A DNA stretch of 64,000 nt, from the NCBI RefSeq assembly GCF_949628265.1, contig NC_088789.1, positions 34,279,883 through 34,343,882 on the forward strand, read 5' to 3'. The notes beneath the pieces were generated by a model that did not search any database, had not been told where the DNA came from, and saw only the letters and a list, made by a program, of their open reading frames with translations. A program made the translations under genes and the position numbers. Every line of letters begins with the position of its first letter. Position 1 is the stretch's first letter. Source of the DNA: Cloeon dipterum (lineage: Eukaryota; Arthropoda; Insecta; Ephemeroptera; Baetidae). Positions 1-64,000 of the stretch are shown here, piece after piece.

Positions 1-47
1 ATAGATAGAAAAATATATAATTTATCACCTATATAGGAACAGGAAAC

Positions 48-2850
48 GAGTGACAGGCAACTGTGACCCGCGGCAACTGTGCCCTAAGTTAAAATGGTGG
101 GAAGAGAAGGAGTGTGGCATCAGGGTTTCGTCTTTAGGAAGGGTCTCTCGAGGGTGGTTGTGGCCTAAAAGCACTGCTACTTTAAATAAAAATAAATTTG
201 CTTACAATATCGTTGATTTCCTGCTTAATTCGCATCGTATATATTTAAAATGTGTGTTGATATCAAGATAATAACATGCGGCAATCGAGTCTGCTCTTAG
301 TTAATTAAATTCTGAAAATTTTACTTAGGGCACAATTGCCACGAGTCACAAGTTGCCGTTCACTCGCTTCAACTGTGACACAGAGACGAGCTTGCAACGC
401 AGCACCCTCCGATCGAGGGTGTTCAGCCCTTGCACATATTTAGGCTGTGCATCAAAAGGGGGCGCGCTGCTTCACAATTAAAAAAGTCGCTCGCAGGTCA
501 AACTTTTCCTTTGCAGCCGACCGCTTTTCTGTGTGTTTGACAATAAAGCATTGACTGGTGCGATGCTGGGGGTGCGTGAAAAATCAAGAAGTGAACAGAC
601 ATCCTCCTTGCTCGGGGTTAACGCACTAGAGAAATTATTTTATAACGTTGTTTAGTTCACTCGCTATCAAAAAAATAATTTTGTACTCATCACTGGTAGT
701 AATAAAAAAATTAAAATAAATTATTCTCTTTTCGAATAATTACGTGTCTGATTTAATCTTAAGCCAATGAACTAAACAACGTTATAATTTCTTTATTTAT
801 AGCTGTTTCGATAAATTTAAGAATGTGAAACGGTCAATGCCTAGATAATTCCATTATATATTTTTACTCTCTGAAGTATTAACTCGATATAAATGTTTTT
901 TATGGAAAACATGCCTGCACGGCAAAATAAAAAAATCTTTGCAATAAAATAATAGCATATGCGGCAATGTCCTTATTTTGCAAAATATGGTTATTGCTAT
1001 CTGCGAAAAAGATTGACCGGACATCGCACACTTATTGCAATGGAAAATAATGGAATCACTCGGCTTCTCAATCTCAATAGCCATGCAGCAGCTGCGAGAA
1101 GCGAGCACACACACCGCTCGCATCAGCCGCTGCAATGGGTCCGTGTCTATAATTAATTATTTTTCCGATTAAGCTCGCGAAGATTTCGACCAGAGGAACA
1201 TTTTTGGAAAGAACGAAAAATTGTCTTTAACTAGGTGGTAATTTAGATCCAGAGCGTTGATTATGCCAAGAGGGCAGCGGCTGACCTTGACCTCTTGAGG
1301 GCTTTAAAATACATTAAGTCCAAACTACTCGTGAAATCGTACATAAACTGACCTCAATGGTGTCAATCCGTCTATTCGTTGCAAAATTATAAAGTCCAAA
1401 AGCTGCACGTCTTTGTAACGTTTTTAGTACATTTTAAATTCATTTAAATTCAACCAACAACTGAGGGGGAAAATCAACGGTTGAACAAACTTCCAGAATT
1501 TTTGAGCTGCGTGCAGTATTTTGCATTAGCTATTGCATCAACAAAAACGACTAATTAAATACACATACTGTAAATTATAAAATTGAAGTTTAAGTCTAGA
1601 TCGTTGCTTTTTTCGGCAAACTCGTAATGAACTTTTGTAAATAGAATTGTGATTTTTATCTTGTGTAAAATAATCATTGCTTTAACTGTACGAGGGAGCG
1701 AAATAATGAGAAAAAATGAAATTTTATACCGACTTTGGTCTTCTCGTACAAGCCCGCGTCGATTCATTCAAGAGTGCGCGGCCGGATTTTATTTTGCGCC
1801 AGATCGATCTATTTTATTTTCGGTTCTAATTGGCACAAACGCTTTGGTCTTGCAAAAATATATTTCAATTCTTACTTTAAAAATTAATTGGTCATGAACA
1901 ATTTTGCGCTAAACTTATTATTAACCGAGATATTAATTAAAAACACCAATTTTACAATATTTAAAATATTTAATCAACTAAAAATATGACAGTTGTGTAA
2001 CTAGTAAAAATAGATTGCCTTCATTGATCTGGAAATTACCAATGTCAAAAGAAAATTTTGATCTAAATATTTCCATTTTTTATTTTTTATTTAAACTTCG
2101 AACGCAAGAATATCAGTGCCTTTCTGCTATTTTTACGGTTCAGATGTCGCCATTCCACTGCGTTTTACAAATATAAATAAATGTATACTCAATTATCGTT
2201 TCGTTTGATAGCTTACTTTATAAAAACGATTTTAATTTAAAATACTGGTGTACGGCACAAATTTTCCCACGCTCTTGATATTCGATTTTTGTGGATGAGA
2301 ATCCAAGAACGGTTCTTTCGTGATTTTTCACGCAACCCCAGCAACCCCAGTCAATGCATTATTGTCAAAGCACACAAAAGCGATCGGCTGCAAAGGAAAA
2401 GTTTGACCTGCGAGCGACTCTTTCAATTGTGAAGCAGCGCGTCCCCTTTTGATGCACAGCCTAAATATGTGCACGAGCTAAACACCCTCGGAGGGTGCTG
2501 CGTTGCAAGCTCGTCTCTGTGTCACAGTTGAAGCGAGTGAACGGCAACTTGTGACTCGCGGCAATCGTGCCCAAAGTAAATTTTTCAGAATTTAATTAAC
2601 TAAGAGCAGACTCGATTGCCGCTTGTTATTATCTTGATATCAACACACATTTTAAATATATACGATGCGAATTAAGCAGGAAATCAACGATATTGTAAGC
2701 AAATTTATTTATTTAAAGTAGCATTATATTTAGGCCACAACCACCCTCGAAAGACCCTCCCTAAAGACGAAACCCTGATGCCACACTCCTCCTCTTCCCA
2801 CCATTTTAACTTAGGGCACAGTTGCCGCGGGTCACAGTTGCAGCACCCTG
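48..2850. repeat. 2.8-kb nested inverted-repeat (foldback-like) element
   Basis: The first ~540 bases return in inverted orientation at about 2315-2850, leaving a non-coding interior of about 1.7 kb. Each arm is itself a smaller inverted repeat: the sequence near 50-98 (core GGCAACTGTGACCCGCGGCA) returns inverted near 320-365, and the same happens near 2527-2580 and 2800-2848. So two copies of a ~320-bp MITE-like unit sit at the ends of a larger inverted structure. I see no transposase frame. The arms look around 90 percent alike by eye. It could be a foldback-type DNA transposon or an inverted duplication of a MITE and its flank. The left edge lies close to the window start. Confidence 0.8.
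634..791. repeat. Small inverted-repeat element inside the 2.8-kb element
   Basis: The block near 640-662 (core ATAACGTTGTTTAGTTCA) is repeated in inverted orientation near 764-788, separated by about 100 AT-rich bases. This is the layout of a short MITE. It lies in the unique interior of the larger inverted structure, so it is probably a separate insertion. Confidence 0.65.
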
Positions 2851-2938
2851 CGACCGATTATTTGACTAGAAACCGTTTATAAAACCGATTATTGGCCTCT
2901 GAATTTCCGACTATAATAATCGATTATTTCTCTGCCAA

Positions 2939-3365
2939 ACCAACCCGTTGGCTCGCATTGTTAAGGAATTCTCAGGAGCAATGGGAGGTATTTGAGCAGT
3001 TGGGAGATCTAATACTGGCTACCCAATGTCAGAAATGGCAAAAAGTGGTTAGTTTAGTGACTCGAATTGCTCAAATTGCTCAACGGGCTGGTAGGCGCAC
3101 CGGCGCCGACTCGCTACTTGCTGGTTTGCACCTTTCCAGCATGCGTGATTTGGCTTCACGGGACAAAATGTCTAGCGTTTCAATACAGTCCTCGGTGCGG
3201 AGGCAAGTGGCCCTTGAGTGGGCTGGGTCCCTGTGCGGCCTTGTGCGCCCATTCAATCCGTTCGAGGTGTTATTGGGACCAGGGTTTCAGCATTCGTGCT
3301 AGTGCAGCGCACGCCCTTCCCGGTCCTCCGGTCCTCGGACAGGGATAAAAAGAGCAAAAAAAATC
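2939..3365 (+). repeat. Dispersed repeat family 1 (longest copy)
   Basis: A non-coding block that ends in a GGGATAAAAAGAGCAAAAAA tail. Related copies are at 13157-13350, 30395-30665, 40700-40950, 48405-48665, 58695-59095 and 61221-61432, in both orientations. The best conserved stretch includes GAGGCAAGTGGCCCTTGAGT. The 136-codon open frame here is not kept in other copies, so I treat it as chance. The A-rich 3-prime end suggests a SINE-like element, but I could not confirm RNA polymerase III boxes. Confidence 0.75.
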
Positions 3366-3393
3366 GACTATTTTTGCACATCCCTAGCAATTA

Positions 3394-3545
3394 GTGTTCG
3401 AAGCCGCCAACAGATGGTGACACCTTTCCTAATAAATTTAATTTTAAGGCACTTCCGCTACGATTTCAGACTAAATTCTGCCACTGCGCATTCTTCACTT
3501 AATATTAATATACGGTGGCGCCATCTGTTGGCGGCTTCGAACACA
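3394..3545. repeat. 152-bp MITE overlapping the 3-prime end of a receptor gene
   Basis: The ends are near-perfect inverted repeats of about 31 bp: GTGTTCGAAGCCGCCAACAG at 3394 and its complement ending at 3545. The right end overlaps the last codons and the stop of the minus-strand receptor gene at 3505-5372, so its C-terminus is element-derived. No clear target-site duplication was seen. Confidence 0.8.
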
Positions 3546-5372
3546 GACGATTTATAAAAATGGTTTGTAGACTCTTGAGCCCATTAAACTGTGTCATTTG
3601 AAGACTTGTTGACGTTTCGCCACTGCTGCGTGCACGTGCAATAAAAAATCTTTTTCCTAAAATGAAACAAAAGACAACAAAAATGAGAAGAGTTATCAAA
3701 ATCGAAGAGTTAATCAGGTGTTCTCTGGTTGCTGATATTTCTTCAGCGTGTGATGGCTTTTCGAAGGGGCCTTGCTGGTATTGAATGAGCAGATCCTTGG
3801 GGCACCAACCTAAATTTAATAAATTTGAAGTTACTTTAAAAATTTAATATCAAATATTATTTTACTTGAATTACTGAGGCATTTGACGCTGAAAGTGAAG
3901 GAGCCAGCTTTGGTTTTGTTGTGTTGGACGGAGCAATTGCACACCACCCTAATGTCTATTGAAGCGATCTTTGGAAAACTTGTGCACTGTGTTCCGCTGC
4001 TTGTCGCGTTATATTTGCAAAAGTCGTATTTCAGTTCCTTTGCTGCAAAATTAGACGGGTTATATCAGTTGAAAACATTTTCATGGGAAAATGTAAATTA
4101 TACAGGTTAAATGAGAAAAGCTTATCACAAAGAATAGCGACATCTATAGGTTACAAACTGAGTTTACGCGAGTGTGAGCGGGAACCGCTACAATCTCAAA
4201 TTTCATTGACACAAGCTTTAGAGAGAATAATATTGAATTGGGAAGGGGCATATGTAGGGATGAGCATAACCGATTATTTATTTCTGTATTAGATTATAGG
4301 AAGGAATTACGATGCGCAGTATTTTCCTATATTATGAATTTTATTAAAGCTGTTGTAGTTGGCTGCGGGTGAGGACTGCGACTTGTGGACATAGGACGAC
4401 ATCGGAAATTAGTAGTCTTGGCTGCGTGGCTGAATGTGTGTAGTGGTAGTGAGGCTCAGAGAGTGGGACGGAATAAAGACTCGGGACGTGTCCGAGTGGG
4501 TTCGCCAGGGACTTCGGTGAAGCGGGGCGCAGCATCCGAAGTGTGGTACCGCTTAAGCCCAGGGGTGCGATCGACAACATCGGGGACGGAAGCTACATCG
4601 TCTCGCTGCGATGGCGATCTTTACGTCTTACAGGGTCCTCGTCCAGTTTGTCCTCAGGGTTGGTCCGGTCGTCTAGGCTGCTGCAGGAATTCTCTCTCTT
4701 TTGAATTGTGTCGCGTCGGTTTATATATGCTCGTCAAACAATGTGATTTGTCTGTTGTGTGAATTTGTGTGTTGCAGAATGGTCATTGTTTGACGGAATG
4801 TAGGTACCCTACAAGATCATCAATAAATGATGATAACTACTATGACATTATTCCCGAAAGGTTAAAATTTGATTCATTAGTTAATTTTGTAACAATTGTG
4901 TTACATATAACTAATCTAACTTTTAAACTTTTCCCGCACGAATTGGGAGAGTGCGTGAGGGAGCATGCGTGAGGCGTGAATAAAAGTTAGTAAGGAGTAA
5001 GTCAACAAGCAAAGAGTGCATGTGTTTGATTACTTCTCCTGAACCTACAATTTAGTATACAGTTACAAAGAGCAACAAGTACAACTACAACATCTTATTA
5101 AATTGTTTGTTTGTTTATTCTCACATTTAGTCATAATGCAGAAAATCTTACCAGAAAACCTCAAAATTGTCCAATTTATCGCATGTTATTGCATCCTCTA
5201 CTCTTATTAATTTTCTAAAAATAGTTGATATTTACTAACAATTGGCGCCGATCAGCAGTTGCCAGTTGTCCTCGGTCTTGTTTTCAAACTCAACGGAAGC
5301 ACAATTTGACCACGAAAAGGCGGTGATAAGTAGGAGAACAGTCAGGATTTCGTGGAGTGCTCTATGTACCAT
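3505..5372 (-). CDS. Six-cysteine single-pass receptor-like protein, copy 1
   Basis: Three exons: 5372-5240, 4042-3866 and 3809-3505, all with GT-AG junctions and phase 1 at both introns, giving 204 residues. Exon 1 encodes a signal peptide (hydrophobic LTVLLLITAFSW, likely cleavage near NCAS) followed by VEFENKTEDNWQLLIGAN. Exon 2 carries KELKYDFCKYNATSSGTQC and the CNCSV and VKC cysteines with several Asn-X-Ser/Thr sites. Exon 3 starts SWCPKDL, then a QYQQGPFEKPS stalk, a transmembrane helix (ILITLLIFVVFCFILG), basic residues (GKRFFIARAR) and a short tail. The last dozen residues (SKPPTDGATVY) are encoded in a MITE end. A CAG acceptor just upstream of the ATG suggests a 5-prime UTR intron. 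I do not recognise the ectodomain. The receptor role is inferred from topology. Confidence 0.8.
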
Positions 5373-5496
5373 TTTTATGAAGAAATCAATCTGAAAGTCG
5401 GAAAAAAATGTCAATATCATAGAGAAGATAATTTTTTTCATGACAAATTTTGCAAACAACTTTTGTATCATAGAAAGTGGGTGTTGGGTTGTCATA

Positions 5497-5563
5497 TTTT
5501 CCTAGAATGAAATGCTACTCTAAATTAATACATTGGCTATTCCCCTTAAACAATACATTCTAA
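5497..5563 (-). promoter_or_regulatory. Upstream block shared by family members
   Basis: A stretch of about 65 bases upstream of copy 1 is recognisably shared, in the same position and orientation, with regions upstream of copies 2 (13673-13760), 6 (30205-30290), 8 (40485-40555) and 9 (43665-43755). The core on the plus strand is like TTCTAAATTAATACAT followed by GGCT. It may be promoter or a non-coding first exon. Its role is inferred only from conservation. Confidence 0.5.
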
Positions 5564-6249
5564 CGTAATTAGCATTATTTTGAAGTTGATATGTCATGAA
5601 TTATTTTGTATGCAGGGGAGATTGTAAAACATATTTCAGTTGGAATTATTCATTATTCATAACCGCAACTGCTATATAAAAGGAAGTCGCAAACCACCAC
5701 ATTATCACATGAATTCAAACCAAGCACACATCCTGCTTCCTCTGCGTTTCGGCCTGCAAATATCTGGTTTCAAGATAAATAATTCTCTTTTTTTCTCGGT
5801 GATTCCTCAACTTTTTGAGTAAATGATGTCGCCTTTAAAAACAAATCGTTTCTTCATCAGTGATCCGACAAATACAGCCCCTCCTGGAATACTTCGTTAT
5901 GCAGCAGAGAGCAGAGGAGACTATTGTATATACGCCCTTTTTGCATGTTCCATATTGAGATCAATCGAATTGTATACAAACTATGTAAATACTAAAACCA
6001 GATGGCGCATGGCTGACGTCTGACGCTATTAATACCAAAACGTAAACATGCGCTAGCTAGTGGTCTATTTTTTCTACCCTTTCAAGACCATAATTATAGT
6101 AACGCAACCCAGACCCGCTCGAACCCGATTTTTTCAATTCATCTGATTGCATTGCCTCGACCCGATATTCAGGGCCCTCGGTCTCTGATTGAAGAATGTG
6201 CAATTGCAATGCATTGGAATTTATTTTCTGAGAGCGTAAGAGGACGAGA
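5564..6249. other. Intergenic, nothing recognised
   Basis: AT-rich sequence. The short open frames here (for example 5640-5822 and 5823-6023) have no family resemblance or splice support. No repeat pairing was noticed. Confidence 0.5.
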
Positions 6250-6608
6250 ATGAGAGTTATTTCCTGGTTTGAGCCATGATTCGATTTTTTAAATTACCCG
6301 CCCCCGGTAGACTAACACGGAACCCGGCCAAACCAAAAATTTCCTGGTACCGCCGGGTTTACCCGAGTATTTTCGGACACCACAAAATACCCCGACCGGC
6401 GCAATGTAAAAACACCCCTCACAAAGTAGGTCCTTGGCAGCCAAAATAGCTTTAAGATCCCCTTTCTGAACCTCCGCCACGCAAAATACTCGGGTAAACC
6501 CGGCGGTACCAGGAAATTTTTGGTTTGGCCGGGTGCGGGTTTAGTCTACCGGGGGCGGGTAATTTAAAAAATCGAATCATGGCTCAAACCAGGATATAAC
6601 TCTCATTG
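6250..6608. repeat. Long-armed hairpin MITE
   Basis: Two arms of about 125 bp (6250-6374 and 6484-6608) are almost perfect inverted copies of each other, including the GC-rich core TTACCCGCCCCCGGTAGACT. The spacer is about 109 bp. As single-stranded DNA or RNA this would form a very stable hairpin. The near identity of the arms points to a young insertion or to gene conversion between arms. Confidence 0.85.
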
Positions 6609-7329
6609 GCCGTCTAACTGTCGAAGGAATTAGTATTAATTATTCTGAGGGACAGCGAAGGATTTGATGACTCACTGACTCATCAACACGAGCGGAATTT
6701 TATTTTTAGCTCCTGTGGCATGCGAGCTGTAAAGTAAGAGGACGGCGGCGGCGAGCACGCTTTTAATCACATTTTCTGGTGTCGCTGTGTGGCAGAAAGT
6801 CTTAAATCATCTTTTTTTAGAGTTGATTTTAGGGTGATATCTTGAAAATAACATGCGATAAAAAATTTAGATAATTATGCGGATATCACTCAGAGTGATC
6901 ACTATTTATAGGTTTCAACCACGAATTTAGTCACATAGTATGTCGTACCCGGTCCCGTGAGTATGTGACGCAAACGGTATCCATGGAAACCAGCGGCAAT
7001 TTTTGCGATGGAAGTCGCAGTTTATAAAATAGTACCCGGCAGGCAGCCAAAAACTGGCGACTGCGTGTGGTTCAAAATTTGAACAAAAAAGGCGGCGATA
7101 CTCGGAGCGTTCGCTCAGACCTCTATACTTACCAGTCAAGTGAAGCAAATTTTAAAAGGATTTACGGCGTTTTATATAGAGGGCTCTAAAACTGGCGCAA
7201 AATAAATGTCTAAAAACTTGATATATATTTGATATTTTAATTAAAAGTTGACCTATCGACTTCCTAACAATAAATTTTAACTAAATTAATTATTATCATC
7301 AGCTCTTGCTTAAAATCAGCAATCACAGT
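6609..7329. other. Intergenic, nothing recognised
   Basis: No gene. The open frame at 6927-7148 has no recognisable features. Confidence 0.45.
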
Positions 7330-7640
7330 TAGACATCTGAGCCAGCCGACTCAGCCGGTCCTAGAGAGAGGAACCGGGATGGGTTTTTGGTCCCGTGCCT
7401 GTCCCATTTTTTTCTCTCGGGTTCGTCCCTGTTCGTTCTTAACCTTGTCCCTGTTTAGTCCTGTCCCCCCCCCTGAAAACCTTAAAAAATTCGTAAATTT
7501 TTAAAGTTTTACTTAACTTTAAATATTAGCTATTATTTGTCGGTAAATAACAATTTTATGTAAATTGTTAACCTCGCAGGAGTGCTTTCTTTTAAAAACA
7601 GGTCGGCGGAGACAGTGAAATTTTCCTCGTCCTGCATGGT
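7330..7640. repeat. Dispersed repeat family 6
   Basis: Paired, in inverted orientation, with 24180-24475. Shared parts include the GTCCCTGTTTAGTCC and GGACAGG-type runs and the CCTCGCAGGAGTGC segment. Purely non-coding. Shorter related GGTTTCCGG-rich pieces occur at 20465-20635 and 26540-26660. Confidence 0.6.
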
Positions 7641-7739
7641 CGCGGTAAAATTGCGCATCGCTTAATGTGAGGGTGGCGGTGGCGCCGCCGGCTGCTGATC
7701 CGCAGGTGGACATGGAAAATTAGCAATGTTAAGGCTTAA

Positions 7740-8140
7740 GCGTAAATTAGAACCGCTATAAGCGCGGGGCCAGAGGGCGCCGACATGCGGATCAGCGTCT
7801 CCCGGCGCCACCTTTCACGACACTCAACAAACACCCAAATTTTATTTGTCGCTAATTGATTGTTGCCCTTTTCTTGCAACAAGCAAATTCGCGTTCGGTT
7901 GTTGAAAGTTGTGCAAACCTTCCGCTACCATAAAGTATATTGCTTCGCAAAGACCTGCATTTTTTTCCGGAAAGCCTACTGCATAACAAAAAAACTATTT
8001 TTTGCGAGATTTTCTGCAATATTTTGCGCATTTTTATGGAATATAAAAAATTATCATGTTTCATGTTTGATGACCAATAATAGGAATTTTACAAAATCAG
8101 TATAAAAGTCAATGTTAATGGGTTCGCCAATTTTGCAGTG
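7740..8140. repeat. Dispersed repeat family 4 (well preserved copy)
   Basis: Matches 36740-37150 in inverted orientation over about 400 bases, including the CGGCGCCACCTTTCACGACA segment and the ACCTGCATTTTTTCCGGAAA segment. Degraded relatives lie at 8876-9170, 23630-24180, 30750-31110 and 50200-50520. The open frames on both strands here are not conserved as protein. Confidence 0.75.
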
Positions 8141-8486
8141 CGTAAAAATGCATCACTGAAAACCATTGAAAGCCATTTATAATTGTTAGAGTCACTTACG
8201 TTCCAATAAAACCACATCATAAATCATTGTTAGACAGCAGTTAAATGGCGGTGTATAATTTCTACTTTTCCATTTGATAAAATACAGAGAATTCAAAGAT
8301 AATAACGTAATTTATATAAAGGAGATTAATTTATCAATCAGTTTGCTAATATTTGGAGAAACTGGACTATTTATTTGAGTTTAGAAGTTGCTGAGAATAT
8401 TCAGTCGCGCGCTCTTGCCAGGCCAGCAAGACGCAGATATTTTATTCTAAGGATTTCGGACTGCTCACAAGCAGTGAGGCAATTAA

Positions 8487-8875
8487 TATTTCTAAAGTCT
8501 CGTAATTATTCCAACTCGTTGCCGCGCCTGAGCAGCCGAGTTGGTAATAATTATGACCGATTGTTGGCACTATTAATCAGCCGAGTTAAATAATATAGTT
8601 CAGTGGATCACAGTTTAAGGAGAGCAATTTTATTGTTGGTAGAATAATTACAGAGAGCAAATATAATAATAAGCGAATTAGTAATATTGAGGAGAGGCTT
8701 TTGAGAACGGCTTGGCCCAGCAGCAGATAGAGAGAAGTATCGGCGCGGCGGCGGCGGCGGCGCAGGTCTGCTCGGCACGTCGGACAGCCCTCCCGGCTCT
8801 GCGTGGACCGTAAGTTACAGGGAACAGCCAGGCATAACATTTTTCGTGGTGTTACAGAGAGAAAGGTTACCACAG
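8487..8875. repeat. Dispersed repeat family 5
   Basis: About 390 bases nearly identical (roughly 90 percent by eye) to the reverse complement of 21957-22357, which lies in intron 1 of another receptor copy. It contains an internal hairpin (TAATTATTCCAACTCG against CGAGTTGGTAATAATTA). No terminal inverted repeats and no coding frame. The high identity means recent activity. Confidence 0.8.
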
Positions 8876-9170
8876 TACAAATCACAGAAAACCCCGCAAA
8901 AAACAGATTTTTATGCAATTTCGCACTTTTTTATGGGAGATAAAAAATTCTCATGATGGATAACCGAAAATAGGAATTTTTACAAAATCAGCATAAAATC
9001 CACTGATGGTTTGACCAATAGACTAAACATTTAATTCTTTAATCATCATAACTTTCCAAAATTTCAGCTTTTTACGGCGCGAAATATGGCTTTTTTGGGG
9101 TTAAATTTGGAAAAAAGGCGGCAAACCCCAAAACTGTTGGTATTGCCAGCTGATTTTTTGTACATAACGA
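8876..9170. repeat. Degraded family 4 fragment
   Basis: Shares the AAAATCAGCATAAAA, TTTACGGCGCGAAAT and GGGGTTAAATT pieces with other family 4 copies. Strongly diverged. Confidence 0.45.
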
Positions 9171-9429
9171 AATTGACGAACCCCGTGACTTATGAAAAAC
9201 GATTTCCCACTTAATTCACTTCTTTTATCTGAAAATTTCATTGCTCCTATTCTTATAATAAATTTAAAATTTGATCATTTGAAAGGAAAAACACAGATGC
9301 ATTAAAAAAATCTTCATAAACCTTACTTTTGACGTCTATTTTGTACCATAAAACGCAACTTATTAAGGCCCGGATAGCCCATCGGGCGAATCGGGCAATG
9401 CCCGTGGGCCGCGGCCCAAGTGGGCCGCC

Positions 9430-9700
9430 GGGCCGGACTGGCCGCCCGCCGACACTTGATTAGCTCAATTCCTTAAAATAGCTCGTCTCGTTGTGCGCTC
9501 CGCCATCACGCTACACAAACACCCAGACTGAAAATTTCAGCGTTGTGTTCTTTTTGGTTTTGAGAAATTCTTCCAAATTTTCAAAAAAAAGTACCATACA
9601 TTCGATTCATCAGGTTCTTTGCAACTCTAAATCTCGGGTTTTAACCATCAGAATTGCAAAAAAATACCCACCGTTCGGCTCGTCTCGACATCCACTAACC
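9430..9700. repeat. Dispersed repeat family 7
   Basis: Matches 45635-45870 in inverted orientation, including the ACACAAACACCCA and GAAATTCTTCCAAATTTTC segments and ATCTCGGGTTTTAACCATCA. A GC-rich run of GGGC/GGCC words at 9367-9455 precedes it. The 101-codon open frame at 9491-9796 is not preserved in the partner. Confidence 0.65.
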
Positions 9701-12487
9701 AGCAAAAGTATTTGGGGGTGCTTACCCTCATCCCCTTTCAACCCCATTGCTACAATTCCGATAAAAAATATTTTAGGATGCTTCCTTTGGGCTTAAAAAT
9801 ACTTTAAATTATCCAAATCTCCTTCTTAATTACCACCTTGTCCCTTATTTGAAATAAGAACAAATAATATTTTAAATTAAGTGCAAAATTAATGCAAAAA
9901 TCCAAAGCTTAAAATTTTGAATGGTAATTTTTTCAACCTTTCCCTTTTGACATAATCTAAAGTTTTTTTATTTATATATCTGTTGACACATAATTTCTAA
10001 TTTATTAAATTACATTTATATATACCAAACGGAAAAAGATACACATCTACAAACTTAAATATCCTTAAAAAATATTCAAATAAAAACAAAATGCTCAAAA
10101 ATTCGGAAAAACACTATAATAAAAGTTGTTTGCACTGCTGTTTGTTTTTATGGAAAATTGCAGTTTTTGCGACCCTGAGAAACCCCCATTAGGTTGTGCA
10201 GTTGTCTGTTTTTTTCCGGAAATTCATAAATTTAATGTTTTTTTTTCGAAATATGAATTTTTTACGTTTATTTAAAACAAATCGTTTTTTATATACGATT
10301 TTGAAATTTAGAAAAATTGTTCAAAAGATGTCCAATGACTAAGGCGATCTATGCAAATTATTTCTTGGTGATAATTTTTTCCACTTAAAAAAAACGTAAA
10401 AATTAGGGTTGCAATTTTTCAAATTTCATTATCTTTGCAACCCCAAATTTTGAGTTCTTTTTAACCATCAGAATTGCATAAACTTCCCATAATTGGACTC
10501 GTCTCCAGGGTTGCAATGCCCAAAAACCGCACAAATAGAGTATTTGTTGCAATGCAGTGTTTTCCCGGGAAAATACGGAATTTTGGAATCTCTGTAGTTA
10601 CAACGTGTTACAATTAAGTTTTGAGTTGCGAATTTTGAGTTATGCAGTCTTAAAAAGCACGTGAGCCGGCTCTAAGCCAGCCGCCAGCCGCGCCGACGGA
10701 ATTTTGCTAGCCAGCCGCCGATGTCTGTATTGACGGCTTGGAGCCGGAAAGCCAGCCGCCGATCAAAATGTGGGCGGCTCAGATGTCTATAATCACACTC
10801 ACAGTATATTATGCAGAGGAAGCGCTCAAACACAGTCACTCACTCTAGTGGCGTATCCGCTTCCGTTTTCCCAAAGCAGAAATTTCGTATATCATTCGCA
10901 CGTCCTCTTCATGAGCAGCGCTTGCTCCCTTGCCGCCACTCCAAAGCGTGCCAAAGGTATTTTGCCGCGAGAGAAGCGCGGTCTCCCTTTTGAGCGTTTC
11001 TCAGCGCCTGCTCTCTCTCTCTCTCCCTCTCTCTCTCTTAAAAATTAACTAAAATTTCTTTTTCTTCGTATCGTGGAGCAAAAACTTCGGTAGCAATTCG
11101 CGTGTTAATTTTTAATCAATTTTTGCGCTTTCCTGTTCATTGCTCATATTTTAATAAGAAGCAAAAGAAAAACCTTTCGCAAGGATTTTTTTTTGTAAAT
11201 TTTGCGTATACTGTTACTAATGAAATTTTGTGATTTGGAGATGGTCGCACCGTTAAACATGCGTATATATTGCCCTCAACTTCCATCCAATATTTAAATA
11301 ATGTTGCCAATTTCAAAATTCAACAAAAACCTACTTTATAGGATAGTGTTCGGCCTTTCTGTACTTTTTGTGACGCATCGCAAGCACAAGAAAAGCTAGA
11401 GTGGAGTTGGTGGATGCTGGTCATCCCCTTTTTCGCCAGAAATTCCCATTTTGTTTATAGCCTCAATTCAAAATACTAATAACAGAACCAAAAAGAAGAG
11501 GTAAATAAAGAAATAATATGGCTTATTTGCCAATTGTATACGAGAAACGGCGGTTCTTGGGTTATGTAGGCGCGAGTTGGGGCAGATCAGGTTCAAAAGT
11601 GGGTCAACCTTCTGCATTGGCCGTGACAGTCACGCGGCTGAATGAATGGGCCGTGAGTAGTAGTAGCAGCAGCCAAGCCACACACAAAAGACAAACGAAC
11701 CCAGAACACGGGACGAGAAAAGGAAAAGCAATAGGAACAAAGCAATTTGGAACGCAGAGGGTTATTATTTATTCGAACACACAGAAAAAATCAGTCTCTA
11801 TATAATATACTTCCTTACATTATTGATTTTATTTTTAAATACAATTTTGCCATCAACTTTTGCTTTTAATGCAGTGAAACCTCAAACGGCGAAACAGCGG
11901 CGTAAATACCGCCTGTGGTTAAATTATTTTTTTTCAATAAAGTTCCGTATATAAGTGAACCAATTATACTGTATACGTATTTGTTCTGTAAAATTTCATT
12001 TATCGTCATTGCTATTCAATAATCAATTCTGACATTTTATATTTCAACAAAATAAAATCTGTATATTTGTATGAAAATACAATAACAACAATTATGGCCA
12101 AGTCAATGGTACATAAAAACTAACTGAATATGGACCAAGAGGAGAGAAAAACACCAGCTGAGTGAGAATGACTCAGTTTGCTATAAATATAAGCAACAGC
12201 CAAGGCACACGCCTTATATGACCAGACGCGAGGAGAAGGAAATTGGTATTTTTGCGTATAAATTAAGAATATTACTTGACGATCTTTTTATAAGATCTTG
12301 AAAGTTTCTGGTCCCACAGTTTCTGCCTACACCATAAATAATCAAGTTTTTTCATTGTATTTGAGCCACATGCTTTGAGAAAATCATTAATTTTTAGTAT
12401 GCATACTATTAATGAATACAATATCATTAATAGTTAAATTGATGTCTGTTGTTCACACCCATTAATCAGGTTAAATATACCAACATT
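9701..12487. other. Repeat-littered intergenic region
   Basis: No gene recognised. It holds a fragment like family 7 (about 10440-10510), a cluster of AGCCAGCCGCCG words at 10670-10790 related to 45920-46025, a CT-rich microsatellite at 11011-11039, and short pieces of other dispersed repeats near 11530-11610, 11630-11720 and 12120-12260. The rest is AT-rich sequence in which I see nothing. Confidence 0.5.
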
Positions 12488-13527
12488 TTAAGTGTGAGGT
12501 GTTCGGACAAAAGACGGATTTGTATCCTGAAAAACGGCCAACTCTTCAGCTGTTTGATCAGCTTCACGATGATGTTTTGACGAAGACCCTTTGACGAAGA
12601 CCCGCTGACGCTTTTTCTGGTTGCAATTAATATGCATTTGGTCTCGGCATTTGACTAACAATCCTATTACAATGATCAAACAAACGTTGACGAAAAGGGA
12701 CGAGATCATAATGATAGTAGTTACTGAAATTCCTTCAGCCTCCGGTGGCTTCTCGAAGGAGCCTTGCTGGTAGTGAAGGTCCAGATTCTTAGGGCACCAA
12801 CCTAATTAAAAAAAACTATAGAATTTATTTAAAAACTGTATTTTTAAATTATTTACTTGCATTGCTGTTGCAATTAACGCTGAAAGTGAAGGCGCCAGCT
12901 TCGGTTTCGTTGTGTTGCACGGAGCAATCGCACACCTCGCTAATATTTACCGAGGCGACCTTTGGAAAATTTTTGCACTGTGTTCCACCGCTTGACCCGT
13001 TATACTTGCAAAAGTCGTATTTCAGTTCTTTTGCTGCAACATTTAATGTATTATCTATCAAGTTCAACACATTCTTTTCGTGGGCCAAATCGAGCTCAAA
13101 TTTAAAAGAAAATAAAAAAGAATAGTATTGAATTGGACGGGGGGGGGGGGGGGGGGTGCTGGTTCGCACCTTTCCAGCATCACGGGACGAATGTTTAGCG
13201 TTTCATTGCGGAGGCAAAAGTGGCCCTTGAGTGGGCAGGGGCCCTGCTTGCGGCTCTTATCCGTTTGCGGTGTTATTTAGACCCGGGTTTCAGCATTCGT
13301 GCTAGTGCAGTGCGCGCCCTTCCCTACCCTCGGACAGGGAAAAGCGAAAAATAATAATTTGCTGAAATAGTTGATATTTACTAACAGTTGGCGCCGATCA
13401 GCAGTTGCCAGTTGTCCACGGTCTTGTTTTCAAACTCAATGGAAGCACAATTCGACCACGAAAAGGCGGTGATAAGTAGGAGAAATCTCAACAGGAAATT
13501 TATTTCATGGCCAGCTCTTTTTACCAT
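12488..13527 (-). CDS. Six-cysteine single-pass receptor-like protein, copy 2
   Basis: Exons 13527-13386, 13033-12857 and 12801-12488, intron phases 1 and 1, 210 residues. The signal peptide (FLLRFLLLITAFSW) leads into ASIEFENKTVDNWQLLIGAN. Exon 2 gives KELKYDFCKYNGSSGGTQC, NISEVCDCSV and VNC. Exon 3 gives WCPKNLDLHYQQGSFEKPPE, a helix (MISSLFVNVCLIIVIGLLV) and a basic tail of about 55 residues starting KCRDQMH and ending NPSFVRTPHT. The tail end is shared with copies 6 and 8 (SFVQPPHT), so the full-length tail is ancestral for this subgroup. Acidic clusters and serines (GSSSKHHRE) are present but I see no known signalling motif. All junctions are consistent, so this is a good type member of the family. 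Confidence 0.83.
13139..13350 (+). repeat. Family 1 repeat in intron 1 with an 18-G run
   Basis: A run of 18 G at 13139-13156 directly abuts a family 1 copy (13157-13350) that lies in intron 1 of receptor copy 2. The insertion leaves the splice sites intact. Confidence 0.75.
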
Positions 13528-13672
13528 TTTTATGAACATATTCTTCTGAAAATCGGAAATATATTTTTTATTAATTCAAAGATGGAAAATGATATATAGT
13601 TAGTCTGAAAAAGAAAATGGCAAGCAAATTGTAATAGAAAGTATTGGCACTGTTTTCTTCGCATTTTCGGCA

Positions 13673-13760
13673 TTTTCCTAGAATTAAATGCTGCTCAAAT
13701 AATAAAGGAATGTTAATTTTAAATTAATATATAAAGCTCTGCATTATTTAAAAGGCTATT
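13673..13760 (-). promoter_or_regulatory. Upstream block shared by family members
   Basis: Contains ATTTTCCTAGAATTAAATGC and TTTTAAATTAATATAT-like sequence shared with the block upstream of copy 1 and others. It lies about 150 bases before the start codon of copy 2. Confidence 0.5.
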
Positions 13761-14204
13761 TTCGGTGTGTCCTGGCGGAGAGGGGAGAAAAATGAGTAGA
13801 CCGGCTCGTTTGCCTTTAAAATTAAGAAATCTAGCGATTTTGTTTGAAACTCATACAAAATCACGTAGATTAAGTGTCATGAAAATTGAGTTTAGTGTTT
13901 TTTCCTTCGTTGGAACTCTTCCGAACATTATATTATGCCTTCAGTATATCACTTTGTATTATGTAAATATGGGAGTAACCCGTTTGTGAGATAAGAACCT
14001 GCTGCGGAGTGTTTTGGGGCTCATGAGAAAGAGCAAAATCGAATTACAGTGTTATATATACCTGCATCAAGTTGGAGCTTTGCAGAACCTTCCTCTTCGT
14101 CGCAGCACACTAAAAAAATTGTTTTCAAACGCAGTGTTAACTGCTGTGTATGACCTTCACATAAATTTAAATTTGTTAGCAGTTTCAACTAGAGGCTGAC
14201 AATG

Positions 14205-14460
14205 AGTTGCGAGTTTTCACACCACCGCACAGAAGGCGCGCAACTGCACTCCAGCAAAGTTTCGCTGGACGATATTCTGTCATAAGAAGTGGTGCGCCAC
14301 ATCCGCCCCCGGAGCCTTCGAGGCAGCTTTCACCGGGCAGGACCAGCAGATGGAGTACACTACGAGCAGTAAGAATGACAGTTTTATTTTCAAAGTCTCG
14401 TCCGCGTTAACATTAATTTGAGTAGCGTAATTTATGGCTTATTTTGCGATCGAAATTAAT
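14205..14460. repeat. Dispersed repeat family 3 fragment
   Basis: Shares with 51960-52215 the TTTCAAAGTCTCGTCCGCG segment and the GGAGCCTTCGAGGCAGCTTT-like segment. No coding frame is conserved between copies. Confidence 0.55.
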
Positions 14461-14689
14461 AAAGCGAGCGCTCAGCAAGATTCTTAGATTTTATTGACAA
14501 CATTGCGTTTATCGAACCCTCGGAAACTGAAATCCGGCATAGTGACCTTATAATATTATTTTTTATGCTGAGAATTCAAATTTAATCAAAATATCGAATA
14601 GATCTAGATATTTTTGTAATAGGTAAACTTTAAATATTTTTAGGCTTTACAATTTTTGCATGAATGCAAAGATCAAACTTAAGCGCGCA

Positions 14690-15010
14690 GCGCTGTAGCG
14701 ATTTATTTATTTATCTTCACTGCTCGCTCTGCGACTGGAGGCTCCTAACGAGGCACGGAGGCGCACACCAAACCAGCGTTAAAAAGGGATAGTAGAGCAC
14801 AATGAACCCGCGAGAACGCGAGCCAGTGAAGAAAAGGGAGAGACTGGGTTAGCGTGTCACGCACTCACACAGCCAACGAAGCGCGACGGGGGAGAGAAAA
14901 GAAATAATTCAAAGGCGCAGCTATTTTTTGCTTCTTCAGAGCTGCCAGACCACACGCAGATGGCTTCAGCATTCGGAGTGCCTGCTTTTTATTTTTTGCA
15001 GTGATTGATA
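14690..15010 (+). repeat. Dispersed repeat family 2, partial copy
   Basis: Carries the family marker GGAGGCTCCTAACGAGGCAC, then AGCACAATGAACCC and a GATGGCTTCAGCATTC end. Longer copies lie at 36000-36590 and 46430-47455. Confidence 0.7.
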
Positions 15011-15335
15011 GAAGTGCGCGCAGGATTATTCGTGAAAATCTTTTATCGTAAAAACAAGAGCTTTTGCAATAAATTATTATTCTTTATTCTAGTCAAATTA
15101 AATAACAAACAAATAAATAAATAATAATAAAATAAATTTAACAAGAGCAATAACAGGAAAAAATCGCAGTGAGGACGTGAGGAGGGAGGACTGGGGCCCT
15201 GAATTTGTCCAGGCGACATTTCTCGACTTGGCCTCTTTTGCAGGCCCATCGGGTTATGTTTAAACAAAGAATAATTAATCAGAAAATTATACACAAAAAG
15301 ACTTCAAAGCAATTAAGGGGGAACAGCACCCAATT

Positions 15336-17276
15336 CTATTTTTTAAAATTTTTGCCTGTACTTTTAATCATTTTGGTCATCACGTTTTTAAAGCGAAGCA
15401 AAGGCATGTTGATACTTCCGTTTTGACGCCGTAACAGTAATTTTGCCAATTCTAGATGGTTTCTCTTCACAGCAAGTTGAAAAGCGGTTTGACCGCAATT
15501 TGTTTGCAAATTGACGTCGGCTCCGTGGTCGAGCAGCAATTGAACCATCAATTTATTGTTTTTATTTGTGGCGATGTGCAGAGCGGTCCATCCATTTTTA
15601 TTCTGCACATTTACGTCAGCGCCGTTTTCTAGCAATTTTTTTGTTAGTTCTGGAAATCCCATTAAAGTGGTGATGTGCAATGCCGTCCATCCATCTTGTC
15701 TCTGCAAATTTACGTCTGCGTGGTTGTCGAGCAGCTTTTGCACCATTTCGTGAAGACCTTTTTCCGCGGCGAAATGCAGGGCCGACCATCCAATCCGATT
15801 TTGCAAATTGACCTCTGCACCGTGGTCTATTAGATTTTGCAGCAATGCAGGATTGCGTCTTCTTGCGACGAGGTGCAGGGGGGTCATTCCGACTACGTTT
15901 TCAAAATTCAGGTCTGCACCTTTGTCGAGAAGCTTTTCAAACAATTTAGGAACTGGATTATCTGAAGCTACGATGGACAGAGCTGTACGCCCGTATTTGT
16001 CACACAAATTCACGTCGGCACCGTGGTCGAGCAGCATTTCAACAATCTCTGGTACTTGATTATATCTAGCAGCGTAATGCAGAGCAGTCCATCCTTTTTT
16101 GTCTTTTAAATCGACCTCGGTGCCTGATTTGAGCAAATCGCCGACGAGCTCCAAATGACCGTACTGTGCAGCGCAATGCAGACAAGTTTTCCCTCTGTCA
16201 TCCACCTTCGTAGGATCACTTTTCAGCATCAAATAGAAGTCGAGACAAACGTGATCCGTTTCCGACCAATAATCTGGCTCTTTTCGTGGCACCAAACCCT
16301 CACGATTGGTATATTCTTGCTTTAGTACTAGCTCCCACGTTTTTATAACATTCTCCACTTCAAAAGGATATTTTCTCACGTGTTCCTTTTTTCGCGTCAG
16401 GTCGTTCCTTTTGGAAAAAATGTTTTTTTCCCATTCTGGATTAGGAAATTCAGACGTCGTGTTACTGTTGCTGGACTTACCGATGATAATTTCCGGAACT
16501 TCGTTCTTAAGGGGGCTTGATTCTTGATGTTTTCGCGGAGATTGGCCAGTATTAGACCTTTTGAAGAATATCTGCCTCCCTCCTAGTACTATGAAGATGA
16601 AAAACGCACTTGTTGAAAAAGCAAGCAAACAGTTGAATATTAAAACATCAACATGAATCGTGTCTGCTGATTCCTTGGTGGAGCCTTGCTCATAGATTAG
16701 GCTCAGTTTCTTTGGACACGAACCTATAAAAATTTAGAACAAAATTAAAAGACTCAAAATAATTGTCGAATATAAGTTTTACTTGAGGTATTTTCGCAGC
16801 TGACGCTAAAACGGAAAAAGCCGCCTGCTTTTTCAATGTCAGTGGTCCTTTGTATGGAGCATCTGCACTTTTCATCCATTTCTATCGAAGCTACTTTTGG
16901 AAAATTTTTGCAGCGAACGCCAGTGGAAGAGGCGTTGTACTGGCAGAAGTCATACAAGAATTCATTATCTGCAAGATGACAAATCAATTGGTTAACTGCA
17001 TCAAATTACGGTCAACTAATTAAAGCGACGACACGGTTGGAAAAAAAATTCACATTCAATGAGGAAATGAGAGAGCAATGTTTTTTTTGTGATTTTAGTA
17101 AACGGAAATTTTGTCAAATTCAAATTTAACTCACCATTCGCTCCTATCATGAATTTCCAATGGTTGACTGATGTATCTTGAAACTCAATGGAAGCCCCGT
17201 CTGAGTAAGGAATGGTCGCGAGGATGAGTAAAATAAATGTGAACTTTGTTTTTCCAAGTCTCCTAAAAGTCTCCAT
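15336..17276 (-). CDS. Receptor-like protein with eight cytoplasmic ankyrin repeats, copy 3
   Basis: Exons 17276-17135, 16968-16783 and 16723-15336, phase 1 introns, 571 residues. Exons 1 and 2 encode the family ectodomain: signal peptide FTFILLILATIPYSDG, SIEFQDTSVNHWKFMIGAN, then NEFLYDFCQYNASSTGVRC, KCRCSI and VSC. Exon 3 opens SSCPKKLSLIYEQGS (Trp of SWCPK replaced by Ser), then a helix at about residues 132-158 (LLAFSTSAFFIFIVL). After a charged linker of about 125 residues come eight ankyrin repeats at about 284-546, with consensus words such as GWTALHIATNKNNKLMVQLL and DHGADVNLQ. Ankyrin repeats bind proteins, so the tail probably recruits a cytoplasmic partner. No other member here has them. 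Fusion is supported by one continuous exon from WCPK position to the last repeat. The plus-strand frames over this exon are shadows. Confidence 0.87.
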
Positions 17277-19179
17277 TCCATTTTTCTATAGATTTCTTCC
17301 TTGATGAGAATATTTTCTGAAACAAATAATGGATTTGCTTATTAACATTTGCTCTTTTGGATTAAATACATTTTAATTTGTATAAAAATGTTTTTTTGCG
17401 TTCGGCTCAGCACACCGAATCTTAAAAGTTTGCAGGCCAACAGCTAAACTAAGAATATTTTGCATGGAAGTATATAGTTCATTGAGTGGGAATTGCAACA
17501 GTTTGTCCCTACAAAATGCGCAAAATTGATTTTAGGACTGAAGAACAGTTGATTAAACGGTTCACACCCACATGATTCTGTTTCCTGTTTCCTGTTTGCT
17601 CTCCATATCTTTCCAACAATGTGCAATTTTTTAGGTGCAGCGCACCTTTGTGATTTCCTCTTACGTATGTTTAATGCGACCCTCCTTGTACTCAAAGAGA
17701 AGAGTAGAAGGCATTTATTGTTGGATATTATTTTGGAAGAGCAATTTATCGGTAGAGCGCATATGTATTTGCTGTGTTTGACGACTGCATAATTTTCTCT
17801 GAAAAGTTTGGACCATGTGAGTCATTTGACTGCAGATAAACGTCTTGCTCTCTTCACAATTATTGCCTTCCTCGTCACTCTTTGGGTTCAGGGAGGGGCG
17901 CATTGAACAAACGTAAGAGGAAATAACAAAGGTGCGCTTAAGAGGAAACATATTCCTTAAAATTGGGATTTTACTGAGACGATCCTTAAACTTGCAAGCT
18001 TTGGGGCTGATTTTTCTCAAAAATTTAAATGGCGACCCGGGGAGTTTTCAGCCTTTTCCTCTTTTTTAGATAAAGGTTGGTGTGAGCGAGCTCGACACGC
18101 GCATGCTGCACCTGCGCTAGCAGCAGCACGAGCTGTGTGCTGTGTCATTCAGCCATCGCAGCAGCAATCGAGCATGCGAGTGCGAGGTTTGTGAGTGATA
18201 TATATATATATATATATATATAACCAGAGTGCTCCTAAATTTTATTGTTTCGGTGTGGTTGAACCTTCATAGATTTAACGGTTTGTTGTGAAATTTGCAG
18301 TGAATCGCCGCGCACTGCGTTTGTTTGTTTCAAGTGTAAACCGTACGTGTTTGAGCCCGAATTTAAGTGAGATTTTCTCACCTCTGACTTGCAGTGAAGC
18401 ATTTTTAATTGAATAATTGTTTAAAAATAATATTTTTGTTTGTTTTTGAAACGTGCTAAAAAGGGAATTTTCAAGTAGTTTTTTAGAAATAATAAATAAA
18501 AGATTGGCTCTAGAGAATCTGGAATTTTACATTATTTAATAACTGATCTAAACTTATTGTTAAGTGCGGATTGTTGATGGAAAGGCACTTTATTAATAGC
18601 CATTTTATAATTGTTTTAAAACCTGCTCAGCTCATGCCAACTTCTGCTAATTATAATTATAATTAAGCTCACCGGGTGTCAATACAGCAGCCACTAGAAA
18701 GATGTGCTGGTGCGAGCCTCTCACCTCCTTAGATTAAAACTCAAGGGAAAGGATCATGACTTTTGTTTTAAACTATGGCATTTCCTGAGTATACGGTGAA
18801 AATGGAATAGAAGCGTGGACGAAAAGAAAGAGTGCGCAGGATAGAACGAAAATTTGGATTAAAAACCGAAATGCACTTACTTGGGCCAAAGTTTGCAGTT
18901 TTTATGCACCTTACATGAGCTCCTCCGCTCAGTTTTGAAACCTGCCGAATGATCAGTACTCGGCTCTTTAAGAGCGGTTGTACCTGAACGTGGGCCCGGT
19001 TAACGGTAAAAGACGATTTCACATGTTGTGAATGTTTATTCGCAGCACTTAACTGTCCCCCCATTTGGTAGTTTGGTTTTTTAAATAAAAGGCATGAATG
19101 TCAATAAAGTTTTGATTATTCAATTTAGATAATTTAATGCTAAATTTAGCTAATTTAGCTAATTTTGTCAACAATCAAA
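17277..19179. other. Intergenic with a TA microsatellite
   Basis: No gene recognised. Contains a (TA)n tract at 18198-18222. The open frames at 17444-17695, 17715-18020 and 18768-19064 have no family resemblance and no splice partners I could see. They share a segment with each other (TTTCCTCTTACGTATGTTT at 17653 and its inverted relative near 17910). Confidence 0.45.
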
Positions 19180-19500
19180 CTTTAGCGCTATTTATTTCTA
19201 AAGCAGAGCACAATGAACCCAAAGAGCGTAAGGAGAGTAGATACAAGGAGGCGACATTCGGCATTAGAGCTGATACCCTCCCATGAAGGTATCAGCTCTG
19301 ATACCGAACGCCGCCTCCTAATATCTACTCTCCTTGCAAGAGCGTTTGCCACAGCAGAGAAAGCACAAGGGAAAAAGAAAAATTCCACGCCAGCATATTT
19401 GCTTCTTCAAAGAGTTGCAAAACCGCACGCAAGATGGCTCCTGCTTTCATTGTGGCTGCTATTTTATTTTCTTCTTAATTAATTAATTGGTGCGTATGCA
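19180..19500 (+). repeat. Family 2 repeat interrupted by a hairpin element
   Basis: Family 2 sequence (GAGCACAATGAACCCA) is interrupted after about 19226 and resumes near 19341 with GCAAAACCGCACGCAAGATG-type sequence. The interruption is the palindromic element listed next. Confidence 0.65.
19228..19340. repeat. Hairpin MITE, copy a
   Basis: Arms of about 50 bases (core GAGGCGACATTCGGCATTAG against its complement) with a spacer of about 10 bases. The same arm sequence forms a second hairpin at 48723-48834, so this is a mobile family. Here it is nested in family 2. Confidence 0.8.
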
Positions 19501-21370
19501 CAGGATGATTCGTGAAAATCTTTTATCGGTTTCGCATTTTCAGCATTTTTTACTTTTGGACTAAAAGCTGTTATTCTTTTAATAGAACAGAGATGCATCA
19601 TTATAAAATTAAAGAACTGACTAATGTTGTTCAAAATACATTAACAAAAGGCATCATAAAAATAAATTCCTTTTAATAATGATACTTTCTGAACGAGACA
19701 GATCTCATTTTTGACTCAAATGGTGTGTGGGTGTTTTGTTTGAGTAATTCTAATTAACTCTTTTAACCCCGCAAAATTAAATTGCTTTAATCATTTTGGT
19801 GAATATTCTCTCAGGTTTCATTGTCGCGTAACCTTTCAACTAATTAACAAGGTATATTTAATTTTAACGTACCTTTGAAGTGCTCGTGAAGTTGGTTTTC
19901 GCTCTCAGGCTGTACTTGCAATTTTGGCAGAAGCTGGAAGGCATTTTTGAGCATTTTAATATTTGACTTTTTTAGAGTGCCTGACACTTCTTTCTGTTTG
20001 ACAAGAAGAATTCATTTAAAAAGCATGAAGGATATTAATCAAATTATTCACGCCATAAACTATAAAATTTGTATGGTCATTACAAAAGTCTAGCCAGATC
20101 CTAATGTCAGGATGTAAATTTTACTTGAATTTCGTTCCTTATAAAGTAATTATACTTCTTTAGAACTGATAATTTGGTTTTGTAACGAAAATCTAATATA
20201 TGTATTTAGTATCACTTTTTTCATTTTTTTTTATTTTTTTACTATCAGCTATAGTCGTGCAGAAAATTACAAAAGTACAAAAAAGTAAGTCTAATCCAGA
20301 TACATGAGATTGAGCCCATCGGGATGAGACATTTGGCAACGTTTTTAATCAGTATCATTATTATATAGATTCATGGCATCTGTTGCAAGTTGAGATTTAC
20401 ATAAATTAGAATACAAGTCTCACTGTCAGTTTAGAAGAGATCGTATAAAAGAACAGAATTTCCCATCTTGTTTTTCCAGTTCTGGAAAAATTATTCCGGT
20501 TATTTCCAGTTCCTGTTTCAACTACTAGGAAAAAAATCCTGTCCGGTTAAAATATTTCCGGTTCCGTGTGAAAAACCGGAAACGGACCGGATTCCGGTTT
20601 CCAGTTTTGGTTTCCTGTCTTGAGACAAGCTCTAGTTCAGAGAGATCAAATATTTTTCCACTATGCTTCTGAAGCAACCTAGTCTCTGGCACGTTTTAAT
20701 ATTGTTTTATAGCTAAAAATATTTTCATTGTGGATGTGGGATGTGGGCATGAAGTATGGGGCAAGACAATGAACAGAGTTGAACTTAAAAAGTCATATAT
20801 TCTTTAGTTTGAAAAAAAACAGAAGGTGAAAATAAAAATCAAACCGAAAACGCGAATCGGAGAGGCTTTGGGATTGTGAGTCAGCGGCCTGAAGGTGGCC
20901 TTGACAGTCGCGAGGAGTAAAAATGAATATTTTTGTGATTAAAAAATAGCGTTTTATGATAAGGAACTAAATAATATTGTTGGTTATGTTCTGTAAAGCA
21001 CTAATAACTTTTCAAATTATATTTTAGCCGCATGCTTTGAGGAAATCGTTCTCTCCCCGCCGAGCTCTCCCTTTGATTCATCATCGCGGCGGCTGCCTTT
21101 CACCAACAGTCGTCCCTCACTCTCTTATTTAACACGAGCCAGTCACAGTTCATTTTAGTGCTATTAAAGAATACAACATAAATGATTGTGAGAGGTATGT
21201 AAGTTTTTCACACTTGATAATCTAGTCGAAAAACATTAATTTGAAAAAAAAAATGAAATTTGAGGTGATTATACAAAGGACAGTTATTATCCGTCCTGGA
21301 AAGCAGTTGCTTCTTGAGCTCGTTAAAACTGCGTCATCGCGTTCTTCATTTGAAGACCTGTTGACATATA
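19501..21370. other. Intergenic with degraded repeats
   Basis: No gene recognised. A TTCCGGTT-rich block at 20465-20635 is related to 26540-26660. A piece at 20860-20935 (GGCCTTGACAGTCGCGAGGA) is related to family 2. A CATCGCGGCGGCTGCCTTTC piece at 21080-21100 recurs, diverged or inverted, at 25220-25245, 42310-42340 and 52590-52620. Just before the receptor stop, 21220-21370 still resembles the tail-coding sequence of other copies. Confidence 0.5.
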
Positions 21371-22567
21371 CTACAGCATGCAATAAGAATGCACTCGGTC
21401 TCGGCACGTGACAAACGCTTCTTTAATGATGAAACAAGCGTTGCAGACTAGGGACAAGACCAGAGAGATAGCAGTTGCTGAAATTTCTTCAGCCTCTGAT
21501 GGCTTCTCGAAGGAGCCTTGATGGTACTTTAGGTCCAGATTCTCAGGGCACCAACCTAAAATTCTAAAATTTGAATAAATTTATTTACTTTTTTAAATCA
21601 TTTACTTGAATTGCTGTTGCAGATGACGCTGAAATTGATGGAGCCAACTTCGGTTTCGGTGTGTTTGACGGAGCAATTGCACACCTCGCTAATATTTATG
21701 GAAGCAACCTTTGGAAAACTTGTGCACTGTGTTCCGCTGCTTGTCGCGTTATACTTGCAAAAGTCGTAATGCAGTTCCTTTTCTGCAAAATACATGAATT
21801 TCATCATTTGAAAACTCTCTTTTAAATTTTGAGGGGAAATAATTCAACAAAATTTAGTCAAAATACAAGTTTAAAAGCGAATAAATTGAATTGGAAGGGG
21901 GATGCGCAATAATCGATTTTATATTTCTGCATTGGTTACGCTACTCGGATCATCAAATGTGGTAACCTTTCGCTCTGTGACACCACGAAAAATGTTATGC
22001 CGGCTGTTCCCTGTAACTTACGGTCCACGCAGAGCTGGGAGGGCTGTCCGCCGTGCCGAGCAGACCTTCGCCTCCGCCGCCGCTGGCGCGCCGATACCTC
22101 TCAATTTAACACTCTATCTGCTGCTGGGCCAAGCCATTCTCAAAAGCCTCTCCTCAATATTACTAATTCGCTTATTATTATATTTGCTCTCTTTAATTAT
22201 GCTTCCAACAAAAACTCACTCTCCTTAAACTGTGGTCCACTGAACTATATATTATTCAACTAGGCTGATTAATAATGCCAACAATCGGTCATAATTATTA
22301 CCAACTCGGCTGCTCATGCGCGGCAGCGAGTTGGAATAATTATGAGACTTTAGAAATATTTGAAAAATGAATTGAATTCTCACGATAATTTATGTGTCAA
22401 TTGGTTTAAGGGTTATAGAAAACAAAACACCGCATTGTTAAGTTTCACCCACCATTTGCTCCTATCAGCAGTTTCCAGTTGTCGATTGATAAATCTTCAA
22501 AATTGATCTCAGCTCCGTGTGCGTAAGACAAGAAGAGGAGGAGGAAAAAGATCATCTCCTCTTCCAT
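21371..22567 (-). CDS. Six-cysteine receptor-like protein with shortened tail, copy 4
   Basis: Exons 22567-22453, 21782-21606 and 21555-21371, phase 1 introns, 158 residues. Signal peptide MIFFLLLFLSYAHG, then AEINFEDLSIDNWKLLIGAN. Exon 2 has KELHYDFCKYNATSSGTQC, NISEVCNCSVKH and VIC. Exon 3 has WCPENLDLKYHQGSFEKPSE and a hydrophobic stretch (AISLVLSLVCNACFII) that runs into KEAFVTCRDRVHSYC before a stop. Lys and Glu stand where other copies have hydrophobic residues, so the helix is only about 16 residues. Sequence beyond the stop still resembles the normal tail, so this copy lost roughly 40 tail residues. It may be a decoy, a poorly anchored form, or a gene starting to decay. Intron 1 contains a family 5 repeat. 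Donors here are GTGGGT and GTAAAT. Confidence 0.65.
21957..22357. repeat. Family 5 repeat in intron 1 of copy 4
   Basis: Reverse complement of 8487-8875, about 90 percent identical by eye. It is inserted between exons 1 and 2 without touching splice sites. The open frames at 21902-22263 belong to the repeat and are not genes. Confidence 0.8.
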
Positions 22568-22639
22568 TGTTTTGGCTAAATTTCGATGTCAGCTGCGGGG
22601 AAATGGTGAACAAATCTTCTGAAAAAACATAGATACAAT

Positions 22640-23585
22640 AAATTTATTGCTATGCTATCAAAGATTGAATATATGCTCACTGATATTAAATATAATCTTC
22701 TATAAGAAAATTTGGCGAAATTTTTCTAGGGAAATAATTATTTTGGTCATATTTTGTCAGAAACGTTTGATATTTTTTGTTTTATTGGCGATTACAAATA
22801 TTTTTCCGCTATTTTTCAAGGATAAGAGTTCAAAATCATTGCATTGACACAATATTCATATAGATCATTCAATGCGTTGAAATATTGAAATCTTATTATA
22901 CAAAGCGGTAAGAAAAAGGCAAAATTTTGTCGGATTTTCAGGATTTCTTAGTTACAGAAAAATAGATTTGCTTGTTTTTTTGTTTTAAAAGTTAATTGTT
23001 AACGTAAAGCAGTTGATATGACATATGACGGCATGGCCAAACAATATGATGTGGGTTTTCTTAATATTTTATTTCATTGGTTTTAAGTATGCTTCATTAT
23101 TAGGGCTGTGAAAAATAACAGTTCATTTCCGGGATTAGTCGTCCGGCATTTTTAAGCCGGTTTTAATGACTAATTTAGTCTCTTTTAAACGTTTTTTTTT
23201 CGGAATATTTTGACTGTTTTTGTTTGGCTTAAAATTGCATGATAAATTGAGCTCTTGCATGCATTTGATCAAGAGTCGAATATCTGAATATAACAAGCTC
23301 TCTGGTGGACTCCGTAAATGGAGCATAAAATGTCCAACAGTTTGCAGATAAAGCAAGAGTCAACATGACCATAATGTGATTTAATCGCGAGGCAAGACAG
23401 ATGGATCGGTGTGGTACGCGATTGCGAGTAAGCGGCTTGCAGATGGCTTTGTCAGTCGCCCCTGCTGAATAATAGGAGATAGAAAGGAGCAGCTGAGTGA
23501 GACTGCGAGTGTGCAAGGAAAGCAGCCAAACCACACACCAGAGACGCGAGGAGAAAAACACTACTTGATATCGGTGAATAAATAT
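22640..23585. other. Intergenic, one dispersed repeat
   Basis: No gene. About 23370-23585 resembles 28010-28265 (AATGTGATTT ... GCGAGG and GAGAAAAACAC-type words), a relative of family 2. The remainder is AT-rich and unrecognised. Confidence 0.45.
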
Positions 23586-24477
23586 AGTCAAACTGTAACA
23601 CCCACTAATTAGGTTTAAAATCAAGATTTTAAATTTGCGCATTTTTTCGGAAAATCCACTGTATTGCCGAAAACTGTTTTTTTACCGGTTTTCTGCAATT
23701 TAGCGCTTTTCCCCAAAACACGTGCATTTTTAATGAAAATCATAAATTCACACGACGGATGATAAAAATGGGATTTTTTAATATCAGTAAGAATGCCACT
23801 GGTTTCCCCAAAAGACAGACAATTGTAACACAAACCGCAATTTTCCAAAATTTCCGACCATTTTTAGCGCGAAATGTGACCTTTTCGGGGTTAAATTAAG
23901 AAAAATGAAAAAAAAACAGGTGCATTTTTGCGTATCACAAAGTTGGCGAATCCTGAACCAGTGGCTTTTATACTGATTTTGTATAATCTCTAGTTTTGGT
24001 CATCCATCGTGAGAATTTTTTTAACTTAGAAGATAAAAAGATAGACTCATGCATTGTTTTATTGAACAATAAAAAATGCACGTGGTTTATTGGAAAAGAG
24101 CGCAAAAAACATTTTTTTGCAATGCAATGGCTTTTTCCGGAAAAATGCGGGTTTTTGCGAACCTTGCGGAAGCAATAAATTAGTAATATGTCACAGTCTC
24201 CGCCGACCGATTTTTAAAATTGAGCACTCCTGCGAGGTTACGTTTTACATACAATTGTTATTTACTGACAAAAATTGCCACTTTTAAAAGAAAAGTTAAG
24301 GATCTGGTATGGGTTCGAGGGGTGGGGACTAAACAGGGACAAGGTTAAGAGCTAACAGGGACAGGGACGACCCCGAAAAACAAAAATGGGACAGGGACAG
24401 AGACGGAATATTTTTTTCCATGACGGGACAGGTACGAGGACCAAAAACCCGTCCCAGTTCCCCTCTCTATTCTCGAA
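23586..24477. repeat. Repeat block replacing the tail of receptor remnant copy 5
   Basis: 23630-24180 is family 4 and 24180-24475 is family 6 (GGGACAGGGACAGAGACGG). At 23586-23630 there is a short stretch (CACCCACTAATTAGG) that resembles sequence just downstream of the stops of copies 2, 6 and 8. That fits insertions that separated or replaced most of exon 3 of copy 5. Confidence 0.5.
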
Positions 24478-24766
24478 CGAGCCTTGCTGGTAGTTCAGGG
24501 TCATTTTCCTGGGGCACCAACCTAAAATTAAAAAAATTGAAACATAATTATTTTCGAAATCTAGTTTCGGATCGCATTATTACTTGACTCACTGTTGTTG
24601 CAGTTGACGCTGAATGTAAAAGAGCCAGCTTCGATTTTGCTGTTTTTGACGGAGCAACTACACACCTCGCTAAATGTTTATTGAGCCAACCTTTGCAGTT
24701 TTCGTGCACTCTGTGTTCCGCTGCTTATCGTGTTAGACCGGCAAAAGTCGTGGTGCAGTTCCTTTG
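24478..24766 (-). pseudogene. Broken receptor family remnant, copy 5
   Basis: Exon 2 relic 24766-24584 keeps the acceptor and donor and reads KELHHDFCRSN at its start, but compared with other copies it has two extra bases after the TQ codons and one extra T before the SEV codons, which put it out of frame. Exon 3 relic begins at 24521 (SWCPRKMTLNYQQGSFE) and runs straight into the family 6 repeat after about 15 codons. I found no exon 1 within 1 kb upstream. It is a decayed copy of the host family. Confidence 0.75.
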
Positions 24767-27700
24767 CTGCAAAATGAAACAAATTAATTCTGCTGAAAAT
24801 ATTATAATGACAAAAAATTCAACATTCGATCTCAGATAATTTTAAATCAAATAATCGTCCGAATAATTGAATTGGATAACTGATTACTTCACTATTGCTG
24901 GCCGACTGGTCCTCAAAATAAAACACCTTTTTGGACTTTGAAAATTAATTACTGCGGCCCGGTGTCTTTTCATCCAATCGGGCCAAACCTGAAATGCAAT
25001 TGACGCCTACTAAATTCCGCGCAAAACCGTGTATTAATCAACCCAATTTGGAGTCCATTGGCGTCCTCTGGGTCCAACGGATCGATTCTATTGTGAAAAA
25101 ACTGGTTTAAATTTTTGGCGAGGGCTATATGGGTCGCAATGGGGCTCTTAATTAACTCGAAAAAAGTTGCCACACCACGCTTATTTATATAGTAAAGCAT
25201 AAATTTAATGATGATTGATCGCGGGAAGCAGCTTCCGCAACGGTGAATTTCAGGGATGACTCTTTGACACGAGCCAATTATGTTATTATAAAACATAATT
25301 TACGTTGGTTAAATCCACAACATAAATCAATCAAAACCATCTATTTTTTAATATAGCATTTGAGAATTGGAAAATACGCTGATTAACGTTGTGAATTGGC
25401 CATTTATATCACAAGGGAACTCAAACACTGCAAGTCAGGGGTGAGAAAATCTCACTGCAGCGCAGTATATAAAATTCTATGTAAGTTAACTCGTGAAGAT
25501 TTTCCTCGTGTGAGTCACTTATCATTTACATTGGTTTGGGAATGCCAACAAAAAATATATAAATTGGTCTGAAGGGTTCTTGCTGGTTTTTGTAATTTTT
25601 AAATCAAAAAATTTAAACATATTTTGAAAACTAATATAATTTCCAATTTTTGAACACGCAGGGACAACAATTTTGAATTGTTCAAATAGTTCCAAGCAAA
25701 AATGAATCAACATGAGTGGACATTGCCGATTTTTAAAATATAATATGATAACTTATAACAAAGATATATATTTGCGAATATTCGGCAATTAAAAATTCGA
25801 AAATTTATAATTGCTTATTACGAGTAAAAAATATCACCAGTTAAGTGAAGCAAATATTATAAATTTTCAGCATATTAGGGGGTTCTAAAATAGGTGCAAA
25901 TAATTTCTTACGACTGCAAATTTGATTTCTAAATATGCACGCAGAAAAGATCAGTCTCGACACTCTAACATAAGATTTCAACTTACTTGAATTTTTCGAA
26001 TTTTTCCATTAAAAAAGCAAGCGCTGTATACACAGGGAGCTGAAACGGACAAACAGCAGCGGCGGCTCACAGCACGAACACTGCCGCCTGTTATCTTGGA
26101 GCTAGAGGTGTGACGTTGAGTGTTTCATTCCACGCCACGCCGAGCCGAGAGTGGGGAACCGGGATGTTTTTGGCGCAAAATGTGACCTTTTCGTGATGAA
26201 ATTCAGTAAAATATGTGGAAAACTCAAAATTGGTGAAATTTTCCAGAATGGTATTTTGAGGGGTGCGTTTTTGCGCATTACAAAATTGACAAACCCTGGT
26301 CAAAATGCCTAAAAATCCTAAAAATTGACGATACTCCAGACATCATTAGGGCATACAAGAAAAAAATATTCAATAGTTTGTTTAGCACAACCCTATATAT
26401 AGCAAGATAAACTGCACCACTGCGTGTGCAGATATATTGAAAAATTTGAAAGAAATAACAAGATGAAAATTTGCCATGTTTACAAATTAAAGTAAATATG
26501 TATTTTAAATTGACTGCTTGATTGACTGCTGATTTTTAGTAAATAAAAATCCTGTCTGGTCCTGTTCCGGATGAAATATTTCCGGTTCCGTGTGAAAAAC
26601 CGGGACAGGACAAGATTCTGGTTTCCGGTTACGGTTTCTTGTCTTGGAATGCGCTCTAGGGAACAAGCAAGAGTGCTTTTTCCCACTACACCCCCTTGCT
26701 TCACACAGCTTTGCTTAATGTGCTCTCTTTGCTGAACATAAATCCTGTCATAAACGGAATACCAAAATTACCTTATACCATCATTTCTTCCAACTGATCC
26801 AAACAAAGCTAGGGGCTTTGTGGCAATTCCTGTTTTTGCACAGGCTCAGAGCAAGACGAGGGGATAGTTTTCTATTTTCGTTCTTCTCAAAATTCCTTCA
26901 AAAATTAAATTATATTGATATTTATCATATCAGAGCAAAAGGTTATTCCGTATACCTAGCAAGTGACGTGTTAATTTGAGATAAATTTATTGCGTTTCGT
27001 TTTTGATTATATTATGCTATATATTTCTTGCTCAGAGGTCAGATGCAATAAAATACCAAAAATATAAACATTTGAAAGCAAGAAAGCGTACAGTCATATT
27101 AGCGAAAAAATGATACAACGATCCATTGCACAGTGTAGTATCACGCCGCACTGAGCCGCAGATTACAATTTTACCGTCAACTGATCATGATTATACTGAA
27201 CACTTTTGACATGGGCTCTTTTTCGCAAAGTGAGGGATATTATTCAGCTTCAGTGAAGTCCTTGAGCTGTGGTGCGGGCAGATCGTTCAACCGGTTGTGC
27301 CCATTCTAAAGGAAAAAGCACGCTGGCCGAAAAAACACTTCGCGCTGGCGGCGGCTGCAGACGCTGGTGCCGGTCGTTCGCGTCGCCTCGCAGCTGCTGC
27401 CTCGATCCAAGATTGTTAATGTCGACAATGTGTGTGTGTGTGTGTGTGTTTGTGTGTGTGTGTTAGCAGATGCTAACGCTGGCAGAAGTCATTATCTGAT
27501 TTTTTTTAAAATTATACACAAAATTTCTTTAGATGCGATTGACTGAGCCCCTGCTCGACGTCTTTGAAAGGCGAGATATATTGGAGAGCAAAAGTGTCGT
27601 ATATAGAGTACCAGAAATTTAATTCTAGTAATAAATATGAAACCTTTCCTGTACGCGAGCGTTCATAAGGGCTATAGATGTCAGTAAAAAGAATCTCTGC

Positions 27701-29085
27701 AAGGCAGTTTTCTGCTTCTCAGTCAGCATATTTCAGATTTCATCCCCTCTCACGAATTCAAGGCTTTTAGTCATGGAATAAAGGAGTTTTTGCGTCAATG
27801 GCGGCAATGCCCTATATTTGCATGATCTATTCAGACCAGACGAATATATAAATTATGTTAACCTTAAAAGCAAATTGCGAATGGTTTTTGGACACAGCTC
27901 GCTTTCAACACGAACTCATTTCTACTGCCCATACAAATAAACAAAGTTGAGCCTAAAAAGCTCTACAGTTTGTAGGAAATCAAATGTACAGATGATGACT
28001 GTAATGTGATTTGCGAGGCCGGAAAAAGTAGAGAGAAAAGACGGATCGTAGAGGAGACGAGGCACGAGGCACTTGCAACAGCCTGCTAACGATCTTGACG
28101 AATGGAGCGGCCGAGATCCGAGAGGAGAGAAAAAAGAGCAGATATAGCTAAAAGTGAGAGTGTGCGGCAGCGGTAAGGAAGCCGCACATACGCGCGACTA
28201 ATTAACCCAAAAATCAGATGGGGAGAAAACCCTTGTATTTTTGTGAATAAATTAGTAACAATATTTGATGCATTTGTATACATCTTAAATTTATTTCTGT
28301 ATACATATATAAGTAAAAGGTGGGATGTCAAAACAGGAAAATAATGTTGTTCTTTGTGATAGCTCAATTAAGTATTTGGAAATCCTCAACATTCTCACAC
28401 GCTTTTGTAAAGAAATAGCAATCAAACATCAGAATTTATAATAAAAGCGGGTAAAATACGCCCGTTTAATTATAAAAAGAAGCTTTAGCAAATATTACTA
28501 AAACCTATCATGTATCATTTGTAAAATACCGTATTTTTGGAATTAGGTGTGGTTAAATTAGAAAAAAATCCAAGATTTACAGCCTAATTCTTTAAAACGG
28601 CTTTGAAAAACGTATACAATGAAAGTCGAGATCAAGTGGGAATTATGTGTTTATACTCATTGTAAGTGGCGCTAGTAGCTAAGTCTTAAAAATGTACCCT
28701 AAAACCGTTTTGTCAAGAACAAAATGCTTGCTGACTATAATTAAATTGTTATTTATGTGATTATCACCTTATATAATTATGAATCAACTCTTCCGCAAGT
28801 ACGTGAATTTCACGTGTCCTAGAAATACTAGAACCACACAATGCCGGCATATACTTCAGGGTTCGCTGAGGAGCACCCTTTAACTGCCTTAAAGCTCATA
28901 GAAAATTACCTAGATTGATAACCGCTGCATATCCTGCTTATTCTCGGCTTGTGGCCTCGCGTGGCTCCCGACGTTGAATAATCAAGATATGCAAATTTCC
29001 AGTCAAAATAGATCAAATAAAAATAAAAATTATGTTTAAACGGGGGCCTCCCAAAACTCGTGACAACGTGTGATTTTTCTCGTGC
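24767..29085. other. Long repeat-rich intergenic region
   Basis: No gene recognised. Noted pieces: 24950-25290 resembles 35575-35650 (ACTAAATTCCGCG); 26100-26320 is family 4-like; 26540-26660 is a TTCCGGTT-rich repeat; a GT microsatellite at 27429-27463; 28010-28265 is related to family 2; 28855-29000 matches 52320-52470 and, inverted, 34350-34460 (CTTGTGGCCTCGCGTGGCTC). Short open frames here are not supported. Confidence 0.5.
27429..27463. repeat. GT microsatellite
   Basis: Tract of GT units with a single interruption. Confidence 0.9.
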
Positions 29086-29116
29086 CTCAGTAATCAGGTC
29101 AAAATATACCAATATT

Positions 29117-30084
29117 TTAAGTGTGAGGTGGTTGGACGAAAGAAGGACTTGCATCCTGGAAAGCGACCGCCTCTTCAGTTGCTTCGTGGTTTGGTTCATT
29201 TTGAGACCTGTTGACGTATTGCCGCCACTTCTGCGTGCAATAAGAATGCACTCGGTCTCGGCACTTGACCAACACTCCAACTAAAATGACCAAACAAACG
29301 TTGGCTGTAAGGGACAGGACCAAAATGATGGAAGTTCCTGAAATTTCTTTGGCCGCTGATGGTTTCTCAATGGAGCCTTGCTGGTATTGAAGGATTAGAT
29401 TCTTGGGGCACCAACCTAAAATTATAAAAAAATAATTAGAATTTATTTTTAAAATTTATTTTCCAATCATTTACTTGAATTGCTGTTGCAGATGATGCTG
29501 AAAATGAAGGAGCCAGCTTCGGTTTCGTTGTGTTGGACGGAGCAGTGGCACACCTTTCTAATGTCTATTGAGGCGATCTTTGGAAAACTTTTGCACTGTC
29601 TTCCATTACTTGTCGCGTTATACTTGCAAAAGTCGTAATGTAGTTCCTTTGCTGCAAAATAATTCAGTTGAAAACATTCTTTTCATGGGAAAAATGCAAC
29701 AATCGATATCAAATTTCGATAAAACAAAGGGAAAAACGAATAATATTGAATTGCAAGAGGGGTGCACATTTTGCACAACATGACAGATTTTTTTGGTTTT
29801 GCGCTATTCGAATCATCAAATGATCACAACTATGAGTTGATTAAAATTTCCGACAGGTTAAAAAAATCGATTAATAATAATTGTTAATTTTGTTACAGTT
29901 ACACTAGAAAATCTCAAAATTGGCAGGTTATTTCTTAATTTTCTTAAAAACGTTAACTTTACTAACAATTTGCGCCGATCAGCAGTTCCCAGTGGTCCAC
30001 GGACATGTCCTCAAACTCGACGGTAGCACAACTTGACCACGAATCGGCGGTGATAAATAGGAGAAATGTTGGGAGAAATTTCAT
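29117..30084 (-). CDS. Six-cysteine single-pass receptor-like protein, copy 6
   Basis: Exons 30084-29967, 29651-29475 and 29415-29117, phase 1 introns, 197 residues. Signal peptide MKFLPTFLLFITADSWSSC, then VEFEDMSVDHWELLIGAN. Exon 2: KELHYDFCKYNATSNGRQC, KVCHCSV, IIC. Exon 3: WCPKNLILQYQQGSIEKPSA, a helix (SIILVLSLTANVCLVILVGV), then KCRDRVHSYC and an acidic tail ending SPSFVQPPHT. It is nearly a twin of copy 8 at 39434-40397; the likeness extends into introns and both flanks, so the two come from one segmental duplication. Donor of exon 1 is GTTAGT, as in copies 1, 2, 7, 8 and 9. It looks fully functional. Confidence 0.83.
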
Positions 30085-30204
30085 TCTGGGACCTCTTCTT
30101 TCTATGAAGAAATCATTCTGAAAATTGAAATTAAAAAAATTACGTTTAATCAGAAGAAAATATTTTTGATGTAATTAAAAGGTATTGGTAGAGGTTCACA
30201 CATT

Positions 30205-30290
30205 ATTTTCGAAATCGAATTAAATGCTGCTTCAAAGAATGTTATTTTTAAATTAAAAAATTGTGGCTTTTCTCTTACACAAGAAATTAT
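30205..30290 (-). promoter_or_regulatory. Upstream block shared by family members
   Basis: Contains GAATTAAATGCTGCTTCAAA and TTTAAATTAAAAAATTGTGG-like sequence in the same position as in copies 1, 2, 8 and 9. Confidence 0.45.
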
Positions 30291-30394
30291 AAAGTACATA
30301 TATATTTTGAAGGACAAAGTCAATAAATTCGAATAAAAATGCAGTTTTGGAGTGAGACTAACTCGGAAAGACATTCACACATAATTGAGATGGC

Positions 30395-30665
30395 GCAATA
30401 CCTTTGTGTGCTTCTACGGAGGTAGGTAATACGGACTATACGTATTAGCTCACCGGAATCCAATGACACCGCCGAGCGGATAAAGGGGCTCAAGTGTCCA
30501 CAGAGGAGCTTGGGCCATTTTTTCTCCGCCCCACACCGAGATCTTTTACTGAAACAATTGGTTACTGAACAATTGAACAAACACATTGGTCCATAAAGCC
30601 AGTAGAAAGGTGCGAAAACCAGCCAGTTTAGTTATTTGAGCAGCTTATAAACCACCTTTTGTCAT
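30395..30665 (-). repeat. Family 1 repeat, diverged
   Basis: Recognised by GAACAAACACATTGGTCCAT-like sequence and the CATCTCTGACGTTTTTGGCA end. It is shared with 40700-40950 as part of the copy 6 / copy 8 duplication. Confidence 0.6.
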
Positions 30666-30749
30666 CTCTGACGTTTTTGGCAGCCAGTAAAATATATAAT
30701 ATATGTATATGATATCTTTCCACTTCATACATGCTGATAGCTGCTGTGC

Positions 30750-31110
30750 CTCTCAGGGTTTGCAAAAAAAACGCATTTTTCCGGATACCCACTGCATTGC
30801 GAGAACTTTTTTTCGCGGGGTTTTCTGCAATTTTTCCGAAACACGTGCATTTTTATTAAATAATATTCTCCAAAAAATAGAGATGTCAAAAATAGCTATA
30901 AAAACAACTAGTCTCACCCAAAATAATAATCTTTATTTGACTTTTGGCCTGCACATAACTCAATTAAAAAAGACCAAAAATTCTAACACTGATCGTAACT
31001 AACCTAAAATTTTGACTTTTTTTGGGGTTAAATTAGGAAAAATGCGGAAAACCCAAAACTGGTGGGTTCGCACAGCTGGTTTTTTGCGCAAAATTGCAAA
31101 ATTGTCGAAC
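30750..31110. repeat. Family 4 repeat, degraded
   Basis: Carries GCATTTTTCCGGATACCCAC and TTTTTTGGGGTTAAATTAGG. The middle is unrelated AT-rich sequence. Confidence 0.5.
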
Positions 31111-31443
31111 CCTTGTGCCTCTAGCGGTCATAATGCACATGTGGGCGTTATCTTTTACAACTGACAATGATTGCCGTGCGCATGATTAATTTTTGTTACC
31201 ATAGTAACTGTGACAACATCTGTCACTGTGTGTTTCCTATTAAACAGAAGGTTCCTTTTCCTTTGTCAAGCGATCATGAGGAGCAAAAATAGAAAAAAAC
31301 AATATGTGGCTGCGGAGTGATTTGGGGGCGGATCTAAAGTGGAAAAATAATTACAGTATACCTTTCTCAAGTTGGACATTTCAAAAGTCTCCTGGCCCTC
31401 GCCCACACCCTGAATTCAAAGAGAAAACCGTACACGCAGCTCA

Positions 31444-31644
31444 CAGGGTTGGGCATATCAACTTTGATATATCAATATCATCGCTGATATTTTGAATATC
31501 AGAAAATATATCAGCTGATATTTTGGAAAAATATCTGTTATATCTAGATATTTTAGTGTAAAATATCAATATCATCGCAGATATTTAGAATATCATATCA
31601 ATATCAGATTTTTATATCGACTTTCGCGCGAGTGCCCAACCTTA
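31444..31644. repeat. 201-bp hAT-like MITE with target duplication
   Basis: Ends CAGGGTTGGGCA and TGCCCAACCTTA form inverted repeats. The flanks GCAGCTCA (31436-31443) and GCAGTTCA (31645-31652) are an 8-bp target duplication with one mismatch, the hAT superfamily signature. The interior is dominated by GATATT and ATATCA words. Confidence 0.8.
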
Positions 31645-31652
31645 GCAGTTCA

Positions 31653-32664
31653 CTGCATATTATCGCTTTTTTGGATATTTAAAGAGCTGGCTCTGACGGC
31701 TCTGACTCATCGTCAGCTGATTGTGGGCGGAGTTGAGGCAGAGTCCCACAGAAGGCGCGCAACTGCACTCGCACGCAAAATTTAGCAGAACTATAATAAT
31801 TCTCGTAGGTTTGCGGTTTTGTGCGATCCGAAACGGCCGACGACGGTTTCCCAACCATTGCCACGAGTGCGCTTTGGGCCGTGAACGGTTTTCCTTTCGG
31901 GTGAGTAAAAACTTCCCTTTCCTTCCGGCTAAAAAATCGCCAAAACGGTCAAATCGGTGCCAAACCCGGTCGATTGATGCCGGGCGGCGCCGAATGAAGT
32001 GTCCGAAGGTCGAAACCACCCTCGTGCCCATAAGAGAATTCATAAAATTCAGGAAAAAGTTGCAATTTTTACCACGATTTTTGGGGATTGCGAATGGACT
32101 TTGCTGTTTTATCGTACAAGCAAGGAAGCAAGCCTGCCACCGGTGTGACGACCGATTTTGAGCTTTCTGCGGCCCATAGAAAAATTAAATTTCGGCTTTT
32201 ACTGTTTTTCGGCATTGCCAAGTATTGCAAACACGAGCATGGATTTATTTTTGTAACAATTCAACGGATTCATAGATTTCAACTCACGAAGCCTCAAAAG
32301 AATCGTCTCGACGAGGCCTATCAAGAGACGTACCCTGAAGACCTTTTTCAGGGTAACGCACCCTTAGATTGGCCCTTAGGCCTGTTTTTCATGCTTTTTC
32401 GGCGTTTTCAGTTCATTTGACTGCACTTGGCGTCGAATTTTCGCGCTCGCGTGCGACCGATTTTCCTCAGGTCGGTCGCCCGCATGGCGGGAGGCGTCAG
32501 AAGGACCAAAGGTACTTCCGGCGCGCGTAGGCGGGCCGCTGGCGGCTCGTCGGCGCGAGCAGCGAGTGCTTTGTTCCCAGCATATAAGTTGAATGGAAAT
32601 GAGAGAAAATAATTCTTTGCTTACAAAATATTAAAAATTAGAATTTTCCTATAAAATAATAAAT
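31653..32664. other. GC-richer intergenic stretch
   Basis: Base composition is more balanced than the surroundings. The open frames at 31721-32161, 31660-32043 and 32088-32420 overlap on both strands and show no domain. A short segment (CAGAAGGCGCGCAACTGCAC) recurs at 14231, so repeat origin is likely. A small palindrome (ACCCTGAAGACC ... TTCAGGGT) lies near 32333-32355. Confidence 0.4.
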
Positions 32665-32990
32665 TAATTGTCGTGGCACTCCTCGGCCTGATCTGCCCCA
32701 ACACGCGCCTGCAGACCAAAGGCGGCCGGTATCCAAGAACCACCGTTATATGTAAAATTGTTTTAATTTTATTTTTCCTGAATCATCGAGCGAGCACTGA
32801 AGTAGTTTTGGCGTCTTCCACGCCACAAAATGTATTTTTCCAATCACATCCGAGCATTTGAGGCGGATTTTTGCCGGCTCGGAGCAGCAGATGGTTTCCA
32901 GAGAACCCTGACCAGCAGCACAGTATATTCATACATCCCATCAATTTTGGCTGTTTCCTGTCTCCTTTACCAAAATTACACTTTTCGCGT
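32665..32990 (+). repeat. Dispersed repeat family 3
   Basis: Begins with GGCCTGATCTGCCCCAACAC and CCAAGAACCACCGTTATATG, matching 51770-52080 and, inverted, 42790-42985. Short pieces also lie near 11540-11600 and 34670-34705. No coding frame is conserved. Confidence 0.65.
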
Positions 32991-33396
32991 ACGAAACAAA
33001 CACCTGCTATAAGCAGAACACGTGCTGCACCACCTGCGAGACTAGTTAAGTGCCTTTTTCCGCTGAGTTTTGAGAAACGAATAATAGGCCACATTATTCA
33101 AAAGATATTGCTAGATATTACTTTCCAGTCTCCGCCAATCAACGTGGAGCCATTAAGTAAGATGGCAAGACAATAGGAAATTAATTTTCATGTATTTTTT
33201 TATTTTATTTTTTTTTGTATGCAAAATATACAGAAAAAGTTGGAACAGAAATATTTTGCTACAAGAGAAATAAGAAAATAATAAAAATATCAGACTAAAT
33301 GAAAACCTAATGCTATGAAAGTGATCAAAATACTTTGTGTTTCCCTTTTTTGTAAGGTCAAAACGGTCAGATGAGGTAAAGGAAATAGCCAAATTT

Positions 33397-33940
33397 TTAA
33401 TATTCTGACCCCAAAATAAAAAGTGCAATAAAAATTGACAGTGAGTTATTCCGTTGAGATCCAGCATTACTTGCGTTGGGGTTTGCTCCTTCTTGGTAGC
33501 TGAGGGTTAAGTCCGAGGGACACGAACCTATCGAATAAAATATTTAAATATTTAGGCTAAAATCCAGATATTAATATTTACTCGAATTGTTTTGACAGAC
33601 AATTTCGAAGCTGAAAGAGTCTGCTTCGAAATCAATGTGATGAACGAAGCAGTTGCACACTTCCATCATCTGAATGGACGCAAATTTCGGAAAGTTTTTA
33701 CAGCGCTTGCCGCCGCTTGTCGCGTTGTACTGACAGAAGTCGTAATGAAATTCTTCTCCTGCCAAATTACAAAAAATATTTACTTTTATGGCAAGCGTTT
33801 GAAAATATTCACTAACTGTTTGCGCCTATCAGAAGCTGCCAGTTGTCAAGTGCATTATTTTGGAACTCGATCGAGGCACTGTCGGTTGGCAAAATAATCT
33901 GGAAATGAATTAGTAATAGAAGCAGCAACAGTGTCATCAT
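33397..33940 (-). CDS. Six-cysteine family member with very short C-terminus, copy 7
   Basis: Exons 33940-33817, 33758-33582 and 33527-33397, phase 1 introns, 143 residues. Signal peptide MMTLLLLLLLIHFQIILPTD, then ASIEFQNNALDNWQLLIGAN. Exon 2: EEFHYDFCQYNATSGGKRC, VCNCFV, IVC. Exon 3: SSCPSDLTLSYQEGANPN (Trp replaced by Ser as in copy 3), then SNAGSQRNNSLSIFIALFIL and a stop three residues later. There is no basic cytoplasmic tail. The hydrophobic end of about 10 residues after small residues (SNAGS) could be a weak GPI signal, or the protein may be secreted. A GTAATG site in exon 3 leaves room for an unseen further exon. Intron 1 is only 58 bases, the shortest in the family here. Confidence 0.7.
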
Positions 33941-35999
33941 CCTGCCTTTCAAAGAATTTCCTTTTCAAAATTTCAGAGCTTCCTTGCGTCTACAGGTGGA
34001 TCTGGAAATAAAAGGTACATTTAAAATATTAAAAAAAAATACTCTTAATTACATAAAAACGGAACTAAATTAATTTATCACCGGAAAATAAAATAAAATT
34101 TTTGTAATATTGTTTTGAATATGCTTATTGGCAGAATTTTTATTTCTTTATTAAATTTAACCTTTCATCTGCTTGAAACCTCTGCGATGTACGCAACGTT
34201 TTCAATAACCCAAAGTGCGATAAACTATTTTTTGTGTGCCATTTTGTATGGGTCACAATCGCTGAAAATTTAACGATTAACTAAATCTAAAAAAGATGGC
34301 CTGACCCGCATCATGGTACCGCGGCGGGATCTTTTTGCGTGCGCACAGAAACGAAATCAGGTTTTTCGCAAACAATTGATTAAGTCCCGGAGTCAATCTT
34401 AAGATATTCAACGTCGAGAGCCACGCGAGGCCGCAAGCCGAGAATAAGCAGCATATTTCGCGGTATTATCACTTGAATAAAGACGCCGAGTACCGCCGTC
34501 TGCATACGAGTCCATTGAAATCGTGGCGGCGAACCAAAAGACTCGTAATAAAGCGACGCCGCCGGCAGAAATACATTTTAGGGTTTGGATGATGCCAAAG
34601 CTACTTAAAGTAAAACAGTGATCGCTCGACGTGTAGTGAAAAATAAAGGAAAGCTAATTTTAATTCATAAAACAGTGGTTCTTGGGTAGCGGCTTGCCCC
34701 GCAGTTTTGAGTCATTGCAACTGGGGGGCATATTATATTAGAAATGTAACCATATCTGATGTGACGTCACCAAAAGCCAATAAAGATATCAATAATAATT
34801 CATCTAAAAAAAATGGATGGGGAATGGTAGAAAGAATGAATCGCAAACCTGAGATATTTCCCGCTCCGAAGGTTAAGCGTGTAGCGATCGCGTCCCTCTT
34901 GGCGCAGACTTATTTCGCAACTGGTTTTTTCCCGCGTTTTTCTGGCGGGAAACGAGTCGCTTGTTTCTCCTTCCGCCCCTGGATTTATTGATAAACCTCT
35001 ATCGGCTCTCTCACATCAGCTTAAAATGAAAACAAAATGTTTTACGGCACTTTTTATTCATTCGTTCCAAATAGTCGCTTAGACATCATTTATAAACACG
35101 TCTTTTGCTATTTTTAATCCAAAAAATTAGTCGTAAAAGACGCGGCGATATATATGACTGTTGCGACGCGGCCAAAACCGGTTTGGTGCTGCTGCGATTG
35201 GTTATCGCAAGCTTGCAGTCCCACGCAGTGGCCAGCTCTCAATGTTCACCCTTTGGTTCATTTTATCAAGCGTGTGCAGCACCACCACACACTTGTACCT
35301 ATATGATCGGCAGAAAAATCCTTTTAATTTAAAAATTTTAGATTTTTACTAATTTTATTAAAAAACATTAAAATGCAAATGATTTATATTGCCATTTTCG
35401 AATTTTAAGTGTCCCTTCGGATTTAGCGGGAGTTTAAAATTTACGACCTCCTTCCCTGGGTATCTCTAATCTAACCCTGAGTGCGCCTATGAGATATGCT
35501 CTAGAACGCGGGGAAACACACGGCCCCGAAAAAGATCAAAATATACCGCGTTTTTTTACTTTTAAAAATAATAGCTCCAGCGGTCCTATGGGTCCCATCC
35601 GTCTAAACCAAACATGAAATTGGTGCCCACTAAATTCCGCGTTCTCAAATTGGAGTTGATGGGCACTCGTTGGCCGGCGACGGATTGCGGCCGTAGCTGT
35701 CGATGAAATGCACGGCTCTTTTCTGCACCTCTCCCCGAGTCCCGACGCACGCGGATCGCTTGTATACGCATGCGTCCGTGCAGTGATTTGTGTGTTCGCG
35801 CGAGAAGGTGAGACTGGGACTGTCGAGACACCGCTTTTAGACTGTAAATAAAGGAGCGGAGGAGATCGTGCCAATTTGGCCAGGAAAATTGAATTGACAG
35901 CAGTCGCAACACAATGTTATCTCCCGATAAGGAGGAGATATTGTGCGAGAACATTCTAAAAACTTGATCCCATATTTTCTATTTCCACACTCTCACTCG
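33941..35999. other. Repeat-rich intergenic region
   Basis: No gene recognised. 34350-34460 is an inverted copy of the repeat at 28855-29000 and 52320-52470. 34670-34705 is a family 3 scrap. 35575-35960 resembles 24950-25290 in part, and 35755-35800 resembles 41735-41790 (GCTTGTATAC ... TGTGTTCGCGCG). The open frames at 35536-35954 overlap in different frames and lack support. Confidence 0.45.
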
Positions 36000-36590
36000 C
36001 ACCGGCCTCACTTTTTTCTCTCCTCTCGTCAGCTCATTAAAAGTTACACGACTGTCAAGGTGAAGACCGTTTGCAGGTAGCTATAGTCAAGACACTCTTG
36101 CCGACCCAAGGCGCGACGCGCGGCGGCGAAACAAAAGGAACGACTGTTTTAAGCATATTTTTAAAAGCTAAATTTAAAATAAAATTGAGGGTTGAAAATA
36201 AATTAAGCTATTATTGGCAAGAAGCAAACGAAAGCGCGCAGCTGAAGCGATTTAATTGTAGCTGACTGCTTGCATTGCGACTGGAGGCTCCTAACGAGGC
36301 ACGGAGGCGCACACCCATTCAAACCAGCGTTAAAAAGGGAAAGCGGAGCACAATGAACCCTCGGATCGGAACGTGAGGCAGGGAGAAGAAAAGAGAGGGA
36401 CTGGGTTAGCGGGTCACACACTCACACAGCCGACGGATCAACAGGCAGAGAGAATAGATAAATAATTCCAAGGCCAGCTATTGGCTTGTTTAGAGAGCTG
36501 CCAAATCGCACGCTAGATGGCTTCAGCCATTCATTCTGGCCGCAAATATATTTTAACGAAATAATTAATTGGTGTGCATAGGAGAGTTCT
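36000..36590 (+). repeat. Dispersed repeat family 2
   Basis: Contains GGTTGAAAATAAATTAAGCT, then GGAGGCTCCTAACGAGGCAC, CACAATGAACCC and the GATGGCTTCAGCCATTCAT end. Matches 46990-47455 and 57955-58290 in the same order. Confidence 0.75.
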
Positions 36591-36639
36591 TCAAATTTTT
36601 TGATTGGATTGGCGTGTTACCATTTTTACTGTGACATAG

Positions 36640-37150
36640 AACGCCTCAAGACATCCTTCGGGAAAAATTCGGGTTAAATTTTTTTAATTTCGTGGTTAAA
36701 TTCGGAAAAACTTCTCCAACTAGTTTTTTGCTTACAAAACCAGTGGTGCATTTTTACGAACGGCAAAATTGGCGAACCCATTAACAGTGACTTTTATACT
36801 GATTTTGTAAAATTCCTATTTTTGGTCATCCAACATGAAACATAATAATTTTTTATATTCCATAAAAATGCGCAAAATATTGCAGAAAATCTCGCAAGAA
36901 ATAGTTTTTTTTGTTATGCAGTAGGCTTTCCGGAAAAAATGCAGGTTTTTGCGAAACAATATACTTCATGGTAGCGGAAAATTTGCACAACTTTCAACAA
37001 CCAAACGCGAATTTGCTTGTTGCAAGAAAAGGGCAACAATCAATTAGACAAATAAAATTTGGGTGTTTGTTGAGTGTCGTGAAAGGTGGCGCCGGGGGCC
37101 GCTGATCCGCACGTCGGCGCCCTCTGGCCCCGTGCTTAGTGGTTCTAATT
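36640..37150 (-). repeat. Dispersed repeat family 4 (well preserved copy)
   Basis: Inverted partner of 7740-8140 over about 400 bases, with the AAATTTGGGTGTTTGTTGAG and GTCGGCGCCCTCTGGCCCCG segments. Confidence 0.75.
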
Positions 37151-37899
37151 TACGCTTAAGAGCAGTTATTTGCGAGATTGGAGGTCGATTGGACGCGATT
37201 TTTCAGCGTTGAAATTTTTAGATGGCTGTCATATTTGCTTAAAGTGCTTGTTAATAGATGGTGAAATTCCAAATTTGAAGCTCGGGAATGGGGGCGTTCC
37301 CTATTTTTTCGGTATCTCAAAAATACCCAAAAAACGAATTCTGTAAATGAATTCTAAACTGCAACTCTTGACTCTTGACTGCGTTGAGGTATCACCTTGA
37401 AATTTTCACTGCCCAACCTAGTTTTTGATCCTGAACAACTTTTGCATTTACAAAAAATTCGCAGGTCGAAGGTCAAGGTCACTTTTTGCGACCTCTTTTT
37501 GAAAATTCAAAATTAAGGGATGATAGCCCCCTACGATTTTTTTGGGGTTCAGGGCTGAAATGTAGCCCGTGAAATTCTACACAAGTACACCAAGTTTCAT
37601 AGGTGCAATCGCGATACTTTTGCTGCAATTCGAATTTGAAGTTTGAAAAACTGCTCGGGGCCGCTTTACCGCGCGTGCACTTTGCACTTTGAGCGGCGAG
37701 TTCACCTCTCGTTCGTAAAGTTGATTTTTTTCGCATTTCACTTGCTTAGAAACACCAATGGGGCCTAGGGTAGACCAAGGAAGTTTCAAATCGACCTTCA
37801 GGGTCTGTCCCTGACGTGACCCTGAGTTAAAAAAATTCGAAAATTTCCAATTTCATCGAACTTGGTGTCTTTTTATAGGTTTTCACCACCGTACAGCTC
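37151..37899. other. Intergenic, nothing recognised
   Basis: No gene. The overlapping open frames at 37479-37789 lie on the same strand in different frames and match nothing I know. Confidence 0.4.
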
Positions 37900-38460
37900 A
37901 AATATACAGCCAAAACTGCCACTCTCCCTTACTTCCCGTTCCCTGGCTCGCGTTCTCGAGTTCATTGTGCTCCATGTGCTTTCTATTTTTAAATCAGCGT
38001 CTATAGTAAACCGGCGTTGGTTGTGTGTTGTGGGGTGCCTCGTTAGGAGCCTCTAGTCGCAAAACAAGCAGTCGGATAGAAATAAATCGCTCGTGCTGAA
38101 CGCTTTAGTTTGTTTGTTTATTCTCAACCCTCAACGTTATTTTAAACTTAGTCTTGTTATTCCACCGTGCGCCGCGTCTTGGGGTAGGTCGGGCGGAAGA
38201 GTCACCTAAATAAATAAAAGACCTTGACCTTGACAGTCGCGTAGCTGACTGAATTAGCTGACGAGAGGAGAGAAAAAGAGCAGCTGCGGCAGAGAATGAG
38301 AGTGTGGATGCAGCTGCCAAGCCGCACACGCCAGGCGAACCCATAACTTTTGAATTTATATTTTTAGATGCTGAATAAAGAGGATTAAACCGCGGCCTTT
38401 CTTTCTGTCAAAATGTGAGCTTCTTGAAACACGATCCAAATTGTTTTTGTACGTTGGTTC
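37900..38460 (-). repeat. Dispersed repeat family 2, inverted copy
   Basis: Reverse complement of about 46710-47250: the shared markers are CTCGTTAGGAGCCTC, TCTTGGGGTAGGTCGGGCGG and GTCAAAATGTGAGC. It ends at ACACGATCCAAATTG. Confidence 0.75.
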
Positions 38461-39405
38461 TATCGGTTAAAACAAATGTCAAGAATGCGCAAAACATAAT
38501 AAATGCAATAAAGATTTTTATTTACTAGAATTTGCAATATATAAAAAGGACATTGCTACAGTAAAAATTCAAATTTTCTCAAAAATTTAATTCTCTCGTC
38601 GAAATATATCCTACAGCGTATGAAGTCTTCTAAGAAAACTATTTTTTGTGAAATAAAATGGGATATCGAGCACGGAGATAGTGAAAAATCACGCTCATTA
38701 GGTCAATTTTGGTTTCAAATGAATCCTAAAATAAGGGATGAGTCGTACATTGGCAGCAAGGATTTTCTAAGATTTTGAAGTATAAATCAATTCCTCTTTA
38801 ATGAGTCAGCAATGTAAATATTTTCTCAAACAAATAAAATATCTCATCTAATCTAATAAAATCAAAGATCTTTTCCGTGCTTCATTTAAAAAACAATGTT
38901 GTTTTTAAATTAACTGTGATTCAATTAGAAATAATGTCTAGTCTATAAATTACGTTCAAAAAGCTCACATGTACACAAACACAAAGCTTAACACATTCAT
39001 TTAGAGTTAATTATTATTTGTATGTAAAATTAAAAAAATACCAAACCCCAAGTGAGGTGTCAGGGTTTTACCTGACGATATTACGATTGCATTAATAATT
39101 GTCGTGTGCCGATATGTAAATAACGACGTGAATTTTCGGGCGCCCACAGAGGAGATCGAGTGGAGGAAGAAACTCGGGTATCAATAAAGGCACGACCCTC
39201 TCACACGCACACGCGTCGTCAGGAGAACGAATCTGTGTGCGCGAGAAAGACGCGCACTTGCGGTTCCTTTATTTATACCCGAGTTTTCCCTCCGCTCGAT
39301 CTCAAATTTCCAGTAAAAATAAATTAATGTGGCCTCAAATATAAACAATCAAAATTATTCAAAGTCTATTTAGAAGAGGTCATTAAAAACTCGTGTCACA
39401 CGGCT
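38461..39405. other. Intergenic, nothing recognised
   Basis: AT-rich, with an inverted pair of words (GAGATCGAG at 39151 and CTCGATCTC at 39294, with CTCGGGTAT / ATACCCGAG next to them), which gives a loose hairpin over 39150-39302. Confidence 0.4.
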
Positions 39406-39433
39406 AGCACTAATCAGGTCAAAAACCAAGATT

Positions 39434-40397
39434 TCAAGTGTGAGGTGGTTGGACGAAAGAAAGACTTGCAGACTGGAAAGCGACCGCCTCTTCAGCTGCT
39501 TCGTGGTTTTGTTCGTTTGGAGAGCTGTTGACGTATTGCCGCCACTTTTCCGTGCAATAAGAATGCACTCGGTATCGGTACTTGACAAACACTCCTCCAA
39601 TTATCAAACAAACGTTGGCTGTAAGGGACAGGACCAAAATGATGGAAGTTCCTGAAATTTCTTTGGCCGCTGATGGTTTCTCAATGGAGCCTTGCTGGTA
39701 TTGAAGGATTAGATTCTTGGGGCACCAACCTAAAATTTAAAAATTGGAATATTTTAAAAAACTTATTTAAATTCATTGTACTTGAATTGCTGTTGCAGAT
39801 GACGCTGAAAGTGAAGGAGCCAGCTTCGGTTTTGTTGTATTCGACGGAGCATTTGCACGCCTCCCTAATGTCTATTGAGGCGATCTTTGGAAAACTTTTG
39901 CACTGTTTTCCATTACTTGTCGCGTTATACTTGCAAAAGTCGTAATGTAGCTCCTTTGCTGCAAAATAATACAGTTGAAAACATTCTTTTCGTGGGAAAA
40001 ATCACAATCGATCTCAAATTTCGATAAAAACAAAGGGAAAAATGAATAATATTGAAATGCAAGAGGGGTGCACATTTTGCACATGACAGATTTTTTTACT
40101 TCTAGTTTGGTTTTGCGCTATTCGAATCATCAAATGGTCACAACTTTATGAGTTGATAAAAATTTCCGACAGGTTAAAAAAATTGATTATTAATTATTAA
40201 TTTTGTTACAGTTACACTAGAAAATCTCCAAATTGGCAGGTTATTTCTTAATTTTCTTAAAAACGTTAACTTTACTAACAACTTGCCCCGATCAGCAGTT
40301 CCCAGTGGTCCACGGACATGTCCTCAAACTCAACGGAAACGCAACTTGACCACGAAAAGGCGGTATTGAGTAGAAGAAGTGTTAGGAGAAAATTCAT
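39434..40397 (-). CDS. Six-cysteine single-pass receptor-like protein, copy 8
   Basis: Exons 40397-40280, 39958-39782 and 39729-39434, phase 1 introns, 196 residues. Signal peptide MNFLLTLLLLNTAFSWSSC, then VEFEDMSVDHWELLIGAS. Exon 2: KELHYDFCKYNATSNGKQC, EACKCSV, VIC. Exon 3: WCPKNLILQYQQGSIEKPSA, a helix (SIILVLSLTANVCLIIGGVF), KYRYRVHSYC, and an acidic tail ending LSFVQPPHT. It is the twin of copy 6. The differences fall partly in the ectodomain (for example CHCSVQHNET against CKCSVEYNKT) and the membrane-proximal Cys of the KCRD motif is Tyr here. No sign of damage. Confidence 0.83.
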
Positions 40398-40484
40398 CCC
40401 GTGGCTCCTTTGTTTGAAGAAATCATTCTGAAAACTGGAAATTTTTTATGAGTACACATTCTCTTCTTAAGAATAAAAAAATGG

Positions 40485-40555
40485 TGCTGAAAAGAATGCA
40501 AATTCTAAATTAATTTATTATGGCTTTTTCTTTACACAATAAATTCTAAAATAAA
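40485..40555 (-). promoter_or_regulatory. Upstream block shared by family members
   Basis: Contains TTCTAAATTAATTTATTATG followed by GCTTTTTC, matching the blocks upstream of copies 1, 2, 6 and 9. Confidence 0.45.
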
Positions 40556-40699
40556 ATGTATATTTTGAATTGGATTTTTCTGCATTTAAGACGGACAAAG
40601 TCAATAAAATCGACAAAAATGCAGTTTTTGCAATAACTTACGCGTTCCCAGTCTGTCATATAATTTATGTAATGTATATAATATATTTTTAAACAGTGC

Positions 40700-40950
40700 A
40701 CAACCCTTCACGTGCTGGGCTATATGAGCTCACGTGGTTCCAATAATACACCGCGGATAAAAGGAGTCGAGTGTTCGCGTAGAGGAGCTTTTCGCCTCCT
40801 GCATCGTGTGGTCTTTAATTGAAACGCCACACATTTGTCCATGAGGCCGTAGAAAGTTGCGAAGTGCAAGCAGCCCGTTGAGCTAATTTGCTCAGCATTT
40901 CGAGTCACTAAACTAAACACCCTTCTCTGACTTTGAGAATAGCCAGTAAT
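40700..40950 (-). repeat. Family 1 repeat, diverged
   Basis: Carries CACATTTGTCCATGAGGCCG and the AGCCCGTTGAGC marker. It corresponds to 30395-30665 in the copy 6 duplication. Confidence 0.6.
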
Positions 40951-42789
40951 TTATACCACGTCAGATACCATGCTGGGCGTAAAATATTTTGATTGGCATG
41001 GTGGTATAATTTTTGAAATAAACAAAATTGTCTAAAACCATCTAAATTGAAAAACGGACTAAAACTGTCTGAATTTATGCAAAAACCCGTCTAAAAATGT
41101 CATACCAGTAAATTATAACGATTTTGAGCAAATTTTATAGGATTTATGGCTATTTAAAGGGTTCTAAAATAAAAACAAAACGCCCAGTCGATCGTCTCGA
41201 CTTCCTAGCACTAGATTTTAACTAAATATTTTCGATAATTAATAACCCTTGCTTACAGAGAGGCAGTGTTTTGTGTAGGTGAAGCTCACACGGCCAAACA
41301 GCAAACAGCGGCGCACAACACGGACACTAAAAACTGCGCCCGCACCGCCGCGTCGCAGTTCCCTTGCGGTAGATATCGCGTATATATATAAATTCCCTTT
41401 CCTTTTCATGAGCAACGCTCGCTCGCTCGCTCGATCCCACTATCGGCCACTTCACGGCCTTCAAAACAACAAACACCGCCGCGTGGTCTCGCTCTCTTCG
41501 CCTGCCCTGCTCTTTCTGCCGCACGCCGAACGTTACATTTTTGTTGTAGAGGCAGACGCATTATTAGCGATTTACCAACATATTAATTATATTACTGACC
41601 TAGCAAAAAGTTTAAATCATTGTCTCTCATTGTCAGCAGCATTGGGAAAATGGCACGATTTTTCGCTCATTGGCACGTTTTTTTTAGCCATTCCCTTTAA
41701 ACAGTTGACGTGCGGCATCAGCAAAGTACAGCGATTGCTTGTATACACATGCGTTCGTGTGTGATTCTTGTGTTCGCGCGGCCAGGAAAATTGAAATTGA
41801 GGTATTTATTTCTTCCTGAATTTTCTATCACCTCAAGTGAAACTTGTCCCACTTACCTGCAGGGTGTTCGCTAGCATTGCAATGCACAAAGGTAATAATT
41901 ATTTAGCGCCGAAAGTCTTTTAAATTATTTATTCGTAATAATCGCTGTTGCAAATTTCTGCAACACAGCTAAAACAAAATATTTATATATTTTTAGTGCC
42001 TGTCCACCAGCGGGGTCCAGATGTGCGATGAAATTGGTTCCCAATGCGCAGATCTAAGATGGCGTCAGAACGGGGGAAACAAAAAAATCTCTTTGGATTG
42101 CCGTACGAGTGTCAAGAGTTTGTTTTTACGATCCAAACTACACAATAATTAGTAAAATAAATTCAAATTGTCCCAATATTGACGAAAAATTGTTCCATTT
42201 CGCGCATTTTCACGTGACCGTACTCCACAGGACGCCATATCTGCGCGTCGCCCGCTGCTGCCGACCCCCTCGCAGAACTTGATCTCGCTGAGCACTCGCA
42301 CTCGCCGCCCCTCAAACTCGTCGTCGCGGCAGCTGCCTCTCGCGATAAATCGTCTCTTATATTTTAACAACTATTTATCTCCAATTGCTTTGAATAACAA
42401 GTTCAGTCGAACTTCTATTTCTCTTGAGCAAATAATAATTTCGAGATTTATCATTTCTACTCAGCATCGAATGGCTACATGCACACGGCAGCGAGACCTC
42501 GGCAAGAGGACCAGAAAATTTAGTAATGTTTGTGACTCGCAAAACGAGAAATAAAAACTACAATTAAGAGGCAGGGTGCCTCAGATTTTATAGTTGAAAT
42601 GTCTGAATTACTCTGCTTCTTCTTTAGGTCAAGAAAATATTGAGCAATAAAATCCGAGATATCGCTTCGATTGTTTGACTTTTTGTTTATTTCTTGTAAG
42701 AGACATGCAGAGAGAGCTAAAGGTAAAGCTAACAAAGGATCCGAATTTCCCGGTCCCGACGGACGCTCTAGTCTGAGAATGAGCCAGCA
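40951..42789. other. Intergenic with repeat scraps
   Basis: No gene recognised. The 161-codon frame at 41279-41764 covers a run of GCTCGCTCGCTC and has no domain. 41735-41810 resembles 35755-35900. 42290-42370 resembles the diverged repeat piece at 21050-21120 and 52570-52640. Confidence 0.45.
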
Positions 42790-42985
42790 AAAAAGCAGCC
42801 TTCGAAGGCTCGGGGGTGGACGCGTGACACCACTTGAACATTTTACGGCGTGGAAAACGCCAAAGTTGAAAAATAAAGAATGGCCAATTGCATAGATGCA
42901 ACGGTACTTCTTGGGTAACGGCTGGCTGCCGCGCCTTGGGTTTGCAGGTGCCCTACATCGTACGGCATCTTGGAGCCTTGCTGAT
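42790..42985 (-). repeat. Dispersed repeat family 3 forming the end of copy 9
   Basis: Inverted copy of the family 3 sequence, with TACTTCTTGGGTAACGGC and GGGTTTGCAGGTGCC. It begins inside exon 3 of receptor copy 9. Confidence 0.65.
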
Positions 42986-43533
42986 GGTAATGAAGAAATA
43001 AATTCTTGGGGCACCAACCTATTTAAAAAATTGGAATTAATTATTTACTAAAAATATTTCCAATCATTTACTTGAATTGCTGGTGCAGTTGACGCTGAAA
43101 GTGAAGGTGCCAGAAGTTTCGAATTTGTGTTGGACGGAGCAATTGCACACGTCGTTAATATTTATCGATGCAACCTGCGCAAAACTTGTGCACTGGGTTC
43201 CTTGGCTTGTCGCGTTATACTTGCAGAAGTCGTATTGCAGTTCCTTTGCTGCAAAATATTATGTATATTAATACCACAGTTTAAAATATTGTGTGTTCAT
43301 GGAAAAAAATGCCAAATTCGATTTCACATTTGGATAATTTTGTAAATTTTCGCAGGTTGTTCGTGCCACGCCCCCTTTTCTTAATTTTCTGATATAGGTG
43401 AACTAGTGTACTAACAATTTGCGCCGATCAGCAGTTGCCAGTTGTCCACAGACTTGTCCTCAAACTCGACTGAAGCACAATTTGACCTCGAAGAGGCGGT
43501 GATGAGTATGAGAATTAACAGGAGGAACTTTAT
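42843..43533 (-). pseudogene. Receptor family copy 9, start lost and tail replaced by a repeat
   Basis: Exon 1 (43533-43416), exon 2 (43248-43072) and the start of exon 3 (43018) align well with copies 1 and 2. The ectodomain frame is open: SVEFEDKSVDNWQLLIGAN, KELQYDFCKYNATSQGTQC, VCNCSV and VNC. But the codon at the usual start reads ATA, and I see no other in-frame ATG. Exon 3 follows the family for about 17 codons (SWCPKNLFLHYHQQGS) and then enters a family 3 repeat, reading about 40 foreign codons to a stop at 42843. It is probably a dead gene, unless an upstream exon supplies a start. Confidence 0.7.
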
Positions 43534-43664
43534 TTCGCACCTCCTATTGATGAAGAAATCATTCTGAAATTTAGAAAAATATATTTTATTAGTTCATTGA
43601 AACAAATAATAAAATTTTTGCTAGCAACGAGCAATAAAAAAGTAAAACATGCTGGATTTTCCGC

Positions 43665-43755
43665 ATTTGCGTCTAATGAACTGCTGATTGAACGAATGTT
43701 AATTCTAAATTAATACATGTATGGCTTTTTTCCGTTTAAAAACATATTTAAAATT
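43665..43755 (-). promoter_or_regulatory. Upstream block shared by family members
   Basis: Contains AATGTTAATTCTAAATTAAT and GGCTTTTTTCCGTTTAAA, as upstream of copies 1, 2, 6 and 8. The block survives although the gene looks dead. Confidence 0.45.
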
Positions 43756-45159
43756 AGTTTGCATATTTTGAAGAAAGGAAGACGTTCACACGTGAGAGGG
43801 TTAAATTTTACGCGGCCTCTCCCGCTTAATAGATTTATTTTTACTGTAAATCAATATTGTCCTATTAATAAATGATAAAAATCTCCAAAATCCTCAGAAA
43901 AATAATTAAATCGTTCGAACGCCAACTTTTAAATCTCCGCATCGCCCATTCCCCCCACACGAGTTTGCTGATCAGAGTAAAGGCGATGGAGATCAGCTTA
44001 CTCAGAGGGAAATAAAAGAGGGCGGGGGCGAACTATCGACCAAACCGAAATATAATTTATATTTGGCCATAACTATTGTGCAGTATATAGGTGTACGTGA
44101 AACAAGGCTTATCTGCGGATGGTTTGGGAGCGGATCAAAAAGCGTAAAATTAATCATTACAATTAAGATGGACTATTTATTCTAGCCATCCGTGAGACAC
44201 ACTGAATTATAAGAAAAATGCAAATATATTAATGTACGACGCAGTTTTACCTCCAATCCCATCGCTCCAGCTGACATTTAGAGAAAATTGGTGGCTTTAT
44301 GCATGCTCTTTATCAATTTCACGTGAACCAAGTGATCTCACCTTAGTTTCCAAATGTGCTGATGTTTGGTAATTCCGCTCAAAATACTCTGCAACCCTTA
44401 TAGATTCCAAACTGCTGTAACGTGGATTTTGCTGGGCTCTTTTAAGTTCCGCACCCGCCTACTGCAAATAGAAGAAAAGAGTTTACTTCTTTATACACCA
44501 GATAATTTTTGACTAGAAGAGAGCTTCGAAACAAGTAAACAGCTTTATTGACTTGCGCAGATAGTTTTTTGGAAAAACTGCGACGCAGTGCCGACTAGCT
44601 TGGTGGAGTGGCCACGCACTGCCGAATTTTGGCGCCACTGCACGGAAGGCACCGCCGGCAGCGCGCCGTGCCTTGGGTCTGCTTGTCACGTCGCAAGTCT
44701 ATCACTTTAGTCAGGAACCGCTTAACTTAACAAACTGAAAATTATCTTAAATTCAAATTTATTTTTATTTTATTAAATTTTTTGTACGCAAAATATAGAG
44801 ACGACGTTGAAAGATAAATTTTTTACTTTAATTTTAAATAGGAAAATAAATTTTCAATTAACAATTTAGAAAGTAATCCTTTCTTTTGACCTGATAAATT
44901 GGGATTTTGTGATAAAAAACCTAAATGACATTTTTATTTTTTTTTAATCCAAACATGTATTTGAAAATGAAAAAAATAACATTAAAATTATGGCATCAAA
45001 AATTTTAAATCACTAATTTTTTGCAGAGTTTCAATTTTTGAGGGAAGCCAGCTAATACGAAAAAATATAGTATACAGTAAAACCATGAATAATATTTAAG
45101 AAGAGTGTCACAGTTAATAAAATTCCAATCTTGGATGCACAAGGTTGTATTTGAGTCAG
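43756..45159. other. Intergenic, repeat scraps
   Basis: No gene recognised. 44855-44935 matches 58610-58695 (CTTTTGAC ... AATTGGGATTTTGT). Otherwise AT-rich sequence with nothing recognised. Confidence 0.45.
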
Positions 45160-45500
45160 CAATCGTTATCCGTGAGAGTAAAATGTGATTTGCGGAGGGG
45201 GAAGCTGCAGTCTGCCAGCGCGTGCGCAGCCTGTTTGCCACTTGGCGGATAAGCACAGGCCGGCGACCGGCGACGGAGTCTCACAATCACAATCAGACTC
45301 TTCGCGAGAGCAAGAGAGAAAAGGTGGCAGCCGAATATAATTCGCAAGCGAGTGCAAAACCTGTAGGAGCAGAGAAGGAATTATATGAGCTACATCAATC
45401 ATCGTCAGCAGTATTAGTAAGTTTGTGTGATCTGAATTATTTGTAATAACCGTAATAAGGCAGTGCCAGAAAGCATAAACAAGGATAGATTTTTAAATTG
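45160..45500 (+). repeat. Dispersed repeat family 8
   Basis: Shares GCAGCCTGTTTGCCACT, GAGCAAGAGAGAAAAGG and CTGAATTATTTGTAAT with 62500-62790, and less strongly with 48110-48330. Confidence 0.65.
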
Positions 45501-45634
45501 TATACCTGCGATTAAACAAATTTTAGGTCCAGGTTTAATTCTATCAAATTTTATTTCAGAAATTAAAAGTTGAGGATTTCTTGCGTCCAATAATTTATTT
45601 TACTGCCGATAAACTTACAGTGAACAAAACTTTC

Positions 45635-45870
45635 AGTTTTTGCAATTCTGATGGCTAGAACCCGAGATTTAGGGTTGCAAAGAACCTAAAAAATCGAAAA
45701 TGTTTTTTTTTTTGAAAATTTGGAAGAATTTCTCAAAACCAAAAATGAACATAACGTTGAAATTTTCAGTTTGGGTGTTTGTGTAGCGTGATTGCGGGGC
45801 GCACAATGAGATTTATTATTTTAAGGAATTGAGTTAATCGAGTGGCGGCGGGCGGCTAGTCCCGCAACTA
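45635..45870 (-). repeat. Dispersed repeat family 7
   Basis: Inverted partner of 9430-9700, with CCCGAGATTTAGGGTTGCAA and GTTTGGGTGTTTGTGTAGCG. Confidence 0.65.
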
Positions 45871-46429
45871 CGTACTCGCATATGTCGCGCGGGTTGCCAA
45901 TACAAATAATCCAGGAGTAAGCCGCGCCGCACCCAGCCAGCCGACTCAGCCGGTCTTTTGCTCGAGCAGCCAGCCGCCGACCTTTTTTATCGGCTGAGTA
46001 GCGCCAGCCAGCAAGCCGCCCGTAATATTTATTTTTTATCATTTTTTAATTTCACGTGCCCCCAAGTTACAAAATTTTGCGCCGCGTTCTCTGCTTCACG
46101 GAAATGTTTTCTCAAGTAGTTCATACTCGATAAGTCGATTGTCTTAAAAAACGCTGGGTGCTGTTTTTCGTGTTGGCTGCAAATTTATGTAGCTCGCAAG
46201 CAGGGTTCGCAAAACCGATTTTTTTTTATTTTCAGAAAACTGAAGTGCAAAACTCAAAGTACGAGAATTAGGTTAATTGCGAGATTGGCATGTAATTGTA
46301 AGCCGCTTTTAAAATTAAATGATGCAGATATTATATCGGTCGACATGGTACATTTTTTACATTTCCCGCATAAATCATTTTCATGGCTAGCTCGGGGGTT
46401 AAATGATTAAAATGAAGTGTGAAATTAAG

Positions 46430-47455
46430 TTGAGCATCTGTTGAAATTAATTTTTCTGGAAATTCATTTCAAACGAAGGTAATTCTAATTCAAAATGATG
46501 AGAAATGTAGAAATATTTTGTTAATTGCTGACTGTAGATAAATAACAAATTGTGATACTCTCTGCTCCAAATTAATTTCAATATGAGGCTATTATGTTAT
46601 CCTTATTTCATGCTCCCGCATTTTTTCTCATCCTCGTGGATAGAAATACTGAAATAAAAATTTAAAGGCCCAAATATATTTAAATGATTCTCAATTTCAC
46701 AGTTAGATGGTCCTTGTGCAAAAAAGAACAATCTGGATCGTGTTTCAAAATAAGCTCACATTTTGAGAATTTTGACAGCCAGAAAGGCCACGGTTTGATC
46801 CTCTTTATTCAGCATCTAAAAATAAATTCAAAATTTACGGGTTCGCCCGGCGTGTGCGGCTTGGCAGCTGTAGCCACACTCTCATTCTCTGCCGCAGCTG
46901 CTCTTTTTCTCTCCTCTCGGCGTCAGCTAATTCAGTCAGCTACGCGACTGTCAAGGTCAAGGTCTTTTATTTATTTTGGGTGACTCTTCCGCCCGACCTA
47001 CCCCAAGGCGCGGCGCACGGTGGAATAACAAGACTAAGTTTAAAATAACATATTGAGGGTTGAAAATAAATTATGCTATTCTTGGCAAGAAACAAACTAA
47101 AGCGTTCAGCATGAGCGATTTATTTCTATCTGACTGCTTCTTTTGCGACTATTAAGAGGCTCCTAACGAGGCACGGAGGCACCCACAACCAACGCTGGTT
47201 TGCTCGACGAGTTAAAAAGGGAGAGCACATGGAGGACAATGAACTCGAGAACGCGAGCCAGGGAAGAAAGGGAGAGTTCGGGTTTCGGGTTAGTGGGTCA
47301 ATGACTCACACAGCAGACGAAGCAACGCGCAGAGAGAAGGGAAATTTTATTGCCACGGCCGCCAAATTTGCTTCTTCGCAGAAAGTTGCCAAACCAAACG
47401 CCTAGGTGGCTTCAGCCATTCATAGTGGCCGCTAACATATATATCTTTTTGTTTT
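46430..47455 (+). repeat. Dispersed repeat family 2, longest copy
   Basis: About 1 kb. In order it carries a part shared with 57490-57900, the part shared with 37900-38460 (inverted), and the part shared with 14690-15010, 36000-36590 and 57955-58290. It defines the full element, which has no coding frame. The order of parts is constant, so this is one element and not a cluster of several. A diverged scrap lies at 50770-50870. Confidence 0.75.
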
Positions 47456-47799
47456 AGATTTAGATTTTTTATTTGTGCTTTGATATATAATGTATCCTCA
47501 TGTTAGCTGATTTTTTAGGGCAACCAACTAAAAACGAAACAATCGAATTATATTCACCAAGAAGAGTGTCGCAGTTCATGTTGAAAATCAGAGAGTTAGG
47601 CTTCGAACTCGGTGCCACTTTTTGAGCGATTTGCTGGCTAATTTCCGAGCTTGTTCTCATTGCGTGTTCGATAAATTCCTATATTTCTTGCAAAAAAAAT
47701 GAATTTGCTGACATTTGACGTTGAAATATTTCCATAATCCAAAAAAATTTCAAGTTTGGAGTTTGAATGCAGAAGGTTATGTTTGAGTCAGCAGAAATA
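47456..47799. other. Intergenic, nothing recognised
   Basis: AT-rich sequence without a gene or repeat that I recognise. Confidence 0.4.
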
Positions 47800-48330
47800 T
47801 TTATTTGCTCCACTGGGACTTGCCATATTTGGTAGGCCAAAAGGGTTAAACAGGCAATTAAAGAGATGTTTTTTTAAAGTGGCCAGGATCGTCGCAGCGG
47901 AATAATTATACAAAAAATATGGGGGTGGATAAAAATGTTTAAATAATTGAAGTTGTGGCCTTGGTAAGCATATCAATTTTATAAATAGCTTTTGGTTGAG
48001 CGGATGAGTTGGTGTGCGAAAATGAGGGGTCGCGCGCGTGCACGTGCAGTTTCGAGCGCTTTGAGGATTACGTTTAATTTGGACCAGGCAAGGAGAGGGG
48101 AGGTAAGCGAGCTGGTTGGCTAGCACACACTCGCGAAGCAAGTTTGCAAACCAGGCGGATAGACGAAAAGTCTCACTCTCCGCTCAGCGAGACTGAAAGG
48201 GAGGCAGGCGCAAATAAGTCGAGACGGAAGAGCTACACATTTCTCACCCACAATCAGCACTTTTTGTAAGTTTTCCAGCACTCGGAACTATTTCCCCGAT
48301 TAGAAAGCACCAAGAGGATTGATTTTTAAT
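47800..48330 (+). repeat. Dispersed repeat family 8
   Basis: AAGTGGCCAGGATCGTCGCA and ACACATTTCTCAC followed by CACTTTTTGTAAG match 62360-62790. The 117-codon frame on the minus strand (47788-48141) lies wholly in the repeat and is rejected. Confidence 0.65.
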
Positions 48331-48404
48331 TAGTATTCACTTGCAATTGAAGTTTTTAGTAATTTTAGTAATAGCGACTTTTGTGTCCTTATAACTAGAG
48401 AGGC

Positions 48405-48665
48405 GGTATATAATGTTCTACTTTTTTTGCTCTTTTTTTATCCGTGTCCGCGCGGACCGGGAAGGGCGCGCACTGCACTGGCACGAATGCTGAAACCCTG
48501 CAGGTGCCAATAACAATTACACCGCGAACGGATAACATTAAGTCCTTTGAAGGGCCACTTGCGCACTGCATTGAAACGCTAGACATTCGTCCCGTGAAGC
48601 CAAATCACGCGTGCAGGAAAGGTGCAGCCCGTCGAGCAATTTGAGCATTTCGCAGGGCCACTGTG
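48405..48665 (-). repeat. Family 1 repeat
   Basis: Inverted copy of the 2939-3365 element: TTTTTTTATCCGTGTCCGCG at the start and GAAACGCTAGACATTCGTCC inside. Confidence 0.7.
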
Positions 48666-48722
48666 CCCCATACATCCACACCCAGAACACAACAAAAATA
48701 TAACAAAACATTTTTTTATACT

Positions 48723-48834
48723 AGGAGGCGACACTTTTTAGTATCAGAGCTGCTACCCTAATACTATATAAATAAAGCTGATGTGCATATACATAGTAGG
48801 GTAGCTATCAGCTCTAATACCGAATGTCGCCTCC
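48723..48834. repeat. Hairpin MITE, copy b
   Basis: Arms of about 43 bases (GGAGGCGACACTTTTTAGTA against CTAATACCGAATGTCGCCTC) around a spacer of about 25 bases. Same arm family as 19228-19340. Confidence 0.75.
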
Positions 48835-49679
48835 TTATCTACACTTTATCCTTAGCGCAGCTCGCTAAAACTGGCGGATGCGGCTGACTCAATATTTGAG
48901 CAAAAAAGGCGCGTCACGGCACGGCTCGCTAAGACCTCTGGCAAGGCAGATAATAGAAAAAGCAGCAAGCGGAGTGCGGGGGGAGCTGACCTTGGCATTA
49001 TTATCGGCACATGACACATGAAATCCCCGTGGTACTGCACTGCCGTTAAAAAAGAGGCGCAGCAAAGGTTCCAAAGCATTCATATGCTTCGCTGCTCAAT
49101 TTATGGAGCAAAAAATGAATTAAAAAGAGGCGAATGCCAATGCAAGCCAGAAGATATCATCTTTTTTCTTAAATGATCAATGCTGGCATACAAATATTTT
49201 TAAACTAAGAATTTATTTAGATGTTGTAAAATTTTCATTCCAGTTTAAATGCTTTGGACCATGGTATTTGCAAAAAAAAGTAAATCGTGATAAATACGAT
49301 GAAAAATTGGCGGTTTCCATGAAAAATGTCATTTTTTACTTTAAATGTTGAGAGCAATTAAACTGTTAGAGAACTGCGAGAGTCGAAAGTCTAACTCTTT
49401 GATATGCGTATTTAAAATTCGCGCCAAACGACCACGCGTCTGGATCTGGTTGGCGGATGTGAAGAGGAAAAAGCAGACACAGGTCGCTCGTTTGACCGCA
49501 CTCCTATTATCGCAGCTGACGGCAAACCTTATTTTATCACGCAAGCGCTCTGTGGCTAAATTTTAGACGAATGCTGTAAGGCTGCCAAAAATGCCATGAA
49601 TATAATTAACCGTTGCTGCGTTTTCTCCGTCAATTTACTGAGCACTCCGCCAAAAGTCTAATTTATTTTAAAGAAAAAA
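48835..49679. other. Intergenic, nothing recognised
   Basis: No gene recognised. Short open frames overlap on both strands without domains. Confidence 0.4.
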
Positions 49680-50085
49680 GTAAAAGTATATTCGCCGAGT
49701 ATTCGCCGAGTATTCGCCGCCGCGTCGACCGCGACCCCTCATTCGAAAGTGCCCGCCGAGCGCTTTAACCCGCCGCGACCGGCTGACCTTTCTCAGGGTT
49801 ACCCGACCTGAAACCCTCGAACAGAGCGCCTAGGTGTTTGCCGCCCGACGACCGGACCGGCGGAGCGATTTTACCGCGCGCAACCCCTCCCCGGAAGCGT
49901 CTCGCCGGCGCGCACATCCCCCAACCACCCCGGCGACATTTCTCAGGGTGGCCGCCCTGAGATCTCTCCCAGAGAAACGCCTTCTCGTCGTTTCCGGCGC
50001 CGCAGGCGCCGGCGCGCCGGCGCGCCGCCGCCCGCGACCGGCTTTGGTGCGAATCCAAGTTGGCCCCCACATCGGAGCTTAGTGC
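49680..50085. other. GC-rich island
   Basis: Strikingly GC- and CpG-rich compared with the AT-rich surroundings. It starts with three tandem copies of an 11-bp unit (GTATTCGCCGA) and contains two related blocks (TTTCTCAGGGTTACCCGACC at 49791 and TTTCTCAGGGTGGCCGCCCT at 49938). Long open frames occur on both strands, as expected in GC-rich DNA, and none shows a domain. It could be an unmethylated CpG island at a promoter, or foreign or repeat DNA. Confidence 0.5.
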
Positions 50086-50199
50086 AAAGCGCTTGCAACA
50101 TTTGATATATTACAAAAGGAAAAGTTTAATAAACATTTAAATGTACGCAAGAGAATAGCGTGTCAAATATATTGGATCTAGTTATTACAATACGCATCG

Positions 50200-50520
50200 G
50201 TCTTAGGGTTTGCAAAACCCCGCATTTTACAGGGAAACCCACTGCATCGCAAAAAACTGTTTTTTTGCGGTTTTTTCTGCAATTTTGCTCAAATGTCACC
50301 AATAGACCGAAAATTTTAACTCTCATCGTAATTTTCCAAAGTTAAATAATATCGTTGTTGCTATCGGCATCGGCATACCGCGGCCTTAAGCGGCAGCTCA
50401 CGTTGCCGGCTCTCCTTGCTCTGCGCGCGCGAGTGGTGTCCAGGCAGGGGTGCGGCCGCCGTCGGACCGTGCATTTTGGCGCATTGCAAAATTGGCGAAC
50501 ACTAATCTGGTGAAAAAAAA
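50200..50520. repeat. Family 4 repeat, degraded
   Basis: GGGTTTGCAAAACCCCGCAT and CACTGCATCGCAAAAAACTG at the start, then a GC-rich interior and CATTGCAAAATTGGCGAAC at the end. Confidence 0.5.
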
Positions 50521-51759
50521 CGGTAATCGAATAATTTCGCACACCAGGTGCTTTTTGAGAAGCATCCCAACCCCTATCTCCTGTGCTTGCGGCGTCACAA
50601 AAGGAATAAAAGGAGGAAATGGCTGAACTGAACATTGTCCCAAAGCATAGGTTTTAGTTTAATTTTGCTCTTTGGTAACATGAAGATAGAAGTTAAGAGC
50701 ATATACTATAAACATATTTTTAACGGTGTTTGGCTATCTCCAAAGTGCAAAATTTTTATTCCGTTTTACAGTACGCGAAATTAACGCCTAATGAGGCACA
50801 AAAACAACGCCCGTTTGCTTGCTCGGCGGAGTTAAAAAGGGAGAGCACATGGTGCACAATGAAGCCGGTTCTTTTAATTTACAGAGAAAAGCCACACTTG
50901 TGTCTGTAGAAGTTGGTGTCGCATGGTTATTAAACAAATAAACACGTCAAGTTACCCAACTACTTAGTAGTTCATTTCTTAAAACAAAAAGGGTAAATCT
51001 AGAAATCTTGGGTTTCACACTTTATGTCACAATTTGGGGTTTATTGCTGTGCTCAATTGTTGAAGATATAATTGGGTTTATCTTTTTTATATGCTGTCAG
51101 AACTTACGGTACATTAATATATTATCAATTAATTGGAAAGTGAACATTAAATTGCGTGTCGAATACGTATTTTCAGTTTCCCGCGACAGCTAGGAAGAAT
51201 TGGAAATTAGAAAAGTCAAACTTGAGATAGGTTATGCATAAAATTATTTCAATTTATTTTGCACTTTCTGATCGCGGAGTACGCCGCTGTTTGGCGTTGT
51301 TTGAGGTTGCCTTGCGTACATACAACCGCGTTTGTTTATTTTTAAACAAGGGTTGATGGTAAAAATTATTTTAGAGTTAAAAAGTCGAGACGATCGACTG
51401 GACGTTCAGTATTTATCCAGGCATCAAAAATGCAGTTTGTTGATTTTTTCCGCCCATTTCGGAACTCTCTAAAATTCCGAAAAGCCTAGAAAATTTGTCA
51501 ATAGCATAGATGTCGACGTAAGAGGAAAATGTGGTTGTCTGTCTACATTATACATACATAGTATGCGAGTACGAGCGCGCGCGACTGCGGGAGGCGCTTA
51601 TTATACCCGCTGTGCGACTGCTGCTATTTCGCTCCACAAACATGGAATATTTTTGTATCAAAAAAGTCTCATTTATTTCTCTCAAAATCTTACATCAAAA
51701 TTGCGCATTTTTAAGAGTAAAATTTTTTAAGGTTAATTTTGTAGCCACCAATTTAAAGA
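50521..51759. other. Intergenic, nothing recognised
   Basis: A family 2 scrap at 50770-50870 (GGAGTTAAAAAGGGAGAGCA). The rest shows no gene. Confidence 0.45.
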
Positions 51760-52215
51760 TGTCGTGACACGACTCGGCCTGATTTGCCCCAACATGCGTC
51801 TGCAGACCTAAGGCGCGGCGCGCGGCCGCTACCCAAGAACAACACCGTCTTATGTATAAAATTGGTCTTTCTTTATTTTTTGCCTTAAACGACAAACGAG
51901 CACTGTATAACTTAAAGGAACTTAAAGGCGCCCCAAACTGTAATTTTCCCATCTCTGGCTGGCACGTGACACCCCAAGCGGTGTCACACCACCCCCGAGC
52001 TTTGAGGCGGCTTTCGCCGGCTCGGTCCACAGACGGTTGCCTGGCCTCTGCCGAGCAGCATCTCTCCTGCGCCTCTGCCTACTAGTTGCCCCTCTTTTGC
52101 CTTGCCAGCCACAGTAAGAATTTGTCGTTTATTTTCAAAGTCTCGTCCGCGTAACTTAATAACTTCAGTAACGTAATTTACGGCCAATTTCGCGATTGAA
52201 AGTAGTTTTCTCTCT
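51760..52215 (+). repeat. Dispersed repeat family 3, longest copy
   Basis: Runs from CTCGGCCTGATTTGCCCCAA through GCTACCCAAGAACAACACCG and ACACCACCCCCGAGC to TTTCAAAGTCTCGTCCGCG. It joins parts seen separately at 14205-14460, 32665-32990 and 42790-42985. Confidence 0.7.
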
Positions 52216-52319
52216 GTTAGAGTCACTCAAAACAACCTATATAATTTCTATAAGCCCAATTCTTCGCAGTTTGTCTTCCCCTGACCAGCAATATAATTAA
52301 AGGACAAAGTAATCTGAAT

Positions 52320-52500
52320 ATTTCATCATTAATTAAGGGCTCACTTAAGGAGCAGCCTTTTTTCTGTCTTAAAAAGCTCATAGATTATTATTTAAAGCGA
52401 CTGTCCTGATTATTCTCAGCTTGTGGCCTCGCGTGGCTCTCGACGCGGAATAATTAAGATTGGCTCCGGGACTTTATCAATTGTTTACAAGCAAATCTCA
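52320..52500 (+). repeat. Dispersed repeat, three copies
   Basis: Markers AGCTTGTGGCCTCGCGTGGC and GGAATAATTAAGATTGGCTC match 28855-29000 (same orientation) and 34350-34460 (inverted). Confidence 0.65.
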
Positions 52501-53655
52501 TGTTAGTTCGACTGATCTTGTTTGGGCCCTTCTGGCCGACGAAGGATTTAGAGTAAAATAGTAAGAATTAAATAATATCTGAGAGACGATTGATCGTGAG
52601 AGACAGCCGCCGCAACGATGAGTTAGAGGGATGGATCGGCGGCAGCGAAAAGGCTCGGCGAGGCCAAGAGGCCGCTCCAGTTCTGCGAGCTGTAAGCTAA
52701 GGGTTCGGAGGGCACTAATCATGTATTTTTGTATAGCTGTGTTGCAGATATTCGCAACAAAGGACTACATATTGTAGAAAAGCAATACGCCGAATTATAA
52801 CTCGTATTTTTTTTAACGGAAAATTTAAAATATGCGATTCCTGCACCACAATTTTAGATCACTTAGCAAATTTGCCTCTCGAAGACGCTTTTGGGATACC
52901 CCCAAATATATACATATTCCTTAAATGTACAAACCGAAATAATTTGACATTATTGTTCCATCCTGCGAGATCGCAAAAATTTTGCTATTTGTAGAGTAAT
53001 TTCTGAAGTGAATCCACTTTTGGCAGAGGTCAGAAGATGTCTGAAAACAAATAATATTAAGGACGATATTAATCTTTTTCATATCAGAAAAAAACTGATT
53101 TGAAGACTACACGAAATTTAAATTTCCACACGGTTTTAGGACGTTTCCTAAAATGTCTCCACAGCCCAAATTAAACTCAAAATTCTTATTTTAAAATCAA
53201 AATCCTATTTAAAGTGATGGTAACTATATTTACAAGTTCCTAAGACCGTTTTGCTGTAGTAAAAAATCAGGAATAAAGCTAAAGGAACAGGACAGGACAA
53301 GAAAATTCTATTTTCAAACAGGAAAACCTTTCCTGAATACTCGCTCTTGTATTTTAAATTAATTTCCACTCTGATTTAAGACTCAATCCAGCAGTTGTGC
53401 ATTCTGCTCTTAAAACGGTTCCTTTTTTATGTGATCAAACCAAAAATAATTCCAGCCAACCGAAGAATCGGTAAAACAATTTTTGATATTAATACAATCT
53501 TTGCTGTCGATTCTATGGCAATTGGATGGACAAATTTTTGGTTTTCTTAATGCACAACAGCGGGAATGAGTCTCGAACTGTAACGAAGAAGTAACCACTG
53601 GCCATAGTGACTTTTAAGCACTAATTGTAAGGGTTTTTGCAGCAGTCTTTTCAAC
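52501..53655. other. Upstream region of the caspase-tailed receptor
   Basis: No other gene. 52570-52640 is a repeat scrap. A CAG acceptor at about 53640 (TTTTTGCAG), 15 bases before the ATG at 53656, suggests a non-coding first exon further upstream, as in the other family members. I could not place its promoter. Confidence 0.4.
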
Positions 53656-56035
53656 ATGGTGGAACACAAGTCACGGAAGAAGAGGTGGATGCCGGAACCG
53701 AAGATGCTCGTCATCGCATTATGTGTCCTGATCTCTATTCCAAGCATGAAAGCAGGAGTTCTCATGAAGTTTGAAGATGATTTAGTCGACCACTGGGAAT
53801 TCGCGTTTGGCGCTTCTTGTAAGTATCTTTAAAGATTTGTGAATATGTAGTATGCAATTCGAACCACGATAAGTTTCTAGAACTTTAATATAATGTTAAA
53901 TTCATGATATGGGTACAAGTGAAACTTGCAATCAAATTTCCCAACAGGTATCGCACTGCTATACTATGTATCTTAAAGTTATTTCGATTTGCAGCAAAAG
54001 AAATTAAATACGACTACTGCAAGTACAACGCAACAAGTAAAGGCATGCAGTGCAAAAGTTTGCCACAAGCGTCTACAGATATTCGAAAAGTGTGTAATTG
54101 CACCGTTCAGCGTGATGAAACTAACGAAGGCTCGTTTTTCGCTGTCAACTGCAAAAGTGATTTAAGTAATGCCTTTAAATTTATTTATTTTTGCTGTTTG
54201 GTAATAAATAATTAATTTATTCATACCCTTCTGCTTTACTTCAGGCCACTGCCCTAAGAAACTGTCACTCACCTACGAGCAGGGCTCCTATTCAAAGTCT
54301 CCAGATCCAGATCCAGATGTCACAACGAGCGGAATAAACGGCTGGCTGGTGGTTTCCATAATTTCAATCGCTGTCAACGTTCTGCTCTTGACCACGAACA
54401 TATTATGCCTAATCAATGACAAAGTTCGTGCCTTTTTGAAAGGAAAGGGGAATCAATTGTGCTCATACCCCCGAAGAATTTACAGCAGGTTAATTAAAAC
54501 CTTATTAATTTATATTTGCCTAGCACAAATCCAATTATTTTATTAATTATATAATTTTTCTGTAGGATAATACATAGGGAGCAGGTGTATGAAAATGAAT
54601 CACGCGAGACAGGCCAGATGAAGGAATCAGGTATGAGCAACGAATGGGATGATAATATCAACCCAACTGTCTCAACAGGTGCAAATTTCAGTAAAATTAT
54701 AAACAAACTCTCGATAAATACGCAGATAATTTGACCGTTAAATTATGGTTTATGTTTAAAAAATATTTCTTACCTTGAACGTTATTTCTCCGTTATGAGT
54801 TGTCAGCGAGTTATGCACGTAATCTAAACGATCAATTTTTGCGTTGCGGATTACCACTACGGTCAGATTGGTCAGCCCATACAAATATATACCTCTGCCA
54901 ACCAATGCATGAGAACGTGGTCTGTCCTTTTGCAACATGCGAATAAATATAACTCAAAACGGGAAATTCGCTTATTTGGATGGAAGGAAATTTGTGATTA
55001 TAACATATTAGTTAAATGATACGCTTATTTCCTGTAAAAGTTATAGATTATTCGAGGGGTGTAAGGGAAATTCAAACCCGTCAGATCTTCAAGATTGTTT
55101 TTGATTTAGTCAATAAAATTCATCGTTTTGAAAATCGAAATTTCAGGTAAACACCTAGGAAAGCCAAAAGGAAGAGCAGATCTTGGCTTTTTTGAAGACA
55201 GTAACAACGAAAAAAATAGCGCACGCAAGTAAATTTTCCTAAAAAGAAGTTTCGTTATCCGATTTTAATATGAACTTTTCTCTTAAAAGCATCTGCGTAC
55301 TTTTCATACACTACAACTTCTATGGAATCAAAGACAGGGAACGAGATGGTGATAAAGAGGATGTAGTAACTCTGGAGAAATCCTTTTACGACGACCGGAA
55401 TTGTCACTTTAGAAGCCTGTCATCACCGCGAAAAGATCATCTGCTCCAACTTCTCTCTGATCAAGATAAGCTTTTGTCTCTTTTTGACCTAACAGCAGGT
55501 GCCAAACTTCATTATTTTGTTACACTGCAGACACTAATGAAATACTTTAAAAATAGATGGTGGTCCTTCTGTCCTGGTGCTTGTTTTTCTGTCACAAGGC
55601 AAAGAGGGAGAAAAAATATTAACCGATCATAGGGATGTGGAATCAAATGATTTCGAACACCTCACCAAGAAGGAAGTAAACGACGCACTAGAAAAATTAA
55701 ACAAATTTAAAACCTCATTACCTACACTCACCATATTTTGTGTAAGTTTTAAATTTTGGGTATGCAACATTTACATTCTTTAATTTATTCGCAGCCTTGC
55801 CGAGGAGGTTCAGACGAGGAAACTATCCGATCGGAATCATGCAGGATAACATCAACGGGAATGCACAATGCAGCTGTACCCTTCTCCACATTTGATTGTA
55901 ATCCATCTTAATAATGATGATGATGGTGTTGTATTCAGTACACATTTCTGTGTTTCAGCAACAAGTGCACCACTTGATTCTACACCCATCCAACAATTGC
56001 GCGAGAAAACGATCGAAAACGATGCTATTATTTAG
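53656..56035 (+). CDS. Receptor-like protein with cytoplasmic caspase p20-like domain, copy 10
   Basis: Nine exons: 53656-53818, 53995-54165, 54245-54488, 54566-54678, 55147-55228, 55290-55498, 55557-55741, 55795-55897 and 55959-56035. All junctions are GT-AG and phases agree, giving 448 residues. Exons 1-3 encode the family plan: signal peptide (MLVIALCVLISIPSMKAG), FEDDLVDHWEFAFGAS, KEIKYDYCKYNATSKGMQC, VCNCTV, VNC, HCPKKLSLTYEQGS, and a helix at about 145-168. Exons 6-8 (residues 259 to about 405) resemble peptidase family C14: CVLFIHYNF, then DVVTLEKSF, then VLVLVFLSQGKEG and IFCPCRGG. In active caspases the motifs are SHG and QACxG. Here Gln341 replaces His and CPC replaces QAC, while Cys391-Arg-Gly stays. 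There is no p10 subunit. So it is likely a scaffold or inhibitor, not a protease. An alternative in-frame donor exists at 54630. Confidence 0.82.
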
Positions 56036-56091
56036 TGGGGGGGCGGATTATGGCACTGCTTTTTATAGCTTGCCCTTGATACACACTCTAC

Positions 56092-56191
56092 ATGCTATCC
56101 TTATGCCTAGCATGGCCATTTTCTTTCAAGAGGCGGATTACGGCAACACAACCTTGAAAGAAAATTGCAACGTTGGGCATAATGATAGCAT
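56092..56191. repeat. Imperfect hairpin downstream of copy 10
   Basis: Arms of about 38 bases (56092-56130 and 56153-56191), sharing CCATTTTCTTTCAAG, with about seven mismatches. It starts 57 bases after the stop codon, so it may lie in the 3-prime UTR. Confidence 0.6.
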
Positions 56192-56203
56192 TGTACAGTG
56201 TTT

Positions 56204-56404
56204 TAGTGCTTTGCGCGGGAACAAATTTCAACCCAAACCCGCATCGAACCCGCTTATTTCGTACCGCACCCAAACCGCACCCATATCTTTTTTCAAAATT
56301 TGAAACCGCATCCGCACCAAACCGCACTACGCCAACCCGCACCCGTGGGTTTGGTGCGAGTTTGCTGGTTCAACCCTCAAACCCGCGACCCGCGCAAAGC
56401 ACTA
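56204..56404. repeat. 201-bp hAT-like MITE with perfect target duplication
   Basis: Terminal inverted repeats TAGTGCTTTGCGCGGG (16 bp, exact) and perfect 8-bp target duplications CAGTGTTT at 56196-56203 and 56405-56412. The interior is rich in AACCCGCA words. Confidence 0.87.
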
Positions 56405-56412
56405 CAGTGTTT

Positions 56413-57339
56413 CAAGGTAAAGCTAAAAAAACAGTGCTGTAATCTGCCCCCTTATGGTATAACGAGTATTTGTAATGCATCCCCTTATGGATGTAAATAA
56501 TGGTCACGGGTTTCTATAGGATTTGGTAAAACGTCGTATTGAATAATTGGAATTTTGCGAAATCAACGCGTAAATTATTCAAACAGACGAGTTATTTTTT
56601 AATTTTTGTATTTTTCGTTATCTCCTACTTATCTCCTATTTTCTCAAATTGCGCTTTTCTTAATATTATGTGAGTCGAACGAATGAAGTGATGTAAAAAT
56701 CATTCTCCGCATGCTGAGAATGATTATTATTGCGTTATTTGGGAAACCTCGCAGGCGCATGAGGGGAGTGCAATGCGTTGCACTCTCGGTGATTTAAAAG
56801 TCAGAGGCCCGAAAACCACCAACAGGCATAGCAGGCAAGCTGGTGTGCTATCTGCCAACCAACGATCTTTGTCTGATCGGATTTTCTACCTTCTTTATAA
56901 ATTATCAAACGTAAATGGGATTTTTATTTGGGCTTCTACCTTATTTATGTGACTTTTGTGCACAATAATTTATCGGGCCATTATCTGACTATTTAATTCG
57001 CTACCCTCAGGTGCCCTGCGAGGCCGTTTGGTATTTCTGACACCGACGGCCTGCAGCGCCTTCTTGGGCATCGTACAAGAGAGGTGCGGACACCGCCAAT
57101 TGTGTCCGCGTGGATGATCAACTTGATTCCACCCTTATTAAGCCGTAAGAAGAACGGCGACGAAGACAGAGTTGTGATTTGAGAGATTTTGTTGAGTACA
57201 GTTTTTTGATAAGCGCTATTGTTTCAATATCTCAATTGTTATGTACCCCTTCTATTATTTTTTTTATATTTGTCATTACACATTGTCTGTAGTTCTCTCT
57301 TCCTTTCTCTGCGTGCGTGCGTGTGTGTGTGAATCGCCG
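56413..57339. other. Intergenic, nothing recognised
   Basis: No gene or repeat pairing recognised. Confidence 0.4.
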
Positions 57340-57480
57340 AATCCCATCATCTTCCTGGCTCGTGTTCTCGGGTTCATTGTGCTCCGCTTTCCCTTTTCAT
57401 CGCTGGTTGTGTGTGCGCCTTCGTGCCTCGTTAGGAGCCTCCATCGCAGAGTAAGCAGTTAGATAGAAAATAAATCGCTC
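57340..57480 (-). repeat. Family 2 fragment, inverted
   Basis: CTCGGGTTCATTGTGCTCCG and CTCGTTAGGAGCCTCC. It stands next to a plus-oriented family 2 copy. Confidence 0.65.
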
Positions 57481-57489
57481 TGTCGTGTG

Positions 57490-58290
57490 CAATTTAGTTG
57501 AATATCTATTCAAAATTCATTTTTCTGGAAAATTATTTGGAATGAAGGTAATTCGAATTCAAAATGACGAAATGTAGAACAAATATTTCGTTAATTTTAT
57601 AAATTCAACATCTGACTAGATAAAGAACAATTAAATTCTGATCTGCTCTTTACCAAGTTAATTTCAAAGAGAAGCTATGTTAGTTGAATCGCCTTATTTC
57701 ATGCTCCCCCTTTTTTTCTCAACCTAACGAATAAAAAAATACTAAATAATAATTAAAGGGCCAATTAAATATTTGAATGATTCTCAATATCACAGCTAGA
57801 TGGACCTCGTGGAAAAAATAACAATCTGGATCGTGTTTCAATAAGCTCACATTTTGACAGCCGCAGAAAGGCCACGGCTTAGATTTCTTTTTTCGGGGAT
57901 TGAAATTCATCTAAAAAAATATCAAAGCCTGGCGTGTGCGGCTACAAACTAAATCGCGCAGCACTTAAGCGATTTATTTCTATCAAATTGCTTGTCTTGC
58001 GACTAGAGGCTCCTAACGAGGCACGGAGGCGCACACGCAACCAGCGTTAAAAAGGAGAAGCGGAGCACAATGAACCCTCAGAACGAGAGCTGGGGAGAAA
58101 AAAGGGAGAGTCTGGGTTAGTGGGTCACACACTCGCACAGCCAACGAAGCGCGACAGGAAGAGAAAAATAATTTCAAGGCCAGCTATTGGCTTGGTTAAG
58201 ATTGAGAGAGCTGCCAAGTCGTACGCTAGATGGCCTCAGCCATTCTCATAGTGGCTGCTAATATACATGTTTTTCGTAGTAATTAATTGG
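57490..58290 (+). repeat. Family 2 copy with internal deletion
   Basis: 57490-57900 matches 46430-46830 and 57955-58290 matches 47100-47455. The middle part present at 46840-47090 is mostly missing. Confidence 0.7.
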
Positions 58291-58694
58291 TGTGCATAGG
58301 ATAGTTCTTGATTTTTTTTAATTCTCGTTTCAGTGTTTGTGTGTCTAAAATGTGAATTTCTTATAATGAAATTGATGCTTCTATTTTAAATTAAAATAAC
58401 TGAGTAATTTTGTTCAAATATACATCAGAGAAGGTATTAAAAATTAATTCTAGTGAACTAATTCCGACGCATAATTAATACTATAAATTTTGAGTGGGAG
58501 TTTTTGGAGAAACTTCTTAACGGGCCCTTTTTCCCCAGCAGGTTTTTGTCGAGCAATCTTTCAATTCTTGCCGCAATTTTCTGTTTAACATATGTTTCAA
58601 ATTTTTTTCATTTTCAATTAAAAATTTAGAAAGCAATCCCTTCTTTTGACTTGATTAATTGGGATTTTGTTATCAAAAACCTAAACGACATTAT
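58291..58694. other. Intergenic
   Basis: AT-rich. 58610-58695 matches 44855-44935. No gene. Confidence 0.45.
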
Positions 58695-59095
58695 TTTTGC
58701 TCCTTTTTATCCCTGTCCTCGAAGCGGGAAGGGGCGCGCACTGCTAGCTCGAATGCTTCATTCCGGGTCCCAATCACACCGCGAACGGATTGAATGAGCG
58801 CACCAGGCCGCCAGCAGGGACCCCGCCCACTGAAGGGCCACTTGCCTCCGCACCGAGGACTGCATTGAAACGCTAGACATTCGTGTCCCGTGAAGCCAAA
58901 TTACGCGTGCTGGAAAGGTGCAAACCAGCCCGTTGAGCAATTTGAGCATTTCGAGTCAATAAACTAACCACTTTTTGCCATCTCTGACATTGGGTAGCCA
59001 GTATTAGATCTCCCAACTGCTCAAATACCTCCCATTGCTTTGACACTCCTGAGAAATGCCGCTGAACAATGCGAGCCAACGGGCTGGTTTGTCGA
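58695..59095 (-). repeat. Family 1 repeat, full-length
   Basis: Inverted copy of 2939-3365 over its whole length (TTTTTATCCCTGTCC at one end, GAGCCAACGGGCTGG at the other). Confidence 0.75.
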
Positions 59096-59796
59096 GTTCA
59101 ACGGTGGTTAGTTTTTGCAAATCTAACGGTTAGAACCCGTGATTTCGAGTTGCAAAAATATGTAGTCAATTCTGAAAATCATAGACATTATTAAAATGAA
59201 AAATATATTTTTCTGAGATGGTTCTTTAATAAGTTAACTTAAATTTGGGTATTTTGATTTTTCCCAAAATTTTTTTAAAGGTTCTTTAACGGCCAGCTGT
59301 AATTTTCAGACAATTGTTTTACGAAATTAGTAAATTTGAGAAAATTTTGATGAGCGGGAATAAACTGGAAATTCAATCAGCTATCTGAATTTGTCAGTAT
59401 TTAACCCCATTGTTATTACAATTTAAAAAAAACATTTAGCATATATATTTCCTCTGGGCTCAAACATGTAGTTAAAAATACCCAAAACTTCTTCTTTTAA
59501 AACTAAAACAGACGCATATTTTTAAAAAGAAGTACATATAATCAAATACAAAAATCCAAAGCTAATTTTTCAAAGGGGTTGAAGTAAAGCAAAATGATTC
59601 AATTCAATTTATCTTTATTAAACTTCTGGCAAATAGTAATTTATAAGTATATTTTTAGAGTGCAAAATACAATTTCTCAAAAAATTTTACACGAAACACC
59701 TTACGAAACTGAATATCTGTCTAATTAACCGTCAAAGGGACAATTTTCAAAATTTATTACAAGGTTTTCAGAATATTTATTCTATTTTGGCACAAT
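59096..59796. other. 3-prime flank of the zinc-finger gene
   Basis: AT-rich. On the minus strand, AATAAA-type polyadenylation signals lie at the stop codon itself (near 59793-59798) and further downstream near 59776-59781 and 59613-59620. A short family 7-like piece lies near 59120-59160. Confidence 0.45.
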
Positions 59797-61813
59797 TTAT
59801 TTACCTATGTGCTTCTTTTTAATATGAATATACAAGTATTGTTTTCTCCTATAAAAATTCGGGCACTTGTCACAATAGAAATCTTTACTATTGGTCTTCA
59901 CACAGGTGTTAACATGCTTTTCAAGAAGTCCACGGCACTTGAACTTGCGCTCGCAGCGGCGGCAACACTTACTGGTCCTGTGAATCGGCATGTTATAGAA
60001 ACGTATTTCCTGCGCACACTCGGCGCAGCGGAGGAACGAGTGCGCACAGGACTTGTGGATGTCGAGTAACAATTCCGAGGCAAACAATCTGTTGCACTCT
60101 CGACACTTAACCGTCTTTGGAAAATGTTTGCGTTGCATGTGATTCGTCATATTATATTTGTTGAATGCAGAATAGCCGCAATGGTCGCAACTCACGCTTT
60201 TGGTGTGAACAGTTTTCACGTGTCTATTCAACAAGTGAGGCAAGGCGAACTGTTTTCCACACTCTTTGCATCTGCTGAAGGTTAGATAGCAGCTCTTCCT
60301 ATGAAATTGGTCCAAACCCTTGCACTTGAAACGGATTTTGCAATTGGAGCAAGACCTCGGCTTTCCGTGGTACGTCTTGAATCCGACAGCCACGTCCTGG
60401 CCACAAGATTTGCACTTTTCGAACGTGTGAATTTTGTTATGGTGTTTTTTAACGACCCACTTTGAGCCGAATTTGGCGTCGCAACTGCCACATTTGAAGA
60501 TCTTTGGCATGTGCTTCGACTCTTCGTGATGTCTCAAATGGTACTTCTCAGTGGTGAAATACTCGCAATGCTTGCATAAGTAAAGATCTTGATTTACGTT
60601 TTTCTTGTGGGACGAGTTGATATGGATGCTCATTTCATACTTGGATTTGAAGAACTCATCGCAGCCGTAATGCTTGCACGCCACCGGAAGTTCCGGATGG
60701 ACGCGTTTCATGTGATGAGTCCGCGACGAGAATGAGGAAAATATAGTATCATTTTCACAATATTTACAACGAATTTTCTTCTTTTCACGAGGTGGTCTGT
60801 AAGGTTTCTCGTGAAAATCGTTCTGCATGTGCTGCTCCTTTTCCTCGTCGGTGTGAAAGTAAGTCGTGCAGCCCCGAAATCCACATTTGATGGCTTTTTT
60901 GTGCATAGCTTTGACGTGATCCATCAGTCGTCCGAATCTGTTGCCGCAGTAGAGACACACTCCACTCAGCGGTTTCCTTCTCGGAGATATTTCCTTTTCG
61001 TATTTGGCCAGATCAACCTCTTCCAACTGCACCCAACACTGTTCCACTTCTCCAACTGTAAAATTTCAATCAATTTATTAAACACCAGTTTGTGTACAAC
61101 AGATTGTATTATATTGTAATATTAGGTCAGTCATTTGGCTGGTAATTTTGCAGCCTGGGTCTGACTCATCTGAAAGTGATAGAAGTCCATGCTGTTATCA
61201 CAAAGTTTACAAACACAGATTTGGCTTCACGGTACACGAATGTCTAGCGTTTCAATGCAGTCCTCGGTGCGGAGGCAAGTGGCCCTTGAGTGGGCTGGGT
61301 CCCTGTGCGACCTGGTGCGCCCATTCAATCCGTTCAAGGTGTTATTCGCACTCGGAATTCAGCATTCGTGCTAACACATTGCGCGCCCTTCCCGGTCCGA
61401 GAGGACACGGATAAAAAAGAGCAAAAAAAGAAAAAGTACCTGAATAGTTGTCCCGAAGAACCCTAGCGTTTTCTTCCAAAACAAGGTTTTTCGGCCACCA
61501 AGCAACAGCCTCGTCTCCAGACTCATCCCCAAACCTAGAACCGGGGTCAATGTTAAAATAATAAATTAAAATTCATGGAAAAAACTGACTCTGCCTGCCA
61601 GATGCAAAAATAGCAGATCAAAGAGTCTTCTTCGACCACGTCCGGCAAGTTTTCGTCTTCTTCCGTCAGGTTCATGACCTCCATGGCCCATTTCCTCAGC
61701 TTGAACCTGTCCACCTGCGACGCGAGGACGTGGCCGTCCGACGTCGGACACTCGCACAGTCTGCACAGCGGCTTTTGAATGGGTGTTTTTCCTTCTTTGC
61801 CTCGCAGCTCCAT
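59797..61813 (-). CDS. ZAD and C2H2 zinc-finger protein
   Basis: Three exons: 61813-61590, 61534-61440 and 61055-59797, all GT-AG with agreeing phases, 525 residues. Exon 1 encodes the start of a ZAD (zinc-finger associated domain): C17-R-L-C20 and C67-Y-F-C70, the four zinc ligands of this domain. Exon 2 completes it (DESGDEAVAWWPKNLVLEEN). Exon 3 holds about a dozen C2H2-type fingers from CLYCGNRFG to FYCDKCPNFYRRK, joined by irregular linkers; a few (CKSCGQD, CRRCERK) are degenerate or paired out of register. ZAD proteins are dimerising nuclear DNA-binding factors, numerous in insects. The target is unknown. Intron 2 carries a family 1 repeat. The start is the first ATG before the ZAD cysteines. 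I see no damage. It is unrelated to the receptor cluster in sequence, and nothing shows that it regulates it. Confidence 0.9.
61221..61432 (+). repeat. Family 1 repeat in intron 2 of the zinc-finger gene
   Basis: GTCTAGCGTTTCAATGCAGT through GGATAAAAAAGAGC. It stops a few bases short of the exon 2 donor at 61440, so the element tail lies directly beside the splice site. The open frames here are repeat shadows. Confidence 0.75.
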
Positions 61814-62359
61814 CTCTTGACTCCTTTAGTGACACTCTAACCAAGAAAATCTTCCCCAAAGACAAAGAGTGATAGTCGTAAACAAACAAACAAAACACGC
61901 GGTTTATGCTTCTTGCTGTTTACTGTGAAGTCATTAGAAAGCGCAGAAAGCGATATTCAATGTCAGCTATGTTGACGACGTCGACAACTCCGTCCGGCCG
62001 CCCCGCCCTCGTGCGCAGTGGTGTGTGCGACAAGGAGAAGAAATTCTCAAAAGCTGGTTAGTCGTTTTTGCCAAAAATTTTTTAATATTTTACTTGAAAA
62101 TTAAAATTCTGTCATAATATTAAAAAGTTCCCAGCAAGCTCTATAGATTTACACTTAAATATTTTAATATTGAAACTGGGATCTTAACTCCTTGCGCTTA
62201 CTCTCTCGTATATTTCTAAAGACAACCAATCAGCGTTCGACTGCTGCGATCTGATTGGCTTACTCGTGATTTTTGTATTTCGTCGCGCGTTCGGGAAAAA
62301 GTACCTGCTTTCTATGGGTCAGCGTAGAGGAAAAGCAAATTTCCTCTCGAGCCACCTGA
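61814..62359. other. Upstream region of the zinc-finger gene
   Basis: Probable promoter side, with a somewhat CpG-richer patch at 61975-62035. No TATA box that I would commit to, and no other gene. Confidence 0.4.
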
Positions 62360-62790
62360 AGGGTTAAACAAGGCAAAGAGATGTCCTTTTTAAGTGGTCA
62401 GGATCGTCGCAGTGGAACAATTACAAAAAAAATCAGAATAAATGCGCAAAAATGTTCAAATTGGGCTTGTGTTTCGACGGGAGAGAGAAACTAAAAATAA
62501 TGGTCATCTTGCGCACACTCACGCGCAGCCTGTTTGGTGTGTTTGCCACTAGACACAGAAACACGAGGCGGGCAGCGACGAAAAGTCTCACTCTTGTCTG
62601 ACTGGGAGCAAGAGAGAAAAGGAGTCAGCCGCAAGTATTAAGTCACGGGAGCGAGAGCAAGACGGATTGAGCTACACAATTACACATTTCTCACTCGGCA
62701 CTTTTTGTAAGTCTTCCATCTGAATTATTTGTAATCGGGCACAGCCAGAAAGCACAAAAAGGATTAATTTTTAAATGGTATTCTTGCAAA
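62360..62790 (+). repeat. Dispersed repeat family 8
   Basis: Matches 47800-48330 (AAGTGGTCAGGATCGTCGCA) and 45230-45490 (CTGAATTATTTGTAATCGGG). Confidence 0.65.
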
Positions 62791-64000
62791 TGAAAAAAAA
62801 AATTTTGCCTAAATTTATTACCCGGGAAACCGTGGGATTTTTCTAAAAGAATTTGGTTTACGAAATTATAACTTTCATCTGACTTTTATAAATTATTTTA
62901 CCATTGGAATTAGTTCGAATTTGCATTTCGAGGAAAGTCCAACTTGCAAAAGTTGCTAGGCAGATAGAAAAACTAGCGCGGCTGTGTGTTGGCCTTGGAA
63001 ACATCCGGCCATGATATCTCCGCAGAAAGTCATAAACATTTGTATGTTAATGCGTCGGGCCTAAAAGAGAGGCGCAACAAAATAACAGATAGATATAAAT
63101 TTCATTTGATTCGCGGCTTAATTTGTGAAGCAACAATATGAACCGATTTTGCTTCTAAACCACTTCGAGATTCGAGAGTAGCAGTACAGCTACAATATTG
63201 CATGTTCTCTTGATGTGATGATTGTTTTTAATTGGCGAGAGAGTTTTTAGGATTTAAAAGTCGATTTTAGATGACTTCCAAGCCTAATAAAGCACCGTTT
63301 TAAAAGGCATATTAAAAAAATTCATTTAGCAAAAATAATAGAAGTGTAATGTTATTTGTTTTTTAAAGTTTCATTATATTTATATAATTATTCTATTGAC
63401 ACTAGCAAGAATTAACAAAAATAATAATAATTAATGAAATCTTTCCAATTCTGTCCAGACGTATTTTGGGAATTAGCCTGAAACCTGCACGGTCCTCTTT
63501 TCGACTGAATTCGCGCTAAAATAGTTTCGCTAGAATTTATTAGATAAATTTTCTCAGCCTAATTTAGTCAGTGTTTTATTGAGTTGCTCTTTTAGCCATT
63601 TAAGAGCAAAAAAAGCGCAACAAACAGTATTTATAAATAGTTTTTCTTGCTTTCATCGGCGGGGAATTCTAGGAAATCTGGACTGGTGTTTTTCTAAACT
63701 TTTTTTATTCATTTTTATTTTGCTGGTCAGCTGATCAATGTCCAAACAAAACAGCTCGGTTGGCGTTGACCTTTGTGACCTCATCGAGCTCAGATAAGTT
63801 TTTATTTCTTTGACGTTAACGATTGTAAAACTAGGAGAAATTAAATCTGGATATTATATTTCCTGAATCAAACTTTGGCTCTGCTGAGATGATAATAATT
63901 TTTCAATATCGGAAATGAAGCAGCTTGAATTTCGAAAGTGGTGATTTTAAAGTGTCAAGGCCACTTTTGTGATATCAGAGTGGAGGTTGGCAGTTGCTAG
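62791..64000. other. Intergenic, nothing recognised
   Basis: No gene, repeat pair or structured element noticed to the end of the window. Confidence 0.4.

Follow-up and report, generated by a model that had tools for sequence, protein, structure and literature searches.

A member of a tandem receptor family with a predicted caspase p20-like tail in Cloeon dipterum

The nine-exon gene structure found on the plus strand at positions 53656-56035 of a 64,000-nucleotide stretch of Cloeon dipterum DNA, which is referred to here as the window, is real and unusual. Its exons join into one open frame encoding 448 amino acids plus a stop, and the predicted order of domains in the product is a leader, a six-cysteine ectodomain, a single transmembrane segment and a caspase p20-like domain. 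The explanation that we favour, tentatively and at a little under an even chance, is that the gene encodes a type I membrane protein of a tandem receptor family, whose caspase p20-like tail would be a dead scaffold or decoy that regulates caspase signalling.

The initial annotation had proposed that nine exons join in frame, and this holds for the whole structure, with all eight introns having a GT donor and an AG acceptor. Seven of the introns are of 53-176 nt, whereas intron 4 is of 468 nt. The exons are as follows.

53656-53818, plus strand: exon 1, start codon, hydrophobic leader and beginning of the ectodomain
53995-54165, plus strand: exon 2, ectodomain with Cys 63, 74, 88, 90 and 107 and N-glycosylation sequons at 66 and 89
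54245-54488, plus strand: exon 3, sixth ectodomain Cys (114), putative transmembrane segment and basic juxtamembrane stretch
54566-54678, plus strand: exon 4, predicted cytoplasmic linker
55147-55228, plus strand: exon 5, linker
55290-55498, plus strand: exon 6, beginning of the p20-like domain, with CVLFIHYNF and Arg276
55557-55741, plus strand: exon 7, p20-like core, with SQG in place of the caspase SHG (Gln341)
55795-55897, plus strand: exon 8, with CPCRGG spanning the exon 7/8 junction and Cys391 as the aligned catalytic Cys
55959-56035, plus strand: exon 9, short C-terminus and stop, without a p10

The leader, the helix and the topology were called from hydropathy and charge rather than by a dedicated predictor. 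The N-terminus of the product is basic and has a hydrophobic peak at residues 15-38, whilst the one long hydrophobic stretch, at about residues 142-169, is the putative transmembrane segment. The signal peptide, six-cysteine ectodomain and helix described in the initial annotation are all present, the first and last by hydropathy, and they are encoded by exons that the gene shares with its paralogues.

These paralogues are revealed by exon 2, which occurs nine more times, always on the minus strand (tblastn within the window, E-value 1.5e-9 or better, with exon queries that were approximate in that some edges carried intron residues or missed a junction residue). The copies are labelled A to I and the 5' ends of their second exons are given below.

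4046, minus strand: copy A, 5' end of exon 2
13037, minus strand: copy B, 5' end of exon 2
16972, minus strand: copy C, 5' end of exon 2
21786, minus strand: copy D, 5' end of exon 2
24770, minus strand: copy E, 5' end of exon 2
29655, minus strand: copy F, 5' end of exon 2
33762, minus strand: copy G, 5' end of exon 2
39962, minus strand: copy H, 5' end of exon 2
43252, minus strand: copy I, 5' end of exon 2

A counterpart of exon 1 accompanies eight of the nine, all but copy E (E-values 4e-5 to 0.044, some of them weak), and in those eight the GT donor with which intron 1 starts lies at an identical codon position. The exon 2 donor is likewise in an identical position in every copy except E, and the phase of exon 3 is the same as in the focal gene in A, B, D, G and I, where the borders of intron 2 were inspected. 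In an alignment of the focal exon 2 with eight of the copies, from which copy E, with its stop in that exon, was excluded, the paralogues share 43-64% identity with the focal sequence and five cysteines are invariant. Because the first two intron positions and phases match those of the inspected paralogues, family membership is supported; the focal gene has the leader, the six-cysteine ectodomain, the one helix and the same two intron positions. Judged by sequence, its exons 1-3 are those of a member of a tandemly duplicated family of putative receptors.

No known domain could be assigned to this shared part. Exons 1-3 (in a query that carried one extra Ser) and exon 2 alone match no Pfam family up to an E-value of 10, and the nine aligned exon-2 rows return two weak families, with a best E-value of 0.034 in one member, which are taken as chance. 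The structure predicted for exon 2 with its paralogues has a mean pLDDT of 57.4 and a pTM of 0.26, and is too poor for a fold search. No relative in viral contigs was identified with exon 2, with exon 6 or with the nine-row alignment of exon 2, and that alignment found none in prokaryote genomes either.

The copies differ in what follows the ectodomain. B, F and H reach a stop inside exon 3 and have short tails of similar sequence, and A and D likewise stop inside exon 3, giving five of the nine paralogues in all. Three short-tailed copies (12491-12802, 29120-29416 and 39437-39730, minus strand) end alike, in a peptide of the form FQxxxxSFVxxPHT, which may be a tail motif. In copy G the stop falls inside the hydrophobic segment. 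Two copies are damaged, E (24585-24770, minus strand) by a stop in exon 2 and I (42523-43252, minus strand) by loss of frame in exon 3. The remaining copy carries a long tail.

15339-17231, minus strand: paralogue C, with the same ectodomain exons and a transmembrane exon 3 that continues as a single exon into ankyrin repeats

The tail of copy C matches Ank_2 of Pfam with an E-value of 4e-116, and the existence of this paralogue indicates that the family is able to carry long cytoplasmic domains. Nothing elsewhere in the window convincingly resembles exons 4-9 of the focal gene (tblastn, best E-value 0.084).

Several repeats also occur in the region. Three pairs of direct repeats, of 89-169 nt and 79-89% identity, were found in a search of positions 40000-64000: the pair 40273-40441 and 43409-43577 covers exon 1 of copies H and I, and the others lie at 46644-46748 and 57737-57841 and at 44850-44938 and 58610-58698. 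Inverted repeat arms at 58726-58901 and 61219-61392 contain 87 nt at 97% and 86 nt at 78% complementarity. These arms, which are about 2.3-2.5 kb apart, enclose a C2H2 zinc-finger open reading frame (59800-61065, minus strand), and together the repeats and this reading frame are possibly a mobile element. Ten other long open reading frames of the window match no Pfam family up to an E-value of 0.1, and a search of Rfam gave nothing at the gathering threshold.

The central question for the focal gene is whether the receptor and p20-like halves belong together. The alternative is that they represent two neighbours, a short-tailed receptor and, apart from it, a p20-only caspase-like gene that begins at an ATG at 55270, with the receptor ending by read-on from exon 3 (stop at 54544) or exon 4 (stop at 54732). 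This ATG lies in intron 5, in frame with exon 6 and 20 nt upstream of its acceptor, and the form that runs from it through exon 8 likewise matches the C14 family (PF00656, E-value 1.9e-4). Moreover, the fusion is weakened by the length of intron 4, far longer than the others, by the two AATAAA motifs that it holds (at 54942 and 55112), and by the paralogues that stop inside exon 3. The motif is also found at 54203 and 54333, and is thus common in the region; none occurs between the stop at 56035 and position 57469.

Against two neighbours stands exon 5, which would be left without a role despite its AG and GT borders, its fitting phases and its coding score. Reading upstream from this exon in its own frame, one meets the stop at 55107 before any ATG, so that the exon, if coding, must be spliced to an earlier coding sequence. 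Exon 4 fits it in phase, and the GT donors of exons 3 and 4 are both in phase with the following exon. Of 2000 random open segments, 3.05% score as high in codon use as exon 4 and 3.3% as high as exon 5, as compared with 1.9-5.1% for exons 1-3, where a model partly trained on the paralogous exons 2 and 3 flatters the focal exons 2 and 3, and 10-14% for exons 6-8. Exons 4 and 5 are probably joined in one mRNA, within a fusion that we infer. A single gene appears about twice as likely as two genes, and the specific arrangement of a short-tailed receptor next to a p20-only gene, whilst a serious candidate, is doubtful.

The favoured reading of a receptor with a caspase-like tail depends on the nature of the domain encoded by exons 6-8. 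The initial annotation had placed CVLFIHYNF, DVVTLEKSF, LVFLSQGKEG and CPCRGG along a caspase p20, and all four motifs are present in that order. The profile search against peptidase family C14 that it had suggested gives a match of residues 258-410 to Pfam Peptidase_C14 (PF00656) with an E-value of 2.7e-4 and 21.1 bits. Exons 6-8 match with an E-value of 2.3e-4, and exons 6-9 with 1.9e-4 and 21.7 bits, so that the scores, from 21.1 to 21.7 bits, sit at the gathering threshold of 21.4. The match covers profile positions 3 to 138-143 of 233, which is the p20 part only, and it is collinear over p20 across two exon junctions and thus three exons. None of six shuffled versions of residues 258-410 matches C14, although two bring up weak matches to other families (E-values 0.13 and 0.097).

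Exons 5-9 (217 amino acids) have no Pfam match, and the full protein matches no Pfam family up to an E-value of 1, in a query with one Ser too many where exons 2 and 3 meet and one Asp too few where exons 6 and 7 meet. A local profile of eight caspases scores residues 258-412 at 13.2 bits, a value reached by none of 5000 shuffles, the best of which gives 7.9 bits; 13.2 bits corresponds to an E-value of 0.048 at the size of Pfam, so that the local profile is unconvincing by itself. With filters off, the same profile gives 13.4 bits for exons 5-9 and 11.2 bits for the whole protein. When the p20 half of this local profile is run against 2153 six-frame fragments of the window, those with exons 7, 8 and 6 rank first, fifth and seventh, none of them individually significant (best E-value 0.23). 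A phmmer search of PDB sequences found no caspase, NCBIfam gave one unrelated weak match to the p20 domain (E-value 0.13) and PADLOC gave nothing.

The resemblance could have arisen by chance in an unrelated alpha/beta domain. The borderline C14 score and the lack of any solved caspase in the pairwise search weaken the homology and speak for such a coincidence, but a Pfam E-value near 2e-4, collinearity along p20 through both exon junctions and the outcome of the 5000 shuffles are hard to reconcile with it, and we regard it as very improbable. The homology of the p20-like domain to C14 is judged to be real but remote.

With homology accepted, the catalytic residues can be considered. They were mapped by alignment to the caspases of the local profile, using the caspase-3 residue numbers Arg64, His121, Gly122, Gln161, Cys163 and Arg207. 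The catalytic Cys163 is kept as Cys391 and Gly122 as Gly342, and Arg64 aligns with Arg276. The catalytic His121 is replaced by Gln341, such that SHG reads SQG, whilst Gln161 becomes Cys389 and the QACxG pentapeptide reads CPCRG. Arg207 has no counterpart in the alignment, nothing in exons 8-9 aligns with p10, and of the eight window fragments listed for a p10 profile none falls between 53.6 and 64 kb, in or downstream of the gene. The p20 assignment of the initial annotation hence stands as homology (PF00656, E-values 1.9e-4 to 2.7e-4), but it passed over the fact that LVFLSQGKEG and CPCRGG lack the His and the QACxG of a caspase and that p10 is absent.

An active membrane-tethered caspase would be consistent with the aligned catalytic Cys and the Arg64 equivalent, but it is scarcely credible given Gln in the place of His, CPCRG in the place of QACxG and the missing p10. 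These same three changes make the domain, by sequence, a pseudo-caspase, and the tail not a working protease.

The loss of p10 and of the catalytic His would also be expected of a decaying chimeric pseudogene, in which a duplicated receptor captured the p20 part of a caspase gene and is no longer functional, and the array does include the damaged copies E and I. However, the reading frame is open through all nine exons, their splice borders are GT-AG, and neither the hydrophobic segment nor any of the six ectodomain cysteines has been lost. Decay is consequently considered improbable.

If the gene is instead functional, as we favour, extra exons would have given a family receptor a caspase p20-like cytoplasmic tail, with one transcript presumably joining the receptor and p20 halves and the tail predicted to face the cytosol. 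Such a tail is likely to serve as a signalling element or a decoy and not to cleave proteins. With less certainty, engagement of the ectodomain may allow the dead tail to bind caspases or their partners as a scaffold or decoy, and the receptor may in this way regulate caspase signalling without cutting substrates itself. By analogy with the role proposed for inactive caspase relatives in other animals, the tail could bind and regulate caspases or their partners. The usual caspase dimer surface is missing from a p20 that has no p10, and the decoy role is uncertain because such a domain might fail to pair in the normal manner. A broader proposal is that one ectodomain is combined with swapped tails (short, ankyrin and pseudo-caspase), and that the tethered dead p20, once the receptor is engaged by ligand, controls caspase signalling without a death-domain adaptor; this we consider unlikely. 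The tandem family, which puts different tails behind one ectodomain, would amount to a shuffling of effector exons on an unchanging sensor, and a receptor ending in a dead p20 would let p20 function be tested without catalysis and without p10.

Receptors normally reach caspases through adaptor proteins. c-FLIP is a catalytically inactive relative of caspase-8 that acts at death-receptor complexes; it is soluble, contains death effector domains and in its long form has both subunits. The focal tail resembles c-FLIP in being an inactive caspase relative, by prediction, but unlike c-FLIP the focal product would be membrane-bound. No death effector domain was found in the full protein, where no Pfam family matches up to an E-value of 1, in an approximate query that missed C14 too.

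Inactive relatives of caspases are known from several animals. For Diptera, PMC3141678 refers to caspase-like decoys, and these insect homologues likewise have a caspase domain without catalytic capacity; the excerpt of that source mentions no membrane receptor part. In C. elegans, CSP-2 has the unusual predicted active-site motif VCCRG and CSP-3 is without an active site, although the anti-apoptotic role of csp-3 could not be replicated (PMC3591282); the active sites are altered or absent as in the focal protein, and neither protein is described as a membrane receptor in the available part of that paper. Oyster p20-only caspases have varied active-site motifs, and some are clustered in the genome (PMC7836458). 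They share with the focal protein a p20 without p10, and the portion of that report to hand does not describe them as receptors. In Acropora, a caspase-like region that lacks both catalytic residues, His and Cys, lies next to a normal one (PMC4715348), and a survey of immune genes in Daphnia pulex lists eight putative caspases (PMC2685406). The accessible text of PMC8195603 contains no closer relative. At the level of titles and the openings of abstracts, a literature set covering few subscription journals revealed no caspase-bearing receptor from an arthropod.

The closest architecture is the amphioxus TNFR-caspase, which is predicted to be transmembrane, is supported by cDNA and conserves QACxG (PMC2575513). 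It contradicts the view in the initial annotation that caspases are known only as soluble or adaptor-recruited proteins, and it provides a precedent for the receptor-caspase arrangement. Whilst the amphioxus protein has a TNFR ectodomain and keeps QACxG (PMC2575513), the focal protein has neither the catalytic His nor a p10, and no TNFR cysteine-rich repeats were detected in exons 1-3 or in exon 2 with Pfam up to an E-value of 10. If the favoured reading is true, a dead p20 that forms the receptor's own tail would be another shortening of the chain from receptor to caspase, beside that of the amphioxus TNFR-caspase.
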